A stretch of 64,000 nucleotides of DNA from Deminuibacter soli (GTDB lineage Bacteria > Bacteroidota > Bacteroidia > Chitinophagales > Chitinophagaceae), in NCBI RefSeq assembly GCF_003412455.1, contig NZ_QTJU01000001.1, positions 682,001-746,000 on the forward strand, given 5' to 3'. A program made the translations under genes and the position numbers. The notes below the pieces were generated by a model. That model made no database searches, was not told where the DNA came from, and saw only the letters and a list, made by a program, of their open reading frames with translations. This document shows positions 1 to 64,000 of this stretch, in pieces. Position 1 is the first letter of the stretch. Every line of letters starts with the position of its first letter.

Positions 1-1520
1 ACACGGCCGGTAATGCGGTAATTGCCTTCCGCATCGCGCAGCGCACCATCGCCGGTGAAATATTTATTCTCGTACGTAGCAAAATAGTTGGTGCGGCAAC
101 GTTCATGGTCGCCATAGGTAGTACGCAGAATTGAGGGCCATGGGAACTTGATGCACAGGTTGCCGGAAGCTTCACCTGCAGGCAGTTCATTGCCATTTTC
201 ATCTACCAGCACCGGTTGCACACCAGGTAATGGCAGGGTAGCCCAGCTGGGTTTTGCAGGCGTAATGCCTGCCAGGTTCGAGATCAGGATGCTGCCTGTT
301 TCGGTTTGCCACCAGGTATCTACAATGGGGCATTTGCCTTTGCCTACATGCTCATCAAACCAATGCCATGCTTCTTCATTAATAGGCTCGCCCACGCTCC
401 CCAACACTTTCAGTGAAGAAAGGTCTTTGTTCTGCAATGGCCCTAAACCAAAGCCCATAAGCGAGCGGATGGCGGTTGGCGCCGTGTATAAAATATTAAC
501 GCGGTATTTGTCTACAATATCCCACAACCGGCCGGCATCCGGGTAAGTGGGCACGCCCTCAAACAACACGGTGGTTGCACCTGCACTTAACGGACCGTAT
601 ACAATGTAGCTATGGCCGGTAATCCAGCCAATATCTGCCGTACAGAAATGAATATCGCCGGGTTGGTACTGGAACACGTTTACAAAACTGTAGTTGGTAT
701 TAATCATGTACCCTGCACTGGAATGTACCACCCCCTTGGGTTTACCGGTTGAGCCGGAGGTGTACAGGATAAACAGCGGGTCTTCGGCCTCCATTTCTTC
801 GGCCGGGCAATCCGTCATACCCAGTGTTTCAATTTTTTTGATTTCATCTTCCCACCACACATCGCGACCCTTGATCATACTTACCGGGGTGCGGGTGCGC
901 GTGGCAACAATTACTCTTTTTACAAAGGGGCAGGCCACCAGTGCATCATCAATGACACTTTTCAACGGAATGTCTTTCTGGCCGCGGAATGCACCATCGC
1001 AGGTAATTACAAATTCAGCCTTCGCATCCTGCAGGCGGTCGGCAATGCTTTGTGCAGAAAACCCGCCGAATATAACAGAATGGATGGCGCCAATGCGTGC
1101 ACATGCCAACACGGCGATGGCCAGTTCGGGAATCATACCCATGTAAATACAGATACGGTCACCTTTTTTAACGCCATTGTTTTTTAACACATTGGCTACC
1201 TGGCAAACTTTGTTATGCAATTCTTTATACGTAAGGATACGGTGGTACTCTTCAGGATCGTTGGGCTCCCAGATAATGGCCGGGCGGTTGCCCAGTTTCT
1301 CAAGGTGCCTGTCGAGGCAGTTTTCGGTGATGTTGAGTTTGGCCCCTTTAAACCATTCCACCTTGGGTTCTTTGAAATTCCAATCCAGCACCTTATCCCA
1401 GCGGCGGCGCCAGTGAAAATGGCTGGCTACATCGGCCCAGAAATTCTCCGGCTGCTGAATACTTCTTTTATACGCTTCGTCGTACGCTTCCCGTGACCTG
1501 ATCTGATAAGGATATGACAT
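1..1520 (-). CDS. acs: Acetyl-CoA synthetase (partial, C-terminus outside window)
   Basis: The enzyme activates acetate to acetyl-CoA with ATP and CoA through an acetyl-adenylate. The reading frame starts at the ATG at 1520 (MSYPYQIRSREAYDEAY) and stays open to the window edge, giving about 506 residues of an expected 640-660. It shows the N-terminal ACAS region (ENFWADVA), the nucleotide-binding P-loop YTSGSTGKPKG, and adenylation-core motifs (WWQTETG, YFTGDGA). The C-terminal lid domain with the regulatory acetyl-lysine is missing only because the window ends. The gene is divergent from gldA, so its promoter must lie in 1521-1731. Confidence 0.95.
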   Translation of the reverse strand, partial: MSYPYQIRSREAYDEAYKRSIQQPENFWADVASHFHWRRRWDKVLDWNFKEPKVEWFKGAKLNITENCLDRHLEKLGNRPAIIWEPNDPEEYHRILTYKELHNKVCQVANVLKNNGVKKGDRICIYMGMIPELAIAVLACARIGAIHSVIFGGFSAQSIADRLQDAKAEFVITCDGAFRGQKDIPLKSVIDDALVACPFVKRVIVATRTRTPVSMIKGRDVWWEDEIKKIETLGMTDCPAEEMEAEDPLFILYTSGSTGKPKGVVHSSAGYMINTNYSFVNVFQYQPGDIHFCTADIGWITGHSYIVYGPLSAGATTVLFEGVPTYPDAGRLWDIVDKYRVNILYTAPTAIRSLMGFGLGPLQNKDLSSLKVLGSVGEPINEEAWHWFDEHVGKGKCPIVDTWWQTETGSILISNLAGITPAKPSWATLPLPGVQPVLVDENGNELPAGEASGNLCIKFPWPSILRTTYGDHERCRTNYFATYENKYFTGDGALRDAEGNYRITGR

Positions 1521-1665
1521 AACAATCTTTTTCTGTGGGCTTAAATTTACGTTTTCGGGAGATTATAGAAAACTCTTCTTTTTTAACATGAAGTATGCAC
1601 AGCCCCATTTTTTGTAACGATAGCACCGCAAAAATTCATGAAACGCACGCTGTTGCCCGCTTCCG

Positions 1666-1684
1666 CGATGTGGATAAGAGACAG
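1666..1684 (+). repeat. Tn5 mosaic-end-like 19-mer
   Basis: The 19 bases match the Tn5/Nextera mosaic end (AGATGTGTATAAGAGACAG) at 17 positions; the mismatches are at positions 1 and 8. It lies in the gap between acs and gldA. No transposase or second copy is visible. It may be a chance match or a library artefact. Confidence 0.3.
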
Positions 1685-1719
1685 CGCCTGCCGTACGCGC
1701 TTAACGTTGCACGATTCTG

Positions 1720-1727
1720 TATCTTTG
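1720..1727 (+). promoter_or_regulatory. Bacteroidota -7 box of gldA
   Basis: TATCTTTG matches the TAnnTTTG -7 consensus and ends only 4 bases before the gldA ATG at 1732. Transcription would start at or next to the start codon, so the mRNA would be leaderless or nearly so. Confidence 0.6.
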
Positions 1728-1731
1728 AAGC

Positions 1732-2658
1732 ATGTCGATAGAAGTAGCGCATCTGAGCAAATTGTATGGCGGGCAGAAAGCCGTTAACGATATTACCTTT
1801 TCCATTGGCGAAGGCGAAATAGTCGGGTTTCTGGGCCCCAACGGTGCAGGCAAAAGCACCACCATGAAAATGATTACCGGTTACCTGCAGCCAGACGGCG
1901 GCACGGTGAAAATATGTGGCAAAGATGTGCAGCAGCACCCGCTGCAGATAAAACGCGATATTGGCTACCTCCCCGAAGCCAACCCGCTGTATTTTGACAT
2001 GTATGTAAAAGAATACCTTGAATATGTTGCAGGTATTCACCAGGTGGAAAACAAAACCGCCCGCATTGCACACATGATCGAACTCACCGGCCTTACATTG
2101 GAGCAAAAGAAAAAAATAGGCCAGCTCTCCAAAGGATACAAACAACGCGTAGGACTTGCTGCCTCGCTTATTCATGCGCCGCGTGTGCTGATACTCGACG
2201 AGCCTACCAGCGGACTTGACCCCAACCAGATTGTCGAAATCCGCAATGTGATTAAGGCCCAGGGGGCAGACAAAACGGTGTTATTCTCTTCACACATATT
2301 ACAGGAAGTGCAGGCCATCTGCAGCCGCGTGATCATTATTAACCGGGGCAATGTGGTGGCCGACGATTCGCTGCAGCAGCTGCAAAGCAACAGCGGCAAA
2401 GGCGTAGTAGTGGTGTTTGAAGAAATACTCGAAAGAGAATGGCTGATGCGCCTGCCGGCCATACAACAGATACACACGCACGACAACCAGCGCTTCCAGC
2501 TCGATACCACCAATGTAAACGAAGCACGCAAACAATTACTGGAGCTGGCCATACGTGAAAACCTCAATATTGTTACCCTGCAAACAGAAGGCAGCAATCT
2601 CGAAGAGATATTCCGCAGCCTTACACAAAACCCTGAACCGGCACCTCAAATAAAATAG
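1732..2658 (+). CDS. gldA: Gliding-motility ABC transporter ATPase GldA
   Basis: This is an ABC-type ATPase of 308 residues. It has Walker A GPNGAGKST at residues 35-43, the signature LSKGYKQ at 132-138 and Walker B VLILDEP at 152-158, followed by the long C-terminal extension typical of GldA. In Flavobacterium, GldA works with the membrane subunits GldF and GldG in an exporter linked to gliding; neither partner gene is in this window. The next gene begins 5 bases downstream, so the two are probably co-transcribed. The family assignment rests on overall resemblance (for example GYLPEANPLY after the P-loop). A related drug or polymer exporter ATPase is the main alternative. Confidence 0.85.
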   Translation: MSIEVAHLSKLYGGQKAVNDITFSIGEGEIVGFLGPNGAGKSTTMKMITGYLQPDGGTVKICGKDVQQHPLQIKRDIGYLPEANPLYFDMYVKEYLEYVAGIHQVENKTARIAHMIELTGLTLEQKKKIGQLSKGYKQRVGLAASLIHAPRVLILDEPTSGLDPNQIVEIRNVIKAQGADKTVLFSSHILQEVQAICSRVIIINRGNVVADDSLQQLQSNSGKGVVVVFEEILEREWLMRLPAIQQIHTHDNQRFQLDTTNVNEARKQLLELAIRENLNIVTLQTEGSNLEEIFRSLTQNPEPAPQIK

Positions 2659-2663
2659 GAATT

Positions 2664-3332
2664 ATGGTACAAGCCGCAACACTCCAATTTTTAAAAAACC
2701 TTGCGGGCAATAATCACAAAGACTGGTTTGAAGCCAACCGCAGCGCTTATGAAACAGCCAGACAGGATTTTGCCACCCTGGTACAGGAAGTGATAGACAG
2801 ACATGGAAAGAAAGATGCAGACATTGCATCGTTAACAGCGAAAGAATGCATTTTCCGCATTAACCGCGATGTGCGCTTCAGCAAAAACAAAGCGCCCTAT
2901 AAAAACAACTTCGGCGCCAGTATTGACCGTGGCGGGAAAAAAAGCATTTATGCCGGTTACTACATTCAGCTGCAACCCGGCGACCAAAGTTTTCTAGGCG
3001 GCGGGCTGTGGATGCCTGAACCGGAGAACCTGAAAAAAATACGCCAGGAGATTGATTATTGTGCAGATGAGTTCAAGGGAATTTTACACAAAAAAAGCTT
3101 TGCCGGTTACTACCACGACCTGGAAAAAAGTGCAGACACCAGCCTCTCGCGCCCGCCCAAGGGATATGATGAGGAGAACCCTGCGATAGATTACATCAAA
3201 CTCAAAAGTTTTATCGCTATCCGCAGCATTACCGATGCCGAAGTGCTCGACAAAAACTTTATCAGCCATGTGCTGAAGGGGTTTGAAGCATTGCATCCCC
3301 TGCTGCAGTTTCTTAACCGCGCATTGGAGTGA
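2664..3332 (+). CDS. DUF2461 domain protein
   Basis: The 222-residue cytosolic protein belongs to the DUF2461 (TIGR02453) family. Recognisable segments are FLKNLAGNNHKDWFEANR near the N-terminus, IFRINRDVRFSKNKAPYKNNFG in the middle and GGGLWMPEP after it. No enzymatic function is established for the family. It follows gldA by 5 bases on the same strand, which suggests co-transcription but not necessarily a shared role. Confidence 0.85.
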   Translation: MVQAATLQFLKNLAGNNHKDWFEANRSAYETARQDFATLVQEVIDRHGKKDADIASLTAKECIFRINRDVRFSKNKAPYKNNFGASIDRGGKKSIYAGYYIQLQPGDQSFLGGGLWMPEPENLKKIRQEIDYCADEFKGILHKKSFAGYYHDLEKSADTSLSRPPKGYDEENPAIDYIKLKSFIAIRSITDAEVLDKNFISHVLKGFEALHPLLQFLNRALE

Positions 3333-3346
3333 TGGTATAGCAGCGG

Positions 3347-3709
3347 TTATTGCGCGCCCAGTTCTTCGCGCTGCTTTTTAGGCAGCGATTGAACTACCAG
3401 CGCATACGAATCGTCAATCATTTCTTTCAATAAAGCACTGGATAACCGGCCATCCACCTGTACGGTGTTCCAGTGTTTTTTATTCATGTGATACCCCGGC
3501 CGTACTGCATCATACCGCTCACGCAGCTCCTCGGCCTTCACAGGGTCGCACTTTACATTAAACGTAAACTCCCCGCTGCTCAACCCTGTAAGCAGGAATA
3601 TCTTGCCCAATACCTTAAACACCAGTGTTTCTTCCCCAAACGGAAATTCTTCCGTAGCTCCCTTTTTCGATAAACAATAAGCGCGCAGTGATTCGATGTC
3701 CATAGGCAA
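3347..3709 (-). CDS. MmcQ/YjbR family protein
   Basis: This 120-residue protein resembles the YjbR/MmcQ family (double-wing fold, CyaY-like). Typical elements are the N-terminal MDIESLRAYCLSKKGATEEFPFG segment and GYHMNKKHWNTVQVDG near the middle. Family members are small and often annotated as DNA-binding, with little direct evidence. The start may be the ATG at 3703, because MPMDIESL has two candidate methionines. It is convergent with the DUF2461 gene, 14 bases away, with no terminator between them. Confidence 0.85.
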   Translation of the reverse strand: MPMDIESLRAYCLSKKGATEEFPFGEETLVFKVLGKIFLLTGLSSGEFTFNVKCDPVKAEELRERYDAVRPGYHMNKKHWNTVQVDGRLSSALLKEMIDDSYALVVQSLPKKQREELGAQ

Positions 3710-3711
3710 AA

Positions 3712-3801
3712 TTGTTAAATGGTTGGATTGTTAGATGGCTCAATTGCTCTATTGTTTGAAATTAACCATAAAACAATCAAACCACCTAACCATCTATCAC
3801 A
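3712..3801. repeat. Intergenic self-complementary repeat, TTGGATTGTTAGATGG type
   Basis: The gap between asd and yjbR holds short direct units (AAATGG, TTGGATTGTTAGATGG) and then their inverted counterparts (AACAATCAAACCACC, TAACCATC). The whole stretch can fold into a long imperfect stem. Related sequence lies at 13910-13945, 25058-25115 and 26980-27008. Confidence 0.55.
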
Positions 3802-4791
3802 TTACAGCATTCCTTTTCCGGCAAGATACTCCGCGATCTGTACTGCGTTGGTAGCAGCGCCTTTGCGCAGGTTATCGCTTACAATCCACATATTCAGCGT
3901 ATTGGGCTGGGTATCGTCGCGGCGCAGGCGGCCTACAAATACTTCGTCTTTTTCGTGTGCCCACAGCGGCATGGGGTATACCTGGCCGGCAGTATCATCC
4001 TGTACTACAACACCGGGTGCATTGCGCAGGATGTTTTTCACTTCCTCTATATCAAAGTCATTCGCGAATTCAATGTTCACGCTTTCGCTGTGGCCGCCAA
4101 CAACCGGAATACGTACGGTGGTAGCAGTAACACGGATATTATCGTCGCGCATGATTTTCCTGGTTTCGTTCACCATTTTCATTTCCTCTTTGGTATAACC
4201 ATTGTCGAGGAACACGTCGATCTGCGGAATAACATTCAGGTCAATCGGGTATTTGTAAGCCATCTCGCCTTCCACACCTTTGCGTTCGTTTAACAGCTGG
4301 TCAACACCTTTTTTACCGGTGCCGGTAACACTCTGGTAAGTGCTTACCACAATACGTTTGATGGTGTATTTGTGGTGCAGCGGGTTTAAAGCCACTACCA
4401 TCTGGATAGTAGAACAATTGGGGTTGGCAATAATTTTATCCGCAGCAGTAAGCGCATCAGCATTTACTTCGGGTACTACCAGTTTTTTAGTAGCATCCAT
4501 ACGCCATGCAGAAGAGTTGTCGATAACAGTGATACCAGCTTCGGCATATTTGGGTGCCCACTCCAGTGAGGTGCCGCCGCCTGCTGAAAAGATAGCCACA
4601 GCAGGTTTTGCTGCAATACCGTCGGCCATGCTTACTACCTTGTAAGTGGCGCCTTTAAAGGTTACTTCCTTGCCTACACTGCGTTCAGAGGCTACAGGAA
4701 CCAGTTCGGTAACAGGGAAATTACGCTCTGCCAATACTTGCAACATTTTAGTGCCTACCAGTCCGGTTGCACCTACTACAGCTACTTTCAT
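3802..4791 (-). CDS. asd: Aspartate-semialdehyde dehydrogenase
   Basis: The enzyme reduces aspartyl phosphate to aspartate semialdehyde with NADPH. This is the branch intermediate for lysine/diaminopimelate, threonine, methionine and hence isoleucine. The protein has 329 residues, a normal length. The NADP-binding motif GATGLVG is at residues 7-13, the catalytic cysteine is C126 in NPNCSTIQ, and the substrate-binding region includes VPVVGGHSESVNIEF. It stands alone, downstream of a leader peptide rich in Thr, Met, Lys and Ile codons and a terminator-like hairpin (4829-4857). This suggests attenuation by the end products. Confidence 0.97.
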   Translation of the reverse strand: MKVAVVGATGLVGTKMLQVLAERNFPVTELVPVASERSVGKEVTFKGATYKVVSMADGIAAKPAVAIFSAGGGTSLEWAPKYAEAGITVIDNSSAWRMDATKKLVVPEVNADALTAADKIIANPNCSTIQMVVALNPLHHKYTIKRIVVSTYQSVTGTGKKGVDQLLNERKGVEGEMAYKYPIDLNVIPQIDVFLDNGYTKEEMKMVNETRKIMRDDNIRVTATTVRIPVVGGHSESVNIEFANDFDIEEVKNILRNAPGVVVQDDTAGQVYPMPLWAHEKDEVFVGRLRRDDTQPNTLNMWIVSDNLRKGAATNAVQIAEYLAGKGML

Positions 4792-4817
4792 TTTGTTGTA
4801 TCATTTTTGGTTTTGGA

Positions 4818-4857
4818 TAAAATTAAAAAGGCCTCCCCGGTTTGGGAAGGCCTATTG
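4818..4857 (-). terminator. Intrinsic terminator/attenuator upstream of asd
   Basis: On the minus strand the stem AGGCCTTCCC is paired with GGGGAGGCCT (one mismatch, 5-base loop) and followed by TTTTTAATTTT. It lies between the leader peptide (4880-4942) and the asd ATG (4791). It can end transcription from the peptidase gene or act as the attenuator of asd. Its 5' arm contains CTTCCC, which could instead pair with GGGAAG inside the leader peptide coding region (about 4888-4893). Confidence 0.75.
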
Positions 4858-4879
4858 TTATGTTTGTCATACACACACG

Positions 4880-4942
4880 CTAAGCTGCTTCCCTGGAGAA
4901 GAACATCTTTATGCGCTTTGTAATATGAATCATTTTTGTCAT
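4880..4942 (-). CDS. Putative leader peptide of asd (Thr/Met/Lys/Ile rich)
   Basis: A 20-residue frame, MTKMIHITKRIKMFFSREAA, starts at the ATG at 4942 and stops with TAG at 4880. Eleven of its first 13 residues are Met, Thr, Lys or Ile, the amino acids derived from the Asd product. A TAATTTTG -7 box (4978-4985) lies upstream and a terminator hairpin follows 23 bases after the stop. This is the arrangement of classical leader-peptide attenuators such as thrL of E. coli. Translation has not been shown, and the codon bias could be chance in so short a frame. Confidence 0.6.
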   Translation of the reverse strand: MTKMIHITKRIKMFFSREAA

Positions 4943-4977
4943 TGCTGTGCGAATGTAATGGATCGGCTTAAAAAAGC

Positions 4978-4985
4978 CAAAATTA
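4978..4985 (-). promoter_or_regulatory. -7 promoter box for asd leader transcript
   Basis: TAATTTTG on the minus strand fits TAnnTTTG. Initiation about 7 bases downstream would give a leader of about 180 bases before asd, containing the small peptide and the hairpin. No clear -33 TTG was identified. Confidence 0.45.
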
Positions 4986-5000
4986 TTTCCTGCTGATATA

Positions 5001-7040
5001 TTACCATATCTTAATGCGTTCTGCTTCCGGTTTGTACATCTTCTGACCAGGCTGTACATTGAATGCCTGGTAAAAAGGATCAAAGTTCATGAGCGGACCA
5101 TTTACACGGTACATGGCAGGTGAATGCGGATCGGTGTTGATACGCAGGCGTTCTGACTGCTCTTTCTGTTTGGTGCGCCAGATTTGTGCAAGCGACAAAA
5201 AGAAACGCTGGTCAGGTGTAAAGCCATCAATCTTCGTTGTGTCTTTACCCTGTTTGGTCATTTTAAATGCATCATAAGCAATAGCCACACCACCAATATC
5301 GGCCATGTTTTCACCAGTTGTTAAAGCACCGTTTACATGCACGGAATCAAGAATGGTGAAGCTGTTGTACAGGTTAATTACCTGTTGTGATTTAGCCTTG
5401 AATTTATCGAAGTCAGCCTTGCTCCACCAGTTTTTCAGGTTGCCGTCTTTATCGTACTGCGCACCCTGGTCGTCAAAGCCATGTGTCATTTCGTGGCCTA
5501 TTACCATACCTATACCACCGTAATTAATAGCGTCATCTGCATTCTCATCAAAGAAAGGGAACTGCAGGATGCCTGCCGGGAATACGATTTCATTGAAGGT
5601 AGGATTGTAGTATGCGTTGATCGTTGGTGGCGTCATGCCCCATTCGGTTTTATCAACAGGCTTGCCCACTTTACTCAGCTGGTACTGGTATTCGTTTTTG
5701 CTGGCAGACACCAGGTTTTCGTAATACTGGTTGCGGTTAATGGTTACCTTGCTGTAATCGCGCCATTTATCAGGATAAGCAATTTTTTTCAGGAAGGCAT
5801 GCAGCTTGTCTTTTGCTTTTGCCTTGGTGCTGTCAGTCATCCAGTCCAGCTTGCCCATGCGTGCTTCAAAAGATGCTTCCAGATTGTTTACCAGCTCAAG
5901 CATGCGTTTTTTGGCTGCATCGGTAAAGAAACGTTTTACATACAGCTGGCCCAGGGCTTCACCCAGGAAGGCGTCTGTGTTATCAGACATGCGCTGCCAG
6001 CGGGGTTTCAGCTGTTGCTGGCCACGCAGCGCTTTGCCGGAATATTCGAAATTGGCATTCACAAAATCGCTGCTTAATGAAGCGGCGGCACTATGCAGCA
6101 CATGAAAACGGAAATAGGTTTTCCAGGTATCTACAGGCGCAGTTTTCAGCAGTTCGTTTATTTTGGCGTAATAACCGGGCTGGCCCACATTCACTGAATC
6201 AGCTTTTACCCCAACAGCTGCAAGTATGCTGCTCCAGCCGAATACCGGCATGGATTTGTCGAGGTCTTTCACCGCCATTTTATGGTAGTTGCTTTCAGGG
6301 TCGCGCAGTTCAACATTGGTTTTATGGGCAGCAGCAATCTGTTTTTCGAAAGCAAAAACAGTAGCCGCTTTTTTGGCAGCAGTTACGGTATCATCGCCGG
6401 TAAGGTTGAACAGCCTGGCCACGTATTTCATGTACGCCTGTACAATGGCCTGGTTGGCAGCATCTGTTTTAAAATAGTAGTCCCTGTCAGGCAGGCCCAG
6501 TCCGTATTGTACATACACGGGGATATTCATGCTGCTGTTTTTTTCATCAGCACCGATATACTGGCCCAGTATAATGCCATCGCCTTCCTGCTGCTGTGCG
6601 GCAACAAAGTCCATAATGCCTTTGGCATCTTTAATGGCATCAATCTGCTGCAGATCAGGTTTTACAGGATCATAACCGCGTTTGTCAATGGCGGCAGAAT
6701 CCATGCCCGATGCATAAAAGTCACCCACTTTCTGTTCAATACTGCCGGCTGCCATACCACCTTTGGCAACACTGTCGAGAATGCTGCGCAGGTTAGCCCT
6801 GGTGCGGTTGCGGAGGTCGAGGAAAGAACCGATGCTCGATTCTGTGGGTGGGATTTCTGATTTCCTGAGCCAGCTGCCGTTGGCAAACAGGAAGAAGTTA
6901 TCGCCGGGTTTAACGGCAGAATCCATGTTTACGGTAACCAGGAAACTTTGGGCTGCTGTTTCCTTTGCACTGTTACCGCCGCACGATGTAAGTGCCAGTG
7001 CCATACAGGCCGCGGGTAGTGCATAGATGATTTTTTTCAT
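5001..7040 (-). CDS. M13 family zinc metallopeptidase (PepO/neprilysin-like) lipoprotein
   Basis: This zinc endopeptidase of 679 residues is probably anchored as a lipoprotein facing the periplasm or cell surface. The N-terminus MKKIIYALPAACMALALTSC ends in a lipobox, with Cys20 as the lipidated residue. The metal site HEMTH is at residues 516-520 and the third ligand lies in ENMADIGG. The C-terminus ends in IKIW; the M13 family usually ends in a short conserved W-containing tail. Peptidases of this family cut short peptides, and the substrate here is unknown. It is monocistronic, with terminator-like hairpins on both sides. Confidence 0.93.
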   Translation of the reverse strand: MKKIIYALPAACMALALTSCGGNSAKETAAQSFLVTVNMDSAVKPGDNFFLFANGSWLRKSEIPPTESSIGSFLDLRNRTRANLRSILDSVAKGGMAAGSIEQKVGDFYASGMDSAAIDKRGYDPVKPDLQQIDAIKDAKGIMDFVAAQQQEGDGIILGQYIGADEKNSSMNIPVYVQYGLGLPDRDYYFKTDAANQAIVQAYMKYVARLFNLTGDDTVTAAKKAATVFAFEKQIAAAHKTNVELRDPESNYHKMAVKDLDKSMPVFGWSSILAAVGVKADSVNVGQPGYYAKINELLKTAPVDTWKTYFRFHVLHSAAASLSSDFVNANFEYSGKALRGQQQLKPRWQRMSDNTDAFLGEALGQLYVKRFFTDAAKKRMLELVNNLEASFEARMGKLDWMTDSTKAKAKDKLHAFLKKIAYPDKWRDYSKVTINRNQYYENLVSASKNEYQYQLSKVGKPVDKTEWGMTPPTINAYYNPTFNEIVFPAGILQFPFFDENADDAINYGGIGMVIGHEMTHGFDDQGAQYDKDGNLKNWWSKADFDKFKAKSQQVINLYNSFTILDSVHVNGALTTGENMADIGGVAIAYDAFKMTKQGKDTTKIDGFTPDQRFFLSLAQIWRTKQKEQSERLRINTDPHSPAMYRVNGPLMNFDPFYQAFNVQPGQKMYKPEAERIKIW

Positions 7041-7080
7041 ATTGTTATCTCAGTTTGTGTGGTCGTTATCCTTGAAAAAT

Positions 7081-7111
7081 AAAAAAAACTTCCATCTCTG
7101 GAAGTTTTTTT
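7081..7111 (-). terminator. Intrinsic terminator of the PfkB kinase gene
   Basis: AAAACTTCC pairs with GGAAGTTTT across a 6-base loop, and a T-run lies on either strand (A7 on one side, T8 on the other). It lies directly downstream of the kinase stop on the minus strand and could work in both directions. Confidence 0.85.
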
Positions 7112-7151
7112 TGATGGACAGTGTCCTATAAAGATAGCCGGTAAACCGGGA

Positions 7152-8075
7152 TTAAGCGAGTTCTATGTCAAAATTAACCAGCTCTACAAATTCGTTGAGA
7201 CGGGTTTCGATCTCTTCTTTGGTCACTTCTTTCAAGCGTTGACAGCCGAATTTCTCCACGCAGAAGCTGGCCATGGCCGAACCTACAATGATCGCTGTTT
7301 TCATGTTTTCGAAAGAAACATCCTTTGTTTTGGCGAGGTGGCCAATAAACCCGCCTGCGAAAGTATCGCCTGCACCGGTTGGGTCAAACACTTCTTCGAG
7401 CGGCAGGGCCGGTGCAAAGAACACGTTGTTCTCGTTAAACAGCAGGGCACCGTGCTCGCCTTTTTTGATAATCAGGAAGCGGGGCCCCATGCCCATGATT
7501 TTTTTGGCGGCTTTCACCAGCGAAAACTCACCAGACAGCTGGCGGGCTTCACTGTCGTTCACCATCAGCACATCCACCATGGTCAACACCTCTTTCAGGT
7601 CGTCCATAGCGCTTTCCATCCAGAAGTTCATGGTATCGAGCACAATCAGCTTGGGACGTGTTTTCAGCTGCTCTATCACGCTTTTCTGCAGCCTGGGCAT
7701 CAGGTTGCCCAGCATCAAAAATTCAGCGCCCTGGTAGCTGTCGGGCACCTGGGGATTGAAATCAGCCAGTACATTCAGGTCGGTTACCAGCGTGTCGCGG
7801 GTATTCATGTCCATATGGTAGCGGCCGCTCCAGAAGAATGATTTCTTATCAGGCACTATTTCCACACCCTCTGTTGCAACACCCAGCTGTTGCAGATGTT
7901 CCAGCTCTTCGGCAGGAAAATCATTACCTACTATAGAGATCTGCTGTATGGGCTGCACAAAATTGCTGGCCGCATAAGCTACATAAGTGGCTGAACCACC
8001 GATAATTTTATCAGACTTTCCGAAAGGCGTTTCTATGGCATCAAAGGCCATTGTTCCTACTACGATTACAGACAT
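7152..8075 (-). CDS. PfkB/ribokinase family sugar or nucleoside kinase
   Basis: The protein starts best at the ATG at 8075 (MSVIVVGTMAFDAIETPFGK), giving 307 residues. An upstream in-frame ATG at 8126 would add 17 residues with no family counterpart. The C-terminal PfkB signature is DPTGAGDTFAGGF, with the catalytic Asp in GAGD, and KIIGGSATYVAYAAS matches the N-terminal substrate region. The family phosphorylates sugars, nucleosides or similar alcohols with ATP, and the substrate cannot be read from the sequence. The gene is divergent from the TetR gene. Confidence 0.9.
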   Translation of the reverse strand: MSVIVVGTMAFDAIETPFGKSDKIIGGSATYVAYAASNFVQPIQQISIVGNDFPAEELEHLQQLGVATEGVEIVPDKKSFFWSGRYHMDMNTRDTLVTDLNVLADFNPQVPDSYQGAEFLMLGNLMPRLQKSVIEQLKTRPKLIVLDTMNFWMESAMDDLKEVLTMVDVLMVNDSEARQLSGEFSLVKAAKKIMGMGPRFLIIKKGEHGALLFNENNVFFAPALPLEEVFDPTGAGDTFAGGFIGHLAKTKDVSFENMKTAIIVGSAMASFCVEKFGCQRLKEVTKEEIETRLNEFVELVNFDIELA

Positions 8076-8104
8076 GTGCAGTTTTTTTCCGGCGGCAAAC
8101 GTAG

Positions 8105-8238
8105 CACTAATTTGAGAATAAGGCAATTTGAAAGTTTGAAAATGCGCTTAAAAACACATATTATAATAAATGCACATCCATTTACTGCTTTTTCTCATTT
8201 GCACATTTTCAAATTTGCACATTCGCACATTCTCTCTT
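8105..8238. repeat. Intergenic inverted repeat of TTTGCACATTTTCAAATT type
   Basis: The gap between the kinase and the TetR gene holds AATTTGAAAGTTTGAAAATGCG, and about 70 bases later ATTTGCACATTTTCAAATTTGCACATTCGCACATT. The second stretch is three TTTGCACATT-like units and is largely the inverse complement of the first. The element can form an imperfect long hairpin just upstream of the TetR promoter. Confidence 0.5.
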
Positions 8239-8242
8239 TGTT

Positions 8243-8250
8243 TACTTTTG
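8243..8250 (+). promoter_or_regulatory. -7 promoter box of the TetR-paaE operon
   Basis: TACTTTTG fits TAnnTTTG and ends 4 bases before the ATG at 8255, the same spacing as at gldA. The transcript would have almost no 5' leader. Confidence 0.55.
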
Positions 8251-8254
8251 TTTT

Positions 8255-8845
8255 ATGGCACGTATCAAAACAAATAAAGACGTTACCCGGAGGGAAGTAA
8301 TTACCAAAGCTGCTGCTGCATTGTTCCGTGAAAAAGGATACAAGGCTGCAAGCATGCGCGACCTGGCAGTAAAAGTAGGTGTGGAAGCAGCCAGCCTGTA
8401 CAACCACATCCGTTCCAAAACCGAGCTGCTGCACGATATCTGCTTTAATGTGGCCAATCACTACATGGAGCATATGTATGCAGTGGAAAACGAGCCTGTT
8501 TCGGCCATTGCCAAAATTGAACGCCTTATCCGTTTTCATATCAGGCAAATGGTAGAAAACTATGAAGAAGTATATGTAAGCGACCGCGAATGGCGTCATC
8601 TCAGCGATCCTTATCTCAGCAACTACCATAACCAGCGCCGCAACTACCGCAAGCGTTTCACCGCCATTGTGGAGCAGGGCATCCAGAACAACGATATCAA
8701 AAGCATTGATGCAGCAACTGCCGTTCTGGTAATACTGCACGCCATCAGCGGTATTGAATCATGGCACCGTTCCAAACAGAAAATCGATGCCGCAGAGCTG
8801 GAAAAAAACATGGTAACCATCCTGGTAGACGGGTTACGCAACTAG
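8255..8845 (+). CDS. TetR family regulator, likely of phenylacetate catabolism (PaaR-like)
   Basis: This 196-residue regulator has an N-terminal TetR helix-turn-helix (residues about 15-60: AAAALFREKGY, then MRDLAVKVGVEAASLYNHI). Its C-terminal ligand domain resembles acyl-CoA-responsive members. It lies 27 bases upstream of paaE on the same strand, so they form an operon. Thermus PaaR, a TetR protein, is released from DNA by phenylacetyl-CoA, and its CNAACGNNCGTTNG-type operator is nearly matched at the paaA promoter (20297-20310). The link to phenylacetate is therefore an inference from neighbour and operator. No obvious operator precedes this gene itself. Confidence 0.85.
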   Translation: MARIKTNKDVTRREVITKAAAALFREKGYKAASMRDLAVKVGVEAASLYNHIRSKTELLHDICFNVANHYMEHMYAVENEPVSAIAKIERLIRFHIRQMVENYEEVYVSDREWRHLSDPYLSNYHNQRRNYRKRFTAIVEQGIQNNDIKSIDAATAVLVILHAISGIESWHRSKQKIDAAELEKNMVTILVDGLRN

Positions 8846-8872
8846 CCGTACCAATTCAAACAAAACGATTGC

Positions 8873-9952
8873 ATGTCTGTACATTTTGAAAAAGCCAGCG
8901 TAAAGGATATACGCCGGGAAACTGCCGATTGCGTATCGGTATCGTTCACTATTCCCGCATCACTGCAACCCGCTTTTGCCTACCGGGAAGGCCAGTACCT
9001 CACCCTGCGTGCCAGCATTAACGGTGAAGAAGTGCGCCGCTCATACTCCCTGTGCAGTTCCCCGCTGGAGCAGGAATGGCGTATTGCAGTCAAAGAAGTA
9101 CCCGGCGGTTTGTTTTCTACCTACATCAACCAATCCTTGCAACCTGGCGATGCCATAGAGCTGATGCCCCCCATGGGCAAGTTTCACACCACGCTCGATG
9201 CAGGACACCGGAAAAAATATGTAGGCATTGCCGCAGGCAGCGGCATTACACCTATTATCAGCATTATCAAAACCATACTGCAAACCGAACCGGCCAGCAG
9301 TTTTACCCTTGTATACGGCAACCGCACCAGGCATTCCATTATTTTTAAGGAAGAGCTGGAAGCGCTGAAAAATAAATACATGCACCGCTTCAGCATTATT
9401 CATGTGCTGAGCCGCGAAATAACCGATGCCACATTGAACACCGGCCGCATTGATGCTGCCAAATGCGACCAGCTGTTTAACCTGAACCGCATGGTGGACA
9501 GCAACAGCGATGAATTTTTTATCTGTGGCCCTGAAGACATGATTTTCTGCGTAAAAAGCTTCCTGCTCGGCAAAAACATTGACGGTAAAAAAATTCATAT
9601 AGAGCTCTTCACTACCGAAAGCGGTAAACGCGCTGCTGCACCGCAACACAGCGCAGCAGATAACGAACCCGCCAGCATGGTTACGGTTAAACTCGATGGC
9701 AACAGCCTCGATTTTAAACTGGATTACAACGGCGAAAACATATTGGATGCGGCCATGCACCACGGACTGGATGTGCCCTACAGTTGTAAGGCCGGTGTAT
9801 GCTGCACCTGCAGGGCCAAACTGGTATCAGGCACGGTTGAAATGGATGTAAACTACGGCCTGGAACCCGAAGAAATAGCTGCCGGGTTTATACTCACCTG
9901 CCAATCGCACCCCACCAGTGAAAATGTGGTGGTGGATTTTGATGCGCGATAA
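8873..9952 (+). CDS. paaE: Phenylacetyl-CoA epoxidase reductase subunit PaaE
   Basis: PaaE passes electrons from NADPH through FAD and a [2Fe-2S] centre to the PaaABCD epoxidase. The 359-residue protein has the three expected modules in order. These are a flavin domain with RSYSLCSS at 56-63, a nucleotide domain with AAGSGITPI around 120-128, and a C-terminal plant-type ferredoxin with cluster cysteines at 305, 310, 313 and 343 (C-x4-C-x2-C-x29-C). In most paa clusters it sits beside paaABCD. Here it is 10.4 kb away, behind a polysaccharide locus, and pairs with a TetR regulator. Confidence 0.93.
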   Translation: MSVHFEKASVKDIRRETADCVSVSFTIPASLQPAFAYREGQYLTLRASINGEEVRRSYSLCSSPLEQEWRIAVKEVPGGLFSTYINQSLQPGDAIELMPPMGKFHTTLDAGHRKKYVGIAAGSGITPIISIIKTILQTEPASSFTLVYGNRTRHSIIFKEELEALKNKYMHRFSIIHVLSREITDATLNTGRIDAAKCDQLFNLNRMVDSNSDEFFICGPEDMIFCVKSFLLGKNIDGKKIHIELFTTESGKRAAAPQHSAADNEPASMVTVKLDGNSLDFKLDYNGENILDAAMHHGLDVPYSCKAGVCCTCRAKLVSGTVEMDVNYGLEPEEIAAGFILTCQSHPTSENVVVDFDAR

Positions 9953-9982
9953 AAAGAGCCATCCTGTTTGGGATGGCTCTTT
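9953..9982. terminator. Bidirectional terminator between paaE and a lipoprotein gene
   Basis: A perfect 12-base stem, AAAGAGCCATCC and its complement, with a 6-base loop lies between two convergent genes. The A-run and T-run on the flanks let it serve either strand. The minus-strand version has the better T-run. Confidence 0.85.
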
Positions 9983-10005
9983 CATTTTCATGATTGCAAC
10001 AACAC

Positions 10006-10731
10006 TTACCAGCTCAGGTTACGTGTATAATTCCCCCCAAGCACCAGCACACCTTTTTTGTTGCCCGTGAAAGTGAGGGTTCCTGTTAAGTTTACTTTGG
10101 TACCGCCTGTGCCTGCACCTGTAAAAGTAACAGCTGCCGTACCGCTTTCTATTTCACCGGTTATTTTACTTACCGGCAATGCTTTGGCCGTAATGGTGGT
10201 ATGGCCGTTAAAAGTGTTTTTATTGCGGAGGTGCGAAGTATGGGTGCCAAAGCGCTCGTAAGTAGCATCCATTTTATAACTGGTATCTTTTAAACCGGTA
10301 ACGGTAAATGTTGCAAAACTGGTATCTGTGCCAGACAGCAGCAGGGGCACATCATAACTGGTGTTGCCGTTGTAGCTGATCACCAGTGTTTGCAGATCGC
10401 ATTTGTACAGGCGTGCCCAGTTAAAATAATAGCTGTAGGTTGCTGCACCAACCGTACCTTGCCCTGTAGCAGTGGTATCGCTTTCAATGCTGCACTGGAA
10501 ATTGCGTGCATTGGAATAAACAGTGGTCGTACGCATTTGTGCTGTAATACCAAGTGTTTCCGGGTTTACAGCGGTTTGAATCATGTCTGCCGCATCATCT
10601 GTGGTTATTTCGGTGCCGGCAGTCGCTTCAGATTCATTCTTTTTACAGGAAGTGAGCAGCAATGCAAAACAGGCAGCGCAGAGCAGCGCTTGTACCTGCC
10701 TGCCCTGAAAGAGCATTTGGGTTACTTTCAT
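10006..10731 (-). CDS. Hypothetical lipoprotein
   Basis: I do not recognise this 241-residue protein. It begins with an export signal ending in the lipobox LLTSC (Cys29, followed by KKNESEA), so it should be a lipid-anchored envelope protein. The mature part is rich in Thr, Ser, Gly and aromatic residues, with alternating patterns that suggest beta structure. It stands alone between the paaE terminator and the glucan locus, has its own direction in common with that locus, and is separated from it by a terminator. Confidence 0.75.
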   Translation of the reverse strand: MKVTQMLFQGRQVQALLCAACFALLLTSCKKNESEATAGTEITTDDAADMIQTAVNPETLGITAQMRTTTVYSNARNFQCSIESDTTATGQGTVGAATYSYYFNWARLYKCDLQTLVISYNGNTSYDVPLLLSGTDTSFATFTVTGLKDTSYKMDATYERFGTHTSHLRNKNTFNGHTTITAKALPVSKITGEIESGTAAVTFTGAGTGGTKVNLTGTLTFTGNKKGVLVLGGNYTRNLSW

Positions 10732-10843
10732 GGATGTAGGTTTTTTTAAGAATTAGAGGTTATAGATTATCTGTGCTGATAATAGTTTAAAGATGCAGAA
10801 TAAATTTCAAAAGACCGGGCATTTAGTGAAAGAACATTAAATA

Positions 10844-10870
10844 AAAAAGGAGCGCCAGGCGCTCCTTTTT
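10844..10870 (-). terminator. Terminator at the end of the glucan utilisation locus
   Basis: GGAGCGC pairs with GCGCTCC over a 3-base loop, extended by A/T pairs, with a T-run on the minus strand. It lies just after the GH3 stop at 10888. Confidence 0.85.
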
Positions 10871-10887
10871 ACTTCATATCGAATTGA

Positions 10888-13176
10888 TTACTTCGTCCAG
10901 TTCACGCTTGCACTGTGTACATCCTGTGAGTTGGTACCGATCTGTATGATAAACTCACCCGGCTCCCACACATATTGCAAATCGCTGTTATAGAACTTCA
11001 ACAGCTCAGGTGTTACCGCAAACGTTACTGTTTTGGTTTCACCGGGCTGCAGCATTATTTTCTGATAACCTTTCAGCTCCTTTACCGAACGGGTTACGCT
11101 GGCAACCGGGTCGGAGATATACAACTGCACTACTTCCTCACCTGCGTATTTACCGCTGTTGGTTACCGTAATACTTGCCTGTAATGCCTGGTTGCCTGTT
11201 ACAGTTTGTTTATCCAGCTGCACATCGCCGTAAGTAAAACTGGTATAACTTAACCCATACCCAAACGGGAATAGTGGATCGTTGGGTATATCAAGATAAC
11301 GTGATTTGTATTTTTCATTGCTTTTGCCATCATAAGGCCGGCCGGTGTTTTTGTGGTTGTAGTAAACAGGTATCTGGCCCACACTACGCGGGAAGGTGGC
11401 TGTTAAACGGCCTGCAGGGTTGTATTTGCCAAACAATACATCTGCCACTGCATTGCCTGCTTCAATTCCCGGGAACCAGGTTTCAAGAATCGCACTTACA
11501 TGCGCATTTTCCCAGCCCAGCGTCATAGGGCGGCCATTCATCAATACCAGCACCACAGGCTTGCCTGTAGCCACCAGTGCCTGCAACAGCGCTTCCTGGT
11601 TATCGGGAATACCAATATTGCTGCGGCAGGCCGCCTCGCCTGTCATGCCGGATGCTTCACCTAATACAGCTACTACTACATCGGCCTGTTTGGCGGTGCT
11701 AACGGCTTCATTGAGCAATGCCTCAGGGCTTTTTGCATCGGCCACTATTTCTCCGCCATTGGCGTTAAGCTGTTTTAAGATGGCTGTATCATCCAGCAGA
11801 TTGGCTCCCTTCGCATACAATACGTTTACTTTATCGCCTACCAGGTTTTTGATACCTGTAGCAATGCTTACCGCTTTTTTCCAGTCGCCCGCTGCACTCC
11901 AGCTGCCGATCATATCACGCTGGTTATTCGCCAGCGGACCAATCAGTGCAATCGTGCCAGACTGTTGCAGGGGCAATACCTGCTGCGCGTTTTTCAGCAA
12001 CACGAAAGAGTGCTCGGCCACCGTACGTGCAGCAGCCAGGTGTTCTGCACTCATGATTTCTTTGGCAGCACGGTCTTCACTGCAATATTTGTAAGGGTCA
12101 GTAAACAAACCCAGCTTGTATTTCGCTTCCAGTATGCGGCGGCAGGCATCGTTAATCGCGGTAAGACTAACCTTTCCCTGCTGCAACGATTGCTTCAACG
12201 TGGTTAAAAAACCTTCGCCTACCATGTCCATATCCACCCCTGCATTCAATGCACGGGCCGATACCTGCTGCAGGTCACCAATGCCATGCGCGGTCATTTC
12301 ATTGACAGCTGTATAATCGGTTACCACAAAGCCTTTAAAGCCCCATTGCTTGCGCAGCAAATCGGTCATCAGCCATTTGTTGGCAGTAGCAGGTACGGCA
12401 TCCACTTCGTTAAAGGAAGTCATTACACTGGCTGCACCCGCATCAACAGCAGCCCTGTAAGGTGGCAGGTAGTACTGGTACATTTTAATGCGGCTCATAT
12501 CAACCGTATTGTAATCACGGCCTGCTTCTGCGCCGCCGTATAGCGCAAAGTGTTTTACGCAGGAGAGTACCGTGTTGTTGCCATCAAAGCCATTACCCTG
12601 GTAACCTTTTACCATGGCTTTGGCTACTTCACTTCCCAGCCAGGGGTCTTCACCTGCTCCTTCCGAAATACGGCCCCAGCGCGGGTCGCGGGCAATATCC
12701 ACCATGGGCGAGTACGTCCAGTTTAAACCATCGGCACTGGCTTCGGTAGCGGCTACCCTGGCAGATTGCTCCACCAGCCCCATGTCCCAGGTGCTGGCAA
12801 TACCCAATGCAATCGGGAAAATAGTTTTGTGGCCATGAATCACATCATAACCAAAAAGCAGGGGTATATGCAGGCGCGATTCTTTTACCGCCAGCTCCTG
12901 CAGCTTGCGAACGGCATTCGGTGTAAAGGTGTTGAACACGCCGCCTACCTGGCCTTTCCTGATTTTACTATCCACATCCTGGCTTACAATAGGGCCGGTT
13001 ACATCAAAGCCAACTGATACCAGGTTCAGCTGACCAATCTTTTCTTCCAATGTCATTTTCTGCATCAGCGTACTCACATAACTGTTCATCTTCGCATCCT
13101 GCGCCATGCTGTGCAAAGGCAGGGCACCCATAAGTGTTCCTGCAAGCAATCGAACTAACTGTTTACCTGTTTTCAT
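10888..13176 (-). CDS. Glycoside hydrolase family 3 beta-glucosidase (BglX-like)
   Basis: This exported beta-glucosidase has 762 residues, close to E. coli BglX. A signal peptide (MKTGKQLVRLLAGTLMGALPLHSMAQ) is followed by the GH3 barrel, in which VVTDYTAVNEM contains the likely nucleophile Asp. The alpha/beta sandwich and a C-terminal fibronectin III-like domain (GEEVVQLYISDP) follow. It is the last gene of the susCD locus, 14 bases after the SGNH gene. Because of the GH144 neighbour, its substrate is inferred to be sophoro-oligosaccharides (beta-1,2-linked). Some characterised GH3 enzymes have this specificity, but the sequence alone cannot prove it. Confidence 0.92.
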   Translation of the reverse strand: MKTGKQLVRLLAGTLMGALPLHSMAQDAKMNSYVSTLMQKMTLEEKIGQLNLVSVGFDVTGPIVSQDVDSKIRKGQVGGVFNTFTPNAVRKLQELAVKESRLHIPLLFGYDVIHGHKTIFPIALGIASTWDMGLVEQSARVAATEASADGLNWTYSPMVDIARDPRWGRISEGAGEDPWLGSEVAKAMVKGYQGNGFDGNNTVLSCVKHFALYGGAEAGRDYNTVDMSRIKMYQYYLPPYRAAVDAGAASVMTSFNEVDAVPATANKWLMTDLLRKQWGFKGFVVTDYTAVNEMTAHGIGDLQQVSARALNAGVDMDMVGEGFLTTLKQSLQQGKVSLTAINDACRRILEAKYKLGLFTDPYKYCSEDRAAKEIMSAEHLAAARTVAEHSFVLLKNAQQVLPLQQSGTIALIGPLANNQRDMIGSWSAAGDWKKAVSIATGIKNLVGDKVNVLYAKGANLLDDTAILKQLNANGGEIVADAKSPEALLNEAVSTAKQADVVVAVLGEASGMTGEAACRSNIGIPDNQEALLQALVATGKPVVLVLMNGRPMTLGWENAHVSAILETWFPGIEAGNAVADVLFGKYNPAGRLTATFPRSVGQIPVYYNHKNTGRPYDGKSNEKYKSRYLDIPNDPLFPFGYGLSYTSFTYGDVQLDKQTVTGNQALQASITVTNSGKYAGEEVVQLYISDPVASVTRSVKELKGYQKIMLQPGETKTVTFAVTPELLKFYNSDLQYVWEPGEFIIQIGTNSQDVHSASVNWTK

Positions 13177-13190
13177 AATTCCTTGTTGGG

Positions 13191-13856
13191 TTATGGTATC
13201 AAATAAGGCGCTATGGCTTTCTGTAAAATGCCATAGCCCGTTTTATTCATATGCAGCATATCGGCTACAAACAATTCCGGACGTGGTTGCCCATCGGGCG
13301 TAAGCAGTTGTGCATATACATCTATAAAAACTGCATGCACCTGCAGGTTGAAATAGTTTTTGATCAGCGCATTTGCAGCCACCATTTTTGGCCACAATGC
13401 CTGGCGGCTCGGACTGGGCTTTATTGAAACATAGGCAATATCTATCGTTGGCAGCTTGCGGCGTATCAGCCGGAACAGCTGTATAGCACGGTCTGCAACG
13501 GTTTCAGCCGTTATGGTATCTGATGTAACAAAATCGTTCTCGCCACAATAAATCAATATCTGTTTGGGATGATAGGGAAAGATAATATCATCTGCATAAC
13601 GGATCACATCAGGCAAAGTAGAGCCACCGAACGCCCGGTTCAGCATTACCTGGTTGGGAAAATAATCCTGCACATCCGTCCACTTGGTAAAGGTTGAACT
13701 GCCGATCAGCAATATGCTGTTGGGCTCCGGCATGTTGAGACTATCACTGACTTTAAATGCCTGGATATCGTTCCAGAAAGGATATTGCGCAAAAGCAGCC
13801 GTTTGCAGCAGGTACATGCAGGCAAACGCAAGCAGCCGTTTCAGTAAAGCTTTCAT
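13191..13856 (-). CDS. Secreted SGNH/GDSL hydrolase
   Basis: The 221-residue exported esterase-type protein carries the four SGNH blocks. They are Ser in LIGSSTFTKW, Gly in NRAFGGSTL, Asn in YCGENDFVTSD, and the Asp-His pair in VADMLHMNKTGYG. A signal peptide ends near AFAQ. It lies between the GH144 and GH3 genes in the susCD locus. Removal of ester groups such as succinyl or acetyl from a substituted glucan is a plausible role, but only inferred from position. Confidence 0.85.
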   Translation of the reverse strand: MKALLKRLLAFACMYLLQTAAFAQYPFWNDIQAFKVSDSLNMPEPNSILLIGSSTFTKWTDVQDYFPNQVMLNRAFGGSTLPDVIRYADDIIFPYHPKQILIYCGENDFVTSDTITAETVADRAIQLFRLIRRKLPTIDIAYVSIKPSPSRQALWPKMVAANALIKNYFNLQVHAVFIDVYAQLLTPDGQPRPELFVADMLHMNKTGYGILQKAIAPYLIP

Positions 13857-13909
13857 GTAGTGAATTTATGCGGTTATTGTTACACAAAGCTATAAAAGTT
13901 CATGGGGGA

Positions 13910-13945
13910 AGGTTCAATTGTTTGATAGTTTAATTGTTCCATTTG
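13910..13945. repeat. Short copy of the TTTGATGG-type intergenic repeat
   Basis: GTTCAATTGTTTGATAGTTTAATTG, in the gap between the GH144 and SGNH genes, resembles the repeat units at 3712-3801 and 25058-25115. This copy is degenerate. Confidence 0.4.
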
Positions 13946-13949
13946 TTCT

Positions 13950-15314
13950 TCATTCAATATTCTTCAGGTAAGGGCTCTCAAACCCCAGCCGCTTCAGCCC
14001 GAACTGTATTTCCGGGCAACTCATAAACAATTTCCATAATAAGCCCGTGCGGTAATTCTCAATCATTGCCACAATTGGCCCTTCATCAATGGCCAGGTAA
14101 GCGCTGGCATACCAGTTTTTCTCTTCGCTGAATGCATCGGTAAAACCATACGGCCCCCATATTTTACTGCCTACAGAATCATAAAAATACCGCAGCGCCC
14201 GCATAGATTGCGCCGGGGTATACGGGAAAGCAGATAAGGCAGCTGTTGGCGTTATTACCCCCAGGTCGTTTTCCGGCGAATGCGCGTTATAGCCTTCGTA
14301 ATTATCACTTGCGGTAAGTCCCCAGCAGTTGGGGCCATAACCTTTGTATCCTTTGGGATTACGTACGCAATGCTCATAGTTAATCAGCGTATGATTCAGG
14401 TTCTGCAGCCAGTAATCGCCGTATTGGTCTTTTAAACCGTGCGGGTCAAGCCCCAGGAAAGAGTAGTGTGTAAAAAACAATGGGCCGCCATAATCAAACC
14501 CAAGTGGCAAAGTAATGCCGTAGAATGTTTTGCCGTTTTTAAAATGATTGCTCTCTGCCCAGCAATGATGATACACCTTCGGATCTATGGCATATTTGGG
14601 CGATGCGGCAGCAAGAATGTAGGTGATCAGCGTTTCATTCCAGCCGCGCAGTTCAAAGTTCATACTCCACCCATTGTTCGGGCTCCAGTGCCAGTACAGC
14701 AAATCCAGTCCGCCACGCGTATGCCAGTTCCATTCCGCTCCTTCCCATAACCAGTTAATACGGTTACGCAGCTCCGCTTCTTCGTTGTTGTTCCCGTTAA
14801 AATATTGTCTTGCACATAAGAGGCCCTGGAATAAGAAGGCAGTTTCTACTAAATCGCCGCCATCATCTTTCCTGCTGAAAGGAATGGTTTTACCGGTTTC
14901 TCCATTCAGCCAGTGGGGAAATATGCCATGGTAACTATCGGCCTTCCATAAAAAGTCAACTATCTTACGCAGTCTCGCCGTAGCTTCTTCGCGCGTTATC
15001 CAATTGCGGCTGGCAGCTACTACAATATCCATAATACCAAAGCCCGAACCACCTGTGGTTACTACTTCATCACCGTAATTATAGGCTACATTGCTGCGCT
15101 CGCGTGCCAGCCCGCTTACCGGGTGCGCAAACTCCCAGAAATAGCGGAAGGTCTGGCGCTGCGTTAATTCAAGCAATGCCGTATCCGATAAATTCGCGAG
15201 CCTTGTAACATTCGCCTCTCCCTTTGCAGCAGCGGGTTTACCCTTCTTCTGCGCATACACACATACCGGCAGCAACAGCAATAGCAAATGTTTTGATAAT
15301 CGCATCATGTTCAT
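13950..15314 (-). CDS. GH144 family protein, predicted endo-beta-1,2-glucanase
   Basis: The 454-residue exported protein belongs to the glycoamylase-like family (PF10091), now largely GH144. The founding member, from Chitinophaga pinensis, is an endo-beta-1,2-glucanase. Typical segments are RQTFRYFWEFAHP, ERSNVAYNYGDEVVTTGGSGFG, RGGLDLLYWHWSP, GYNAHSPENDLGVITPTAA and LAIDEGPIVAMIENYRTGLLW. A signal peptide (LLLLLLPVCVYAQ) leads to the periplasm or surface. It follows susD by about 100 bases on the same strand. Together with the GH3 enzyme it should turn beta-1,2-glucan into sophorose and glucose. Confidence 0.88.
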   Translation of the reverse strand: MNMMRLSKHLLLLLLPVCVYAQKKGKPAAAKGEANVTRLANLSDTALLELTQRQTFRYFWEFAHPVSGLARERSNVAYNYGDEVVTTGGSGFGIMDIVVAASRNWITREEATARLRKIVDFLWKADSYHGIFPHWLNGETGKTIPFSRKDDGGDLVETAFLFQGLLCARQYFNGNNNEEAELRNRINWLWEGAEWNWHTRGGLDLLYWHWSPNNGWSMNFELRGWNETLITYILAAASPKYAIDPKVYHHCWAESNHFKNGKTFYGITLPLGFDYGGPLFFTHYSFLGLDPHGLKDQYGDYWLQNLNHTLINYEHCVRNPKGYKGYGPNCWGLTASDNYEGYNAHSPENDLGVITPTAALSAFPYTPAQSMRALRYFYDSVGSKIWGPYGFTDAFSEEKNWYASAYLAIDEGPIVAMIENYRTGLLWKLFMSCPEIQFGLKRLGFESPYLKNIE

Positions 15315-15417
15315 TGAATTTATGAAGTGAGCCTTGCAGTGTTAACCGCAAAGCTCACATTGAATAAAACACACCAAGCGCACACATGCAACAGCGCATA
15401 GTATCTGCAACAATACA

Positions 15418-16947
15418 TTAGTTGTAATTCGGATTCTGTTTCAATCTGCCGTTGCTGAGTGCGATCTGATCGCTGGGTATGGGGAACACTTCATTCTTGC
15501 CGGCCTGGAAGTTTTTGCCTTGCGCCTGCAGCCATTTGGCAGCAGTGCCCTGGCGCACAATATCAAAAAAGCGGTCATGCTCCATGGCCAGTTCAACACG
15601 GCGCTCATGCCAGATGGTATCCCGCAGCTGGCCTTGCGATACACCCTGCACTGCAGGCAAACCGGCACGCGCACGCACCCTGTTTAAGCTGCTTAAGGCA
15701 AGCCCCATATCACCGGTTTCATTGGCTGCTTCTGCATTCATCAGTAACACATCTGCAAAACGCAGTATGCGTAGGTTCTTGGGTAAATAATCCGTAACAC
15801 CGCAATTGTCTTCTGCCGTACGGCTGTGGTAGGCTTTATAGCTGTACATGGTGTTCTGCACAGAATCCTGTCCGGGTATCCTGAAACCATCCCACAAAGT
15901 AGTGCCCGTAGCGGTAATGAAAATAATGGTGCCTGCTTTTCTTTTATCACCAGGTTCATAGCTGTCTGCCAGGCTTTGCGATGGTGTGTTAAATCCAAAA
16001 CCCAAGTCCTGCCACCCACCTTTGCCGCCTGAGCGCGGGCCCTGGCAAACGGTGTACAATTGAATCGCATTTTTACAGTTGGCATTTACACCGGTCTGCA
16101 CTTCAAAAATAGATTCAACCGAGTTTTCTCCTTTCTGGCGCCAGATATCTTCATACGTAGGATATAAATCATAACTGCCGTATGTACCTGCTATTACTTC
16201 ATTGGTGAGGCTTAGTACCTGCGGCCAGTTTTTACGGTACATGTATACCTTGGCCAGCAGGCTGGCAGCCGCGCCCTTGTTGGCTTTACCCACCTGCGAT
16301 TGTTCTTTTACAGGCAAATTATTCACCGCAAAGGTGAGGTCGCTGATAATGAAATTATATACTGAATCTGCCGATGCACGTGTTTGGTACTGATCACTGT
16401 TGGCCTGCGAAGCATCAGGCACTTTATCAATCAGCGGCACCCCGCCAAAAAAGCGTACCATGTTAAAATAGAAATAGGCGCGCAGAAAGCGCACTTCACC
16501 AATCAATGCATTTTTTTGTGCATCGGGCAACGGACTTAACGGCAGTTTATCCAATGCCTGGTTTACACGTGCAATGGCCTGGTAATACCCTTTCCAGATG
16601 TTATTGACAATGCTGTTTGTAGAAGTGAGCGTGAAATTATCGATGTCTTTCGCAGGACCATAATCATCCGGCGAACTGCCTTTGTCTGCATTGTCAGATG
16701 CCACTTCCGTCATAATCACATAGTTTAAGCTATGCACATCTGTACCAAATGCATCGCCCAGCCACAGCGCGTTGTAAGCGCCTGCCACCAGGTTTACGGC
16801 TGCCTGCGGATCTGTTTTAATGGCATCTTCAGACACCAGTCCCTGCGGGGGCTCGTTCAAAAACTTTTTACAGGATACTGCCACCACTAACACCATTGCT
16901 ATGGCTGATAAAGCAAACCTGTATTTTTTATGGTTAAGTCGTTTCAT
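15418..16947 (-). CDS. SusD-like glycan-binding lipoprotein
   Basis: This surface lipoprotein of 509 residues belongs to the RagB/SusD family. It captures oligosaccharides and forms the lid of the SusC channel. The lipobox is VAVSC at about residue 26, followed by the hallmark KKFLNEPPQG. The C-terminal half holds the SusD segments LRFADVLLMNAEAANETG and RRVELAMEHDRFFDIVRQG. It lies 8 bases downstream of susC. Specificity for a beta-1,2-glucan is inferred from the neighbouring GH144 gene. Confidence 0.95.
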   Translation of the reverse strand: MKRLNHKKYRFALSAIAMVLVVAVSCKKFLNEPPQGLVSEDAIKTDPQAAVNLVAGAYNALWLGDAFGTDVHSLNYVIMTEVASDNADKGSSPDDYGPAKDIDNFTLTSTNSIVNNIWKGYYQAIARVNQALDKLPLSPLPDAQKNALIGEVRFLRAYFYFNMVRFFGGVPLIDKVPDASQANSDQYQTRASADSVYNFIISDLTFAVNNLPVKEQSQVGKANKGAAASLLAKVYMYRKNWPQVLSLTNEVIAGTYGSYDLYPTYEDIWRQKGENSVESIFEVQTGVNANCKNAIQLYTVCQGPRSGGKGGWQDLGFGFNTPSQSLADSYEPGDKRKAGTIIFITATGTTLWDGFRIPGQDSVQNTMYSYKAYHSRTAEDNCGVTDYLPKNLRILRFADVLLMNAEAANETGDMGLALSSLNRVRARAGLPAVQGVSQGQLRDTIWHERRVELAMEHDRFFDIVRQGTAAKWLQAQGKNFQAGKNEVFPIPSDQIALSNGRLKQNPNYN

Positions 16948-16955
16948 ACATCAAA

Positions 16956-19900
16956 TCATTTAAAGTTTACATTAACACCAAAAGCAAATGTGCGCGGCGT
17001 GGGGTAGGCATTGAGTTCAATACCGGCGCTCAGCGGACTGGTATTGCCCGTTGTGGCCGAGGTGGTGCTGCCCACCAGCTCAGGCGTAAAACCCGAATAG
17101 CCTGTTATGGTGAACAGGTTTTGCGAAGTGAGGTAAAACCTTATGGAACTGGCAGGGAATTTTTCACCCAGCACTTTGGATGAAAGTGTATAACCAAGGG
17201 TGAGGTTGTTCATGCGCAAAAACGAACCCGATTCTACAAAATAGGTAGAAGCAGGTGTGTTCTGGTCAATGGTGATCGGGTCTGTGGTTGACGGATGGTT
17301 TGCACTGAAACGTTTGTTGAAATAATCCGCTTCTACATTATCCCGGCTATCGTAACGGTAGGCTTTTTTACCATTGTATATTTTGTTGCCGAGGTTGCCA
17401 TACAAATCAGCAGACAAGTCCCATGCTTTATAATTCACACCGAAATTAAAACCAAAGTAAAACTTGGGTTGATAAGAACCTGCATTAAAGCGATCGTCCG
17501 GCGTTATTTTACCATCGCCGTTGCGGTCGGCATATTTCAGCTGACCAGGTTTCGCATCCGGTTGTATCAGCGTGCCGTCTTTGGCCTTGTAGTTGTTGAT
17601 CTCATCCTGGCTCTGGAAAACGCCCAGTGACTGCAGCACGTAAAATGTACCAATCGGCACCCCCTGGTATGAGTATGTCACATAACTCTGTTGCCCCACA
17701 GCACCGTCAAACAAAGGCTGCCCGTCTTTCAGGTCATCAATTTTATTGGTATTGAAAGTTCCGTTTACACCAACTGTATAGTGAAAGTCTTTACTGATAT
17801 TATCTTTCCAGTTCAGGCCAAATTCAAAACCCTTGTTGCTGAATGAGGCGGCATTGGTAATATACTGCCCGTCAGGGTCGCCCAGTATACCCGGTATGTT
17901 TACTTTAATCAACGCATTCTTCGTTGTTTTTTTGTAGTACGTAAACTCACCGGTCAGCTTGTTTTTCAGCATGCCGAATTCCAGTCCGAAATCAGTTTCC
18001 TGCAGCGTTTCCCATTGAAGATTTTTATCTTTGATATCCTGTATCGCCGTACCCTGCAGAATCTGCCCGTTAAAATAATACGGGATATTCGGCGTGGCGG
18101 TTACAATAAACAGCGATGGGTCAATATTGTCGTTGGCCACACGTCCCCAGCTGGCTTTTAATTTCAGCAGGTTAAACAACTTCTGGTTGTCCATGAATTT
18201 CTCGCGCGATATAATCCATGCACCACCTATTGATGGCGAGGTTTCATAACGGTTTTGCGTAGAAAATTTCGACGTACCATCGTAACGCACAGAAGCTGTC
18301 AGCAGGTACTTTTGATCAAATGCATAGTTCACACGGCCCAGGTAAGATATCTTATGTGTAATGGTAGCAAGGTTATCGTTGGTGGCCGTTGTTGGGTCGC
18401 CGGCATACAGGTACCACAGGTCAGGATTAGGCGACACGTTTTTTACCGCACCTGTTAAATATTCATTGTGCGCACCATATACCAGGAAACCACCCAGCAC
18501 GGTAAGATCGCTTTTGCCAAACGATTTGGTGTACGTAGCCGTATTATCCCAGGTATAGATAAAGTTGTTATCCCTGCGGTTGGTGAGCTGACTTAAATCA
18601 TTGCGCTGGTTACCACCCTGTGTTAAAAAGGTAGTGGTATCGCCGGTTTGATAAAACTGGTAGTTATACGTTTTGCGGTTGGCATTGTACCAGTCTGCAT
18701 TAAACATCGACTTCAGTGTAAGCGAACGGATGGGTTTGTATTCCAGTCCGAATGCGCCCTGCAGCCTGTTATCATATAAAGTATTGCTTACGCTTTCTAT
18801 GTCCAGCACCGGGTTACCTACATTTTGAAATGCGGAAGTATTACCATAACGCCCGCCTATTTTCGATGGAATAACCGGTGAGGCACGGTATGCATCATTG
18901 TAAGCACCCACCAGGTTTACGTCATTGGTTTTACCGTTGGTATACGATGCCTGCGTAATCAGCTTCAGCTTATTGTTAATACTGTAAGTGTTGTTCGAGC
19001 GCAGGCTGTAGCGCCTGTACTTGTTGTCGATAATAATACCCTGGTCTTCATAATAACCGGCGCTGAAATAATATTTCACCGCTTCCGTACCACCCGAGAG
19101 TGATACTACCTGGTTGGTATTTATGCCCGTACGCAGCACTGCATCGTACCAGTCTGTATTCGAAGGATTGGAGGGTATCACCAGCGATGGCGTGGCATCT
19201 TTCTGGTAATCGGCATATTGCTGGGCATCAGCCAGCTTCACTTTGCGGGCTATTTTGCGGGTACCTACCGAGCCTGTATAACTCACCATCGGCTTGCCGG
19301 TTTTACCTTGTTTGGTAGTGATGATGATAACACCGTTACCACCACTTAAACCATAGATAGCCTGTGAAGACGCATCTTTCAAAATGTCTACGCTTACAAT
19401 GTCGGCTGTATTGATATTGCGGATATCATTTGTTAGCACCCCGTCTACCACGTACAGCGGGTCTGCACCTGCCAGCATGGTACCCGTACCCCTGATGCGT
19501 ACCGTAGGCTGTGAGTTGGGCGCACCCGAACTGATAATCTGCACGCCTGCAGCCTTGCCCTGCAATGCCTGTGTAGCTGTTTGCACCGGTTGTTTTACCA
19601 GTTCTTCCCCCTTCACGCTGGCTACCGCACCGGTTAAATCCCTTTTGCGTTGTGTACCATAACCTACCACCACCACATCGCCCAGTTGCCCGCCCGAAGG
19701 GGTAAGGGTTACGTTGATCATGGTTTTACCGGTTACAGACTGCTCTACGCTGTCGTAACCAATATAACTGAATACCAGAATAGACAGGTCACTCACCGTA
19801 ATGGCATAGTCACCCGTATTATTGGTGGTGGTTCCTTTGGTACCACCTTTTACCTGTATGGAAACATTGGGCAGTGGCGCGCCTGTTTCATTCACTACTT

Positions 19901-20054
19901 TGCCGCGAATGGTAATATCATCGTAGTACCCGGCATAGGCAGCAGCCGTAAATAGCAGCCAGCAACCGGCAAGCAGAAACAAGGCACGCAAACCGGCAGC
20001 AGCATGCCGGCGCCCGGTGCGGTGCACCGGAGGGTGTTGTAATAAATACTTCAT
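16956..20054 (-). CDS. SusC-like TonB-dependent outer-membrane transporter
   Basis: This 1032-residue SusC/RagA-type porin imports oligosaccharides with energy from TonB. After an export signal (LFLLAGCWLLFTAAAYA) comes a carboxypeptidase-regulatory-like domain (ITIRGKVVNETGAPLPNVSIQVKGG, about 48-120). The TonB box and plug follow, with the family hallmark DVVVVGYGTQ near 136, and then the barrel ending in FGVNVNFK. There is no N-terminal anti-sigma-interacting extension, which fits the lack of an ECF sigma gene beside it. It is the first gene of the locus and is divergent from paaA. Confidence 0.96.
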   Translation of the reverse strand: MKYLLQHPPVHRTGRRHAAAGLRALFLLAGCWLLFTAAAYAGYYDDITIRGKVVNETGAPLPNVSIQVKGGTKGTTTNNTGDYAITVSDLSILVFSYIGYDSVEQSVTGKTMINVTLTPSGGQLGDVVVVGYGTQRKRDLTGAVASVKGEELVKQPVQTATQALQGKAAGVQIISSGAPNSQPTVRIRGTGTMLAGADPLYVVDGVLTNDIRNINTADIVSVDILKDASSQAIYGLSGGNGVIIITTKQGKTGKPMVSYTGSVGTRKIARKVKLADAQQYADYQKDATPSLVIPSNPSNTDWYDAVLRTGINTNQVVSLSGGTEAVKYYFSAGYYEDQGIIIDNKYRRYSLRSNNTYSINNKLKLITQASYTNGKTNDVNLVGAYNDAYRASPVIPSKIGGRYGNTSAFQNVGNPVLDIESVSNTLYDNRLQGAFGLEYKPIRSLTLKSMFNADWYNANRKTYNYQFYQTGDTTTFLTQGGNQRNDLSQLTNRRDNNFIYTWDNTATYTKSFGKSDLTVLGGFLVYGAHNEYLTGAVKNVSPNPDLWYLYAGDPTTATNDNLATITHKISYLGRVNYAFDQKYLLTASVRYDGTSKFSTQNRYETSPSIGGAWIISREKFMDNQKLFNLLKLKASWGRVANDNIDPSLFIVTATPNIPYYFNGQILQGTAIQDIKDKNLQWETLQETDFGLEFGMLKNKLTGEFTYYKKTTKNALIKVNIPGILGDPDGQYITNAASFSNKGFEFGLNWKDNISKDFHYTVGVNGTFNTNKIDDLKDGQPLFDGAVGQQSYVTYSYQGVPIGTFYVLQSLGVFQSQDEINNYKAKDGTLIQPDAKPGQLKYADRNGDGKITPDDRFNAGSYQPKFYFGFNFGVNYKAWDLSADLYGNLGNKIYNGKKAYRYDSRDNVEADYFNKRFSANHPSTTDPITIDQNTPASTYFVESGSFLRMNNLTLGYTLSSKVLGEKFPASSIRFYLTSQNLFTITGYSGFTPELVGSTTSATTGNTSPLSAGIELNAYPTPRTFAFGVNVNFK

Positions 20055-20295
20055 TGGAATGTGTTTAATTAAGTAGCCACCGGTACACTGTATTGCATTA
20101 AATGCATACCGGTAAAATCCGAAACCATCTTGGTTTATTTACGGCAGGTTGCTCAGAACAATGAGGGTGTTGTTAAAGGTCGGGGTGCAGTTGGATTTTG
20201 ACCAGACAATAGGTTGCGCATTAAACACTACAAAGACAAGCATTATAAGCGAATTGTTGCACATACGTAGCGTAGAATTTGATGTATATTTACAA

Positions 20296-20311
20296 ACTAA
20301 CAAACGTTAGT
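20296..20311. promoter_or_regulatory. Palindromic operator, PaaR-like, upstream of paaA
   Basis: ACTAAC-AAAC-GTTAGT is a perfect 6-base inverted repeat with a 4-base spacer. The inner 14 bases CTAACAAACGTTAG fit the published Thermus PaaR consensus CNAACGNNCGTTNG at all but one fixed position. It ends 18 bases before the -7 box of paaA, so a bound repressor would block the promoter. Confidence 0.6.
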
Positions 20312-20328
20312 GATTGTCAAAAAAAGCG

Positions 20329-20336
20329 TATTTTTG
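20329..20336 (+). promoter_or_regulatory. -7 promoter box of paaABCD
   Basis: TATTTTTG fits TAnnTTTG and lies 16 bases before the paaA ATG at 20353. This placement is the main reason to prefer that ATG over an upstream in-frame TTG/GTG start near 20314. Confidence 0.6.
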
Positions 20337-20352
20337 GAACAAACAGCGCATC

Positions 20353-21303
20353 ATGGAAACAGTCGAGATCACGTGCCCCGACCAGGTGTTCCTGGACAAG
20401 CTGGACAGGGAGTTGAAAATTGAGCCGAAAGACTGGATGCCGGAACCTTACCGGCAAACACTCATCCGGCAGATAAGTCAGCATGCGCACAGTGAAATTG
20501 TAGGCATGCTGCCCGAAGGCAACTGGATTACCCGCGCCCCATCGTTAAAGCGCAAAGCCATATTGCTCGCCAAAGTGCAGGATGAAGCAGGCCATGGCCT
20601 ATACCTGTACGCCGCAGCAGAAACACTGGGCATTTCACGCGAAAAAATGTACCAGCAGCTGCACAACGGCAAGGCCAAATATTCGTCCATATTTAATTAT
20701 CCCACGCTTAGCTGGGCCGATATAGGCGCCATTGGCTGGCTGGTAGACGGTGCTGCCATTATGAACCAGGTGCCCTTGTGCCGCAACAGTTACGGGCCTT
20801 ATGCCCGTGCCATGGTGCGCATTTGCAAGGAAGAAAGCTTTCACCAGCGCCAGGGCTTTGAAATTCTGCTCACGCTTAGCCGCGGCACCCCGCAGCAGCG
20901 CGCAATGGCACAGGATGCCGTTAACCGCTGGTGGTGGCCCAGCATGATGATGTTTGGCCCGCCCGATGCCTCCTCACCCCATACGCAGCAAAGCATGCGC
21001 TGGAAAATTAAACGTTTCACCAACGACGAGCTGCGGCAGAAGTTTGTAGATATCTGCGCAGAACAGGCAACTATTCTCGGCTTCTCCCTGCCCGATCCGC
21101 TGTTGAAATGGAATGCAACCACCGGTCATTTCGACTTTGGCCCCATTAACTGGGACGAGTTTAACCAGGTGATCAACGGCAACGGCCCCTGCAACAAAGA
21201 ACGCCTCGATGCCCGCCGCAAAGCCTGGGACGATGGTGAATGGGTACGCGAAGCTGCAGAAGCACATGCCGCCAAACAAAAAACAAAGGCTGCCGCAGCC
21301 TGA
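20353..21303 (+). CDS. paaA: 1,2-phenylacetyl-CoA epoxidase subunit PaaA
   Basis: PaaA is the catalytic di-iron subunit of the multicomponent epoxidase that activates the aromatic ring of phenylacetyl-CoA with O2. From the ATG at 20353 it has 316 residues, the usual size. Iron-ligand type motifs are visible ([14 protein letters not shown] and [15 protein letters not shown]), as is [26 protein letters not shown], typical of PaaA. It is the first gene of a tight plus-strand operon, paaA-paaB-paaC-paaD-paaG, and overlaps a regulatory region shared with the divergent susC. Confidence 0.96.
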
Positions 21304-21322
21304 TAACACAAACAATACACCC

Positions 21323-21607
21323 ATGCATACAGACTGGCCTTTGTGGGAGGTTTTTATCCGCAGCAAACAGGGACTTGATCATAAACACGTGGGCAGCCTG
21401 CATGCAGCAGATGCGCAGATGGCCATTGAAAATGCCCGCGATGTATACACCCGCCGTATGGAGGGTGTAAGCATATGGGTGGTGCAAAGCAGCGATATAC
21501 ACGCCAGCAATCCCGATGACGCAGAAAGCCTGTACGATCCCGCGAACGACAAGGCCTACCGGCATCCCACGTTTTACGATTTGCCCGACGAGCTCAGGCA
21601 TATGTAA
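21323..21607 (+). CDS. paaB: 1,2-phenylacetyl-CoA epoxidase subunit PaaB
   Basis: PaaB is a small non-catalytic subunit that bridges PaaA/PaaC heterodimers in the epoxidase. Starting at the ATG at 21323 it has 94 residues, matching the family (MHTDWPLWEVFIRSKQGLDH, HVGSLHAADAQMAIENARDVYTRR). The frame is open further upstream, but that part overlaps paaA and is not part of the protein. It lies 19 bases after paaA. Confidence 0.95.
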   Translation: MHTDWPLWEVFIRSKQGLDHKHVGSLHAADAQMAIENARDVYTRRMEGVSIWVVQSSDIHASNPDDAESLYDPANDKAYRHPTFYDLPDELRHM

Positions 21608-21625
21608 CCAAACCCGCAACACAAC

Positions 21626-22441
21626 ATGCAAACAATGCCCGCATCTTTATTACCCGATACAACCATTATCAACACCAACGCGCGTATCAGTTATGTGTTG
21701 TACCTGGCAGATAATGCATTGATACTGGGTCACCGCAACAGCGAATGGTGTGGCCATGGCCCTGCACTGGAACAGGATATCGCCTTATCCAACATCGCAC
21801 TCGACCTGCTGGGCCAGGCACGCCACCTGTACCAGTATGCAGCGGAATTGTATAACCAACTTAATCCATCGGCGCCTGTTACAGAAGATCATCTCGCCTA
21901 CCTGCGCGATGTAAGGGATTTCCGCAACTGCCTGCTTGCAGAACAGCCCAACGGGCACTGGGGGCAAACGGTATTGCGACAGTTCTTCTTCAGCTGCTGG
22001 CAATATTATTTCTATCAGCAATTGCAGCATAGCAACGACACACAGCTGCAGGCCATTGCCATAAAATCGCTCAAAGAAGTAACCTATCACCTGCGCTGGA
22101 GCAGTGAATGGGTGATCCGCCTTGGTGATGGTACTGCGGAAAGCAAAACCCGCATGCAGCAGGCTGCCGCCGATTTGTGGCCCTACACGCATGAATTGTT
22201 TCAACCCGCAGCCTTTGAACAGGAAGCTGTATCTGCCGGTTATGGTGTTACACCGGGCAGCATTGAAAAGGATTGTCTTGGCAGAATACAACATATATTT
22301 TCGGAAGCTACGCTGTCTGTCCCGGTTACGCAACCAGGCCTGCACAGCGGCGGTAAAACAGGTGTACATACGGAACACCTTGGCTTTATACTCGCCGAAA
22401 TGCAGTTTTTACAACGCGCCTACCCCGGCAGTGAATGGTAA
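21626..22441 (+). CDS. paaC: 1,2-phenylacetyl-CoA epoxidase subunit PaaC
   Basis: PaaC is the structural ferritin-like partner of PaaA. The 271-residue protein shows YLADNALILGHRNSEWCGHGPALEQDIALSNIALDLLGQAR near the N-terminus and the family end GGKTGVHTEHLGFILAEMQFLQRAYPG. A second possible start lies three codons later (21635). It is 18 bases downstream of paaB and 12 bases upstream of paaD. Confidence 0.95.
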   Translation: MQTMPASLLPDTTIINTNARISYVLYLADNALILGHRNSEWCGHGPALEQDIALSNIALDLLGQARHLYQYAAELYNQLNPSAPVTEDHLAYLRDVRDFRNCLLAEQPNGHWGQTVLRQFFFSCWQYYFYQQLQHSNDTQLQAIAIKSLKEVTYHLRWSSEWVIRLGDGTAESKTRMQQAAADLWPYTHELFQPAAFEQEAVSAGYGVTPGSIEKDCLGRIQHIFSEATLSVPVTQPGLHSGGKTGVHTEHLGFILAEMQFLQRAYPGSEW

Positions 22442-22453
22442 ACCCGATAAACT

Positions 22454-22960
22454 ATGACAACAAGCCCGCAACCGTTAACAACGGCGAACATATGGCAGGT
22501 ACTGGAAACCGTGCACGACCCGGAAATACCCGTGCTGTCTGTAATTGACCTGGGCATTGTACGCGAAGTAACCGTGCAGCAAAACGAAGTGCACATCACC
22601 ATTACCCCTACCTATTCCGGCTGCCCTGCTGTTGATGCTATCCGTATGCACATACGGCTGGCCCTGTTACAGCAAGGCATACACGATATACATATTCATA
22701 CCAGCCTTTCGCCTGCATGGACAACCGAATGGCTTACCGAGGCAGGCAAAAACAAACTCAAAAGCTATGGCATTGCCCCGCCGCTGCACCTGCAGCAGGT
22801 ATGCTCACCCGATGCATTTCAGCGCGAAGAGGCCGTGCCCTGCCCACGCTGCAACAGCCACAACACGCATATGATCAGCCGTTTTGGCGCCACGGCCTGC
22901 AAAGCGCTGTACCAGTGCAACGACTGCCACGAGCCGTTTGATTATTTCAAATGCCATTAA
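22454..22960 (+). CDS. paaD: 1,2-phenylacetyl-CoA epoxidase assembly protein PaaD
   Basis: PaaD belongs to the MIP18/DUF59 family and is thought to help mature the iron sites of the epoxidase. The 168 residues start with the DUF59 domain (VHDPEIPVLSVIDLGIVREV, PTYSGCPAVDAIR) and end in a zinc-ribbon-like module with two CxxC pairs (CPRC and CNDC). It is embedded in the paa operon between paaC and the enoyl-CoA hydratase gene. Confidence 0.94.
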   Translation: MTTSPQPLTTANIWQVLETVHDPEIPVLSVIDLGIVREVTVQQNEVHITITPTYSGCPAVDAIRMHIRLALLQQGIHDIHIHTSLSPAWTTEWLTEAGKNKLKSYGIAPPLHLQQVCSPDAFQREEAVPCPRCNSHNTHMISRFGATACKALYQCNDCHEPFDYFKCH

Positions 22961-22981
22961 CACCTAAAACTGCCCCCATCC

Positions 22982-23761
22982 ATGGACGCATCCGTTTTAT
23001 TCTCTATCGAAGATCAGGTTGCCTGCATCACCTTGAACAGGCCTGCCAAACTCAACTCCTTTAACCGCGAAATGGCCCTGCTGCTGCAACAATTGCTGCA
23101 CACCTGCCACACCTCGCCCGAAGTGCGTTGTGTACATATCACCGGTGCAGGCAAAGGCTTTTCTGCCGGGCAGGATCTGGCAGAAGTGACCGACCCCGAC
23201 GGACCAGGCATGCAGCGCATTTTAAGTGAACACTATAACCCGGTTATTCTACAGATACGCCGGCTCGGCAAACCAGTGGTGGCCGCTGTAAACGGCGTGG
23301 CCGCAGGCGCAGGCGCCAACATTGCGCTTTGCTGCGATATTGTACTGGCAGCCGAAAACGCCAGCTTTATCCAGGCATTTTCTAAAATAGGTTTGATACC
23401 TGACAGCGGCGGCACCTTCTTTCTGCCACGGTTGATTGGCTGGCAAAAAGCTTCTGCATTAGCTATGCTGGGCGACAAAGTAAGCGCAGCCGAAGCTGCA
23501 CAAATGGGCATGATTTATAAAACCCTGCCCGAAGAAAACTTCACCGCGCAAACCATGGCTATTGCCAAACAACTGGCAACCATGCCTACGCATGCGCTCG
23601 CACTCATCAAGCAGGCCATGAACAGCAGCCTCAGCAACACACTGGAAACCCAGCTGCACCAGGAAGACCAGTTGCAGCAACAGGCCGCCCGCACGGCAGA
23701 TTTTAAAGAAGGCATACAGGCGTTCATGGAAAAAAGAACACCCGTATTTACAGGTTCATAG
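22982..23761 (+). CDS. paaG: Enoyl-CoA hydratase/isomerase, PaaG-like
   Basis: The 259-residue crotonase-fold enzyme most likely converts the ring epoxide of phenylacetyl-CoA to oxepin-CoA, as PaaG does. Oxyanion-hole regions are GAGKGFSAGQDLAEV and VNGVAAGAGANIALCCDIVLAA, and the fold continues through SKIGLIPDSGGTFFLPRLIG. Its place, 21 bases after paaD, supports PaaG over a general beta-oxidation hydratase (PaaF). The later pathway genes paaZ, paaH, paaJ and the phenylacetate ligase paaK are not in this window. Confidence 0.88.
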   Translation: MDASVLFSIEDQVACITLNRPAKLNSFNREMALLLQQLLHTCHTSPEVRCVHITGAGKGFSAGQDLAEVTDPDGPGMQRILSEHYNPVILQIRRLGKPVVAAVNGVAAGAGANIALCCDIVLAAENASFIQAFSKIGLIPDSGGTFFLPRLIGWQKASALAMLGDKVSAAEAAQMGMIYKTLPEENFTAQTMAIAKQLATMPTHALALIKQAMNSSLSNTLETQLHQEDQLQQQAARTADFKEGIQAFMEKRTPVFTGS

Positions 23762-23765
23762 TTAT

Positions 23766-23875
23766 ACACCTAACGACGTTCAGTTAAGTGCTTTGCATAC
23801 GCCTTTGCGCCCTTGCTCCATTGCGCGCCTTGCGTGAAAAAAGAGCTTAACTAAACTGCATTGTTTACACACGCA
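23766..23875. repeat. Intergenic stem-loop element between paaG and paaY
   Basis: This gap of about 127 bases contains AACG-A-CGTT (23772-23780) and then CAGTTAAG. About 60 bases on comes the complement CTTAACT. Inside the loop there are repeated TTTGCGCC and TTGCGTG units. It resembles a mobile or dispersed stem-loop more than a coding region. Whether AACGACGTT is a second PaaR half-site pair is uncertain. Confidence 0.4.
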
Positions 23876-23888
23876 TCAATTATTTCGC

Positions 23889-24497
23889 ATGTTTTACGCA
23901 TTCAACGAATTTATTCCCGTAGTACACCCTTCCGCTTTTGTACACCCGCAGGCTGCCGTAACAGGCAATGTCATCATCGGTAAAAATGTATACATCGGGC
24001 CCGGTGCAGCCATACGGGGCGACTGGGGCGCCATTGTTATTGAAGATGGATGCAATGTGCAGGAAAACTGTACCATACACATGTTTCCCGGCGTTACGGT
24101 TGTATTGAAAGAAGCTGCGCATATTGGCCACGGCGCTATTGTACATGGCGCCACCATTGGCCGCAACTGCCTGGTAGGTATGAACAGTGTTTTGATGGAT
24201 AATGTAGATCTCGGGGATGAATGTATTGTAGGCGCATTAAGTTTTGTAAAAACAGGCACCATCATCCCGGCAAGAAGTGTGGTTGCCGGTAACCCCGCTA
24301 AAATTATTAAGGAAGTAAGTGATGAAATGCTCGCCTGGAAAACAGCCGGTACCGCTATTTACCAGCAACTGCCCGGTGATATGCACGCACACTGGCACCC
24401 CTGCGAGCCACTCGCCGAAATGCCCGCAAACAGGCAATCACCGGTGAATAATACATCGTACCAGCCCTGGCAACAGCAAAACAATAGCCCCGGTTAG
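23889..24497 (+). CDS. paaY: Hexapeptide-repeat protein PaaY (gamma-carbonic anhydrase-like)
   Basis: The 202-residue left-handed beta-helix protein is of the gamma-carbonic anhydrase/PaaY type. Successive hexapeptide turns run from VHPQAAVTGNVIIGKNVYIG to AHIGHGAIVHGATIGRNCLVG, with metal-type histidines in IHMFPG, HIGHGAIVH. In E. coli, PaaY is a thioesterase that rescues CoA from dead-end phenylacetate intermediates. It lies 127 bases after paaG and may be transcribed with the operon or separately. Confidence 0.88.
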   Translation: MFYAFNEFIPVVHPSAFVHPQAAVTGNVIIGKNVYIGPGAAIRGDWGAIVIEDGCNVQENCTIHMFPGVTVVLKEAAHIGHGAIVHGATIGRNCLVGMNSVLMDNVDLGDECIVGALSFVKTGTIIPARSVVAGNPAKIIKEVSDEMLAWKTAGTAIYQQLPGDMHAHWHPCEPLAEMPANRQSPVNNTSYQPWQQQNNSPG

Positions 24498-24530
24498 TAT
24501 AGCCTGAAAAGACATTTTCCCGCCATTGGC

Positions 24531-24585
24531 ACCAACAAGGCCTTGAACGATCCTCGAACGACCCCCCGACGATCTTCGGGCGATA
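24531..24585. repeat. Degenerate tandem repeat CGAACGATCC
   Basis: About four degenerate units with a period of 10-11 bases (TTGAACGATCC, TCGAACGACCC, CCCGACGATC, TTCGGGCGAT) lie in the 225-base gap between paaY and the next small gene. The period is close to one turn of DNA. I see no gene in the gap. Confidence 0.45.
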
Positions 24586-24722
24586 CTACTATTTGCGCCA
24601 AAACGGTATGCTACAACAGAACATTACCCCCAGTCAGCGTTACAACAGTTATTTCCTTAGATTTTAATAATTCAATAATATTTTCCGGTACGGTATATGC
24701 CTCATGAGGTGGAACTTAGCAT

Positions 24723-25052
24723 ATGCGCTTACCGGTTTTACTACTGCTGTTAGTCTGCATTGGCATTTGTTACCGCAAAGTTTTGCAGAGCAAACGCTAC
24801 GACTTTGTACGCCACCGCACCACCATTGATACGCTGTGCCAGGCCAACGGCATTGTGCGCAATATTGGTAACGATGATATTCCTGTTTACGTTATCTACT
24901 GCGAACGCCAGAATCTCCGCCTGCTTCCCTGCAACCTCCCCAACGGCTACCGCCAGCCCAACAAACCCGTTATCGTAAGCGGCAACCTCAAAGCCATGCA
25001 ACTCATGGAACATGAATACGGCGAATACTTCGAAATCACGGGAATCAGGTAA
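24723..25052 (+). CDS. Hypothetical small membrane-anchored or exported protein
   Basis: The 109-residue protein is not recognised. The first 20 residues form a hydrophobic export signal or anchor (MRLPVLLLLLVCIGICY). The rest is soluble, with four more cysteines. It precedes obgE by 98 bases, but the TTTGATGG repeat separates them, so co-transcription is uncertain. The start at the ATG at 24723 is the only reasonable one. Confidence 0.7.
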   Translation: MRLPVLLLLLVCIGICYRKVLQSKRYDFVRHRTTIDTLCQANGIVRNIGNDDIPVYVIYCERQNLRLLPCNLPNGYRQPNKPVIVSGNLKAMQLMEHEYGEYFEITGIR

Positions 25053-25057
25053 AATTG

Positions 25058-25115
25058 TTTGATGGTTTGATGGCTTGATGGTTTGATGGTTTATACCCAA
25101 CAATAAAACCATAAA
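25058..25115. repeat. TTTGATGG tandem repeat with inverted arm
   Basis: Four 8-base units (TTTGATGG, TTTGATGG, CTTGATGG, TTTGATGG) run from 25058 to 25089. After a 13-base loop they are followed by AAAACCATAAAGCCATGCA, an imperfect inverse complement. This is the clearest copy of the repeat family seen at 3712, 13910 and 26980. Confidence 0.7.
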
Positions 25116-25150
25116 GCCATGCAACAATTATTACAGATATTTGCAGCCAG

Positions 25151-26143
25151 ATGGAAAAGACGAACTTTATCGATTACATCCGCATTTTTGCCAAAAGCGG
25201 GCATGGCGGCGCTGGCAGCAGGCATTTTGCCCGCACCAAATACAACGCCCAGGCAGGGCCGGATGGCGGTGATGGCGGACGTGGCGGACACATTATTCTG
25301 AAAGGCAACCAGCAGCTGTGGACCTTATTACACCTGCGTTACTATAAAAACGTACTCGCCGAAAACGGCGAAAACGGCAGCAAAAACAACTGTACCGGTC
25401 GTACCGGCAACGATGTGATTATTGAAGTGCCGCTCGGCACAGTAGCCCGTGACGAAGAAACCGGCGAAATGGAAGCCGAAATACTGGAAGACGGCCAGGA
25501 AATTATTTGGCTGCCAGGTGGCCGCGGTGGTTTGGGTAACTCCAACTTTGCCACCCCTACCAACCAGGTGCCCGACCATGCACAACCCGGTGAACCCGGT
25601 GTGGAAGGCTGGAAATCTCTGGAACTGAAGGTATTGGCCGATGTTGGTTTGGTAGGCTTCCCCAACGCAGGCAAATCAACCTTGTTAAGCGCTATTACTG
25701 CCGCACGCCCTAAAATTGCCGATTACGCATTTACTACCTTAACCCCGCAACTGGGCATGATTGAATACCGTGATGGCCGTTCGTTTTGTATGGCTGATTT
25801 ACCCGGTATTATTGAAGGTGCGGCAGAGGGCAAAGGCCTTGGCCACCGCTTCCTGCGCCACATTGAACGCAATTCTGCACTGCTGTTCCTGATCCCGGCA
25901 GACAGTGACGATCACATGAAAGAATTTAATATCCTGGTCAGCGAGCTGGAACAATACAATCCCGATTTGCTGCAGAAAGATTTCATGATCGCCATCAGCA
26001 AAAGCGATATGCTCGATGATGAGCTGAAAGCCGCTATCAGCCAGGAATTGCCAGGCAATGTTCCCCATATCTTCATTTCCTCTGTTACCAATAAGGGACT
26101 AAGCGAATTGAAAGACCAGCTCTGGGAAATATTAAACAAATAA
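25151..26143 (+). CDS. obgE: GTPase ObgE/CgtA
   Basis: Obg is an essential GTPase linked to assembly of the large ribosomal subunit and to stress control. The 330 residues comprise the glycine-rich Obg fold ([34 protein letters not shown]) and the G domain with G1 [10 protein letters not shown]3 DLPGIIEGA and a G4 variant SKSD. The C-terminal OCT domain of some firmicute Obg proteins is absent, as usual in Bacteroidota. A strong terminator follows. Confidence 0.97.
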
Positions 26144-26161
26144 CTATATATCATTTTCTTT

Positions 26162-26212
26162 AAACAAACAGCTGCATTTTGATACATACAGCTGTTTGTT
26201 TATTAATTTTTT
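26162..26212 (+). terminator. Terminator of obgE
   Basis: A perfect 13-base stem (AAACAAACAGCTG and its complement) with a 14-base loop is followed by ATTAATTTTTTG, 19 bases after the obgE stop. Confidence 0.9.
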
Positions 26213-26244
26213 GTGAATACAAGGCAAATATTACTTCTCTTCAG

Positions 26245-26252
26245 TATATTTG
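26245..26252 (+). promoter_or_regulatory. -7 promoter box with long 5' leader
   Basis: TATATTTG fits TAnnTTTG. The next start codon is at 26433, so the 5' leader would be about 175 bases, long compared with other genes in this window. It contains short repeats such as CGAACGAACAG and AACGCCTTGGCGTT (a small hairpin at about 26351-26364). Confidence 0.45.
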
Positions 26253-26432
26253 CAGTACACAATTCAGCGAACGAACAGTTCACCTTTCTTCGCAGAACCT
26301 TTTCGATCGAATAGTTCCCACCGTTTGCTTGTTCCGCCGATTGCATTGATTAACGCCTTGGCGTTCACGATTGATTTAGCATGTGATAGGATTGTTTTTG
26401 CCGCTTTTATTAAACCGCTAAAAATTATTGTT

Positions 26433-26870
26433 ATGAAAAAACAATCATTCCGTGTAGTATTGAAACAGGTGTTGATGGCAGCCGGTATCGCAGCAGTAGT
26501 AACCCTGGCCCTGCCCGCATCAAGCAAAGCAAACACTTACAATAACAGTGTTGATTCAGTAGGCACATCCGTAAAAAAAGCCGAAATCCAATACCTTGGC
26601 ACTTACGACAACAGCGTTTGGTTCAACATTAACTTCGCGAACCCCAATGCCAATAAATTCGAGATCATCATCAAAAACGATGAAAACGAAGTACTGTACC
26701 AGGGTAAATTCAGCGACAAGAATTTCTCTAAAAAAGTAAAAATCCTGAAAGAGCAGGACGAAATGAAACCAACGTTCATTCTCCGCTCACAGGACAATGA
26801 AACTGAACAGCGTTTCGTTATCAACAGCGCCACCCGGCTCATTGAGGAAGTAGTAGTTACAAAACTCTAA
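26433..26870 (+). CDS. Hypothetical exported protein
   Basis: The ATG at 26433 begins a typical signal peptide (MKKQSFRVVLKQVLMAAGIAAVVTLALPASSKA), and the mature protein has about 112 residues. I do not assign a family. The mature part (SVWFNINFANPNANKFEIIIKNDENEVLYQGKFSDKNF) looks like a small beta-sandwich; comparable short exported proteins are common in Chitinophagaceae. The frame is open far upstream, but those residues precede a clear signal peptide and lie in the leader. A strong terminator follows. Confidence 0.8.
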   Translation: MKKQSFRVVLKQVLMAAGIAAVVTLALPASSKANTYNNSVDSVGTSVKKAEIQYLGTYDNSVWFNINFANPNANKFEIIIKNDENEVLYQGKFSDKNFSKKVKILKEQDEMKPTFILRSQDNETEQRFVINSATRLIEEVVVTKL

Positions 26871-26918
26871 CTGGTGACCACTTCATTTGCGTCACAAACA
26901 AATGAAACCATCAACAAT

Positions 26919-26958
26919 AAAAATAGGTTGCCCCCTTACATGAGGCAACCTATTTTTT
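26919..26958 (+). terminator. Terminator of the 26433 gene
   Basis: AAAAATAGGTTGCC pairs with its complement over an 11-base loop and runs into TTTTTTAT. Its A-run allows weak function in the other direction for the convergent glycosylase gene. Confidence 0.9.
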
Positions 26959-26977
26959 ATTTACCCGGCTAAGCGCT

Positions 26978-27005
26978 CAAAAACCATCTAGCCATACAGC
27001 CATCA
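26978..27005. repeat. Short copy of the GATGG-type intergenic repeat (inverted)
   Basis: AACCATCTAGCCATACAGCCATCAATC is, read on the other strand, a run of GATGG/TATGG units like those at 25058-25089. It lies directly at the 3' end of the glycosylase gene. Confidence 0.45.
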
Positions 27006-27008
27006 ATC

Positions 27009-27614
27009 TTACAAGGCGATCCCCACATCTTTCCATCGCCACAAATGAATACAGGCATAGGTGCGGTAAGGGCTCCATGCTTCAGATAGTTTCAGCATCT
27101 TCAGCCGCAGCGCTTTTTTATCCAGCTTCTGCAGCTTGTATACACCAATCATCGCATTTTGTATGCCCAGGTCATCTACTGCAAACACATCTTCCCTGCC
27201 CAGCGAAAACATCAGCAACATTTCCACCGTCCACCTGCCTACGCCTTTTATCTGCGTAAGCAAATCGATGATCTCATCGTTCTCCATTTTCAGCAGCTTT
27301 TTATCCGTGATCTTGTTTTCTATGCAGAACAATGCCACATTCAGCACATACTGCACCTTGGCATTGCTTAAGCCCACGCTGCGCAGCACAGACGGGTCTG
27401 TTGCCAGTATCTGTTTGGGACCTGGCTCCTTCCCCTTGTATAATTCAAGAAAACGGTGGTAAATCACCTTTGCCACTTTGGTGCTCAGTTGCTGGCTCAT
27501 AATGCTGGCAATTAAGCGAAGCGGTATATTGTCGCGCACCGGCAGCGGCTCCAGTGGCTCGCGTATAATAGCAGTCAGCTTTTTATCTTTCTGTAAATGT
27601 TCCAGGTAATTCAT
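27009..27614 (-). CDS. DNA-3-methyladenine glycosylase, AlkA-type (HhH-GPD)
   Basis: The 201-residue DNA repair glycosylase should remove alkylated purines. It contains the helix-hairpin-helix LTQIKGVGRWTVEMLLMFSLG followed by the catalytic Asp in FAVDDLGIQ, and ends with the SEAWSPYRTYACIHLWRW segment of the AlkA/Mag group. It lacks the N-terminal domain of E. coli AlkA (282 residues) and so is of the compact type. It is monocistronic and divergent from the next gene. Confidence 0.92.
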   Translation of the reverse strand: MNYLEHLQKDKKLTAIIREPLEPLPVRDNIPLRLIASIMSQQLSTKVAKVIYHRFLELYKGKEPGPKQILATDPSVLRSVGLSNAKVQYVLNVALFCIENKITDKKLLKMENDEIIDLLTQIKGVGRWTVEMLLMFSLGREDVFAVDDLGIQNAMIGVYKLQKLDKKALRLKMLKLSEAWSPYRTYACIHLWRWKDVGIAL

Positions 27615-27717
27615 CTTTCTAAAATAATCTGAAATTAGGAGAATGCCATCATTTGAAATACCCGGAAATTGCGGAAATGGATGAACGGTTATGGCAGTTC
27701 TTGTTTATTTTTAAGGC

Positions 27718-28143
27718 ATGAGAAAATACTACTGCCTGCTTATTACCTTACTGCTGTTAAACAGCGCACATGCGCAAAGTAAAGACGAGCAGGAAATCCG
27801 CGGCCTGCTCAATATACAAACCGAAGCCTGGAACCATGGGAATATCGAAGCATTTATGCAAACCTACTGGCAAAGCGACAGCCTGCTGTTTGTAGGAAAG
27901 AAGGGTATTCAATACGGCTGGACCAACACGCTCAATAACTACAAAAAGAGTTATCCCGATGCCACGGCCATGGGCCAGCTGCATTTCAACATATTGCAGG
28001 TAAAACGCCTGTCTGCCCTGTATTTCTTTGTTGTGGGCGAATGGCACCTGCAACGCACCATCGGCAACCTCGACGGCCATTACACTTTGTTGTTGCGCAA
28101 AATAAAAGGCCATTGGCTCATCGTCTCCGACCACAGCAGCTAA
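27718..28143 (+). CDS. Exported NTF2-like (DUF4440/SnoaL-type) protein
   Basis: The 141-residue protein has a signal peptide (LLITLLLLNSAHAQ) and then a single NTF2-like fold: a helical start EIRGLLNIQTEAWNHGNIEAFMQTYW, then strands to the end LLLRKIKGHWLIVSDHSS. This matches DUF4440 proteins, which have varied or unknown roles. No operon partner is evident. Confidence 0.85.
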   Translation: MRKYYCLLITLLLLNSAHAQSKDEQEIRGLLNIQTEAWNHGNIEAFMQTYWQSDSLLFVGKKGIQYGWTNTLNNYKKSYPDATAMGQLHFNILQVKRLSALYFFVVGEWHLQRTIGNLDGHYTLLLRKIKGHWLIVSDHSS

Positions 28144-28395
28144 AACGTGAATCATCAGTCGTGAGTGATCTAAGCGAGCTCTTTTCGAGAATCGAGAATC
28201 GACAGTCGAGACCATCTTAGCAAGTCAGCCCGAAGCGAAAAGCGCCGGTGAGGACACCGGCTTCGGCATAGAAGAAAGTCCCGCCGCGGCTAAGCCGGTG
28301 CGGGACTACATCCCAGCCGTTGCCGGTGTCTCCACCGGCAACAAATCTTCGCTCCATTCACTATTGCCTGTTCACTATTCACCACTCACTGGTTT
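28144..28395. repeat. Cluster of hairpins, REP-like element
   Basis: The 252-base gap holds no gene but has three hairpins in a row: GCCGGTG-AGGA-CACCGGC, a stem AGTCCCGC/GCGGGACT enclosing CGGC-TAA-GCCG, and GTTGCCGGTG-TCTC-CACCGGCAAC. It begins with GAGAATCGAGAATCGACAGTCGAGA units and ends with TTCACTATTCACCACTCACT, which partly complements GTCGTGAGTGA at the other end. Both flanking genes are convergent. Confidence 0.6.
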
Positions 28396-29169
28396 TCACT
28401 TCAGCAACAAATCCCTGAAATCAGTCGAATCTCCTTTAAACACGTTAAAGTCAACCTTGCTTTCAATACCGTCTACATTACCCTGTTCGTTGTGCTGCCA
28501 AAAAATCCAGTCGCGTTTAATGCGTGGCTGTTCTTCCTGCACATAATGTGCAATCCATAATGGGTATTCATCAAACGGGGTACCGAGGTATTGCTCGTAA
28601 AAATCAACATAAGAATACAGGATGGGCTTTACATGATACGCCTGTTCAACTGTTTGCAGCCAGGCCAGCACCTCCTTGCGCATTTGCTCGGGCCGTACGC
28701 CGTACAACTGTTCAATATCCAGCACCGGCGGTAAATCGCCGGGTTCAAGTGTTACGGTATGAATAAAGTTTTCTGCCTGTGCCTTGCCGCTCTTGGTAGC
28801 CAGGAAAAAATGATAGGCCCCGCGTGGCACACCGCTTTCCTTGGCCCTTGCCCAGTTGCGGCGAAACTGCCGGTCTACATTGCCCAGTCCCTCGGTGGCT
28901 TTAATAAAAGCAAACCCGATGCGCACATCCTGCACATGCATCTTCTTAACGGCAGGCCAGTATATTTTGCCCTGGTGTTTGCTTACATCTACGCCGTGCA
29001 GCATATAACCCTGCGGCATGTCAATATCGAAACCGGTATAGTGCACAAACCTGGCTTCAGGCTCAAACCACCCGGTAATCCAGAGGTAGGCGCCTGCGCC
29101 GGCAAGCAGCAATACAATAAGTACGCGTATCAATAGACGGGCAAGGGAAGGTTTTCTGGTTGGTGTCAT
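28396..29169 (-). CDS. GH25 family lysozyme, membrane-anchored
   Basis: This 257-residue cell-wall muramidase has an N-terminal membrane anchor (residues about 10-30, LLIRVLIVLLLAGAGAYLWITGW). GH25 motifs follow: GVDVSKHQG, FAFIKATEG, YHFFLATKSG and the catalytic pair in LPPVLDIEQL. The end segment IFWQHNEQGNVDGIESKVDFNVF is also typical. It should cleave the glycan strand of peptidoglycan from the periplasmic face. It is divergent from the radical SAM gene. Confidence 0.93.
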   Translation of the reverse strand: MTPTRKPSLARLLIRVLIVLLLAGAGAYLWITGWFEPEARFVHYTGFDIDMPQGYMLHGVDVSKHQGKIYWPAVKKMHVQDVRIGFAFIKATEGLGNVDRQFRRNWARAKESGVPRGAYHFFLATKSGKAQAENFIHTVTLEPGDLPPVLDIEQLYGVRPEQMRKEVLAWLQTVEQAYHVKPILYSYVDFYEQYLGTPFDEYPLWIAHYVQEEQPRIKRDWIFWQHNEQGNVDGIESKVDFNVFKGDSTDFRDLLLK

Positions 29170-29234
29170 TATTGCTTACTGCTTAATTGGTATCAAGTTG
29201 CAAAAATGCGGAATTTCGTACTTTTACATTAACC

Positions 29235-30266
29235 ATGGCATATTTCAATTTTAACGATAGCGTGAACCTGATGTCGAAGCTAACCCCGAAAAGGCTATGG
29301 AATGCCACAAAGGTGTATAGCAGTTACTGGATAACCCGTATCACGGGCAAACCCATACAATGGGGCTACCCGGTATCCATCTCATTCGAACCAACCACTT
29401 CCTGTAACCTGCGTTGCCCTGAATGCCCCAGCGGACTAAGGGCTTTTACCCGCCCTACAGGCATGTTGCAGCAGGATTTTTTCCGTGATACCATCGATTC
29501 CATTTATAAAGAGCTGTTGTACCTTATTTTTTATTTCCAGGGCGAGCCTTACCTCAATCCCAATTTCCTGGAAATGGTAAAATACGCACATGATAAGGGT
29601 ATTTACACGGCCACCAGCACAAATGCACATTATTTAACAGATGAGCGCGCCCGCAAAACAGTGGAAAGCGGGTTAGACAGGCTGATTATTTCTGTTGACG
29701 GCACTACCCAGGATGTGTACCAGCAATACCGCGTGGGCGGCAAACTGGAAAAAGTGCTCGAAGGCGCCCGCAATATTGTTAAGTGGAAAAAAGAACTCAA
29801 CAGCAAAACACCGTTTGTTTTTTTCCAGTTCCTGGTGGTAAAACCCAATGAACACCAGATCGAGGAAATAAAACAGCTGGCAAAGGAAATTGGTGTAGAC
29901 CAGGTGCGTTTTAAAACCGCGCAGGTATACGATTACGAAAACGATCCCCACCAGCTGATCCCTGACAATGAAAAATACAGCCGTTATAAAAAGAACAAAA
30001 AGGGCGAAATGACCATCAAAAGCGGTTTGGGCAACCATTGCTCCAAATTGTGGCAGGGGAACGTGATTACCTGGGACGGGCTGGTAGTACCCTGCTGTTT
30101 CGACAAGGATGCCATGCACCAGCTGGGAAACCTTAAAGTACAGAGTTTCAAGGAGATATGGAATAACGACAATTACAGGCAATTCCGTAAAGAGTTGCTA
30201 ACCAGCAGAAAAAACATAGATATCTGTGCAAATTGCAGCGAGGGCCTCTCAGTTTGGGAAGAATGA
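29235..30266 (+). CDS. Radical SAM/SPASM domain protein
   Basis: The enzyme binds a [4Fe-4S] cluster and S-adenosylmethionine through C-x3-C-x2-C in TSCNLRCPEC. It has a SPASM-like C-terminus with further cysteines (HCSKLW, VVPCCFDKD, ICANCSEG). The ATG at 29235 (MAYFNFNDSVNLMSKL) gives 343 residues; an upstream start at 29187 is less likely because a TACTTTTA promoter-like box lies at 29219-29226. SPASM proteins often modify peptides or serve as maturases, but no partner peptide gene is visible nearby. Confidence 0.88.
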   Translation: MAYFNFNDSVNLMSKLTPKRLWNATKVYSSYWITRITGKPIQWGYPVSISFEPTTSCNLRCPECPSGLRAFTRPTGMLQQDFFRDTIDSIYKELLYLIFYFQGEPYLNPNFLEMVKYAHDKGIYTATSTNAHYLTDERARKTVESGLDRLIISVDGTTQDVYQQYRVGGKLEKVLEGARNIVKWKKELNSKTPFVFFQFLVVKPNEHQIEEIKQLAKEIGVDQVRFKTAQVYDYENDPHQLIPDNEKYSRYKKNKKGEMTIKSGLGNHCSKLWQGNVITWDGLVVPCCFDKDAMHQLGNLKVQSFKEIWNNDNYRQFRKELLTSRKNIDICANCSEGLSVWEE

Positions 30267-30323
30267 GCTATATTGTTAGCGCTTTATTGAAATCGTTAGA
30301 CCCTTGCAACCCTTTTTTGTATT

Positions 30324-30776
30324 ATGAACATAGATAAGGCGATTAATCAAACCAAGTTCAGAAGTGAATATCAAAAGCTGATGATCAATGTGATCTTCTC
30401 TTCTAACTGGATCACCGAAAACCAGAAAAAATTTCTGGAGCCGGAGGACATCACGCCTCAGCAGTACAACATTCTCCGCATTTTGCGCGGCAGTCACAAA
30501 CCGCTCAGCACCCTGCAGATCAGGGAACGTATGCTCGACAAAATGAGCGATACCAGCCGCATTGTAGACCGCTTATTACTGAAAGGTTTCGTCGACAAAA
30601 AGACCTGCGCTACCGATAAGCGCCTGGTTGACATTACCATCAACGACAGAGGTCTCGAAATGCTCCTTCGCCTCGACAACCGTAACCTCGAACTCGATCG
30701 CATGGTTACCAACACACTCTCCGAGGACGAGGCAAGAACTTTAAACAATTTATTGGATAAGATGCGGAATGAATAA
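30324..30776 (+). CDS. MarR family transcriptional regulator
   Basis: The 150-residue winged-helix regulator shows the MarR core: PQQYNILRILRGSHKPLSTLQIRERMLDKMSDTSRIVDRLLLKGFVDKKTCATDKRLVDITI. It lies 57 bases downstream of the radical SAM gene in the same direction and may regulate it or itself. The ligand is unknown. Confidence 0.92.
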   Translation: MNIDKAINQTKFRSEYQKLMINVIFSSNWITENQKKFLEPEDITPQQYNILRILRGSHKPLSTLQIRERMLDKMSDTSRIVDRLLLKGFVDKKTCATDKRLVDITINDRGLEMLLRLDNRNLELDRMVTNTLSEDEARTLNNLLDKMRNE

Positions 30777-30860
30777 AAACAGAATACGTCTATCTTCGCT
30801 GCCCCGCACATAAATGGATTGCCCCCGGCACTATTTGTGTGTTGTCACTTGCGCATTTAT

Positions 30861-32453
30861 TTGATCAGAAAATCTATACGAGTAGTGAAGTGCAGCTATT
30901 TTTTTGTTTTTGTTTTAGCCCTTTTTTGCCCGCTAACCATCCTGTTTGGACAATATTCCCCCAAATACGAATTCAGAGGGGTGTGGATTGCCACAGTGGC
31001 TAATATTGACTGGCCCAGCCGCAAAGGGTTACCCGTTGAACAGCAGAAAGCCGAGTTTAAACGCATACTCGACCTGCACCAGCGTAATGGCATGAATGCC
31101 GTGATTGTGCAGGTAAGGCCGGCAGCAGATGCATTTTACCCATCGCCCTACGAGCCCTGGAGCGAATACCTCAGCGGCAAACAGGGCGTTGCGCCAGTAC
31201 CTTATTACGATCCGCTGCAGTTTATGATTGATGAAGCGCACAAACGCGGCATGGAGTTTCATGCATGGATTAATCCCTACCGCGCCGTGCTGCACAACAA
31301 CAGCTCGTCTGTTGCACCCAATCATATTACCCGCACCCACCCCGACTGGTTTGTGAACTACGGCGGAAGTAAATATTTTGACCCCGGCAAACCCGAAGTA
31401 ATGAACTACGTGGTTAACGTGGTAAAAGATATTGTAGAGCGCTACGATATAGACGGCATTCACCTGGACGATTATTTTTATCCCTATAAAATACCCGGCA
31501 GGGAATTTCCCGATGCCGCTACCTACCGCAAATACGGCGCTGGCATGGAGAAAGACGACTGGCGCCGCAGCAACTGCGATTCCCTGATTTTTAAACTGCA
31601 CCAAGTAATCACCGCTGCCAATCCGTATGTAAAATTTGGCGTTAGTCCGTTCGGCGTGTGGCGCAACAAATCCGACGACCCGCAGGGCAGCAATACCCGC
31701 GGCGGCTCACCTGCCTACGACGATTTATACGCAGACATTTTGCTGTGGCTGGAGAAAAAATGGGTAGATTATGTTGCACCCCAGCTGTACTGGGAAATAG
31801 GCCACCAGCTGTGCGATTACCGTACCCTGCTGGATTGGTGGGGCAACAATACCTATGGCCGCCACCTGTATATTGGTCATGGCATGTACCGCACCGTTGA
31901 AAACGTAACCGCAGCATGGCGCGGCACACACGAAATACCCAACCAGATTGAACTGTTACGCCGCAACGATAAAGTGCAGGGCAGCGCTTTCTTCAGCAGC
32001 AAAAACTTTGAAGAAAACCCGCATGGCTGGGATGATAGCTTGCGCAACCACTATTACCATTTCCCCGCCATTGTGCCGCCCATGCGCTGGCTCGATGCCC
32101 TGGCCCCCTTACAGCCCAGCATTACCAATGCACGCGATATTGCCGACCGGTCTGTTACCGCAGCCCCCATTATACGTATTGATGGCGCGGCAAAAGATAC
32201 CGAGCTGGTAAAAAGCTTCGTGATTTATGCCACCAACACATACAACGTACTGGGCCAGCAACCCCGTTACATGGTGGTACCCAAAGACGACAATACTTTC
32301 AGCCTCGATATTCTGCAGAGCGATTTGCCGGCAGACTGGACCAACTGTTTTATTGCCATCAGCACCATTAACCGCAGCAACAACGAGAGCCCTATCAGCA
32401 ACACGGTAGAGTTCATCAAAACCGACAAAGGCTGGATGATTCCAAGGCAATAG
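30861..32453 (+). CDS. Glycosyl hydrolase-like family 10 (GHL10/DUF187) secreted protein
   Basis: This exported hydrolase-like protein has the PF02638 domain (EFRGVWIATVANIDWPS, NGMNAVIVQVRPAADAFYPS, FHAWINPYRAV, IDGIHLDDYFYPY). A C-terminal fibronectin-like part follows. The start is uncertain because no ATG fits: in-frame TTG at 30819, TTG at 30861 and GTG at 30885 are possible. The start at 30861 gives a basic n-region (MIRKSIRVVK) and a good signal peptide ending in ILFGQ, so I chose it. Related proteins act on peptidoglycan glycan or other polysaccharides, and the substrate is not known here. Confidence 0.85.
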   Translation: MIRKSIRVVKCSYFFVFVLALFCPLTILFGQYSPKYEFRGVWIATVANIDWPSRKGLPVEQQKAEFKRILDLHQRNGMNAVIVQVRPAADAFYPSPYEPWSEYLSGKQGVAPVPYYDPLQFMIDEAHKRGMEFHAWINPYRAVLHNNSSSVAPNHITRTHPDWFVNYGGSKYFDPGKPEVMNYVVNVVKDIVERYDIDGIHLDDYFYPYKIPGREFPDAATYRKYGAGMEKDDWRRSNCDSLIFKLHQVITAANPYVKFGVSPFGVWRNKSDDPQGSNTRGGSPAYDDLYADILLWLEKKWVDYVAPQLYWEIGHQLCDYRTLLDWWGNNTYGRHLYIGHGMYRTVENVTAAWRGTHEIPNQIELLRRNDKVQGSAFFSSKNFEENPHGWDDSLRNHYYHFPAIVPPMRWLDALAPLQPSITNARDIADRSVTAAPIIRIDGAAKDTELVKSFVIYATNTYNVLGQQPRYMVVPKDDNTFSLDILQSDLPADWTNCFIAISTINRSNNESPISNTVEFIKTDKGWMIPRQ

Positions 32454-32465
32454 CCATCTTCTTCC

Positions 32466-32473
32466 TACCTTTG
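32466..32473 (+). promoter_or_regulatory. -7 promoter box of the DegT aminotransferase gene
   Basis: TACCTTTG fits TAnnTTTG and lies 42 bases before the ATG at 32516, so the 5' leader would be about 35 bases. Confidence 0.5.
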
Positions 32474-32515
32474 CCGCAGTAGCCATTACATCCGATTAAC
32501 TTTAAAATTTTAGCT

Positions 32516-33736
32516 ATGCCCGGATTTGAATTTTTTGGAGCAGAAGAGCGCAAAGAAGTCAACGACGTACTCGAAACCGGAATTATCATGCGTTATGGTT
32601 TCGACGGACCACGCAAAGGCGTTTATAAATCACGTGAGCTGGAACAGGCTATCTGTGAGCGCCTGGGCAGCAAACATGCATTGCTTGTTTCAAGCGGCAC
32701 CGCAGCTTTAACCACGGCTATGGCTGCGCTGGGCATTGGTGCAGGCGACGAGGTAATTATGCCCGGTTTCACATTCGTAGCCAGCTTTGAAGCCGTATTA
32801 AGTGTAGGCGCCGTACCTGTGCTGGTAGATATTGACGAAACGCTTACACTGAACCCGGAAGCAGTGAAAAAGGCCATTACCCCGAAAACAAAATGCATTA
32901 TGCCGGTACATATGTGCGGCAGCATGGCCGATCTGGATGCTTTACAGGCAATAGCCAAACAACATAACCTGCTGCTGCTCGAAGACGCTTGCCAGAGCAT
33001 CGGCGCAACCTATAAAGGCAAGGCCCTCGGCACCATTGGCGATGCAGGCACTTTCTCTTTCGACTTTGTAAAAACCGTTACCTGCGGCGAAGGCGGTGCG
33101 GTGTTAACCAACAACAGCACGGTATACGAAAACTGCGATGGTTTCAGTGATCATGGGCACGATCACAAACGTGGAGACGACCGTGGTGCAGATGAACATC
33201 CTTTTCTGGGTTACAACTACCGCATCAGCGAACTGCATGCAGCAGTAGGGCTGGCGCAGTTCCGCAAGCTTGATCAGTTCCTGGAACTGCAGCGCAAAAA
33301 CTACGGCATCTGGAAAGAAGCCCTGGGCGCTATTCCTGAAGTAAGCTTCAGAACAGTACCCGATGCTGCAGGAGACAGCTGCACGTTTGTATCCTGGTTT
33401 ATGCCTACCGGCGAACTGATGCAGGCCGTACTGGCAGAACTGAAAGCGCAGAATATAGCAGGCGGCCATATGTACTGGTTTAACCACAACTGGCACTACA
33501 TCCGCAAATGGGATCACCTGAAAACAGCGAAAAGCCTGTACCCTTTGAACGAAGCGCAGCAACAGGCGTTGCGGGCATTGCAGCAGCAGGATTTTTCCGC
33601 GAGCGACGTCATCATGTCACGCTGCGTAAGCACCGCTATTACACTGGGCCTTACAGAAGCACAGGTAAAAGAAAAAGCCGGTGCAGTAGCAACGGCTATC
33701 AAAAAAGTGCTGCAACAGCAGGCTGTTTCAGCATAA
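32516..33736 (+). CDS. DegT/DnrJ/EryC1/StrS family aminotransferase
   Basis: The PLP-dependent enzyme of 406 residues shows the family motifs ALLVSSGTAALTTAM, GDEVIMPGFTFVAS, LLLEDACQSIGATYKG and the PLP lysine in FSFDFVKTVTCGEGG. The family transaminates keto-sugars in surface polysaccharide or antibiotic synthesis. No sugar nucleotide genes surround it here, so the substrate is unknown. An unusual insert GHDHKRGDDRGADEH follows the PLP region. Confidence 0.92.
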   Translation: MPGFEFFGAEERKEVNDVLETGIIMRYGFDGPRKGVYKSRELEQAICERLGSKHALLVSSGTAALTTAMAALGIGAGDEVIMPGFTFVASFEAVLSVGAVPVLVDIDETLTLNPEAVKKAITPKTKCIMPVHMCGSMADLDALQAIAKQHNLLLLEDACQSIGATYKGKALGTIGDAGTFSFDFVKTVTCGEGGAVLTNNSTVYENCDGFSDHGHDHKRGDDRGADEHPFLGYNYRISELHAAVGLAQFRKLDQFLELQRKNYGIWKEALGAIPEVSFRTVPDAAGDSCTFVSWFMPTGELMQAVLAELKAQNIAGGHMYWFNHNWHYIRKWDHLKTAKSLYPLNEAQQQALRALQQQDFSASDVIMSRCVSTAITLGLTEAQVKEKAGAVATAIKKVLQQQAVSA

Positions 33737-33761
33737 TACAATATTGTTCTCTTGCACAAAG

Positions 33762-33798
33762 GCTGTTTTATACCACCAGGTGTGAAACAGCTTTTTTT
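33762..33798. terminator. Terminator between DegT and hybrid kinase genes
   Basis: GCTGTTT pairs with AAACAGC around an inner ACC/GGT stem, followed by T7 on the plus strand. It overlaps the stop of the minus-strand kinase gene by two bases, so the two convergent transcripts end together. Confidence 0.75.
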
Positions 33799-35113
33799 AT
33801 TCCGGTACTTTTACTGCTTCGCCCCATTTCAGCACAGCAGTACGTATATCATCCATTTTATAGGGTTTCAGCAAAAAGTCGTTAAACCCTGCACGTATCA
33901 CAATCTCTTTTTCACTGATCAATGCATTGGCTGTAACGCCTACTATCACTGGTTTTTGGCCGGTTAAAAAATATTCGCGGATGCGTCTTGTTGCTTCCAG
34001 TCCGTCCATTACCGGCATATACAGATCCATAAAAATGAGATCAAACGTGTGCTCTATCGCCAGCGCCACAGCTTCAGCGCCATTTTTTGCCACCACGCAC
34101 TGGTACCCCATTTTACCAAGCAGGGAAGTAAGCATAAACTGGTTCATATCATTGTCGTCCACAATCAAAATACGCAGCGGCATTTGCTGCGCCAGCGTAT
34201 TGTCGATCAATGCAGCTGCTTCGGTGGTTTCACCATCAGGCTCTGTTTCAAATGGCTCTTTCAGCATGCGGCCTTTAATGGTGAAGGTGATAAAATTGCC
34301 TTTGCCTGCAATGGTTTCCATTTTAAAAGTGCCACCCATTAATGCCACCAGGCGGGTGCTAACCGAAAGACCGAGGCCGGTTTGGTCGGTTGTCATGCTG
34401 AGTGCATGCACATTCGCGTGATGATCGGGTATCAGCATGCTGCCTGTAATAGGCTGGATAAGGCTGTTGTCTTCTATCGCAAACAAAATCTCAATCGCAT
34501 CGTCCTGCCTGCTTTTCAGCGAAATCTTCAGCATGATGCCGCTGCCGTCAGCTGCCTGCCGTTGGGCATTGCTCAGCAGGTTAATCAACACCTGCCGCAG
34601 CCTGGAATGATCACCGAGTATCAGGTCAGGCACCTGTTCGTCTACCTGGCTGGCAATACTCAAATGGTTGCCTGCCGATGCGTTGAGCAGTGACAAAACC
34701 TCACGCACACTGCGTTTCAGGCCAAAAGGTACCTGTTCAAGCTGCAGGGAGCCCGATTCAATTTTTGAAAACACCAGCATGTCGTTAATCACCGACAGCA
34801 GCGAAACGTTGCTGTGGTGAATATTGCTGACATATTTCTTCTGCTCTTCAGACAAAGGAGTTTGCATCAACAGCGAGGTTAAGCCAATGGCGCTGTTCAG
34901 CGGCGTGCGGATGGCATGGTTCACGGTAGCGAGGAACTGCGCCTTGGATTGCGTCATCTCTGCTTCTGCCTTGCGCGCATCTTCCACTTGCTTGCGTGCT
35001 TCGGTACGTAACCGCGTACTTTGCTTCAATAACAGCAAAATAAACACAATCAGAAACAGGCAAATAATTAGCGTAGCAGGTATATACAACATGATGTTCT
35101 GGTTTTTGAACAA
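33797..35113 (-). CDS. Hybrid histidine kinase without sensor domain
   Basis: The 438-residue protein has one membrane segment (about residues 9-30) and a short coiled linker. The HisKA domain has the phospho-acceptor His in ATVNHAIRTPLN, and a HATPase domain (QVLINLLSNAQ, TGLGLSV) and a C-terminal receiver (LRILIVDDND, Asp in LIFMDLYMPVMDG) follow. There is no periplasmic or PAS input domain. The H-box reads NHAIRTP instead of the usual SHEIRTP, with Glu replaced by Ala. That Glu normally assists phosphotransfer, so activity may be altered. It is monocistronic. Confidence 0.9.
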   Translation of the reverse strand: MFKNQNIMLYIPATLIICLFLIVFILLLLKQSTRLRTEARKQVEDARKAEAEMTQSKAQFLATVNHAIRTPLNSAIGLTSLLMQTPLSEEQKKYVSNIHHSNVSLLSVINDMLVFSKIESGSLQLEQVPFGLKRSVREVLSLLNASAGNHLSIASQVDEQVPDLILGDHSRLRQVLINLLSNAQRQAADGSGIMLKISLKSRQDDAIEILFAIEDNSLIQPITGSMLIPDHHANVHALSMTTDQTGLGLSVSTRLVALMGGTFKMETIAGKGNFITFTIKGRMLKEPFETEPDGETTEAAALIDNTLAQQMPLRILIVDDNDMNQFMLTSLLGKMGYQCVVAKNGAEAVALAIEHTFDLIFMDLYMPVMDGLEATRRIREYFLTGQKPVIVGVTANALISEKEIVIRAGFNDFLLKPYKMDDIRTAVLKWGEAVKVPE

Positions 35114-35302
35114 GAATGCTGGGGCAATTATTCCCCAACACTTTGCTACTCACCACAATTATTATCAACTAAAAAACAATAATATAATAAATACCGTTTA
35201 TATCTTTAGTCTTTTACAGGAGTGACCCTATTTATATTATGCAATTAATCGTAAGAGAATTTAATTTGCAATTAATATTTTATTAATTGAAATATAGGGA
35301 GG

Positions 35303-35584
35303 CTAATGTTTACCCTCCAGCTGGTCAACATAGTCAACCGAACCCAGTCGTATTTTCACCGGAAATTTTACTGCTTTTTCCAGTTTCAATTCCTTATCGC
35401 AGAAAAAAGGTAAATGATTGGTATAATAATTAGCAGGTATAAGCCGTATAGGGTAATGTGCAACAGCAGCCGAATCGCGGATTTGTAAAGTTTTAACAAC
35501 TATGCTGGTTGAATCAGTATGCGTTTGCGCCTGCGCAAAAACTTTACATAAAACACAGCAAACTACCAATATTGTTTTCGGCAT
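35303..35584 (-). CDS. Hypothetical small exported protein
   Basis: The 93-residue protein has a signal peptide (MPKTILVVCCVLCKVFAQAQ) and a mature part of about 73 residues ending in FPVKIRLGSVDYVDQLEGKH. The family is not recognised. It is divergent from rpoN with 85 bases between the starts. The signal peptide and the clean open frame in an otherwise empty gap support a real gene. Confidence 0.65.
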   Translation of the reverse strand: MPKTILVVCCVLCKVFAQAQTHTDSTSIVVKTLQIRDSAAVAHYPIRLIPANYYTNHLPFFCDKELKLEKAVKFPVKIRLGSVDYVDQLEGKH

Positions 35585-35669
35585 ATAGTATGATGATTAC
35601 ACCGTAAATTTACCGCGAAAAACCAAGTTCTGGATTTGCCTTAACGCATATTTAGGAATCTGAAAAAGA

Positions 35670-37157
35670 ATGGCACTTAGTCAATCATTACAACAGAAAT
35701 TATTACAGAAACTGTCACCTCAGCAGATTCAGCTTATGAAACTGCTGCAGGTACCTACTGCCAACCTTGAAGAGCGTATCAAGGAAGAGCTGGAAGAAAA
35801 CCCGGCCCTGGAGCAGTCGGAAGACAGCCATGACGACAATTACCTCGACGAGCCTTCCGATGAATTTGAATCGGGTGAGGACGAGTATGATATGGATGGA
35901 AGCGAGGATGAGTACGAGAATATCGACATCAGCGAATACGTCTCCGACAGCGACGACGATGTAGCCGATTACAAGCTGCGCGACGATAACTACCCGGAAG
36001 CAGACGATAAAAAAACCATTCCTTTCAAACTCGAAAGCAGCTTTCACGATACCCTGCTCGATCAGCTGGGCCTGCTGTCATTGGGCGAACGTGATTACAA
36101 AATAGCAGAGCAGATTGTAGGCAGCCTCGATGACGATGGTTACCTGCGCCGCGAATTGTCGTCTATTGCCGATGACCTTGCCTTCAGGCAAAACATCGAT
36201 GCATCTGAAGAAGAAATTGAAAGTATCATTAAAAAGATACAACAGTTTGACCCGCCGGGTATTTGTGCACGCGACCTGAAAGAATGCCTGCTGCTGCAGT
36301 TGCGCCGACAGTTAATTGAAGGCAGGGATGTAGCGCTGGCTATTACGGTGCTCGACAAATACTTTGACGAGTTTACCAAGAAGCACTACGAAAAAATACA
36401 GCGTGGCCTTAACCTCGACGATGATCAGCTGCGCGATGTAATCAATATCATCATTAAGCTCAATCCCAAGCCGGGAGGCAATTTGGGAGAAATAAACAAG
36501 GCGGAAAGCTATATCGTTCCCGACTTCTTTATTCTCAACAACAACTCCAAGCTGGAGCTTACCCTCAATGCTAAAAACGCACCCGACCTGCGCATCAGCG
36601 AAGGTTACCGCGAAATGCTGAAAGAGTATGATAAGGGTGCTAAAAAAGACAAACGCCAGAAAGAAGCGGTGATGTTCATCAAGCAGAAAATTGATTCTGC
36701 GAAATGGTTCATCGACATGATCAAACAGCGCCAGCACACCCTGCTGAGCACCATGAACGCGATCATGAACTACCAGCACGAGTTCTTTCTTACCGGTGAC
36801 GAAACCAATCTTCGTCCCATGATCCTGAAAGATATTGCAGAGATCACCGGTCTTGATATCAGCACCGTAAGCCGTGTGGCCAACAGTAAGTTTGTGCAAA
36901 CCGAGTTTGGCACTTACCGCCTCAAATTCTTCTTCAGTGAATCACTCAGTACCGAAAGCGGTGAAGAAGTGAGCACCCGCGAAGTAAAGAAAATACTGAG
37001 CGACCTGATAGAAGGTGAAGACAAGCGCAAGCCGCTGAGCGATGAGCGCTTAACCGAACTGCTCCAGGAAAAGGGCTACAATATTGCCCGCCGCACGGTA
37101 GCCAAATACCGCGAACAGCTGAACATACCGGTAGCAAGGCTCAGGAAACAATTATAA
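35670..37157 (+). CDS. rpoN: RNA polymerase sigma-54 factor
   Basis: This is the alternative sigma factor that needs AAA+ activators. The 495 residues contain the glutamine-rich region I (QSLQQKLLQKLSPQQIQLMKLLQVP, 5-29) and a very acidic region II (about 50-115). The core-binding domain and the HTH (LKDIAEITGLDISTVSRVANSK) follow, and then the RpoN box ARRTVAKYRE near the C-terminus. The acidic region is longer than in proteobacterial RpoN. A likely client activator of NtrC type is encoded at 61953-63308. Confidence 0.97.
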   Translation: MALSQSLQQKLLQKLSPQQIQLMKLLQVPTANLEERIKEELEENPALEQSEDSHDDNYLDEPSDEFESGEDEYDMDGSEDEYENIDISEYVSDSDDDVADYKLRDDNYPEADDKKTIPFKLESSFHDTLLDQLGLLSLGERDYKIAEQIVGSLDDDGYLRRELSSIADDLAFRQNIDASEEEIESIIKKIQQFDPPGICARDLKECLLLQLRRQLIEGRDVALAITVLDKYFDEFTKKHYEKIQRGLNLDDDQLRDVINIIIKLNPKPGGNLGEINKAESYIVPDFFILNNNSKLELTLNAKNAPDLRISEGYREMLKEYDKGAKKDKRQKEAVMFIKQKIDSAKWFIDMIKQRQHTLLSTMNAIMNYQHEFFLTGDETNLRPMILKDIAEITGLDISTVSRVANSKFVQTEFGTYRLKFFFSESLSTESGEEVSTREVKKILSDLIEGEDKRKPLSDERLTELLQEKGYNIARRTVAKYREQLNIPVARLRKQL

Positions 37158-37221
37158 TTTTAACGCCACGATATTTTCACCAGCCAGGCAGCACCACTGC
37201 CTGGCAATTTTAATCGTACAC

Positions 37222-37899
37222 ATGACCACAGATATTGATATACCACAAGAACAGCAACCGGCCACACAGCCTGCAGCCTTGCGCGTGCTGGCCAAACTGG
37301 TGTCGTATATTTTTCACCCGTTGTTTATTCCCACGTATATTTTTATCTGGCTCATGCTGCGCTTTCCTTACGAATTTGCCGGCATTACAGAAAAAATGGT
37401 GAAGCTGCGCCTGCTGGGCGCATTCTGGACCACCGCCTTTTTCCCTGCCTTCGCGGTGTTTTTGCTTTGGCGACTGAAGTTTGTTGAAAGCATTTTGCTG
37501 CGCACACAGAAAGAGCGCATTGTGCCCTACATCATTACCATGTTTTTTTACTGGTGGATGTGGTACCTAAGCCGCAATTTCACCGACCAGCCCATTATAC
37601 TGAAAAGCTTTTACCTGGGTATTTTCTTTACCACTGTACTGGGCCTTATCGGCAATGTGTTCTTTAAAATAAGCATGCACGCCATGGGCATTGCCGGCGG
37701 CCTCTGCTGCGTTATTGCCACCTGCTTTTTATACCATGTTCACCTTGGAGCCGATATTGCCATTGTAACCCTGGTTGCCGGACTGGTAGGTACCAGCCGC
37801 CTGCTGCTGAACGATCATAGTCCGGCCGAGGTATACGCCGGTATTATCGTGAGCATACTATGCCAGCTGCTTGCCTGGTATTTTGTATTTAAATTTTAA
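37222..37899 (+). CDS. PAP2-like integral membrane protein
   Basis: The 225-residue protein has six or so hydrophobic segments and a C-terminal SRLLLNDHSPAEVYAG that resembles the last motif of PAP2 phosphatases (SR-x-x-x-x-x-H-x3-DV-x-x-G). The first PAP2 motif (K-x6-RP) is not evident, so it may be an inactive relative or a distinct family. It lies 64 bases after rpoN and probably shares its transcript; a strong terminator follows. Confidence 0.8.
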   Translation: MTTDIDIPQEQQPATQPAALRVLAKLVSYIFHPLFIPTYIFIWLMLRFPYEFAGITEKMVKLRLLGAFWTTAFFPAFAVFLLWRLKFVESILLRTQKERIVPYIITMFFYWWMWYLSRNFTDQPIILKSFYLGIFFTTVLGLIGNVFFKISMHAMGIAGGLCCVIATCFLYHVHLGADIAIVTLVAGLVGTSRLLLNDHSPAEVYAGIIVSILCQLLAWYFVFKF

Positions 37900-37917
37900 A
37901 GGAATATAACCTGCAGT

Positions 37918-37950
37918 AAAAAAGGGCGCTCAGTGTGAGCGCCCTTTTTT
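37918..37950. terminator. Bidirectional terminator, rpoN operon/YkuD_2 gene
   Basis: A perfect 15-base stem (AAAAAAGGGCGCTCA and its complement) with a 3-base loop lies between two convergent genes, with T-runs on both strands. Confidence 0.95.
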
Positions 37951-37972
37951 ATAATATCTTCATCCGGAAGCA

Positions 37973-38776
37973 TTATTTATTCAATGCCGCGATGTTCAGC
38001 GGGGGAAGTGGTGCTTCCAGCGCAGGCCAGTTAAAACGTGCATTTACAATTTGTGAGCTGTGTGCGTACCAGGCATCGGGGTAATAAGCGAAAAAGCAGC
38101 TGCCGTCTTTAATCTCATCGATAATGTTTTTATGCTCTTCATAAGGCACAGCCGGGCAACCATAACTGCGGCCCATCATCTGTCCTTCGTCGGCCCTTTC
38201 TCCATTTACATAAAAACTGCCGTGCATTACAATATCGCGTTTGCGCACATTGCTGTTAATGCCATGCTCCTGCCCGTCGAAACGCATGCTGTAGCCGGCT
38301 TTGCCGCGGTAAGTTTCAGCAGTGATCATAAAACCCAGTGAGCTTTTGTGCGAATTATTGAGGTTGGAAAAGCTGGAAGCCATGTCTTTTCCTGAATTGC
38401 GACCATGTGACACATACGTGTTGTACAGGATAAGCCCCTTTTCCATATCGAGTACATACAGGCGTTTGGCGCTGCTGGGCTGACTGTAATCGCAGATAGT
38501 GAGCAAATGTTTTTTGGCAAGCAGGTTTTTACTGAGCAGGTACTCGTACCCTTTGCAGGCATTGAAAAATACGCTGCGGTTTAAACCGGCAGAATCAAGG
38601 TGAAGCTGGGTGTACATACTGTCTACCCAATGATTAACAACAGCAGATTCACTGTTACCGAGCAGGGAAGGGAATTTTTTGTCGTCGTTAAGATCTTTGC
38701 CAAAAGCGCTGGTTACGGCAAGAGATCCAAAGGTGCATGCGTAAAAGCCACACAGAATCAAAAATCGTTTCATCAC
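37973..38776 (-). CDS. Murein L,D-transpeptidase catalytic domain family protein (YkuD_2)
   Basis: The 267-residue exported protein is of the YkuD_2 type (PF13645). It shows LYVLDMEKGLILYNTYVSHGRNSG, SSLGFMITAETYRGKAGYSMRFDGQE and the putative catalytic stretch VMHGSFYVN with SYGCPAVP. The fold is that of L,D-transpeptidases, which link peptidoglycan stem peptides or anchor proteins. Biochemical data for this subgroup are scarce. A paralog lies at 55492-56250. Confidence 0.9.
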   Translation of the reverse strand: MMKRFLILCGFYACTFGSLAVTSAFGKDLNDDKKFPSLLGNSESAVVNHWVDSMYTQLHLDSAGLNRSVFFNACKGYEYLLSKNLLAKKHLLTICDYSQPSSAKRLYVLDMEKGLILYNTYVSHGRNSGKDMASSFSNLNNSHKSSLGFMITAETYRGKAGYSMRFDGQEHGINSNVRKRDIVMHGSFYVNGERADEGQMMGRSYGCPAVPYEEHKNIIDEIKDGSCFFAYYPDAWYAHSSQIVNARFNWPALEAPLPPLNIAALNK

Positions 38777-39008
38777 TGGTTGCTGATTTGGTTTTTGCGT
38801 TCACAATTGGATTTTCAGGTTGGTAGTTGTGCCATTAATAATGACCTGCGGGCAAAATTATTGTGCATCCGGTAAAAAAAATCGGCCGCCCGGTCATTTT
38901 AAGGCTATTTAACTACATTCTAACTGCCTCAAAGTAGGCAAAATCTGCCCAAAATATGGGTCTAAACGCCTTTTTTTTAGCATTTTATGCCCTTTGCGGC
39001 CGTTTCTT

Positions 39009-40028
39009 TTACAATTCCCCTGAATTTGAAAACTCGTTAAAATAGATACGTACCAGTAATATAAACATGGCAATAAGAATGGGACCAAATATTAATCCGA
39101 TGAAGCCAAACATGTTTACACCTATAATTACACCAAACAGGGTAATAAGCGGGTGTATATCGCCAATTTTCCTTTGCAGTACAATGCGGAAAAGATTGTC
39201 AACCGTGCCTATTACACCAAACCCGTAAATCAGCATTACAATACCCTTCCATGCAGGCTCCTGCACAAACAATAAAATGCTTAGCGGAACATAGGCCATA
39301 GCGGCACCTACAAACGGCAGCATGGAAGTAATGCAGGTTACCATAAACCAGAACCAGGGATCTTTTACACCCAGGAAAAAATAGGCCACCAGCCCCACAA
39401 TACCCTGCAGCAGGGCAATCAGCGGTACACCCAGTGCATTGCTGATGACCAGCCCTTTCAGTTCCTTGCCCATGCGTATTTTATTGGATGTTTTAAGCGG
39501 CATATGCGTAAACAGCCATTGCTCCATGGTATCGTAATTCACCAGCATAAAATACAGGATGAAATACATGATCAATAACATGGTAAGTGTATTGAACGTT
39601 GCGCCAAGCACATTGGGCAAACTGCCGGCGATAATAGTGCCTGCCTTGCTCAGGTTTTCGCCGCTCAGCAAGTGAATATCATACTGCTGCTGTAAACGGC
39701 CGATAAGATTTTTGAGCGCTTCGATTACCTGGTTGGAGTGCTGCACTGCGTAATTGATGCGCGAGCTGAGCATGGTCACCATCACCCAAATGGGCACCAG
39801 CACAACCAGGAAGGTAAGCAACAGCACAATGGTAGCGGCCCAGGGCTTGCGCCAATGCTTTTTACCTACCAGGAAAGCCATCTGTGAACGTACCAGCACA
39901 TAAAAAGTAACTGCACCAAGCAGGGCTGGTATAAAAGAAGATAATTCAATAAATAAAATTGTACCCAGAATAAGCAGTATGGCAATAAAAGCTACCTGGC
40001 GTAGTTTGTTGCTGTCGAGATAATTCAT
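39009..40028 (-). CDS. AI-2E family transporter (YdiK/PerM-like)
   Basis: The 339-residue integral membrane protein has the profile of the AI-2E/PerM family: N-terminal pairs of membrane helices (VAFIAILLILGTILFIELSSFIPALLGAV), a central soluble part (NYAVQHSNQVIEALKNLIGRL) and a C-terminal helical bundle (SMLPFVGAAMAYVPLSILL, FGVIIGVNMFGFIGLIFGPIL). The start is either the ATG at 40034 or at 40028 (MNYLDSN). Despite the family name, most members are not known to move AI-2; some act as Na+/H+ antiporters. A CATATTTG box ends 4 bases before the first ATG. Confidence 0.9.
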   Translation of the reverse strand: MNYLDSNKLRQVAFIAILLILGTILFIELSSFIPALLGAVTFYVLVRSQMAFLVGKKHWRKPWAATIVLLLTFLVVLVPIWVMVTMLSSRINYAVQHSNQVIEALKNLIGRLQQQYDIHLLSGENLSKAGTIIAGSLPNVLGATFNTLTMLLIMYFILYFMLVNYDTMEQWLFTHMPLKTSNKIRMGKELKGLVISNALGVPLIALLQGIVGLVAYFFLGVKDPWFWFMVTCITSMLPFVGAAMAYVPLSILLFVQEPAWKGIVMLIYGFGVIGTVDNLFRIVLQRKIGDIHPLITLFGVIIGVNMFGFIGLIFGPILIAMFILLVRIYFNEFSNSGEL

Positions 40029-40547
40029 GTCCAAATATGTATACCTGTGTTATTCATATTTGATGCCAGCTGCAGTTATTTGCGTTACGGGGGGCGGGAA
40101 AGTGTAGTTGCGGCTTGTGATATAAAAAAAATTTCACCAGCGTAAAACCAAACAGGCTGATAAACGTTTAAACATTGACTTGAATGTGTACAGTATGGGC
40201 AAAAAAAAAGCCCTGATAAGACTATCTGGGCCGTTGCTAACCTATGAAAAACACCGATGTAAAGATAAGCTGGGTTATTTTGATATACAATAGCCAAACC
40301 TTAAGCAAAGATTAAAAAACGCTGAAAATTTTAAGGCCGCAACCAAAACTAACAGCTTTCCCAATAATTACGCATCTTCCTATTCATCCCTGTTTACACA
40401 AATACTGCTTAAAGACGCATACACTTGTTTGCCTGTTGTAGAAACAAATACCCGGCTGATAACCGGCACTTCCCGGTAATACACTGGCATTACACACAAA
40501 GCAGCCGCGGTATAATTGTTGAACCCTTCCCCTGTAAAACCTGTTTT
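40029..40547. other. 519-base gap between the AI-2E and DUF genes
   Basis: No protein gene is supported here. The gap holds a promoter-like site for the AI-2E gene, a candidate small RNA on the minus strand (40202-40267 with a -33 element at 40288-40290) and the start region of the 40548 gene. The minus-strand open frame at 40085-40297 runs across the small RNA and lacks coding character. Confidence 0.6.
40202..40254 (-). ncRNA. Candidate small RNA with own promoter and terminator
   Basis: On the minus strand, TTG (40288-40290), a 20-base spacer and TATCTTTA (40260-40267) form a near-consensus promoter. About 50 bases downstream stands an intrinsic terminator, GCCC-A-GATA-gtct-TATC-A-GGGC followed by T8 (40202-40231). 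The transcript would be about 50 bases and would start ACATCGGTG..., with CATAGGTTAGCAAC just before the hairpin. It points toward the AI-2E gene, whose own promoter lies 150 bases on, so it is more likely an independent RNA than a 5' leader. I do not recognise the family. Confidence 0.5.
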
Positions 40548-40895
40548 ATGCAAAAAGAAGATCAAATGACAACGCTGGCGGGTGTAATGGAAAAATTGCG
40601 CCTCAGGAAACTGGACAATGAGTTCCGGTGGACAGCCGAAGGCTTTACGGCAGGCAAAGGCAAAAATTACCAACCGGAAGATTTGCTGATCACGAAAACC
40701 TATCGCTTCGAGGGTATGAGCGATCCTTCAGATAATGCCATACTGTATATTATAAAAGCCAATGACGGCTTAACCGGTTACAGTCTGGACGCCTATGGCG
40801 CCTATAGCAACCATGAAGATGAAGAAGGCTATGATAATTTTATACGCCTGATACCTATCGAAGCGCATGAAGAGCAACTGAATGAAGAAATTTAG
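40548..40895 (+). CDS. Small conserved protein (family often labelled phosphoribosylpyrophosphate synthetase)
   Basis: The 115-residue protein begins at the ATG at 40548 (MQKEDQMTTLAGVMEKLRL) or at the internal ATG MTTLAG. Conserved features are TYRFEGMSDPSDNAILYII, SLDAYGAYSNHED and a very acidic end. Bacteroidota homologues carry a misleading phosphoribosylpyrophosphate synthetase name. At this size and without the PRPP-binding motif, synthetase activity is not credible. The function is unknown. Confidence 0.75.
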   Translation: MQKEDQMTTLAGVMEKLRLRKLDNEFRWTAEGFTAGKGKNYQPEDLLITKTYRFEGMSDPSDNAILYIIKANDGLTGYSLDAYGAYSNHEDEEGYDNFIRLIPIEAHEEQLNEEI

Positions 40896-40969
40896 CCGCT
40901 GTACCTGCCTGCTGAATAAGCCAGAACGAAGAATTTACTGGTCTCCTCCCCTCGCGGAGGAGATTTTTT

Positions 40970-41368
40970 TTACCTGCCTGTATTTAAAAAGCTTTTTACC
41001 ATATCGGTATATTCCTCGTACGAACTCGGTTTGCTGATGGTAGCCTCTGCTCCCAGCCTGGTACACTGATCCATAAAAACAGCGTCGTTATAGGTGCTGT
41101 AAATAATTACCGTAATGTGTTTATAGCGGTCACTGGTTTTAAGATAGGAAAGGGTTTGCATGCCATTCATTTTAGGCATGTTGTGATCGAGAATGATCAG
41201 GTTGGGTAAATTGCCTGTACCCGGTATGGCATCGAGGTACTGAATTACTTCAATGCCGTTTTCCACGAAATCGAGCGCTGAACGGCTATAGCCGAGGTCT
41301 TCAAAAACCTGGTCGAATATAAATCGGTCATCGCTGTCGTCATCTGCCAGTAAAATTTTCTTCGTCAT
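40970..41368 (-). CDS. Single-domain response regulator
   Basis: The 132-residue stand-alone receiver has acidic residues in LLADDDSDD and the phospho-acceptor Asp in LIILDHNMPKMNG; the Lys in TISKPSSYEEY completes the active site. This subtype (with ENGIEVIQYLDAIPG) often pairs with phytochrome kinases (Rcp1 type). It is the last gene of the operon with the CheB-CheR kinase, phytochrome module and heme oxygenase, 27 bases after the kinase stop. Confidence 0.92.
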   Translation of the reverse strand: MTKKILLADDDSDDRFIFDQVFEDLGYSRSALDFVENGIEVIQYLDAIPGTGNLPNLIILDHNMPKMNGMQTLSYLKTSDRYKHITVIIYSTYNDAVFMDQCTRLGAEATISKPSSYEEYTDMVKSFLNTGR

Positions 41369-41395
41369 ACGCTCCTGTTAAAAATGCGGTTGTTG

Positions 41396-44300
41396 TTATC
41401 CCACTGTGGCAACATGCCTTTGTGCAACCGGTAATAGGATAGTGAAAACGGCGCCTTTACCTTCTTCGCTGTGAGCAGAGATAATGCCGTTGTGTTTGTC
41501 AATAATTTTCTTGGTAATAGCCAGCCCTATGCCGCTGCCCTCATATTTGTCTTTCGAGTGCAGGCGTTGAAACAATGTAAAAATGGTGTTTTTAAAATGT
41601 TCATCAAAGCCTATCCCGTTGTCTTTAACCGTTATTTTGCAAAATGCACCGTTTTTGTCGGGCATACTGTTAAAGTTTAATTCATTCACCAGTTCTGCGT
41701 CAATGGTAATTACTGGTTCCAGTTCTTTTTTTACAAACTTCAGCGAATTACTGATCAGGTTTTGAAATACCTGCCGCATCTGGCCGGGTATTACTTCCAG
41801 TTCGGGTAAATCGTGTGCAATAATAATTTTCGCCTTCTTCTCCTGAATAGTGATCTCCAGGTCTTCGAGTATTTCATGCACAATGCCGTTCAGGCTTACC
41901 CATTCAAACCGGTAATTGCTGGCGCTGAGGCGCGAGAAGTTTAATATATCAGTGATGAGTGAACGCATGCGTGCGCTGGAATGAATAATGCGTGCGAGAT
42001 AATCAGCTGCCGGTGCTTCAAGCGTGGGCGCATATTTATCTTTCAGCATTTTGCTGAACATATGAATTTTACGCAACGGCTCCTGCAAATCGTGCGAAGC
42101 AACAGAGGCAAATTGCTGTAAATCGCTGTTGCTGTTTTCCAGTGCTACGTTAATCTTCTGCAATTCGGCCGTACGTTGTTTTACTTTCTGCTCCAGTAAT
42201 TCATTGATCGATTTCTGTTCATGAATATCGGTGCTGGTGATAATCCAGCTGATGGTTTGGCCCTCGTTGTCGCGGTGTGGCTTGGCACGCATCAGGTTCC
42301 AGTGGTAGTTATTGCCTGCTGTGCGCAAACGCAGCTCAAGCTGAAAGCCATTGCCATTGCGGGCCGCGGTATCCCATGCCTGTAACGCCACAGGCAAATC
42401 TGTTTCGTATACCACCTGTTGCCAGCCATTGCCCAGGGCGGCTTCAGCAGAAATACCGGTATATAATTCAAAATGCTTGTTCGCAAAGTCAACCTGCTTG
42501 GCTGCATTGGCGGTATATAAAATTAACGGCACAGATTCGGCCAGGAAGCGGCGTTCTGCAATATTGCGGGCCACCGCTTTTTCGGCACGCTTCAGTTCGG
42601 TTACATCGAGCATAGAGCCCAGCATGCGGTAAGGCGTATTAAATTCATCGTGCAGTACATAAGCGCGGTCAAGTATATTGGCATACGTGCCATCGGCCTT
42701 CAGAAAACGGTATTCGGCACTCCACTGCGTTTCGTTGCTGTTGATAATAGCATATATGCTGTTGCCGGTTCTCTCCCTTTCTTCGGGATGCACTTTATTG
42801 AGCCAGAAAGCACGGTTGTATTCGCCGGAAGCATACCCGAATATGGCAAAAAACGAATCGTTCCACCACACTTTGTTGTTCACAAAATCCCAGTCCCAGA
42901 TTGCATCATTGGTAGCGCGTGATACCAGCCTGAAACGTTCATCGCTTTGTGTTAACTCACGGGTGCGTTCCAGTACCTTGTTTTCAAGTTCAATATTCAA
43001 CTGACGCAGGTTTTCTTTTACCGTTATCAGTTCATTATAGTTTTTACGCAGCTTTTGTTCAGCAGATTTTTTTTCAGAAATATCTGTATAAGTTGCCACA
43101 AAGCCATCCATCATTTTAACAGCACTGATGGCAAACCACCTGCCGCCCATTTCCTGCAGCTGCACATCTTCCTGCAAAGGCTTATCGTTTTGTACCAGCT
43201 GTACATATTTGTCGAACAGGCCCTGTTGTGCCAGCACAGGTGCTATACGCTGCAATGACTTGCCTGTGTAGGTTTCAGCGGGGTCGGCAAAAAACACAGC
43301 AGCTGCCGCGTTGGCTGTCTGAAACAAAAAGTCGGTTACTTTCAGGTTGCTGTTGCGCACTGCCTTAAAAGCGATAATAGCGCTGCGGCTTGAATTGAAA
43401 ATACCGCGGATAATATTGTTGAGATCAGTAATGGTGGTTACATCCACAAAAGAGAGAATTACCCCGCCATGCTGTTTGTTTTGCCGCAGGTAAGGCATAA
43501 TGCGCACCAGCAGGTTAACACCGTTCTGCAGCTGTACTTCACGCTCTATCATATCGCCGTCTTTAAGCACCGTTTCAATATCGCCGATCAGGTTTTCGTA
43601 GCGCAGGTTGGTAGAAATATGGCTGATGGGCCGCCCTATATCTGTTTCAATAAAATTGATAATACGTACAGAAGCAGGATTGAATTTGCGGATACGCAGA
43701 TCCATATCCAGGAAAACCTGGCCTATATCTGTACTGCGGAAATAATTGTTGAGGTCATCATTCAGCTCAATCAGCTCTTTTATTTTAAGCTGGTATTCGG
43801 TATTGAGCGTGTGCAGCTCTTCGTTGAGTGATTGTAATTCTTCATTGCTGCTTTGCAGTTCTTCATTCGCGCTCAGCAATTCTTCGTTGCTGCTCTGTAG
43901 TTCTTCGTTGGTAGTTTCGAGCCCTTCCACTGCCATTTGCAGGCTGTACTTGGTTTCACTCAACTCAGCCTCCAACTCGGCCATATAAGCGCTTGTATCA
44001 GCAGTTCCGGCAGAAGCCGGTGACGGCGTTTGTGCTGCCGCGGCATATTCCATACTGGCATCCCCGATAACTACCAGTGTATAGCCATTGCCCTGTACTT
44101 TAGAAGGCGGCTTTACCATCAGGTTTACTGCTTTGGCCACCTGTTGCTCGGTATACCGCAGGTTGCGCAGTGTTTTTTTCTGCCCGTCTTTCCATGCATG
44201 CTTAATGGTGATGCTGAGGTTGACCGATAAATCCTGCGGCAGCATACGCAGCAGGTTCAGCTGCAGGCTTTTCTTTGGCAGTGATAAAAAATGATCGAAG

Positions 44301-45952
44301 TTGCCGGAAGCTTCTTTTATCTCGTACTGCTGGTCAATATAAAATGCTGCATAATTAAACTCTTCAGCCAGCGCCTCCCTGAAAGCATCTGCCAGTGAAC
44401 CCTGGCGCGTTTTGCTTTCTGTTTTTAAAATGGCTGCTGCCGGTTTTAACGCCGGCTCGGGCATGCCCTCAATCGGGTGCTGGAACAAGGCAGGCGAATG
44501 ACTGCTGCCGCTGATTTTGCGGTAGAGTTTCCACTTGCTGTTGATTTCGATCAATGCATCTTTTATGTAGTTGGGATTTTCGCTGGAACCGAGCAGCAAA
44601 TAACCATTGGGCTGCATCGCAAACAACAGTACCGCGTAAATTTTCTGCTGCAATACCGTGCCCAGGTAAATAAGCATGTTGCGGCAACTCACCAGCTCGT
44701 TCTTGATAAACGGGGGATCCTTGATAATATTATGCTTTGCAAATACAATCTGTTTGCGGATACGTGGTATAATGGTATACGAATCCTGTTCGCGTATAAA
44801 ATAGTTTTCCAGCAGCAGCGGATCTACATCCTGTGCAATAGAAAAAGGATAAGCACCCTTTGAGGCAATTTCAATATTGGATTCATCGAGGTCGGTAGCG
44901 AATATTTTTACATCTACCTTTTTATCCTGCGCAGCGAGCAACTGATCGAAGCAAATGGCAATGGAATATGCCTCCTCACCCGTGCTGCATGCTGCCACCC
45001 ATATTTTGATGGTATCACCTGTTGATTTCTCTGCTACAATAGCCGGTATTACACGTGTTTTTAACAGCTCAAACGCTTCTGCATCGCGAAAAAAACGGGT
45101 TACGCCAATCAGGAAATCTTTTCCCAGCAGCGCAGCTTCTTCCTGGTTGCCGCGCAGCAGCTGCAGGTATTCTTCAAGTGTAAAAACATTGTGCTGCATC
45201 ATGCGCCGTGAAATACGGCGCAGGATAGTAGGCGTTTTGTAATAGTGAAAATCGTACCCGGAGGCCTTGTGAATAAGCCCAAAAATTTCCTGTAACACGT
45301 CATCGTTTACCTTGCCGTTATCCAGCACATATACCGGTGTTTCCGTAATATGACTGAACATTTCAGCCGGCATGGCCGCAGGCGTAAGCACCACATCTGC
45401 ATTACCCGATGCTATAGCGCTGTTGGGCATACCATCGAAGCGGGCACTCTCCGGCGTTTGCACCATAACCATACCGCCGGCGGCTTTAATGGCTTCAATA
45501 CCCTTGGTACCATCTGTACCTGTACCACTGAGAATAATAGCAATAGCTTTTTCCTTTTTCTCTTTTGCCAGGGTATATAAAAAACTATCGATGGCAGTGT
45601 TGGGTGCTTTTTCGTTGCGTTTGTCGGCCAGCAACAGTTTATTGCGGCCAATGGTCATTACCTTGTTATTGGGAATTACGTAAATGCAGTTTTTCTGTAT
45701 GAGGAGCTCATGTTTGGCTTCATACACTTTCATATGCGTATGACGCGATACCAGCTCAACCAGCAGACTTTTGTAATCGGGCGACAAGTGTTGTATAATG
45801 ACAAAAGACAGGTTGGCGGTTTCAGGCATATTATCGAAAAATTCATGAATCGCCTCCAAACCACCTGCCGATGCGCCAATGGCCACCACATAATGCCCCT
45901 GATCGTTCACGCCTTCCGGCGCCTCTGTTCGTTTTGTTTTATTGCCAGACAC
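41396..45952 (-). CDS. Multidomain CheB-CheR-PAS-histidine kinase
   Basis: This 1518-residue signalling protein has a CheB-type methylesterase domain (about 20-205: IGASAGGLEA, IIQHLSPD, GTGTDGTKG). A CheR-type methyltransferase (about 215-480: VAACSTGEEAYS, FATDLDESNIEIAS, SCRNMLIYL) and a coiled coil of SSNEEL/SANEEL repeats (about 670-740) follow. Then come several PAS domains, HisKA (SHDLQEPLRKIHMFSK) and HATPase (DNGIGFDEHF, GSGIGLAI). Such hybrids are not part of classical chemotaxis; there is no receptor or CheW gene here. It follows the phytochrome gene by 15 bases and is probably its output partner. Confidence 0.95.
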   Translation of the reverse strand: MSGNKTKRTEAPEGVNDQGHYVVAIGASAGGLEAIHEFFDNMPETANLSFVIIQHLSPDYKSLLVELVSRHTHMKVYEAKHELLIQKNCIYVIPNNKVMTIGRNKLLLADKRNEKAPNTAIDSFLYTLAKEKKEKAIAIILSGTGTDGTKGIEAIKAAGGMVMVQTPESARFDGMPNSAIASGNADVVLTPAAMPAEMFSHITETPVYVLDNGKVNDDVLQEIFGLIHKASGYDFHYYKTPTILRRISRRMMQHNVFTLEEYLQLLRGNQEEAALLGKDFLIGVTRFFRDAEAFELLKTRVIPAIVAEKSTGDTIKIWVAACSTGEEAYSIAICFDQLLAAQDKKVDVKIFATDLDESNIEIASKGAYPFSIAQDVDPLLLENYFIREQDSYTIIPRIRKQIVFAKHNIIKDPPFIKNELVSCRNMLIYLGTVLQQKIYAVLLFAMQPNGYLLLGSSENPNYIKDALIEINSKWKLYRKISGSSHSPALFQHPIEGMPEPALKPAAAILKTESKTRQGSLADAFREALAEEFNYAAFYIDQQYEIKEASGNFDHFLSLPKKSLQLNLLRMLPQDLSVNLSITIKHAWKDGQKKTLRNLRYTEQQVAKAVNLMVKPPSKVQGNGYTLVVIGDASMEYAAAAQTPSPASAGTADTSAYMAELEAELSETKYSLQMAVEGLETTNEELQSSNEELLSANEELQSSNEELQSLNEELHTLNTEYQLKIKELIELNDDLNNYFRSTDIGQVFLDMDLRIRKFNPASVRIINFIETDIGRPISHISTNLRYENLIGDIETVLKDGDMIEREVQLQNGVNLLVRIMPYLRQNKQHGGVILSFVDVTTITDLNNIIRGIFNSSRSAIIAFKAVRNSNLKVTDFLFQTANAAAAVFFADPAETYTGKSLQRIAPVLAQQGLFDKYVQLVQNDKPLQEDVQLQEMGGRWFAISAVKMMDGFVATYTDISEKKSAEQKLRKNYNELITVKENLRQLNIELENKVLERTRELTQSDERFRLVSRATNDAIWDWDFVNNKVWWNDSFFAIFGYASGEYNRAFWLNKVHPEERERTGNSIYAIINSNETQWSAEYRFLKADGTYANILDRAYVLHDEFNTPYRMLGSMLDVTELKRAEKAVARNIAERRFLAESVPLILYTANAAKQVDFANKHFELYTGISAEAALGNGWQQVVYETDLPVALQAWDTAARNGNGFQLELRLRTAGNNYHWNLMRAKPHRDNEGQTISWIITSTDIHEQKSINELLEQKVKQRTAELQKINVALENSNSDLQQFASVASHDLQEPLRKIHMFSKMLKDKYAPTLEAPAADYLARIIHSSARMRSLITDILNFSRLSASNYRFEWVSLNGIVHEILEDLEITIQEKKAKIIIAHDLPELEVIPGQMRQVFQNLISNSLKFVKKELEPVITIDAELVNELNFNSMPDKNGAFCKITVKDNGIGFDEHFKNTIFTLFQRLHSKDKYEGSGIGLAITKKIIDKHNGIISAHSEEGKGAVFTILLPVAQRHVATVG

Positions 45953-45967
45953 AGCAGGTACTTGTAT

Positions 45968-47488
45968 TTATGGTAAAACTTGTCGTGTATTAAATTCATA
46001 GATAAAGCTACGCAGGTACTCTGCCATGCGCAGTTCTTCATCATGCCAGGGAAGTGATATGGCCCTGAATGTTTGCTGCCAGAGTTTAAAGGAATGGCGC
46101 GGATGATATTTACCGGTATTGCCTTCAAACTGTATGGCTTCATCGGGGTTGCCGCCCCAGTTTACGGTGCGCACCACCTCGGGTCTGAACAACAGCAGGT
46201 AATCGTCCCCATTGCTGTTCAAAGGAATTGCCAGCAGCCCGCTTGCATGGCCGGTGTATTTATGTGCCGTATCAAACACGCTGCTTAAATGTGTTTCACT
46301 CCATGTGTTTTTCAGTTTCCTGGCATTGAGCCAGAACACCAGCTCTTCCAGTTCTTCTGCCCCGGGTGTTTGACCATATAACTGCACTTTACCCTGCTGT
46401 ATCAACGCAGCCCCTGTTGCATTAAACAATGACAGCAAATGCGCGCCACCTGCAGCAAAGGCAGCGGTAACACCCTGGCTGTTGTACACCTGTTCTATAA
46501 AACGGGCATGGCTCTCGTTCAGCAGCGCGTTGAATAAAGATTGCTCTTTATTATTCAGCGCAGTAACCTTGGCCGACATAATACCAGACAACAATTCAAA
46601 CACCGCACACATTTCAAACGAAAGGTATTTGGCTTCGCGGTGATGACAGGCAATCAATCCCCACAGTTTATCGCCGTACATAATGCGCGTGCTCATAGAT
46701 GCCATTACGCCCATGTTTTTGAGATACTCAATATGCACCGCAGCTACTGCGCGCATGTTGCAATCGCTCAAATCAACAAACGCATGCGTTACGGGGTTAA
46801 TCACCGGGTATAATTTAACCGGTGTGTATTCGCGTGATGGTATTAAACGGTAAGCATTGCGCTGGTACAAATCGCGCGCCTGCCTGGGAATATCTGATGC
46901 AGGGAACGTAAAACCCATGTACGATTCCATGGCTGGCTCCATTTCTTCGGCTACTACCGTACCATTCCAGTTTTCATCAAAATGGTAAATCATCACCTTA
47001 TCGAACCCGGATATTTTTTTAAGTTCCCTGGCCGCAACAGTACACATGGCCGCAGTGGTGGGCGCTTCTTCAATGGCCAGCATGCTGTACTTGAGCTCCT
47101 GGAATACCGATACAAAAGGCTGCAAGCTGGCTGTTTCATACGCGTTCAGCTCTATTTCAACCAGTATATAACCCGTTTTGGCATGCGCCAGTGCGAGATA
47201 TTGTTTATCCTGCACCGTTAATGTAAACGGAATTTTATTACTGGTTGCTTTATCAAAGTGTGCGGTGAGCAGGTTTACCGCAGCCTCACCAACATGCGCC
47301 TGTAAGGGAGTGCCTGCCAGTTCGGTTACCGGCAGGTTAAACACGAGGTGTGCATTTTCGCTGGCCTGTACAATTTGCAGGCTGGCACCATCCAGCACCA
47401 ACAGTACGCCATAAGGCTGAACCAGGTTAATATTGTGTATGGGCAGGCTGCCGCAAAAGGCAGAATCATAATTTTTATCTGGCGTCAT
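45968..47488 (-). CDS. Bacteriophytochrome photosensory module (PAS-GAF-PHY, no output domain)
   Basis: The 506-residue red/far-red sensor has the biliverdin-type Cys12 (SAFCGSLPIHNINLVQPYG) in a PAS domain. Its GAF domain has FPASDIPRQARDLY, HIEYLKNMGVMAS and LWGLIACHH. The PHY domain has the tongue motif NWGGNPDEA and HPRHSFKLW. The protein stops right after PHY, so it has no kinase, cyclase or other output. It overlaps the heme oxygenase gene by 14 bases and is followed by the CheB-CheR kinase gene. I infer that light state is passed by protein contact to that kinase. Confidence 0.95.
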   Translation of the reverse strand: MTPDKNYDSAFCGSLPIHNINLVQPYGVLLVLDGASLQIVQASENAHLVFNLPVTELAGTPLQAHVGEAAVNLLTAHFDKATSNKIPFTLTVQDKQYLALAHAKTGYILVEIELNAYETASLQPFVSVFQELKYSMLAIEEAPTTAAMCTVAARELKKISGFDKVMIYHFDENWNGTVVAEEMEPAMESYMGFTFPASDIPRQARDLYQRNAYRLIPSREYTPVKLYPVINPVTHAFVDLSDCNMRAVAAVHIEYLKNMGVMASMSTRIMYGDKLWGLIACHHREAKYLSFEMCAVFELLSGIMSAKVTALNNKEQSLFNALLNESHARFIEQVYNSQGVTAAFAAGGAHLLSLFNATGAALIQQGKVQLYGQTPGAEELEELVFWLNARKLKNTWSETHLSSVFDTAHKYTGHASGLLAIPLNSNGDDYLLLFRPEVVRTVNWGGNPDEAIQFEGNTGKYHPRHSFKLWQQTFRAISLPWHDEELRMAEYLRSFIYEFNTRQVLP

Positions 47489-48044
47489 GTGCGGCTATCC
47501 ATTTTTGAAAACTTACAAACGTATCATTGGCGGCATACAGCAGGGCTGCTTTTTCCGTTTCGCTGAAATCATCCTCGAGCAATAATTTAAAACGTTGCCA
47601 CATGGCTGCTGTTTGCTCGCCGTACCCCTCGAAAAAAGACAGGGCACCGCCAGCTTCCTGCAGGCGCTGGCGAATCATATTCGAAATAATTTGTCCGCCC
47701 AGTGTAGAGCCCTCCAGCACATACATAGCCCCCAATGCCTGCGGGTACGAGGTAATATCGGGCAAAGTATTACACAATGTGGTTGCTGCCACACTGCCGC
47801 CGTCAATAGCGGCCATATCGCTGAGGATGGATTGCGCCTTGCGCCTGGCTTCAAAATCGGGCAGTTTATCGCATACCTGCGGAGCTATTTTCGTTTCCAA
47901 CGCTGCATAATAGCCGTAAAACAAACGCAGCAGGCGCGTATAATCTCCGCCCGTGCGGATGCTTTTAATGGCCGGTATCATCCTGCCTTCCAATGCGGCA
48001 TGGGCTGATTTTGTATAATTTTTCAGTTCTTCTGCTAATACCAT
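47475..48044 (-). CDS. Biliverdin-producing heme oxygenase (BphO type)
   Basis: The 189-residue enzyme opens heme to biliverdin, CO and iron. The N-terminal heme region YTKSAHAALEGRM contains the likely proximal His15 and nearby Glu19. ALGAMYVLEGSTLGGQIIS is the distal helix of bacteriophytochrome-linked heme oxygenases. It is the first gene of the operon, with the phytochrome gene starting inside its 3' end. It should supply the chromophore. Confidence 0.95.
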   Translation of the reverse strand: MVLAEELKNYTKSAHAALEGRMIPAIKSIRTGGDYTRLLRLFYGYYAALETKIAPQVCDKLPDFEARRKAQSILSDMAAIDGGSVAATTLCNTLPDITSYPQALGAMYVLEGSTLGGQIISNMIRQRLQEAGGALSFFEGYGEQTAAMWQRFKLLLEDDFSETEKAALLYAANDTFVSFQKWIAAHDAR

Positions 48045-48290
48045 GGTTTTGTTTTTCTTAATCTGCCTTCAAAAACACACATTTCACCGAAACAGTGACT
48101 AATAACACATTATCAAGCAATAACAATGCCTGCAACATTTTGTTGGAGGCTGGTCAGTTTTGTTCATTTGTACTTGCAACTTCGAAGTGCTGCAATTATT
48201 TTTATATTTAGCACCGCTTGCCATTATCCTGTCTCGAATTACCTGCCCACAACCCTTTCATCCATCTGTTTTACCGAAAAATGTTACCCT

Positions 48291-48695
48291 ATGAGCATGT
48301 CGTACGCATATTCCGGCCTAACGCATGAACAAAAGCAGGCGCAACTTGAAATGGCACTGGCCAGCGGATCGGAGACTGCGCTGTACCTGATACAGGAGCT
48401 GTATACGAAAACACTGCTGTTTCATGTGTACAACCAGTTGCGCAATACCAATCCGCAGCGCAATACTATCGAGCGCATTATTATGGATGCCTATATCAGC
48501 CTCTGGGCGGTGAAGGATAATTACCGCAGCATTGCCGCTGTTAAATCATTTTTATACCAAACAACCACAGAAGCCTGTGAGGGGTATTGCCGCAGGTATG
48601 GCAAGCCGGTTATTTCCACGGTTGACACAGTTTATCCCAGTGCGCCGCTCAACAGGAGACATATGGAAGAAACTGTGCAGGAGCATTGGGTATAA
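48291..48695 (+). CDS. Degenerate sigma-70 region 2-like protein
   Basis: The ATG at 48291 gives 134 residues; the upstream open frame is only an extension. The segment RIIMDAYISLWAVKDNYRSIAAVKSFLYQTTTEACEGYCRR aligns by eye with the region 2 helix of ECF sigma factors (QEVFLKLWENR...FKAYLFRIARN), but the usual Asp-Val-Gln-Glu core is altered and no region 4 follows. It may be a decaying sigma factor or an adapted regulator. It is divergent from the phytochrome operon with 246 bases between starts. Confidence 0.6.
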   Translation: MSMSYAYSGLTHEQKQAQLEMALASGSETALYLIQELYTKTLLFHVYNQLRNTNPQRNTIERIIMDAYISLWAVKDNYRSIAAVKSFLYQTTTEACEGYCRRYGKPVISTVDTVYPSAPLNRRHMEETVQEHWV

Positions 48696-48705
48696 GGGGA
48701 TACTG

Positions 48706-48713
48706 TATATTTG
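48706..48713 (+). promoter_or_regulatory. -7 promoter box of the second sigma-like gene
   Basis: TATATTTG fits TAnnTTTG. It lies just after the stop of the first sigma-like gene and 81 bases before the ATG at 48795, so the two genes can be transcribed separately. Confidence 0.5.
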
Positions 48714-48794
48714 TAATCTCTATCTGTCCCCTGTTTAAACATTGATACGGCCCTGCCCGGCAGTGCCGTATGTTTCACCCAACAACCCCTTACT

Positions 48795-49346
48795 ATGAAG
48801 AGTATACTGGTTAAATGGCCGGGGCAGCCAGCGCCGCGTACTTTACATGCCGTGCTGTGCGACAGAGGCCAGGAATTCTGGGATATGGCCCTGCACTGGT
48901 CGGGTAACCGCCATAAGGCAGAAGCAATTGTTGCCGATGCATTTGTTCACCTGTGGCAAAAACAACCGGTACTTAAAACCATGCTGGAACTGCGCGTTTT
49001 TCTGTACGAAGCAGTTTGCCTCAGCAGTATTTACTTTCTGCAAACACATATGTCCGGTGCACCCTACTACGAACTGGTGCGCGAAATTCTGCACCGTTAT
49101 ACCAACCCCGGCGAGCGCACTTTGATGGATGAGCTGCTGCTTAACAGCTGCCTCGAAGAATTAAAACACCTGTCTGTTCCACCCATGTCAAAAGAAGTAT
49201 TTACCCGTTACTATGTGGGCGGAGAAAACCTGGTAACCATTGCCAATAACCTGCAGATACCTGCCGGTGAAGCGCAGTTTCTGCAACTGCTGGCATTACA
49301 GCAGCTGGTGTACAGTGACCGCATTTATTCTCTGCCGCAGATATAA
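48795..49346 (+). CDS. Degenerate ECF sigma-70-like protein
   Basis: The 183 residues have the length and layout of an ECF sigma factor. A region 2-like stretch (HKAEAIVADAFVHLWQKQPVLKTMLELRVFLYEAV) comes first. A region 4-like stretch (LEELKHLSVPPMSKEVFTRYYVGGENLVTIANNLQIPAGEAQ) follows, in which the HTH residues and the usual basic C-terminus are poorly kept. DNA or core binding is therefore doubtful. It forms a tandem with the smaller sigma-like gene upstream, which it resembles in the region 2 part. Confidence 0.65.
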   Translation: MKSILVKWPGQPAPRTLHAVLCDRGQEFWDMALHWSGNRHKAEAIVADAFVHLWQKQPVLKTMLELRVFLYEAVCLSSIYFLQTHMSGAPYYELVREILHRYTNPGERTLMDELLLNSCLEELKHLSVPPMSKEVFTRYYVGGENLVTIANNLQIPAGEAQFLQLLALQQLVYSDRIYSLPQI

Positions 49347-49500
49347 TTCAGCCCGCATATCCAATGGCATATTGCCGGAAACGGTTGCCAATACCCGTGC
49401 CTGTACTGTTGGCTTGTCGCAGTTTTTTTATATATTGTATCAGCTTCTTTCCCTATTCATTTCCCTTCTTTTAATCCCACGTGTTTAAGCATTTGTACTG

Positions 49501-50568
49501 ATGCAGGCAGCCCGGCGCTTTTGCCGTTACTGTAAAAACATGGCTACTATGGATTGCTTACTCACAACGCAGGCTGGTGAGCGTATTCAGCTTACCAGGG
49601 ATTCGTCGTTTTGCGATGCGGCGCGCACGCCTTTGCCAGGCAGCATTGCCTGCTCTGCCGAAGCTGCATTCGGCAGCATCGCCGTACAGCAACTGCAGCA
49701 GGCAGATTATACGGTTTGGCGTATTACAATAAACTGCACCCGCAACGATACGTTGTACTACGCACCTGCCACGCCGCAGCTCGCCTGCCATATTGCTACG
49801 CAAGGACACTGGCAGTACCAGGCAGCACAACAAGCCGTGCATTTAAAGCAGGAGCAATATTGTTTTTGTTATTACCCGCACGGCCCTATACAACTCACGG
49901 TAAAAGCAGGCTGCAGTTACAGCCTGTTGTGCATAAGTTACAGCTTTCACTACCTGGCTACCAATGCACGCCGCATGCTGCGCGTGCAGCCTGCGCTGGC
50001 ACGTGCACAACAGCAACAGGCTGTTCAGTTTACCGCGCAGCCTGCATGGCTTACCTTAAAGGCCTGTCATTTGCTGCAGCAGCTGCTACAGCAGGGTATG
50101 CAGTTTTTCCGGCACAACAATATGGGCGTATTGCTGACTGAATTGCTGGCACAATTAAACGAACCAGCTGAAACATACACGCATTATACGCCGTACGAGC
50201 TGGAGTGCCTGTACGCCATCAAACAACAGATGGAAGCAGACCTGTTTACACACACGTCTATCAGTGAACTTGCGCATGCTTATCATATTAACAGCAATAA
50301 ATTAAAAAAGGGTTTCATGAGCCTGTTTGGCACCGGTGTGTTTGGTTACCTGGAGCAGGTGCGTATGCAACTGGCCGCAACATTACTTGTACAGGGAGAG
50401 CAGTCGCTGGAGGAGATTGCAAAAGCAGTGGGCTATGGATACGAGAGCAATTTCATCAAGGCCTTCAGGCATTATTACCGGCAAACGCCCAACGCTTACC
50501 GCAAACAGCACAAGCCTGCCGGTATTGTACAACCCTTGCCGCAGCAGGTTTTCAGCGGCAACATCTGA
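49501..50568 (+). CDS. AraC family transcriptional regulator
   Basis: The C-terminal AraC domain (about 250-340) has both helix-turn-helix units: ISELAHAYHINSNKLKKGFMSLFG and LEEIAKAVGYGYESNFIKAFRHYYRQTPNAYRK. The N-terminal 240 residues are rich in Gln and Cys and resemble the variable cupin-like part of Bacteroidota AraC proteins. The start is uncertain; ATGs at 49501, 49540 and 49549 are in frame. Its target is unknown, and the large membrane protein gene 37 bases downstream is the nearest candidate. Confidence 0.9.
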   Translation: MQAARRFCRYCKNMATMDCLLTTQAGERIQLTRDSSFCDAARTPLPGSIACSAEAAFGSIAVQQLQQADYTVWRITINCTRNDTLYYAPATPQLACHIATQGHWQYQAAQQAVHLKQEQYCFCYYPHGPIQLTVKAGCSYSLLCISYSFHYLATNARRMLRVQPALARAQQQQAVQFTAQPAWLTLKACHLLQQLLQQGMQFFRHNNMGVLLTELLAQLNEPAETYTHYTPYELECLYAIKQQMEADLFTHTSISELAHAYHINSNKLKKGFMSLFGTGVFGYLEQVRMQLAATLLVQGEQSLEEIAKAVGYGYESNFIKAFRHYYRQTPNAYRKQHKPAGIVQPLPQQVFSGNI

Positions 50569-50605
50569 ATTATACGCTACCTATTATTCACTCAATATCC
50601 TTTAC

Positions 50606-52066
50606 ATGAACCCATTTATCCGATTTGTATTACACGAGCCAGCTAACCGGCGGTTATTGCTGAAAACATTGGTTGTAACACTGGCGCAATGGATAATTTT
50701 CAAACTGCTGTATCCTTATGCCGATTTTTTTTCTGATTCGTACAGCTATATTGAAGCCGCTGCATCACACGCAACCGTAAGCATCTGGCCTATCGGTTAT
50801 TCATGGTTTCTCAGCTTGCTGCACCAGGTGCATTATTCAGATACATTTGTGACCAGTGTGCAGTATTTTTTTCTTATTTGCAGTGCGCTGGTTTTCTTTT
50901 TCACGCTGCTGTATTTTTATCAGCCAGCCCAAAATACCATCCGTTTTATCTGGGTATTTTTTTTCTGTAACCCGCTGCTGTTATACCTCAGCAATTATAT
51001 TTCAAGCGACAGTTTGTTTACTGCTTTAAGCCTGTTATGGTTTACCCAGTTGTTATGGATTATACAACGCCCTGTATGGTACCAGACAATTACACAGGCC
51101 TTGTTGTTGCTCATTGCGTTTTGCGTGCGTTACAACGCCATGTACTACCCGTTGATAACCGCGGTGGCGCTGTTTGCCTCTGCCCTGCCTAAAGTTATTA
51201 AATGGGGCGCACTGGTGTTTAGTGTGCTGCTGCTTGCGCTGTTTGTAAACTATACCGGTGCTGAAGCCAAGCGGCTTACCGGCACCCGGCAGTTTTCGGT
51301 GTTCAGCGGGTGGCAACTGGCCAATAACGCGCTGTATGCTTACCCGCATGTAAAAGTTCCCTATCACATATTTGAAGGCAAGGCAAGCCTTTTTAACCGC
51401 AAAGTGGTAAAACCGTTTTTTGATACCTGCCACCCGGGCATAAAGGATATATCGCCAATGAACGGCGCGTTTTACATCCGCATGCCTTATGCACCTTTAA
51501 AACAGTACTACATTAAATACGTGCACGACAGCACGCCTGCCACCGATTTCCAGGCATGGGGCGGCGTATCGCCGGTATTTGCATCGTTTGGTAGTACGTT
51601 TATTAAAAATTACCCGGGCGCGTATATACAGCACTACATACTGCCCAACAGCGTAAACTATATGCTGCCGCCACTCGAAAAACTGGAAGTCTACAATCTC
51701 GGCCTGCCGCAGGTGTATTCCGAAGCCAGGTACTGGTTTCATTACAAAAGTGACAATGTGCATGCTGTTTCAGCCGGCTTGCAAGGCGTGTTGCTGTTTA
51801 TTTTTCCGCCCCTGTTCCTGGTGTTGAATGGTGCTTTTATTTTTTGCCTCACCGGCTTTATAAAAAAACGGAAGCTGATACCGCACACCCTGTGGTTATG
51901 TATCGTGCTCACAATGGTTTTGTTTGCAGCCAATGCCTCATTCAGCATCCTGGCTTCACCCATTGTTTTCAGGTACCAGGTTTTTACGATGATCGTGATT
52001 TTTGCTTTCAGTGCTATATTATCTGACCTGGCAGACAGCAGGCAAACAAAAACAGCTGCCGGATGA
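50606..52066 (+). CDS. Large integral membrane protein, possible GT-C glycosyltransferase
   Basis: The ATG at 50606 (MNPFIRFVLHEPANRR) gives 486 residues; the longer upstream frame lies inside the AraC gene. There are about ten membrane segments. Early loops contain DSYSYIEAA and PIGYSWFL, and SSDSLFTALSLLW follows, a layout like ArnT/PMT-type (GT-C) glycosyltransferases that use lipid-linked sugars. Around residues 220-390 there is a long soluble part. The evidence is patterned similarity only. Confidence 0.7.
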   Translation: MNPFIRFVLHEPANRRLLLKTLVVTLAQWIIFKLLYPYADFFSDSYSYIEAAASHATVSIWPIGYSWFLSLLHQVHYSDTFVTSVQYFFLICSALVFFFTLLYFYQPAQNTIRFIWVFFFCNPLLLYLSNYISSDSLFTALSLLWFTQLLWIIQRPVWYQTITQALLLLIAFCVRYNAMYYPLITAVALFASALPKVIKWGALVFSVLLLALFVNYTGAEAKRLTGTRQFSVFSGWQLANNALYAYPHVKVPYHIFEGKASLFNRKVVKPFFDTCHPGIKDISPMNGAFYIRMPYAPLKQYYIKYVHDSTPATDFQAWGGVSPVFASFGSTFIKNYPGAYIQHYILPNSVNYMLPPLEKLEVYNLGLPQVYSEARYWFHYKSDNVHAVSAGLQGVLLFIFPPLFLVLNGAFIFCLTGFIKKRKLIPHTLWLCIVLTMVLFAANASFSILASPIVFRYQVFTMIVIFAFSAILSDLADSRQTKTAAG

Positions 52067-52098
52067 TAACGACTGTGCCTGCGCCCATGAAGGTGCAA

Positions 52099-52461
52099 TT
52101 ACCAGCCGTTTTTGATATACAGGGCAGTTGTGCCGGATTGGCCTTCCACCAGGTGCAGGCCTTTTGCAGCGAGCGCCTGCGGCCAGTTAAGAATATGCAC
52201 CATATCGCCGCGCGCACTCACATTAATGTTAAGCACCAGGTCTATATTGCCTGCAATGCCGGTAGCGTCTATTACCTGGAGCGATTGTGTGGCAGTGATA
52301 ATGTATACCAATGCCGCTACAGGGCAGTTTACCAGCAACAGGCTTTCGGTTTCTTCATTAATACGCAGCACGGGTTCACCGCCGTGTGTAGCAAGCTGCA
52401 GCCTGGCAGATTCGCTGGCGGTAAGGTAATAACAGGGTTGAAGCACTTCACGAAGATCCAT
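52099..52461 (-). CDS. DUF3738-like small protein, copy 1
   Basis: This 120-residue soluble protein has no signal peptide. Its middle and end (LVNCPVAALVYII, VIDATGIAGNIDLVLNINV, WPQALAAKGLHLVEG) resemble the C-terminal half of DUF3738 (TIGR03435), which normally sits in exported TlpA-type proteins. It is the most divergent of three tandem paralogs (with 52529 and 53154). It is convergent with the membrane protein gene. Function unknown. Confidence 0.7.
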   Translation of the reverse strand: MDLREVLQPCYYLTASESARLQLATHGGEPVLRINEETESLLLVNCPVAALVYIITATQSLQVIDATGIAGNIDLVLNINVSARGDMVHILNWPQALAAKGLHLVEGQSGTTALYIKNGW

Positions 52462-52528
52462 GCTTAGCGTTTTCAGGTTTTCGGTGGGTGGGTAGCGTTA
52501 TTGGCAGGTAGTAAGGCAGATGGCGTTG

Positions 52529-52900
52529 TTACCATTCGGCGGCGTGGTCATCTTCTGTCACCAGCACCAGTTTTTCTATCTCGGCCTCCTGCAAATCAAG
52601 TCCGTTGGCGCGCAAGGCTTTTCGCCAGTGCTGCAACATCAGTTGCCGCGGTGCATTGAGGTTGATATGAAGTGTGATATCGATATTGCCCTTGATACCG
52701 GTTGCATCAATGATATTGTTGGGTTGCGTAAGATCGATGAGTTTGATGAACAGTTCCATCGGGTAATTGAGAATACTGATCTGGTCGCGTGAATACGAGC
52801 AATCAAGCAATCCGGCGCTCCCTTTGGTTTGCAGCTGTTCGCGGGCAGCAGCATTGGCTACCAGGCGGTAACAAGGTATTTTAATGGCATTCAGGCGCAT
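52529..52900 (-). CDS. DUF3738-like small protein, copy 2
   Basis: The start at the ATG at 52900 (MRLNAIKIPCYRLVANAAAREQLQTKG) gives 123 residues and aligns with copy 3; the longer frame from 52924 is less likely. Conserved landmarks are CYRLVAN, LNYPMELFIKLIDL, NIIDATGIKGNIDITLHIN and KALRANGLDLQEAEIEKLVLV. These are the closing motifs of DUF3738, without the thioredoxin or export parts usually found with it. It lies 67 bases from copy 1 on the same strand. Confidence 0.75.
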   Translation of the reverse strand: MRLNAIKIPCYRLVANAAAREQLQTKGSAGLLDCSYSRDQISILNYPMELFIKLIDLTQPNNIIDATGIKGNIDITLHINLNAPRQLMLQHWRKALRANGLDLQEAEIEKLVLVTEDDHAAEW

Positions 52901-53153
52901 GTTACAGTTATTAACTAAGTCCACAGAATGTTTCAGCGGGGCGTAAAGGTTAATGCAAGCGATATGGATTTACGATTTTAAAGGGGCGGGAAAAGAAAAT
53001 GAAGAGGGAAGCAAAGAATTGCGCCCCTCTTTTTAGCCTGCACCAACAGGCATTGACTAACATTATGCAACTAAACCAAAACCTCTGTTGCTGTAAGGCA
53101 CCGGAGGTGCGGCATTGCGCCTGTTAGTACAGGTGGTGGCTTTACCGGGTTGC

Positions 53154-53501
53154 TCATGCCTCCTCCTCCATTAATATGCCACGCTCTACCTCCATGCAAA
53201 TCAGGTCAAGCCCGTTTGCCCTGAGGGTAAGCTGCCAGTTACGCAGGCGTGAGAGTGGCAACGATACTATATCCAGGTCAATATTTCCCTCTATACGTGT
53301 TTCATTGATCACCGGGAGCTGAAGTGTTAACTCCATATCATTAATGAGTGCAGTTAAGGGATGATTGACCATTGTAAAACCTGCCTGGGCAGAAAAAAAG
53401 TTGATCGAACCAACCGGGCCTCCCTTCGTCCGCAGTTTTTCCCTTGCCTCGTCTGTTGCAACGAGTTTATAACACAGTATTTTCTTTACCTGAACACGCA
53501 T
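53154..53501 (-). CDS. DUF3738-like small protein, copy 3
   Basis: The ATG at 53501 (MRVQVKKILCYKLVATDEAREKLRTKGG) gives 115 residues and aligns from its first residue with copy 2. A longer frame from 53582 would add a hydrophobic stretch that the other copies lack. Landmarks are VNHPLTALINDMEL, INETRIEGNIDLDI and LTLRANGLDLICMEVERG. It is separated from copy 2 by 253 bases in which I see no other gene. Confidence 0.75.
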   Translation of the reverse strand: MRVQVKKILCYKLVATDEAREKLRTKGGPVGSINFFSAQAGFTMVNHPLTALINDMELTLQLPVINETRIEGNIDLDIVSLPLSRLRNWQLTLRANGLDLICMEVERGILMEEEA

Positions 53502-53707
53502 AAGGGTACATTGTTGAAACCAGAAGGATAATAGCAAGCCTAATCTACTACAAAGATCAATGCACTGTGAGTGCAAAAACACAACGAATAAAATGAACAG
53601 CGGGTGAATTGCTGCGCGGCTATAAAAACGGTTTTAGCAAAGCCGCACCTGCAAAATAGTCTGCCCCGGGGTACAGGAAATCACTTGTTGTGCTGATTAA
53701 ACTTGTA

Positions 53708-53715
53708 TACATTTG
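53708..53715 (+). promoter_or_regulatory. -7 promoter box of the anti-sigma-like gene
   Basis: TACATTTG fits TAnnTTTG and lies 27 bases before the ATG at 53743. The TTG within it is an in-frame start candidate for a longer protein, but a start inside the promoter box is unlikely. Confidence 0.55.
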
Positions 53716-53742
53716 ACCTATCCCCCCTTAAGCCCATTTTCA

Positions 53743-54141
53743 ATGCATGCAGAATTTGACATCGACGAATACCTCGCATCTGGTGTAGCCGCCAGGTATG
53801 CCCAAAACCTGCTGACGCAGGAGGAGTTAATGCTGTTTGAGCAGCGGTTTAGCCAATACCCCGAACTCCGCAATGCACTGCTGGCCGAACAACTGTCGCT
53901 GCTACAGCGTAAAATGAACAGCAGCGTAATACCTGCAGCCGCTATCTGGCAGCAGGTAGAGCAGGCCATGAGCCATTCTGCCAATCCTGTTCACCCGCTT
54001 TCTCCTGCCGCAACCACCATTCCCGTATCAGACCGCGATGAAGCCGGCCGTAAATTTAACCGGCAGCTGCTGTGGTTTATACTGATTACACTGGCACTCA
54101 CGGTTGTTATTGCCCTGCTTTACTTTTTTGTGCTGGTTTAA
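53743..54141 (+). CDS. Anti-sigma-like protein with one C-terminal membrane segment
   Basis: From the ATG at 53743 the protein has 132 residues. The N-terminal part (IDEYLASGVAARYAQNLLTQEELMLFEQRFSQYPELRNALLAEQLSLLQ) resembles the cytosolic domain of RskA-type anti-sigma factors. One membrane helix (LLWFILITLALTVVIALLYFFVLV) ends the protein, leaving no periplasmic sensor domain. It is convergent with the ECF sigma gene at 54298-54849, a possible partner. Confidence 0.7.
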   Translation: MHAEFDIDEYLASGVAARYAQNLLTQEELMLFEQRFSQYPELRNALLAEQLSLLQRKMNSSVIPAAAIWQQVEQAMSHSANPVHPLSPAATTIPVSDRDEAGRKFNRQLLWFILITLALTVVIALLYFFVLV

Positions 54142-54169
54142 AAAAGGGCAGCCCTGTTACAGGCTGCCC
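54139..54169 (-). terminator. Terminator of the ECF sigma gene
   Basis: GGGCAGCC pairs with GGCTGCCC over an 8-base loop. On the minus strand it is followed by T6, so it best fits transcripts from the ECF gene; it may also stop the anti-sigma-like gene. Confidence 0.75.
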
Positions 54170-54297
54170 GGGAACCCAGGACAAAAATGCGGCCCCTGCC
54201 CGTTAGGGGTAGGGAGTTATATGCTTATTTATTTTACCCGGTTGCCAAAGCAGCCATACTGATTAACCCAACGCTTTACCTGTGAGCCCGCTACCAG

Positions 54298-54849
54298 TTA
54301 ACGCAATGGCACCAGGCGTTTTTTCATGGAAGTAACTGCCAGCCGCAGATGCGTTTTTACTGAATTGATACTGATACCCATTGCCGCTGCGATGTCTGTT
54401 TTTTTACGTCGCTCCAGTATGTTTAACCTGAATGCCATGGCCTGTTGCGGTGGCAGCATTTTGTGCGCACGCTGTATAGCCCTGCCAATTTCAATATTTT
54501 CTGAAGGATTAACACTCTCCCATTCACATACAGTACCCCGATACTTTTGCAGCATTTCCGTTTGCCGTTTCCTGGAGCGGAGCATGTTGATGGATTCGTT
54601 GCGCACACTTCGGAAAAGAAATAATTTCAAACTGCTGTCTACATTCAGGTAATGTTTGCTACGCCAGAAACGCACCAGTACCTCCTGCACCACATCCTGC
54701 GCCTCATCCCTGCGCCCCAGCAATTGAAACGCCTCGAACAACAGTATGGGCAGGTAACGGTTATACAACATCCAGAATACGTCTTCCCTGTCGTTTTTCA
54801 AGTATTCAATCAACTGTTCATCACTGAGTGACTGCTTGCCTGATTGCAT
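54298..54849 (-). CDS. ECF RNA polymerase sigma factor
   Basis: The 183-residue sigma-70 family protein is intact, unlike the two sigma-like genes at 48.3-49.3 kb. Region 2 shows LLGRRDEAQDVVQEVLVRFWRSKHYLNVDSSLKLFLFRSVRNESINMLRSRKR, and region 4 shows LPPQQAMAFRLNILERRKKTDIAAAMGISINSVKTHLRLAVTSMKKRL. In Bacteroidota such sigmas often work with an adjacent anti-sigma; the only candidate here is the convergent gene at 53743. Confidence 0.93.
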   Translation of the reverse strand: MQSGKQSLSDEQLIEYLKNDREDVFWMLYNRYLPILLFEAFQLLGRRDEAQDVVQEVLVRFWRSKHYLNVDSSLKLFLFRSVRNESINMLRSRKRQTEMLQKYRGTVCEWESVNPSENIEIGRAIQRAHKMLPPQQAMAFRLNILERRKKTDIAAAMGISINSVKTHLRLAVTSMKKRLVPLR

Positions 54850-55491
54850 AAAATTTCAGCTGCCTGTTTTGTGTTAAAAATTATATACCGTACGCCGGTT
54901 TCTCTTTTCGTTGTAAAACAGAATAGATTGGATTGCTAAGCAATTGATACTTAGTAGAATTTTTCATGATAGGCAGTAAGTGTAGACAGGTACAGGAAAG
55001 TACCTTCATTACAACAGGTTACTGCATGCATTTACCATGAAGGTTATTGGATTATTTAGTTAGAATGGCTTCCGTTCACTACATTCAGGAGAATCGTAAT
55101 TGCTTGACACGCAGTTTGGGAAACCGCCGGAAGAATTATTATGCAGTAAAAGGCGCTGCACCTTGCTGCATCAGGACTGTTTTCGCCAGGTTTATTATCC
55201 GTACACAAACGTTTTGCAAACCTTCGGAATAACAAGCGCTTTTTCAAATGTATAAAGCAGTTCTTACATTGTCAAGTATTATTTTGATATATGTAAAATG
55301 ATCGCTCTAAGCAAGCTTTGTCAAATGACAGCAATATGACAGGCAAACTGTAACAAAAGGGCCTTTCTGCCGTTATTATTGCACGTATCCCGCACTGATT
55401 ACTGCTATTATCTGCCTTCTAACTGCCTCCGGGATACAACTCCAGCCAAACTAACATGAACATAATTTCTTAATGCAAAAACTGAAAAGTA
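54850..55491. other. 642-base gap without a supported gene
   Basis: The gap between the divergent ECF sigma and YkuD_2 genes is AT-rich. A short open frame exists on each strand near 55047-55247, but they overlap, lack family features and have codon patterns unlike the neighbours. The promoters of both flanking genes must lie here. I see no strong hairpin or repeat. Confidence 0.5.
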
Positions 55492-56250
55492 ATGGAAAAA
55501 CCCATGTTACATGCGTGGAGATGGATTGTGGCAATTTTTGTGTTATTCACTGCCTTTGGATTTTGTTTTGTGTACAACGAGCACACTACCGATAAACCTT
55601 TAACAAACACCCGGCAGGCATCCCAGCCTATTGCAACAGACAGCAGCGATGCTGTATTGTACACGGGCCTGCATCTCGATTCACTGGGTCTTAGCAAACA
55701 GGCTTTTGATAATGCCATGCATGGGTATAAAACCTTGCAGGCAGCAGGCAAACTGCAAAACGACCAGGTGTTGAGCATCGTGGATTTTAGCCTTCCTTCC
55801 TCACAAAAAAGGCTGTTTGTAATTGATCTGAAAAATGCACGCCTGTTATTTAACACGTACGTATCGCACGGCCGTGGTTCAGGTGCAGCATTGGCTACCG
55901 AGTTTTCGAACCAGGCCAATAGTTTTAAAAGCAGCCTGGGTTTTTATGTAACCGGCGATACCTATATAGGTCATCACGGTTATTCCTTACGCCTCAATGG
56001 CCAGGAAAAAGGCATCAACGACAATGCATTAAGCCGCGGTATTGTAATGCACAGTGCAGCTTACGTTGATTCGCGCATTGCAGCTGCACAGGGCTTTATC
56101 GGCCGCAGCCAGGGATGCCCTGCAATTCCTGCAAAAGAACATAAGGCAATTATTGCAGCCATACGAAATGGCAGCTGTTTATTTTTATACAGCGCTGATA
56201 AAAAATATGCAGCAAGCTCAACACTTGCACGCAGTAATAATGCGGCATAA
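55492..56250 (+). CDS. Murein L,D-transpeptidase catalytic domain family protein (YkuD_2), second copy
   Basis: The 252-residue protein has an N-terminal membrane anchor or uncleaved signal (WIVAIFVLFTAFGFCFVY) and the same YkuD_2 core as 37973-38776: LFVIDLKNARLLFNTYVSHGRGSG, SSLGFYVTGDTYIGHHGYSLRLNGQE, VMHSAAYVD and SQGCPAIP. The Gly after the active-site-region His (VMHG in the other copy) is Ser here. It is convergent with a YcbB-like transpeptidase gene. Confidence 0.9.
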   Translation: MEKPMLHAWRWIVAIFVLFTAFGFCFVYNEHTTDKPLTNTRQASQPIATDSSDAVLYTGLHLDSLGLSKQAFDNAMHGYKTLQAAGKLQNDQVLSIVDFSLPSSQKRLFVIDLKNARLLFNTYVSHGRGSGAALATEFSNQANSFKSSLGFYVTGDTYIGHHGYSLRLNGQEKGINDNALSRGIVMHSAAYVDSRIAAAQGFIGRSQGCPAIPAKEHKAIIAAIRNGSCLFLYSADKKYAASSTLARSNNAA

Positions 56251-56274
56251 AACCAGTACGGTTGCAGCTATATA

Positions 56275-56309
56275 AAGAGCGCGTCACAGCCTTGCCGTGA
56301 CGCGCTCTT
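56275..56309. terminator. Bidirectional terminator between two transpeptidase genes
   Basis: A perfect 13-base stem (AAGAGCGCGTCAC and its complement) with a 9-base loop separates two convergent genes. The T-runs are short. Confidence 0.75.
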
Positions 56310-56329
56310 GTATGTTATGAAAATCGTTG

Positions 56330-57952
56330 CTATTTTTCGGCCAGTGTGCTGTCTTTTGCAAGTGGGGTTGTAAACATCCGTGCAGCAAGCTTTGCATCAT
56401 GACCATAAATATCTGCCCTGAACTGCAACGTATTATTTTCATCCATCCATGCGGTATAGTAAGAGATCAGTACAGGCACAGGTTTCTTCAGCTCCACAAA
56501 TTTTTCCTTGCCGCTGTTCATGGCACTGTCAATGCGCTGTGGCGTCCATTTGGGCATATCCTGCAGTAAGTATTGCGCCATCTTCACCGGGTCTTCCAGG
56601 CGTATGCAACCATGACTGTATGCCCGGAAATCTTTTTTAAACAGGTCTTTCTCATTGGTATCATGGAAATAAATATTGAAGCTGTTCGGGAAAAGAAATT
56701 TCACTTTACCCAATGCATTCTGTTCGCCGGGTAACTGTCGTATCACCGGCAAACCATTTTGCTCACCCGTAATTTCCATGTGTTTTTCTTCCAGGTAATG
56801 TTTGTTCTTTTCCATGGAAGGCAATACCTCGTTGCGGATGATGCTCGGCGGCAAATTCCAGTACGGACTAAACACTATTTCGTTCAGGTTGCCTGAAAAC
56901 ATGGTTGTGCCATGCGCATCTTTACCCACTACCACGTTCATGTCAAAAGCCTTTTTGTTTCCCTCCCATACATGTAATTTAAACTCCGGAATGTTTACCA
57001 GTATCAGCCTGTCTTTCGGCGTGGCAGGCACCCAGCGCATGCGATGCATGTTTATCAGCAGCTGTTGAATGCGGCTGAGTACAGGCAGGTTCATTTCCTG
57101 CAGCAGGGCATTGCTTACTATGCCATCCGGTGTATGGCCATGTGTTTGCTGAAAAGATTTCACTGCATTCACCAGTGTATCGCTGAATACATCGCTGGTA
57201 TCATTCCCTGCCAGTTCACCGGTTGCTATGAGGCGTTTTTTAATAAGTGTTACCACTGTTGCATGTGTGCCTTTTACCAGCTTTTTGGGCACTGCAGGAA
57301 TAGTGTTCCAGCCGCCTTTGTGTGCAATGGCCACATATTTTTCAAGCTCTTTTTTTACGGCACTGTAGGTGTCGTTTACAGCAACATCATTCTTTTCTTT
57401 TGATTGAAGAATGGAATCGGCCATTTTCAATACATCCTGTTTTTGCAATGGAATAAACTGCTGAACTACGCTGGCTGCGCTGGTGTTGTACTGGTCATGT
57501 ACAAACTGTACAAAACGCCGGGTGAGTAACAATTCTGTTTTTACAAAAGAGGCATTGCCGGCTGAAACGCTGAGCGTATCTGATTGCATCAGCTCGTCTA
57601 CCCGGTCATCCAGTTTTTTGGCACTGCTGTCGGTAACAACCTTGTATAAACTGCGGAAACCATATGCCTGTTCGGTTAACCCATCGCTGGCAAACCAGGC
57701 AAATTGCAGGTTGCGCACATTATAGAAATTGCGGATGCCATTGGCGATGGTATCTGATACATGCTGCTGTGCAATAAATTGCTCAATTGCGGCACTATCT
57801 AGAAACAGGTCGCTGTAAGCATTTTGTGGCGTAATGGCCAGGTTGCGGGGCAGCAGTTGCTCTTTTTCATCAGCAACCGGCTGCTTTTGTTTGTTGTGGC
57901 AGCCTGCCAGCAGTAAAACCGGCAGCGCAATACGCAGGATCATGTTTTTCAT
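56330..57952 (-). CDS. L,D-transpeptidase, YcbB/LdtD-like lipoprotein
   Basis: The 540-residue protein has a lipobox (PVLLLAGC, Cys18) and an N-terminal scaffold domain. A peptidoglycan-binding repeat follows (about 250-290: DTLVNAVKSFQQTHGHTPDGIVSNALL). The YkuD catalytic domain has FSPYWNLPPSIIRNEVLPSM and the active-site motif YSHGCIRLEDP. This matches the LdtD/YcbB layout, whose members make 3-3 crosslinks between stem peptides. It should act in the periplasm and, as a lipoprotein, be membrane-bound. Confidence 0.93.
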   Translation of the reverse strand: MKNMILRIALPVLLLAGCHNKQKQPVADEKEQLLPRNLAITPQNAYSDLFLDSAAIEQFIAQQHVSDTIANGIRNFYNVRNLQFAWFASDGLTEQAYGFRSLYKVVTDSSAKKLDDRVDELMQSDTLSVSAGNASFVKTELLLTRRFVQFVHDQYNTSAASVVQQFIPLQKQDVLKMADSILQSKEKNDVAVNDTYSAVKKELEKYVAIAHKGGWNTIPAVPKKLVKGTHATVVTLIKKRLIATGELAGNDTSDVFSDTLVNAVKSFQQTHGHTPDGIVSNALLQEMNLPVLSRIQQLLINMHRMRWVPATPKDRLILVNIPEFKLHVWEGNKKAFDMNVVVGKDAHGTTMFSGNLNEIVFSPYWNLPPSIIRNEVLPSMEKNKHYLEEKHMEITGEQNGLPVIRQLPGEQNALGKVKFLFPNSFNIYFHDTNEKDLFKKDFRAYSHGCIRLEDPVKMAQYLLQDMPKWTPQRIDSAMNSGKEKFVELKKPVPVLISYYTAWMDENNTLQFRADIYGHDAKLAARMFTTPLAKDSTLAEK

Positions 57953-58032
57953 ACCTGGTATATTTCAAAACACATGCCCGGACGCAGAAGAACTTTAGTG
58001 CGCTACGGCGAAATACACTTTATCAGGCAAAT

Positions 58033-58058
58033 AAAAAAGCCACCCGAAAGAGTGGCTT
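58033..58058 (-). terminator. Terminator of tRNA-Asn
   Basis: On the minus strand AAGCCAC pairs with GTGGCTT over an 8-base loop and continues into T6. It lies 11 bases after the 3' end of the tRNA. Confidence 0.85.
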
Positions 58059-58068
58059 AATTTTTTCG

Positions 58069-58142
58069 CTCCCGAAACAGGACTTGAACCTGTGACCCTC
58101 TGATTAACAGTCAGATGCTCTAACCAACTGAGCTATTCGGGA
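58069..58142 (-). tRNA. tRNA-Asn (GTT)
   Basis: The 74 bases fold as a cloverleaf. The acceptor stem is TCCCGAA/TTCGGGA with discriminator G, the D-arm includes AGCTCAGTTGGTTAGAGC, and the anticodon stem-loop CTGACTGTTAATCAG has anticodon GTT. The T-arm has GGTTCAAGTCC. CCA is not encoded. It is a single tRNA between a transpeptidase gene and the Rieske gene. Confidence 0.97.
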
Positions 58143-58241
58143 ATCCTTTTTACCGCTGAAACAACTGTTGTTGTATCGTTGGGGTTGCAAAAATAGGAAG
58201 TTTTATATTACTACCAAATTATGCAGAACTTTTTTTAAAAA

Positions 58242-58595
58242 TTATATCCAGCCAAATAATCCGGATGCCTCGAATCCAATGTACACGCCATCTTCACGCT
58301 CTTCTACTGCAAAAGTTTTTAAATAATATCCTTCGCCACTTACATTACGTCCATTCTTTAAACTGAATTTATAACGGTGTAACGGGCATACTACATTACC
58401 TGTTGCATCTATAAAGCCGTCTGCCATTATACCGCCTGCATGCGGGCATTTATACGCTACTGCATACAATGTTTCCCCATGCTGCACCAGTGTCATTGTT
58501 TTACCGCCTGCTTCTACTATCGCCATGTCGTTGCTTTGCCATGCAATAGCCGCACGCGAATCGGCCAGCTTGTGCCAGTTTATTTTTTTGCTCAT
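58242..58595 (-). CDS. Rieske-type [2Fe-2S] protein
   Basis: The 117-residue soluble protein has both cluster-binding boxes, CPHAGG and CPLHRYKF (C-x-H and C-x2-H). This is typical of small Rieske ferredoxins or of NirD-like subunits. No oxygenase or reductase partner lies nearby, so its redox partner is unknown. It lies 42 bases downstream of hflX on the same strand and may be co-transcribed. Confidence 0.93.
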   Translation of the reverse strand: MSKKINWHKLADSRAAIAWQSNDMAIVEAGGKTMTLVQHGETLYAVAYKCPHAGGIMADGFIDATGNVVCPLHRYKFSLKNGRNVSGEGYYLKTFAVEEREDGVYIGFEASGLFGWI

Positions 58596-58637
58596 GAATG
58601 TTCAATGAAAATTGACTGCTGCCAGCTTGTATAAAAA

Positions 58638-59828
58638 TTAATAGAAATGCTCGGTTTTATAAGGATATCTTATCTGGTACATGGTACGCACTTTTTGCAG
58701 TATTACATCGCGCAGCACATCAATATTGCGGCGCTCGGTAGCAGACACAAATACGCAGTTGCCTTCGGTAATATGCTCCCATTTTTCCCGCAGCTCGCGC
58801 AGTATATCTTCACGCACTTCAGGCTCCAGCCAGCTGTCAAAATTCCGCTCTTCGTATAAATCCATTTTATTGAAAATGGTGAGTACGGGTTTATCAAATG
58901 CTTTCAGCTCCTGTAATGTTTTATTCACTACTCCAATATGCTCTTCATGCTGCGGATGCGATACATCCACCACATGCAGCAATATATCGGCCTCGCGCAC
59001 TTCATCCAATGTGCTTTTAAAGCTTTCTACCAGGTGGTGCGGCAGCTTGCGGATAAAACCAACGGTATCGCTCAGCAAGAAAGGTGTGTTTTCAAACACC
59101 ACTTTGCGGGTAGTCGTATCCAGCGTTGCAAACAATTTGTTTTCTGCAAACACTTCGCTTTTGCTCAGCAGGTTCATCAGCGTGCTTTTGCCAACATTGG
59201 TATAACCCACCAGCGATACACGGATAAACTCACCACGGTCTTTACGCTGGGTGAATGCCTGCTTGTCTATCTCCTGCAGTCTTTTGCGCAGCAGTGAAAG
59301 TTTGTCTTTAACAATACGGCGGTCTGTTTCAATTTCCGATTCACCCGGGCCGCGTGTACCAATACCACCGCCCTGCCTTTCCAGGTGTTGCCACATACCT
59401 TTCAGCCGCGGCAGCAGGTACTGGTATTGCGCCAGCTCTACCTGTACTTTGGCCTGTGCAGTACGTGCCCTGCTGGCAAAAATGTCGAGGATAAGGTCGC
59501 TGCGGTCAATGGTTTTAACCCCCAGCTCTTTTTCTATATTGGTAATTTGTGAGCCGGTGAGCTCATCATCAAAAATCACCAGGTTCACACCTTTTGCAGC
59601 AATATAATTTTTGATTTCTTCCAGTTTGCCTTTGCCCACAAAGGTCTTCCGGTCGGGATGCGGCAGCTTTTGCGTAAACCGCTTTACGGTTATTGCCCCG
59701 GCAGTTTCAGCCAGAAATGCCAGCTCATCGAGGTATTCCTGCACCTCTACATCGGTCTGGTTCTTTTGTATCACACCTACCAGTACCGTTTTTTCATCTT
59801 CCCGCTCCTGTAATTTTTTCTCTATCAA
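58638..59828 (-). CDS. hflX: Ribosome-associated GTPase HflX
   Basis: HflX splits stalled ribosomes under stress. The protein shows the HflX N-domain (KTFVGKGKLEEIK, FDDELTGSQITNIE), the glycine-rich linker GGGIGTRGPGESEIETDRR, and the G domain with GYTNVGKST, DTVGFIRKLP and NKMD. An ATG at 59858 is in frame, but a TATTTTTG -7 box covers codons 3-5 (59845-59852). The TTG at 59828 then gives MIEKKLQEREDEKTVLVG, which matches the usual family start, so I prefer it. The protein from there is 396 residues. Confidence 0.93.
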   Translation of the reverse strand: MIEKKLQEREDEKTVLVGVIQKNQTDVEVQEYLDELAFLAETAGAITVKRFTQKLPHPDRKTFVGKGKLEEIKNYIAAKGVNLVIFDDELTGSQITNIEKELGVKTIDRSDLILDIFASRARTAQAKVQVELAQYQYLLPRLKGMWQHLERQGGGIGTRGPGESEIETDRRIVKDKLSLLRKRLQEIDKQAFTQRKDRGEFIRVSLVGYTNVGKSTLMNLLSKSEVFAENKLFATLDTTTRKVVFENTPFLLSDTVGFIRKLPHHLVESFKSTLDEVREADILLHVVDVSHPQHEEHIGVVNKTLQELKAFDKPVLTIFNKMDLYEERNFDSWLEPEVREDILRELREKWEHITEGNCVFVSATERRNIDVLRDVILQKVRTMYQIRYPYKTEHFY

Positions 59829-59844
59829 TCGCGCTAAATTTCTG

Positions 59845-59852
59845 CAAAAATA
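59845..59852 (-). promoter_or_regulatory. -7 promoter box of hflX
   Basis: TATTTTTG on the minus strand fits TAnnTTTG, 16 bases before the TTG at 59828. It decides the start codon choice for hflX, because the only upstream ATG (59858) would lie before the transcription start. Confidence 0.5.
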
Positions 59853-59904
59853 CGTCAAGTATTTGAATGCCCGGTTTTTACCCCGGTTCGGCAGGCAGCA
59901 ATAA

Positions 59905-59934
59905 AAAAGCTCCCGGCTATGCAGGGAGCTTTTC
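59905..59934 (-). terminator. Terminator of the beta-barrel protein gene
   Basis: AAGCTCCC pairs with GGGAGCTT over a 9-base loop. On the minus strand it is followed by a T6 run, 22 bases after the stop at 59957. Confidence 0.85.
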
Positions 59935-59956
59935 TAAAAAATTGACTGTAAATAGC

Positions 59957-60724
59957 TTATAAACCGCTCAGGGTAATACCAATTGACCATGGGTTAATGG
60001 TAGGTCCGGCACTGCTTTTCAGCAGGGAAGTGAGCTGGTACGAGCCATCCAGGGATATAAAACCAATACCCACGCGTCCTGTTACGGCAGCTTTGGTGGT
60101 ATTAAAATAATGTTTATCCTGCTCTTTTACGATATAACCGGAGCCATAGAGGCTGGCGCCATTTTCATTGATCTGGTTTTTGCCTTTGGTATAGGCTTTC
60201 AGTAATAAGCCCAGTTTTAAACCCAGGGATGCTTTAAAACCTTTGTTGGGTTCTTCCACGTTATCAGCGTAACGCAGTTCAAGGGGAATTTCCAGGTAGT
60301 CGGTAGCCAGCTTGAACTTCTTAAACTTGTTGTCGCTTGAGTTTTTTGTGTCCGAAAAGGGCATGGTCGTGTTGTTCGATTTGATATCGATAAACACATC
60401 ATTGAAAAAATAGTTATTTGTACTTAAACCTATACCATAGCCCAGGCTAATGTGCGGGTTGCTTTTGGAAGGTTTATCCAGCATGAAATACACGTTGAAA
60501 TAACGTGAAAAACCTTTGGGGCCATACACAATATTGGCGCCGCTCCAGTTTTCGTACCCCAGCTGCACCATAAAATGATCGTTGGCACGGTTGCTCAGAT
60601 CAATCGCCGATTTCTTCAGGTCCCTTTTGCCAGTGGTGCTGGTGTTGTCTGTTGTTTTCTGCTGCGACTTCACATTACCAACGGCAAGGAACAACGCTAC
60701 TGCCACTAAAATTTTTTTCATCAT
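59957..60724 (-). CDS. Exported outer-membrane beta-barrel protein, hypothetical
   Basis: The signal peptide (MMKKILVAVALFLAVGNVKSQ) starts at 60724; six upstream in-frame residues from 60742 are unlikely to be used. The mature part of about 235 residues alternates polar and aromatic residues, with strands such as FMVQLGYENWSG, PHISLGYGIGLSTNNYFF, GFKASLGLKLGLLLKAY and a final hydrophobic strand SIGITLSGL, as in porin-like barrels. Function unknown. Confidence 0.85.
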   Translation of the reverse strand: MMKKILVAVALFLAVGNVKSQQKTTDNTSTTGKRDLKKSAIDLSNRANDHFMVQLGYENWSGANIVYGPKGFSRYFNVYFMLDKPSKSNPHISLGYGIGLSTNNYFFNDVFIDIKSNNTTMPFSDTKNSSDNKFKKFKLATDYLEIPLELRYADNVEEPNKGFKASLGLKLGLLLKAYTKGKNQINENGASLYGSGYIVKEQDKHYFNTTKAAVTGRVGIGFISLDGSYQLTSLLKSSAGPTINPWSIGITLSGL

Positions 60725-61015
60725 GCAGTTATTGAGTGTCAATTATAACTTTCTTTTTTTGTTAATCGGACAAAAATAAAAGAAATGCCCTCAGGCATTT
60801 GGTTAAAAATATGCCAATTCGCATCAAATGAATTGTTTTTCAAGCACATTTTTACAACTGCGCAGCACAATGAGCCGTGATACTGGCTTTAAAGCATTAT
60901 TTTGTCCTTGTTTTGAGTACGGTTATCCTATTGGTCGAAAAAAACCAAAATGAATAATAATGAACCGTTTTGCTCAACTGAGTGACTGAAAACTGTGTTA
61001 TTTTTTCGACCTATT

Positions 61016-61447
61016 ATGAAGAACAAGAACAAATCCAATATGGACACTACTCCTACCATTGTTATAGCCGAAGATGAACCTGGCATGCTGATGCTGCTGG
61101 AGCAATGTTTGAAAAACCATGGTTATACTATTTATACTGCGTCTGATGGCAGGGAAGCCCTTCAGCTGATTGAACAACAATCGCCCGATTTGATATTAAC
61201 CGATATTATGATGCCTTTTACATCCGGGCTCGATTTAATCGGTATCGTTCGCTCTTCTACCCAGTTTACCCATATCCCGATTATTGTATTATCGGCCATC
61301 GAAGAAGAATCTACCGTTATGCAGGCTTTTCACCTGGGTGCCGATGATTTTGTAACCAAACCTTTTGCCCCCAACGAGCTGTCTATACGGGTACGCCGCC
61401 TGCTGGCCAATTACCGCCATTCGAGTGAACCGGCAGCATTTGCCTAG
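61016..61447 (+). CDS. Single-domain response regulator
   Basis: The stand-alone receiver protein has acidic residues in VIAEDEPGM, the phospho-acceptor Asp in LILTDIMMPFTSG and the conserved Lys in FVTKPFAPNEL. The start is at the ATG at 61016 (143 residues) or at 61040 (MDTTPT). A short C-terminal tail has no DNA-binding domain. It lies 99 bases upstream of a second receiver gene in the same direction. Confidence 0.9.
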   Translation: MKNKNKSNMDTTPTIVIAEDEPGMLMLLEQCLKNHGYTIYTASDGREALQLIEQQSPDLILTDIMMPFTSGLDLIGIVRSSTQFTHIPIIVLSAIEEESTVMQAFHLGADDFVTKPFAPNELSIRVRRLLANYRHSSEPAAFA

Positions 61448-61498
61448 CGCTATCCTGTTAATTAACATACTGCGGTTTGCTATTGCGGCAGGGCTTAG

Positions 61499-61506
61499 TA
61501 CTTTTG
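61499..61506 (+). promoter_or_regulatory. -7 promoter box of the second receiver gene
   Basis: TACTTTTG fits TAnnTTTG and lies 39 bases before the ATG at 61546. This supports that ATG over an upstream start at 61519. Confidence 0.5.
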
Positions 61507-61545
61507 TGTAATTAATCATTGCTGCTTACCAATATCCTGCGCCGT

Positions 61546-61905
61546 ATGAAAATTTTAGTTGCCGAAGAGGAGCCATTGATGCTTAAAACCCTTCAGCTTA
61601 AATTAAAGAAAGAAGGGCATGAAGTATTTGGCTGTGCTGACGGGCGTTTCGCTCTTGAGGCCATCCAGCACCTGTTGCCCGATCTCGTAATTACCGATAC
61701 CAACCTGCCCCATCTCTCGGGTCTTCAGCTGATCAGTGCTGTTAAATCGATCATCCAGAAAAAAATTCCTGTAATTGTTGTCTCAGCCAGTGCGCAGGAC
61801 GATATGATTGCAGACGCCCTGGATCGCGGCGCTGCTGATTATATTGTAAAGCCATTCAGTCTTGCCGATATCGCACAAAGAATTAAAAAGTTCATCGCCC
61901 GCTGA
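61546..61905 (+). CDS. Single-domain response regulator
   Basis: This 119-residue receiver starts MKILVAEEEPLMLKTLQL, has the phospho-acceptor Asp51 in LVITDTNLPHLSG, and Lys in YIVKPFSLADI. The acidic pocket reads EEE where most receivers have Asp-Asp, which is allowed but unusual. No output domain follows. It lies 47 bases before the NtrC-type activator gene. Confidence 0.9.
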   Translation: MKILVAEEEPLMLKTLQLKLKKEGHEVFGCADGRFALEAIQHLLPDLVITDTNLPHLSGLQLISAVKSIIQKKIPVIVVSASAQDDMIADALDRGAADYIVKPFSLADIAQRIKKFIAR

Positions 61906-61921
61906 TTCAGTCGCCACCCTG

Positions 61922-61929
61922 TACCTTTG
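61922..61929 (+). promoter_or_regulatory. -7 promoter box of the NtrC-type regulator
   Basis: TACCTTTG fits TAnnTTTG and lies 23 bases before the GTG start at 61953. The gene can thus be expressed apart from the receiver gene before it. Confidence 0.5.
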
Positions 61930-61952
61930 CGCGGTATAAATAAGGTATACCC

Positions 61953-63308
61953 GTGCAAAAATTACTGATCATAGACGATGAAGAAAAGCTGAGAACCCTG
62001 CTGTCGCGTATCCTGCGACTGGAGGGCTACCAGGTTTTAGAAGCAGGCACTGCTGCCCAGGGACTGAAGTTGCTGGACAGGGAAGAGCCTGCGGTTGTGC
62101 TGTGCGATGTAAAATTGCCGGATGCCAATGGCGTGGAGCTGATACCCTCGCTGCTTAACGGGCGCGCTTACCTGCAGGTGATTCTGTTAACCGCCTATGG
62201 CAATATTGCCGATGGTGTACAAGCCATCAAAAACGGCGCCTTTGATTACATTACCAAGGGCAACGACAATGAAAAAATTATTCCCCTCGTTGCACGTGCT
62301 TTTGAAAAAGTACAGCTGCAGCAACGCATACGCGACCTGGAAAAACAGGTATCCAAAAAGTACAGCTTTGCCGGTATCATCGGCAAATCGCCCGAAATAA
62401 AACGCGCCATAGAACTGGGCAAAAGGGTAAGCGGCACCGATGCCACGGTATTGCTGATGGGTGAAACCGGCAGCGGCAAAGAAGTATTTGCACAGTCTGT
62501 TCACTACAACAGCAAACGCGCGCAACAGCCTTTTGTAGCCATTAATTGCAGCGCTTTTAGCCGCGACCTGCTTGAAAGTGAAATTTTCGGCCACAAAGCC
62601 GGCGCATTTACCGGGGCATTGAAAGATAAAAAAGGATTGATTGAAGAAGCCAGCACCGGCACGCTGTTCCTCGATGAAATAGGTGAAATGCCCGTTGAAC
62701 TGCAGGCTAAACTGCTGCGTGTACTGGAAAGCAAAACATTTATAAAAGTAGGCGATACCAAAACAATAGAAGCAGATGTGCGCATTATTGCCGCCACCAA
62801 CCGCCAGCTTGAAACAGAAGTAAGCGAAGGGCGCTTCAGGGAAGACCTGTTTTATCGCCTCAACGTATTTACCATTATCCTGCCTTCTTTAAATGAACGC
62901 CGGGAAGACATTCCTTTGTTTGTTGATTTTTACATGCAGCAACTCGGCGCCAAACTGGGCAAAAATATTACGGGAATTGACAAACAGGCCCTGCAGCAGT
63001 TGCAGGCGCACAACTGGAAGGGCAATATCCGTGAATTGAAAAATGTGATAGAGCGTGCCTGCATACTGGCCGATACACCGGTACTTACGGTAGACAGCCT
63101 GCCGTTTGAGTTTCAGCACGTACCTGCGCCCGGCAATTCAGGCAATGGCAATTTTCTGTCGGCTTTTGATTTGGCCAGCGTTGAAAAACTGCACATTCAA
63201 CGCGTGCTGAACCATACCAGGGGCAATAAAACAGAAGCGGCCAAACTGCTGAATATTGGTCTTACCACTTTATACCGCAAAATAGAGGAATACCATATTA
63301 CACTTTAA
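61953..63308 (+). CDS. NtrC-family sigma-54-dependent response regulator
   Basis: The 451-residue activator has an N-terminal receiver (IIDDEEKLR, Asp52 in [12 protein letters not shown]). An AAA+ domain follows, with Walker A GETGSGKE, the sigma-54 contact loop GAFTGAL and Walker B region [11 protein letters not shown]-terminal Fis-type HTH ends the protein ([23 protein letters not shown]). It starts at GTG 61953; no ATG is near. It would act with RpoN, whose gene is in this window at 35670. No cognate kinase is adjacent. Its 3' end overlaps the convergent NarL-type gene by 11 bases. Confidence 0.95.
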
Positions 63309-63936
63309 CCATGCCGTTTTTAATGGTGTACAGTACCAGCCCTACGCGTGAAGTGGTGTTGAGTTTTTCAAACAGGTTGCAGCGCAGTGCCTCAACAGCC
63401 CTGGGAGTGATAGACATATCTGAAGCAATTTCCTTGTACGATTTTTCGGTACAGCAAAGTTTCAGGAACTCCGTTTCCCTGAAGCTCAGCTGCACATCGG
63501 CCATCTCCTGGTCGTTTTTATTGATAAGGTGAACCAGTTTGCCGGTTACCAGTTCATTTAAACAGAAGCCTTTGTTCACCACATCGTACAGGGCGGCGCG
63601 CAACACTTCGGGTTTGCTGTCTTTTAAAATATAGCCTTTGGCGCCATTGCGCAGCATGCGGATAATGGCGCTGTCATTGTCCATCATCGATAAAATAAGC
63701 ACCTTGGTATCGGGATAATGTTCTTTTATCCAGCCGGCGGTTTCAAAGCCGTCCATTTCGGGCATGGTAATATCGAGTAATACAATATCAGGCACCCCGT
63801 GTATTTTGAGCTGGGATATAAAATGCCGCCCGTTATCGGCTTCAAACAATACATTGTAATCGCCGAAACTGTTGATCACAGCCATCAGGCCACTGCGCAA
63901 CAGCGCATGATCATCCACTAAAGCCACCTGAATCAT
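63298..63936 (-). CDS. NarL/LuxR-type response regulator
   Basis: The 212-residue regulator has a receiver (VALVDDHALLRSG, Asp55 in IVLLDITMPEMDG) and a LuxR HTH (LSFRETEFLKLCCTEKSYKEIASDMSITPRAVEALRCNLFEKLN). It starts within the stop of the sensor kinase before it (ATGA, 4-base overlap), which marks a two-component pair. The target genes are unknown. Confidence 0.95.
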   Translation of the reverse strand: MIQVALVDDHALLRSGLMAVINSFGDYNVLFEADNGRHFISQLKIHGVPDIVLLDITMPEMDGFETAGWIKEHYPDTKVLILSMMDNDSAIIRMLRNGAKGYILKDSKPEVLRAALYDVVNKGFCLNELVTGKLVHLINKNDQEMADVQLSFRETEFLKLCCTEKSYKEIASDMSITPRAVEALRCNLFEKLNTTSRVGLVLYTIKNGMVKV

Positions 63937-64000
63937 AACGCAGTAGTATTAGAAGTTTGTTGTAAACAAATGTTTACCTGCGTTCCATTGCCCGGGGAGG
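63933..64000 (-). CDS. Histidine kinase C-terminus (partial, runs off window)
   Basis: Only the last 21 codons are present. They read SPGNGTQVNICLQQTSNTTAL and then a TGA that overlaps the ATG of the NarL-type gene. GNGTQVNI matches the last strand of HATPase domains (GxGTxVxI). With the downstream regulator it most likely forms a NarX/NarL-like pair of the HisKA_3 class, but the rest lies outside the window. Confidence 0.7.
   Translation of the reverse strand, partial: SPGNGTQVNICLQQTSNTTAL

Follow-up and report, generated by a model that had tools for sequence, protein, structure and literature searches.

The window, that is, the whole 64,000-nucleotide stretch of DNA that was analysed, carries an asd gene on the minus strand. 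A promoter motif, a short open reading frame (ORF), and an intrinsic terminator lie upstream of it, together with several short segments that can pair with one another. The features are listed here from the promoter to asd, with the evidence for each in parentheses.

4978..4981, minus strand: leader promoter, -33 element TTTG, which lies within TAATTTTG at 4985-4978 (sequence and comparison of leaders)
4950..4957, minus strand: -7 box TACATTCG, consensus TAnnTT[TC]G (comparison of leaders)
4880..4942, minus strand: leader ORF MTKMIHITKRIKMFFSREAA, 20 codons from the ATG at 4942, then a TAG ending at 4880 (read from the sequence; coding constraint in relatives)
4914..4927, minus strand: segment A, the His-Ile-Thr-Lys-Arg codons (CAT ATT ACA AAG CG), partly complementary to segment C (A:C helix, swap test)
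4888..4893, minus strand: segment B, GGGAAG, candidate 5' arm of the antiterminator, complementary to the 5' arm D of the terminator (B:D duplex against shuffles)
4868..4879, minus strand: segment C, CGTGTGTGTATG, which pairs with A (A:C helix, swap test)
4857..4863, minus strand: ACATAAC element, with a near-invariant ATA at 4861-4859 (A in 98/98, T in 96/98, and A in 98/98 leaders of alignment A2)
4825..4853, minus strand: intrinsic terminator, arms D (4853-4844) and E (4838-4829), and T-run (hairpin call and helix in 98 leaders)
3802..4791, minus strand: asd (aspartate-semialdehyde dehydrogenase), the presumed target of the regulation, ATG at 4791 (TIGR01296, 433.3 bits, cut-off 324.2)

A sequence-only reading of this region had described a 20-codon ORF before asd with Met, Thr, Lys, or Ile at 11 of its first 13 residues, followed by a terminator hairpin with a T-run and then the asd ATG. 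Direct reading confirms the ORF and its composition; the hairpin and the T-run are present, and the TIGR01296 match confirms asd. The hairpin, AGGCCTTCCC-AAACC-GGGGAGGCCT with the T-run behind it, has 10 base pairs, of which 7 are G-C. The TTTG element is separated from TACATTCG by 20 nt, TACATTCG from the leader ATG (4942) by 7 nt, and the terminator from the asd ATG by 33 nt. The segment 4788-4985 folds better than its shuffled versions (z = -2.69). The peptide encoded in the window has three Lys, two Thr, and three Ile residues and lacks two of the four Lys residues of the usual core described below; this leader is a divergent member of its family.

Distribution and promoter of the leader

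The asd relatives comprised 80 loci from named genomes and 29 more added by a search of the family, Chitinophagaceae, in which 233 of 244 genomes were matched. A pattern script found a similar upstream ORF in 36 distinct loci and three identical copies among 110, and 11 of 15 script negatives inspected by eye also carry a leader ORF. Forty-one leaders including that of the window were aligned (A1; L016 and L105 had been dropped beforehand from 43 coded leaders), and the covariance model R1 was built from this alignment. The window leader scores 91.6 bits with R1 at 4825-4942 (E = 2.5e-13), its own sequence being among the 41 that built the model. Across the family, R1 has matches in 168 of 244 genomes at E ≤ 0.01 and in 140 at E ≤ 5e-6.

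Among the best 150 R1 matches listed, 130 lie 21-233 nt (median 63) upstream of a listed asd gene on the same strand, within a limit of 700 nt. From the other 20, 18 regions were fetched, and 7 of them lie before asd and 11 before dapA. In total, 137 of the best 150 precede asd and 11 precede dapA, the remaining two being unplaced at contig ends. For 20 of the 150 asd genes listed, no R1 match is listed within 700 nt; two of these were inspected (G022 and G067), and both carry weaker-scoring leaders. Two weak matches within the family were also found to be real leaders on inspection, L170 before asd and L171 before hisG.

A scan of 198 genomes of the order gave matches in 13 genomes of other families (E from 6e-5 to 0.008). 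The best of them, in G321, has no asd seen downstream and was taken as a chance match, and weak matches of this kind are given no weight here. In a scan of 247 genomes of the class, 12 were matched at E ≤ 1e-4, three in the family and nine outside. Ten class-scan matches were fetched: eight lie before asd, one lies before hisG (TIGR00070), and one, a second match in G580, was taken as spurious. Four of the eight asd leaders come from one genus already in the model through L019, the leader of G648 being identical to that of L019, and the leaders of G550 and G580 are identical to each other. Thus, the independent support outside the family amounts to about three lineages (G550/G580, G542, and G577).

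Many of the following counts refer to a set of 139 distinct leaders, 128 of asd and 11 of dapA, from which 4 of 143 had been removed as identical. The set is without L004, L086, and L101 (whose leaders were recognised but whose starts were not coded), L108 (a near copy of L106), L269 (GTG start), 6 of 86 regions that were not fetched, the R1 loci L111-L140, L029, L033, L172, the later leaders from outside the family, and the two contig-end matches.

In 121 of the 139 leaders, TAnnTT[TC]G occurs within 24 nt 5' of the leader ATG, as against 1.6% of shuffled stretches; the shuffles here, and in the duplex and stalled-ribosome tests below, keep base composition only and not dinucleotides. The gap between box and ATG is 7-9 nt in 96 of these 121, and a TTTG lies 14-28 nt 5' of the box in 113, at 19 or 20 nt in 108 (shuffled rate 0.199). 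The TAatTTTG promoter box of the sequence-only reading has to be reassigned: the sequence, TAATTTTG, is there, but the comparison of leaders rules it out as the -7 box, which falls at TACATTCG, and leaves it as the holder of the -33 TTTG. A sigma-70 scan of 4000-6400 gave one site, fewer than the shuffle mean, and none at the leader. In Flavobacterium, the main text of one report places the same box at -12 to -5 (PMC9723704), which would put the 5' ends of the leader mRNAs about 3-5 nt upstream of the ATG. The leader transcript in the window should then start at about 4945, a predicted 5' UTR of about 3 nt, and be nearly leaderless. Such mRNAs are a minority: the same main text gives 5.5% leaderless mRNAs in one Flavobacterium (PMC9723704), and the accessible text of a Bacteroides study gives a 5' UTR shorter than 10 nt for 3.7% of mRNAs (PMC7366714).

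An ORF that owns a promoter motif and a terminator might be a free-standing gene for a small peptide or a small RNA, asd having its own promoter. However, a promoter motif lies between the terminator and asd in only 1 of 42 loci, and this stretch measures 40 nt or less in 34 of 130 loci; a separate asd promoter downstream of the leader is unlikely. Furthermore, asd or dapA follows 148 of the best 150 listed matches (the other two are unplaced), and the peptides are 13-23 residues long in the 139 leaders, with varied C-termini. On these grounds, I consider a free-standing gene very improbable.

Coding constraint in the leader ORF

The peptides share a core, usually KHTKRTKK. Cores were found by a residue pattern, which is a mild bias, and 127 of the 128 asd leaders passed. 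Among these 127, Lys occupies core positions 1, 4, 7, and 8 in 105, 115, 113, and 107 leaders, and Thr occupies positions 3 and 6 in 103 and 72. The commonest replacement of the core Thr is Ile (19 and 35 leaders, respectively), and Met makes up 4.9% of the residues after the start. In frame, Lys makes up 25.9% of residues, compared with 7.7 and 11.6% in the two alternative frames. Thr stands out less, with 13.3% in frame and 3.6 and 11.4% out of frame. Divergent leaders such as MINFTNTTIKTIKGFPRGKA and MKLAIKHTTTTKKMHPKEEVA hold residues of this kind in a different order. The sequence-only reading had related the residue bias to all four end products of the pathway. Lys in the first place and Thr in the second are supported, but Ile occurs as the commonest replacement of the core Thr and Met is scarce, so that naming all four goes too far; the residue counts do not support Met, Thr, Lys, and Ile as equal signals.

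The nucleotide changes are those of a coding sequence. Across the ungapped core of the 127 asd leaders, variability rises from a mean of 0.48 bits at codon position 1 to 0.84 at position 2 and 1.19 at position 3. Between nearest neighbours, 98 of 180 codon differences of a single base are synonymous, where 35.2 are expected; the nominal p of 4e-25 is a guide only, owing to the relatedness of the pairs. A chance ORF in AT-rich DNA is ruled out by the conservation, the frame controls, and the synonymous excess. By this coding constraint, the leader ORF is probably translated.

Translation of the leader ORF might in itself boost that of asd through ribosome re-initiation, the terminator being secondary, and the accessible text of one paper proposes such a role for leader genes generally (PMC4833913). 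However, the leader stop and the asd start are 79-288 nt apart in 36 loci, and the conserved terminator between them would be superfluous for re-initiation. This explanation seems even less probable than that of a free-standing gene.

Alternative pairings and a proposed switch

RNA structure was assessed in an alignment of 98 leaders (A2; 98/98 matched), which is without L012, L016, L082-L110, and the dapA leaders. The terminator helix is paired in 94.3% of cells, with changes on both sides in all 10 pairs. The A:C helix is paired in 80.9% of cells, and both sides vary in 9 of its 11 pairs, although A2 had been fitted to the terminator and A:C structure, which favours this helix. Taken jointly, A:C and the terminator outscore every one of the 500 shuffles and every slid version in all five measures. 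The A:C pairing, which joins the Lys/Thr codons to the segment after B and covaries, was absent from the sequence-only reading.

That reading had instead proposed an antiterminator of GGGAAG with CTTCCC, here B:D. The complementarity is present and conserved, with 83% of cells paired, but it does not covary more than shuffles do: the covariation score is equalled by 57 of 500 shuffles and the pairing by 30 of 500. Duplex energies in the 139 leaders are better than those with a shuffled segment at p ≤ 0.05 in 90% of cases for B:D and in 60% for A:C. When partners are exchanged between species, A:C becomes weaker in 108 of the 139 leaders and B:D in 87, which is weakly positive for B:D. By a loose motif, B falls within the ORF in 81 leaders and 3' of the stop in 49, and it is absent in 9 by the motif used. 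Thus, B is kept whether it is coding or not.

The ATA of the ACATAAC element, columns 99-101 of A2 between C and the terminator, is almost invariant. The element may pair with the TATG of C within the antiterminator; this weakly supported helix, C:F, is paired in 84.4% of cells and is itself nearly invariant. Another candidate, pairing of the ATA element with the TGTGT of C, was rejected as weak (63.3% paired, below one slid version at 76.0%).

In the alignment of the leaders of relatives, which had been proposed as a test, the start, the stop, the residue bias, and the alternative stems are conserved. The reading as a leader-peptide attenuator is supported by this conservation, by the coding constraint and the pairings, and by the modelled stalling described below. 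I therefore put at roughly 88% the probability that the asd leader is a ribosome-mediated transcription attenuator that would respond mainly to charged tRNA-Lys and, in this family, also to charged tRNA-Thr. At the level of sequence, the comparison establishes the ORF with its coding constraint, the codon bias, the promoter position, the terminator, the conserved complementarities, and the gene association.

The attenuator would work as follows. A transcript starting about 3 nt before the leader ATG would allow ribosomes to load immediately on a nearly leaderless mRNA. With ample Lys and Thr, the ribosome would reach the stop codon and cover B, the D:E terminator would form, and asd would be off. 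When Lys or Thr is short, the ribosome would stall on the Lys/Thr codons of A and leave B free; B would pair with D once D is made, and the polymerase would read through into asd. The A:C hairpin crosses B:D and should exclude it. It is likely to be the state without a ribosome on A, so that an untranslated leader would be shut off. Translation of the leader, stalling on it, and the transcriptional response are what the sequences lead one to expect.

These states were modelled by folding with the bases under the ribosome masked. In the stalled state, the ribosome was placed on the fourth core codon and the polymerase immediately downstream of D. In 136 of the 139 leaders, 7 or more bases of D then pair upstream, as against 24.6% with the preceding stretch shuffled. 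With the ribosome at the stop, 7 of 139 leaders show upstream pairing of D (threshold 5 bases) and all 139 form the terminator, a result of geometry and not of energetics, as the mask itself bars the pairing of covered bases. For leaders cut before E and free of ribosomes, A:C forms in 41 of 139, and in the window B:D forms instead. Thus, the protector role of A:C is the weakest step of the model.

Probable sensed amino acids and relation to known systems

The gene dapA encodes the first step of the lysine/diaminopimelate branch. The gene was identified by TIGR00674 at L143. Its leaders, for example MNLIKKYSSKKNISEREDA, contain 4.55 Lys per leader, as against 4.34 in the asd leaders, and 1.00 Thr as against 2.23 (p = 2e-4 without correction for relatedness). 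The eight asd leaders that the class scan gave outside the family, such as MMIKKIKCAKKLFR and MKMICKNKKHDKKLFHSGKGN, are likewise Lys-rich and have no or one Thr. Since the dapA leaders and the asd leaders from outside the family are both Lys-rich and Thr-poor, the comparison supports Lys as the common signal and Thr as an addition in Chitinophagaceae. I infer the dominant amino acid of the switch from these sequences.

The dapA leader is patchy: 30 loci were fetched (L174-L203), and it is present in 8 of the 23 that could be judged, the other 7 having no start by the pattern used. None was seen before the dapA gene of the genome of the window (L161, contig C1). His-rich leaders with a terminator, MIKFIHIHHRHTLLFG and MKQFTHIHHHHTFP, precede hisG at two weaker R1 matches, L171 (G125) and L325 (G489). 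Their layout is that of the asd leaders, with different sensor codons.

The ORF might also be incidental to a metabolite-binding riboswitch or a terminator controlled by a protein. An RNA structure exists, since A:C and the terminator covary and the ATA between them is almost invariant. However, codon-position bias and a synonymous excess would be out of place in an incidental ORF; the residues change with the gene that follows (Lys and Thr for asd, Lys for dapA, and His for hisG); and the divergent peptides MINFTNTTIKTIKGFPRGKA and MKLAIKHTTTTKKMHPKEEVA keep these residues in changed order. Furthermore, Rfam riboswitches are absent at E ≤ 5. Of the rival explanations this one is the least improbable, and I still give it only a slim chance.

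In the attenuators of the enterobacterial thr, his, trp, and phe operons, a short ORF rich in codons for the product is followed by a terminator and the gene, and an antiterminator competes with the terminator. The asd leader is similar in having an ORF with codons for pathway products, a terminator, and a competing antiterminator. It differs in its Lys/Thr codons, in its genes asd and dapA, in the predicted near-leaderless mRNA, and in a protective A:C pairing that crosses B:D and shares no strand with it. At the Rfam gathering level, there was no match in the window leader or in 11 related loci. At E ≤ 5, the segment 4770-5010 of the window has only weak matches, among them Thr_leader (RF00506, 15.9 bits) and Phe_leader (RF01859, 27 bits), for each of which the cut-off is 55. 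Scores of this size fit a shared way of working and not membership. The asd RNA motif (RF01732), Bacteroid-trp (RF01692), the lysine riboswitch, and the T-box had no match there at E ≤ 5. The accessible text of a survey of cis-elements assigns the former two to Lactobacillales and Bacteroidetes, respectively (PMC2864571).

Two published cases come close. SEP5 of Sinorhizobium is a translated small ORF that holds six codons for Thr and three for Lys and lies in the 5' UTR of what the authors call an "aspartate dehydrogenase" gene; the accessible text proposes it as a leader peptide and describes it as conserved only in Sinorhizobium (PMC10117765). SEP5 belongs to another phylum, that text describes no attenuator structure for it, and its likeness to the asd leader lies in the published description. 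In Flavobacterium psychrophilum, of the same phylum as the asd leader, 'strong clues' are reported for leader-peptide attenuation before operons of amino-acid biosynthesis, and structured 5' elements are named before pheA and hisG (PMC9723704); in the main text of that report, asd, dapA, lysine, and threonine do not occur. Within the open-access literature, no published leader of the Lys/Thr type was found for asd or dapA in Bacteroidota. Plasmids searched at the DNA level for the asd region gave eight short matches, none of them useful. The kind of attenuator is known; the sensor codons, the genes, the taxon, and the near-leaderless form set this one apart, and in that literature a Lys-type leader common to asd and dapA in Bacteroidota did not turn up.

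Other phyla control the lysine branch by riboswitches or T-boxes, and the leader peptides described to date respond to His, Thr/Ile, Leu, Val/Ile, Trp, Phe, and similar residues. A lysine-type leader peptide would enlarge this set. The regulation of amino-acid synthesis is little charted in Bacteroidota, and the present element, with a defined promoter, ORF, and both alternative structures, would link asd and dapA to the supply of lysine and threonine in the family. It would also show leader-peptide control on a near-leaderless mRNA, a rare class in the phylum. I would give even odds to a wider proposal, namely a scaffold common to the class Bacteroidia in which near-leaderless attenuators carry exchangeable codons (Lys/Thr for asd, Lys for dapA, and His for hisG), besides a second Thr/Ile type without a T-run before thrA. 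If the proposal is true, the lysine branch would be controlled via attenuation at lysine codons.

The thrA gene encodes a bifunctional aspartate kinase/homoserine dehydrogenase. By eye, 28 of 30 thrA loci (L284-L313) have a Thr/Ile-rich ORF upstream. Its last residue is nearly always Leu or Arg, and the stop codon after it sits within a hairpin of the kind CAACCC..TAA..GGGTTG. No clear T-run follows the hairpin, and these ORFs represent a second, different type of leader. No Rfam family at the gathering level was found in seven thrA leader loci. At the thrA gene of the genome of the window (contig C19:4112-6550; leader L167), the leader ORF lacks the usual stop and continues to RKGLCI.
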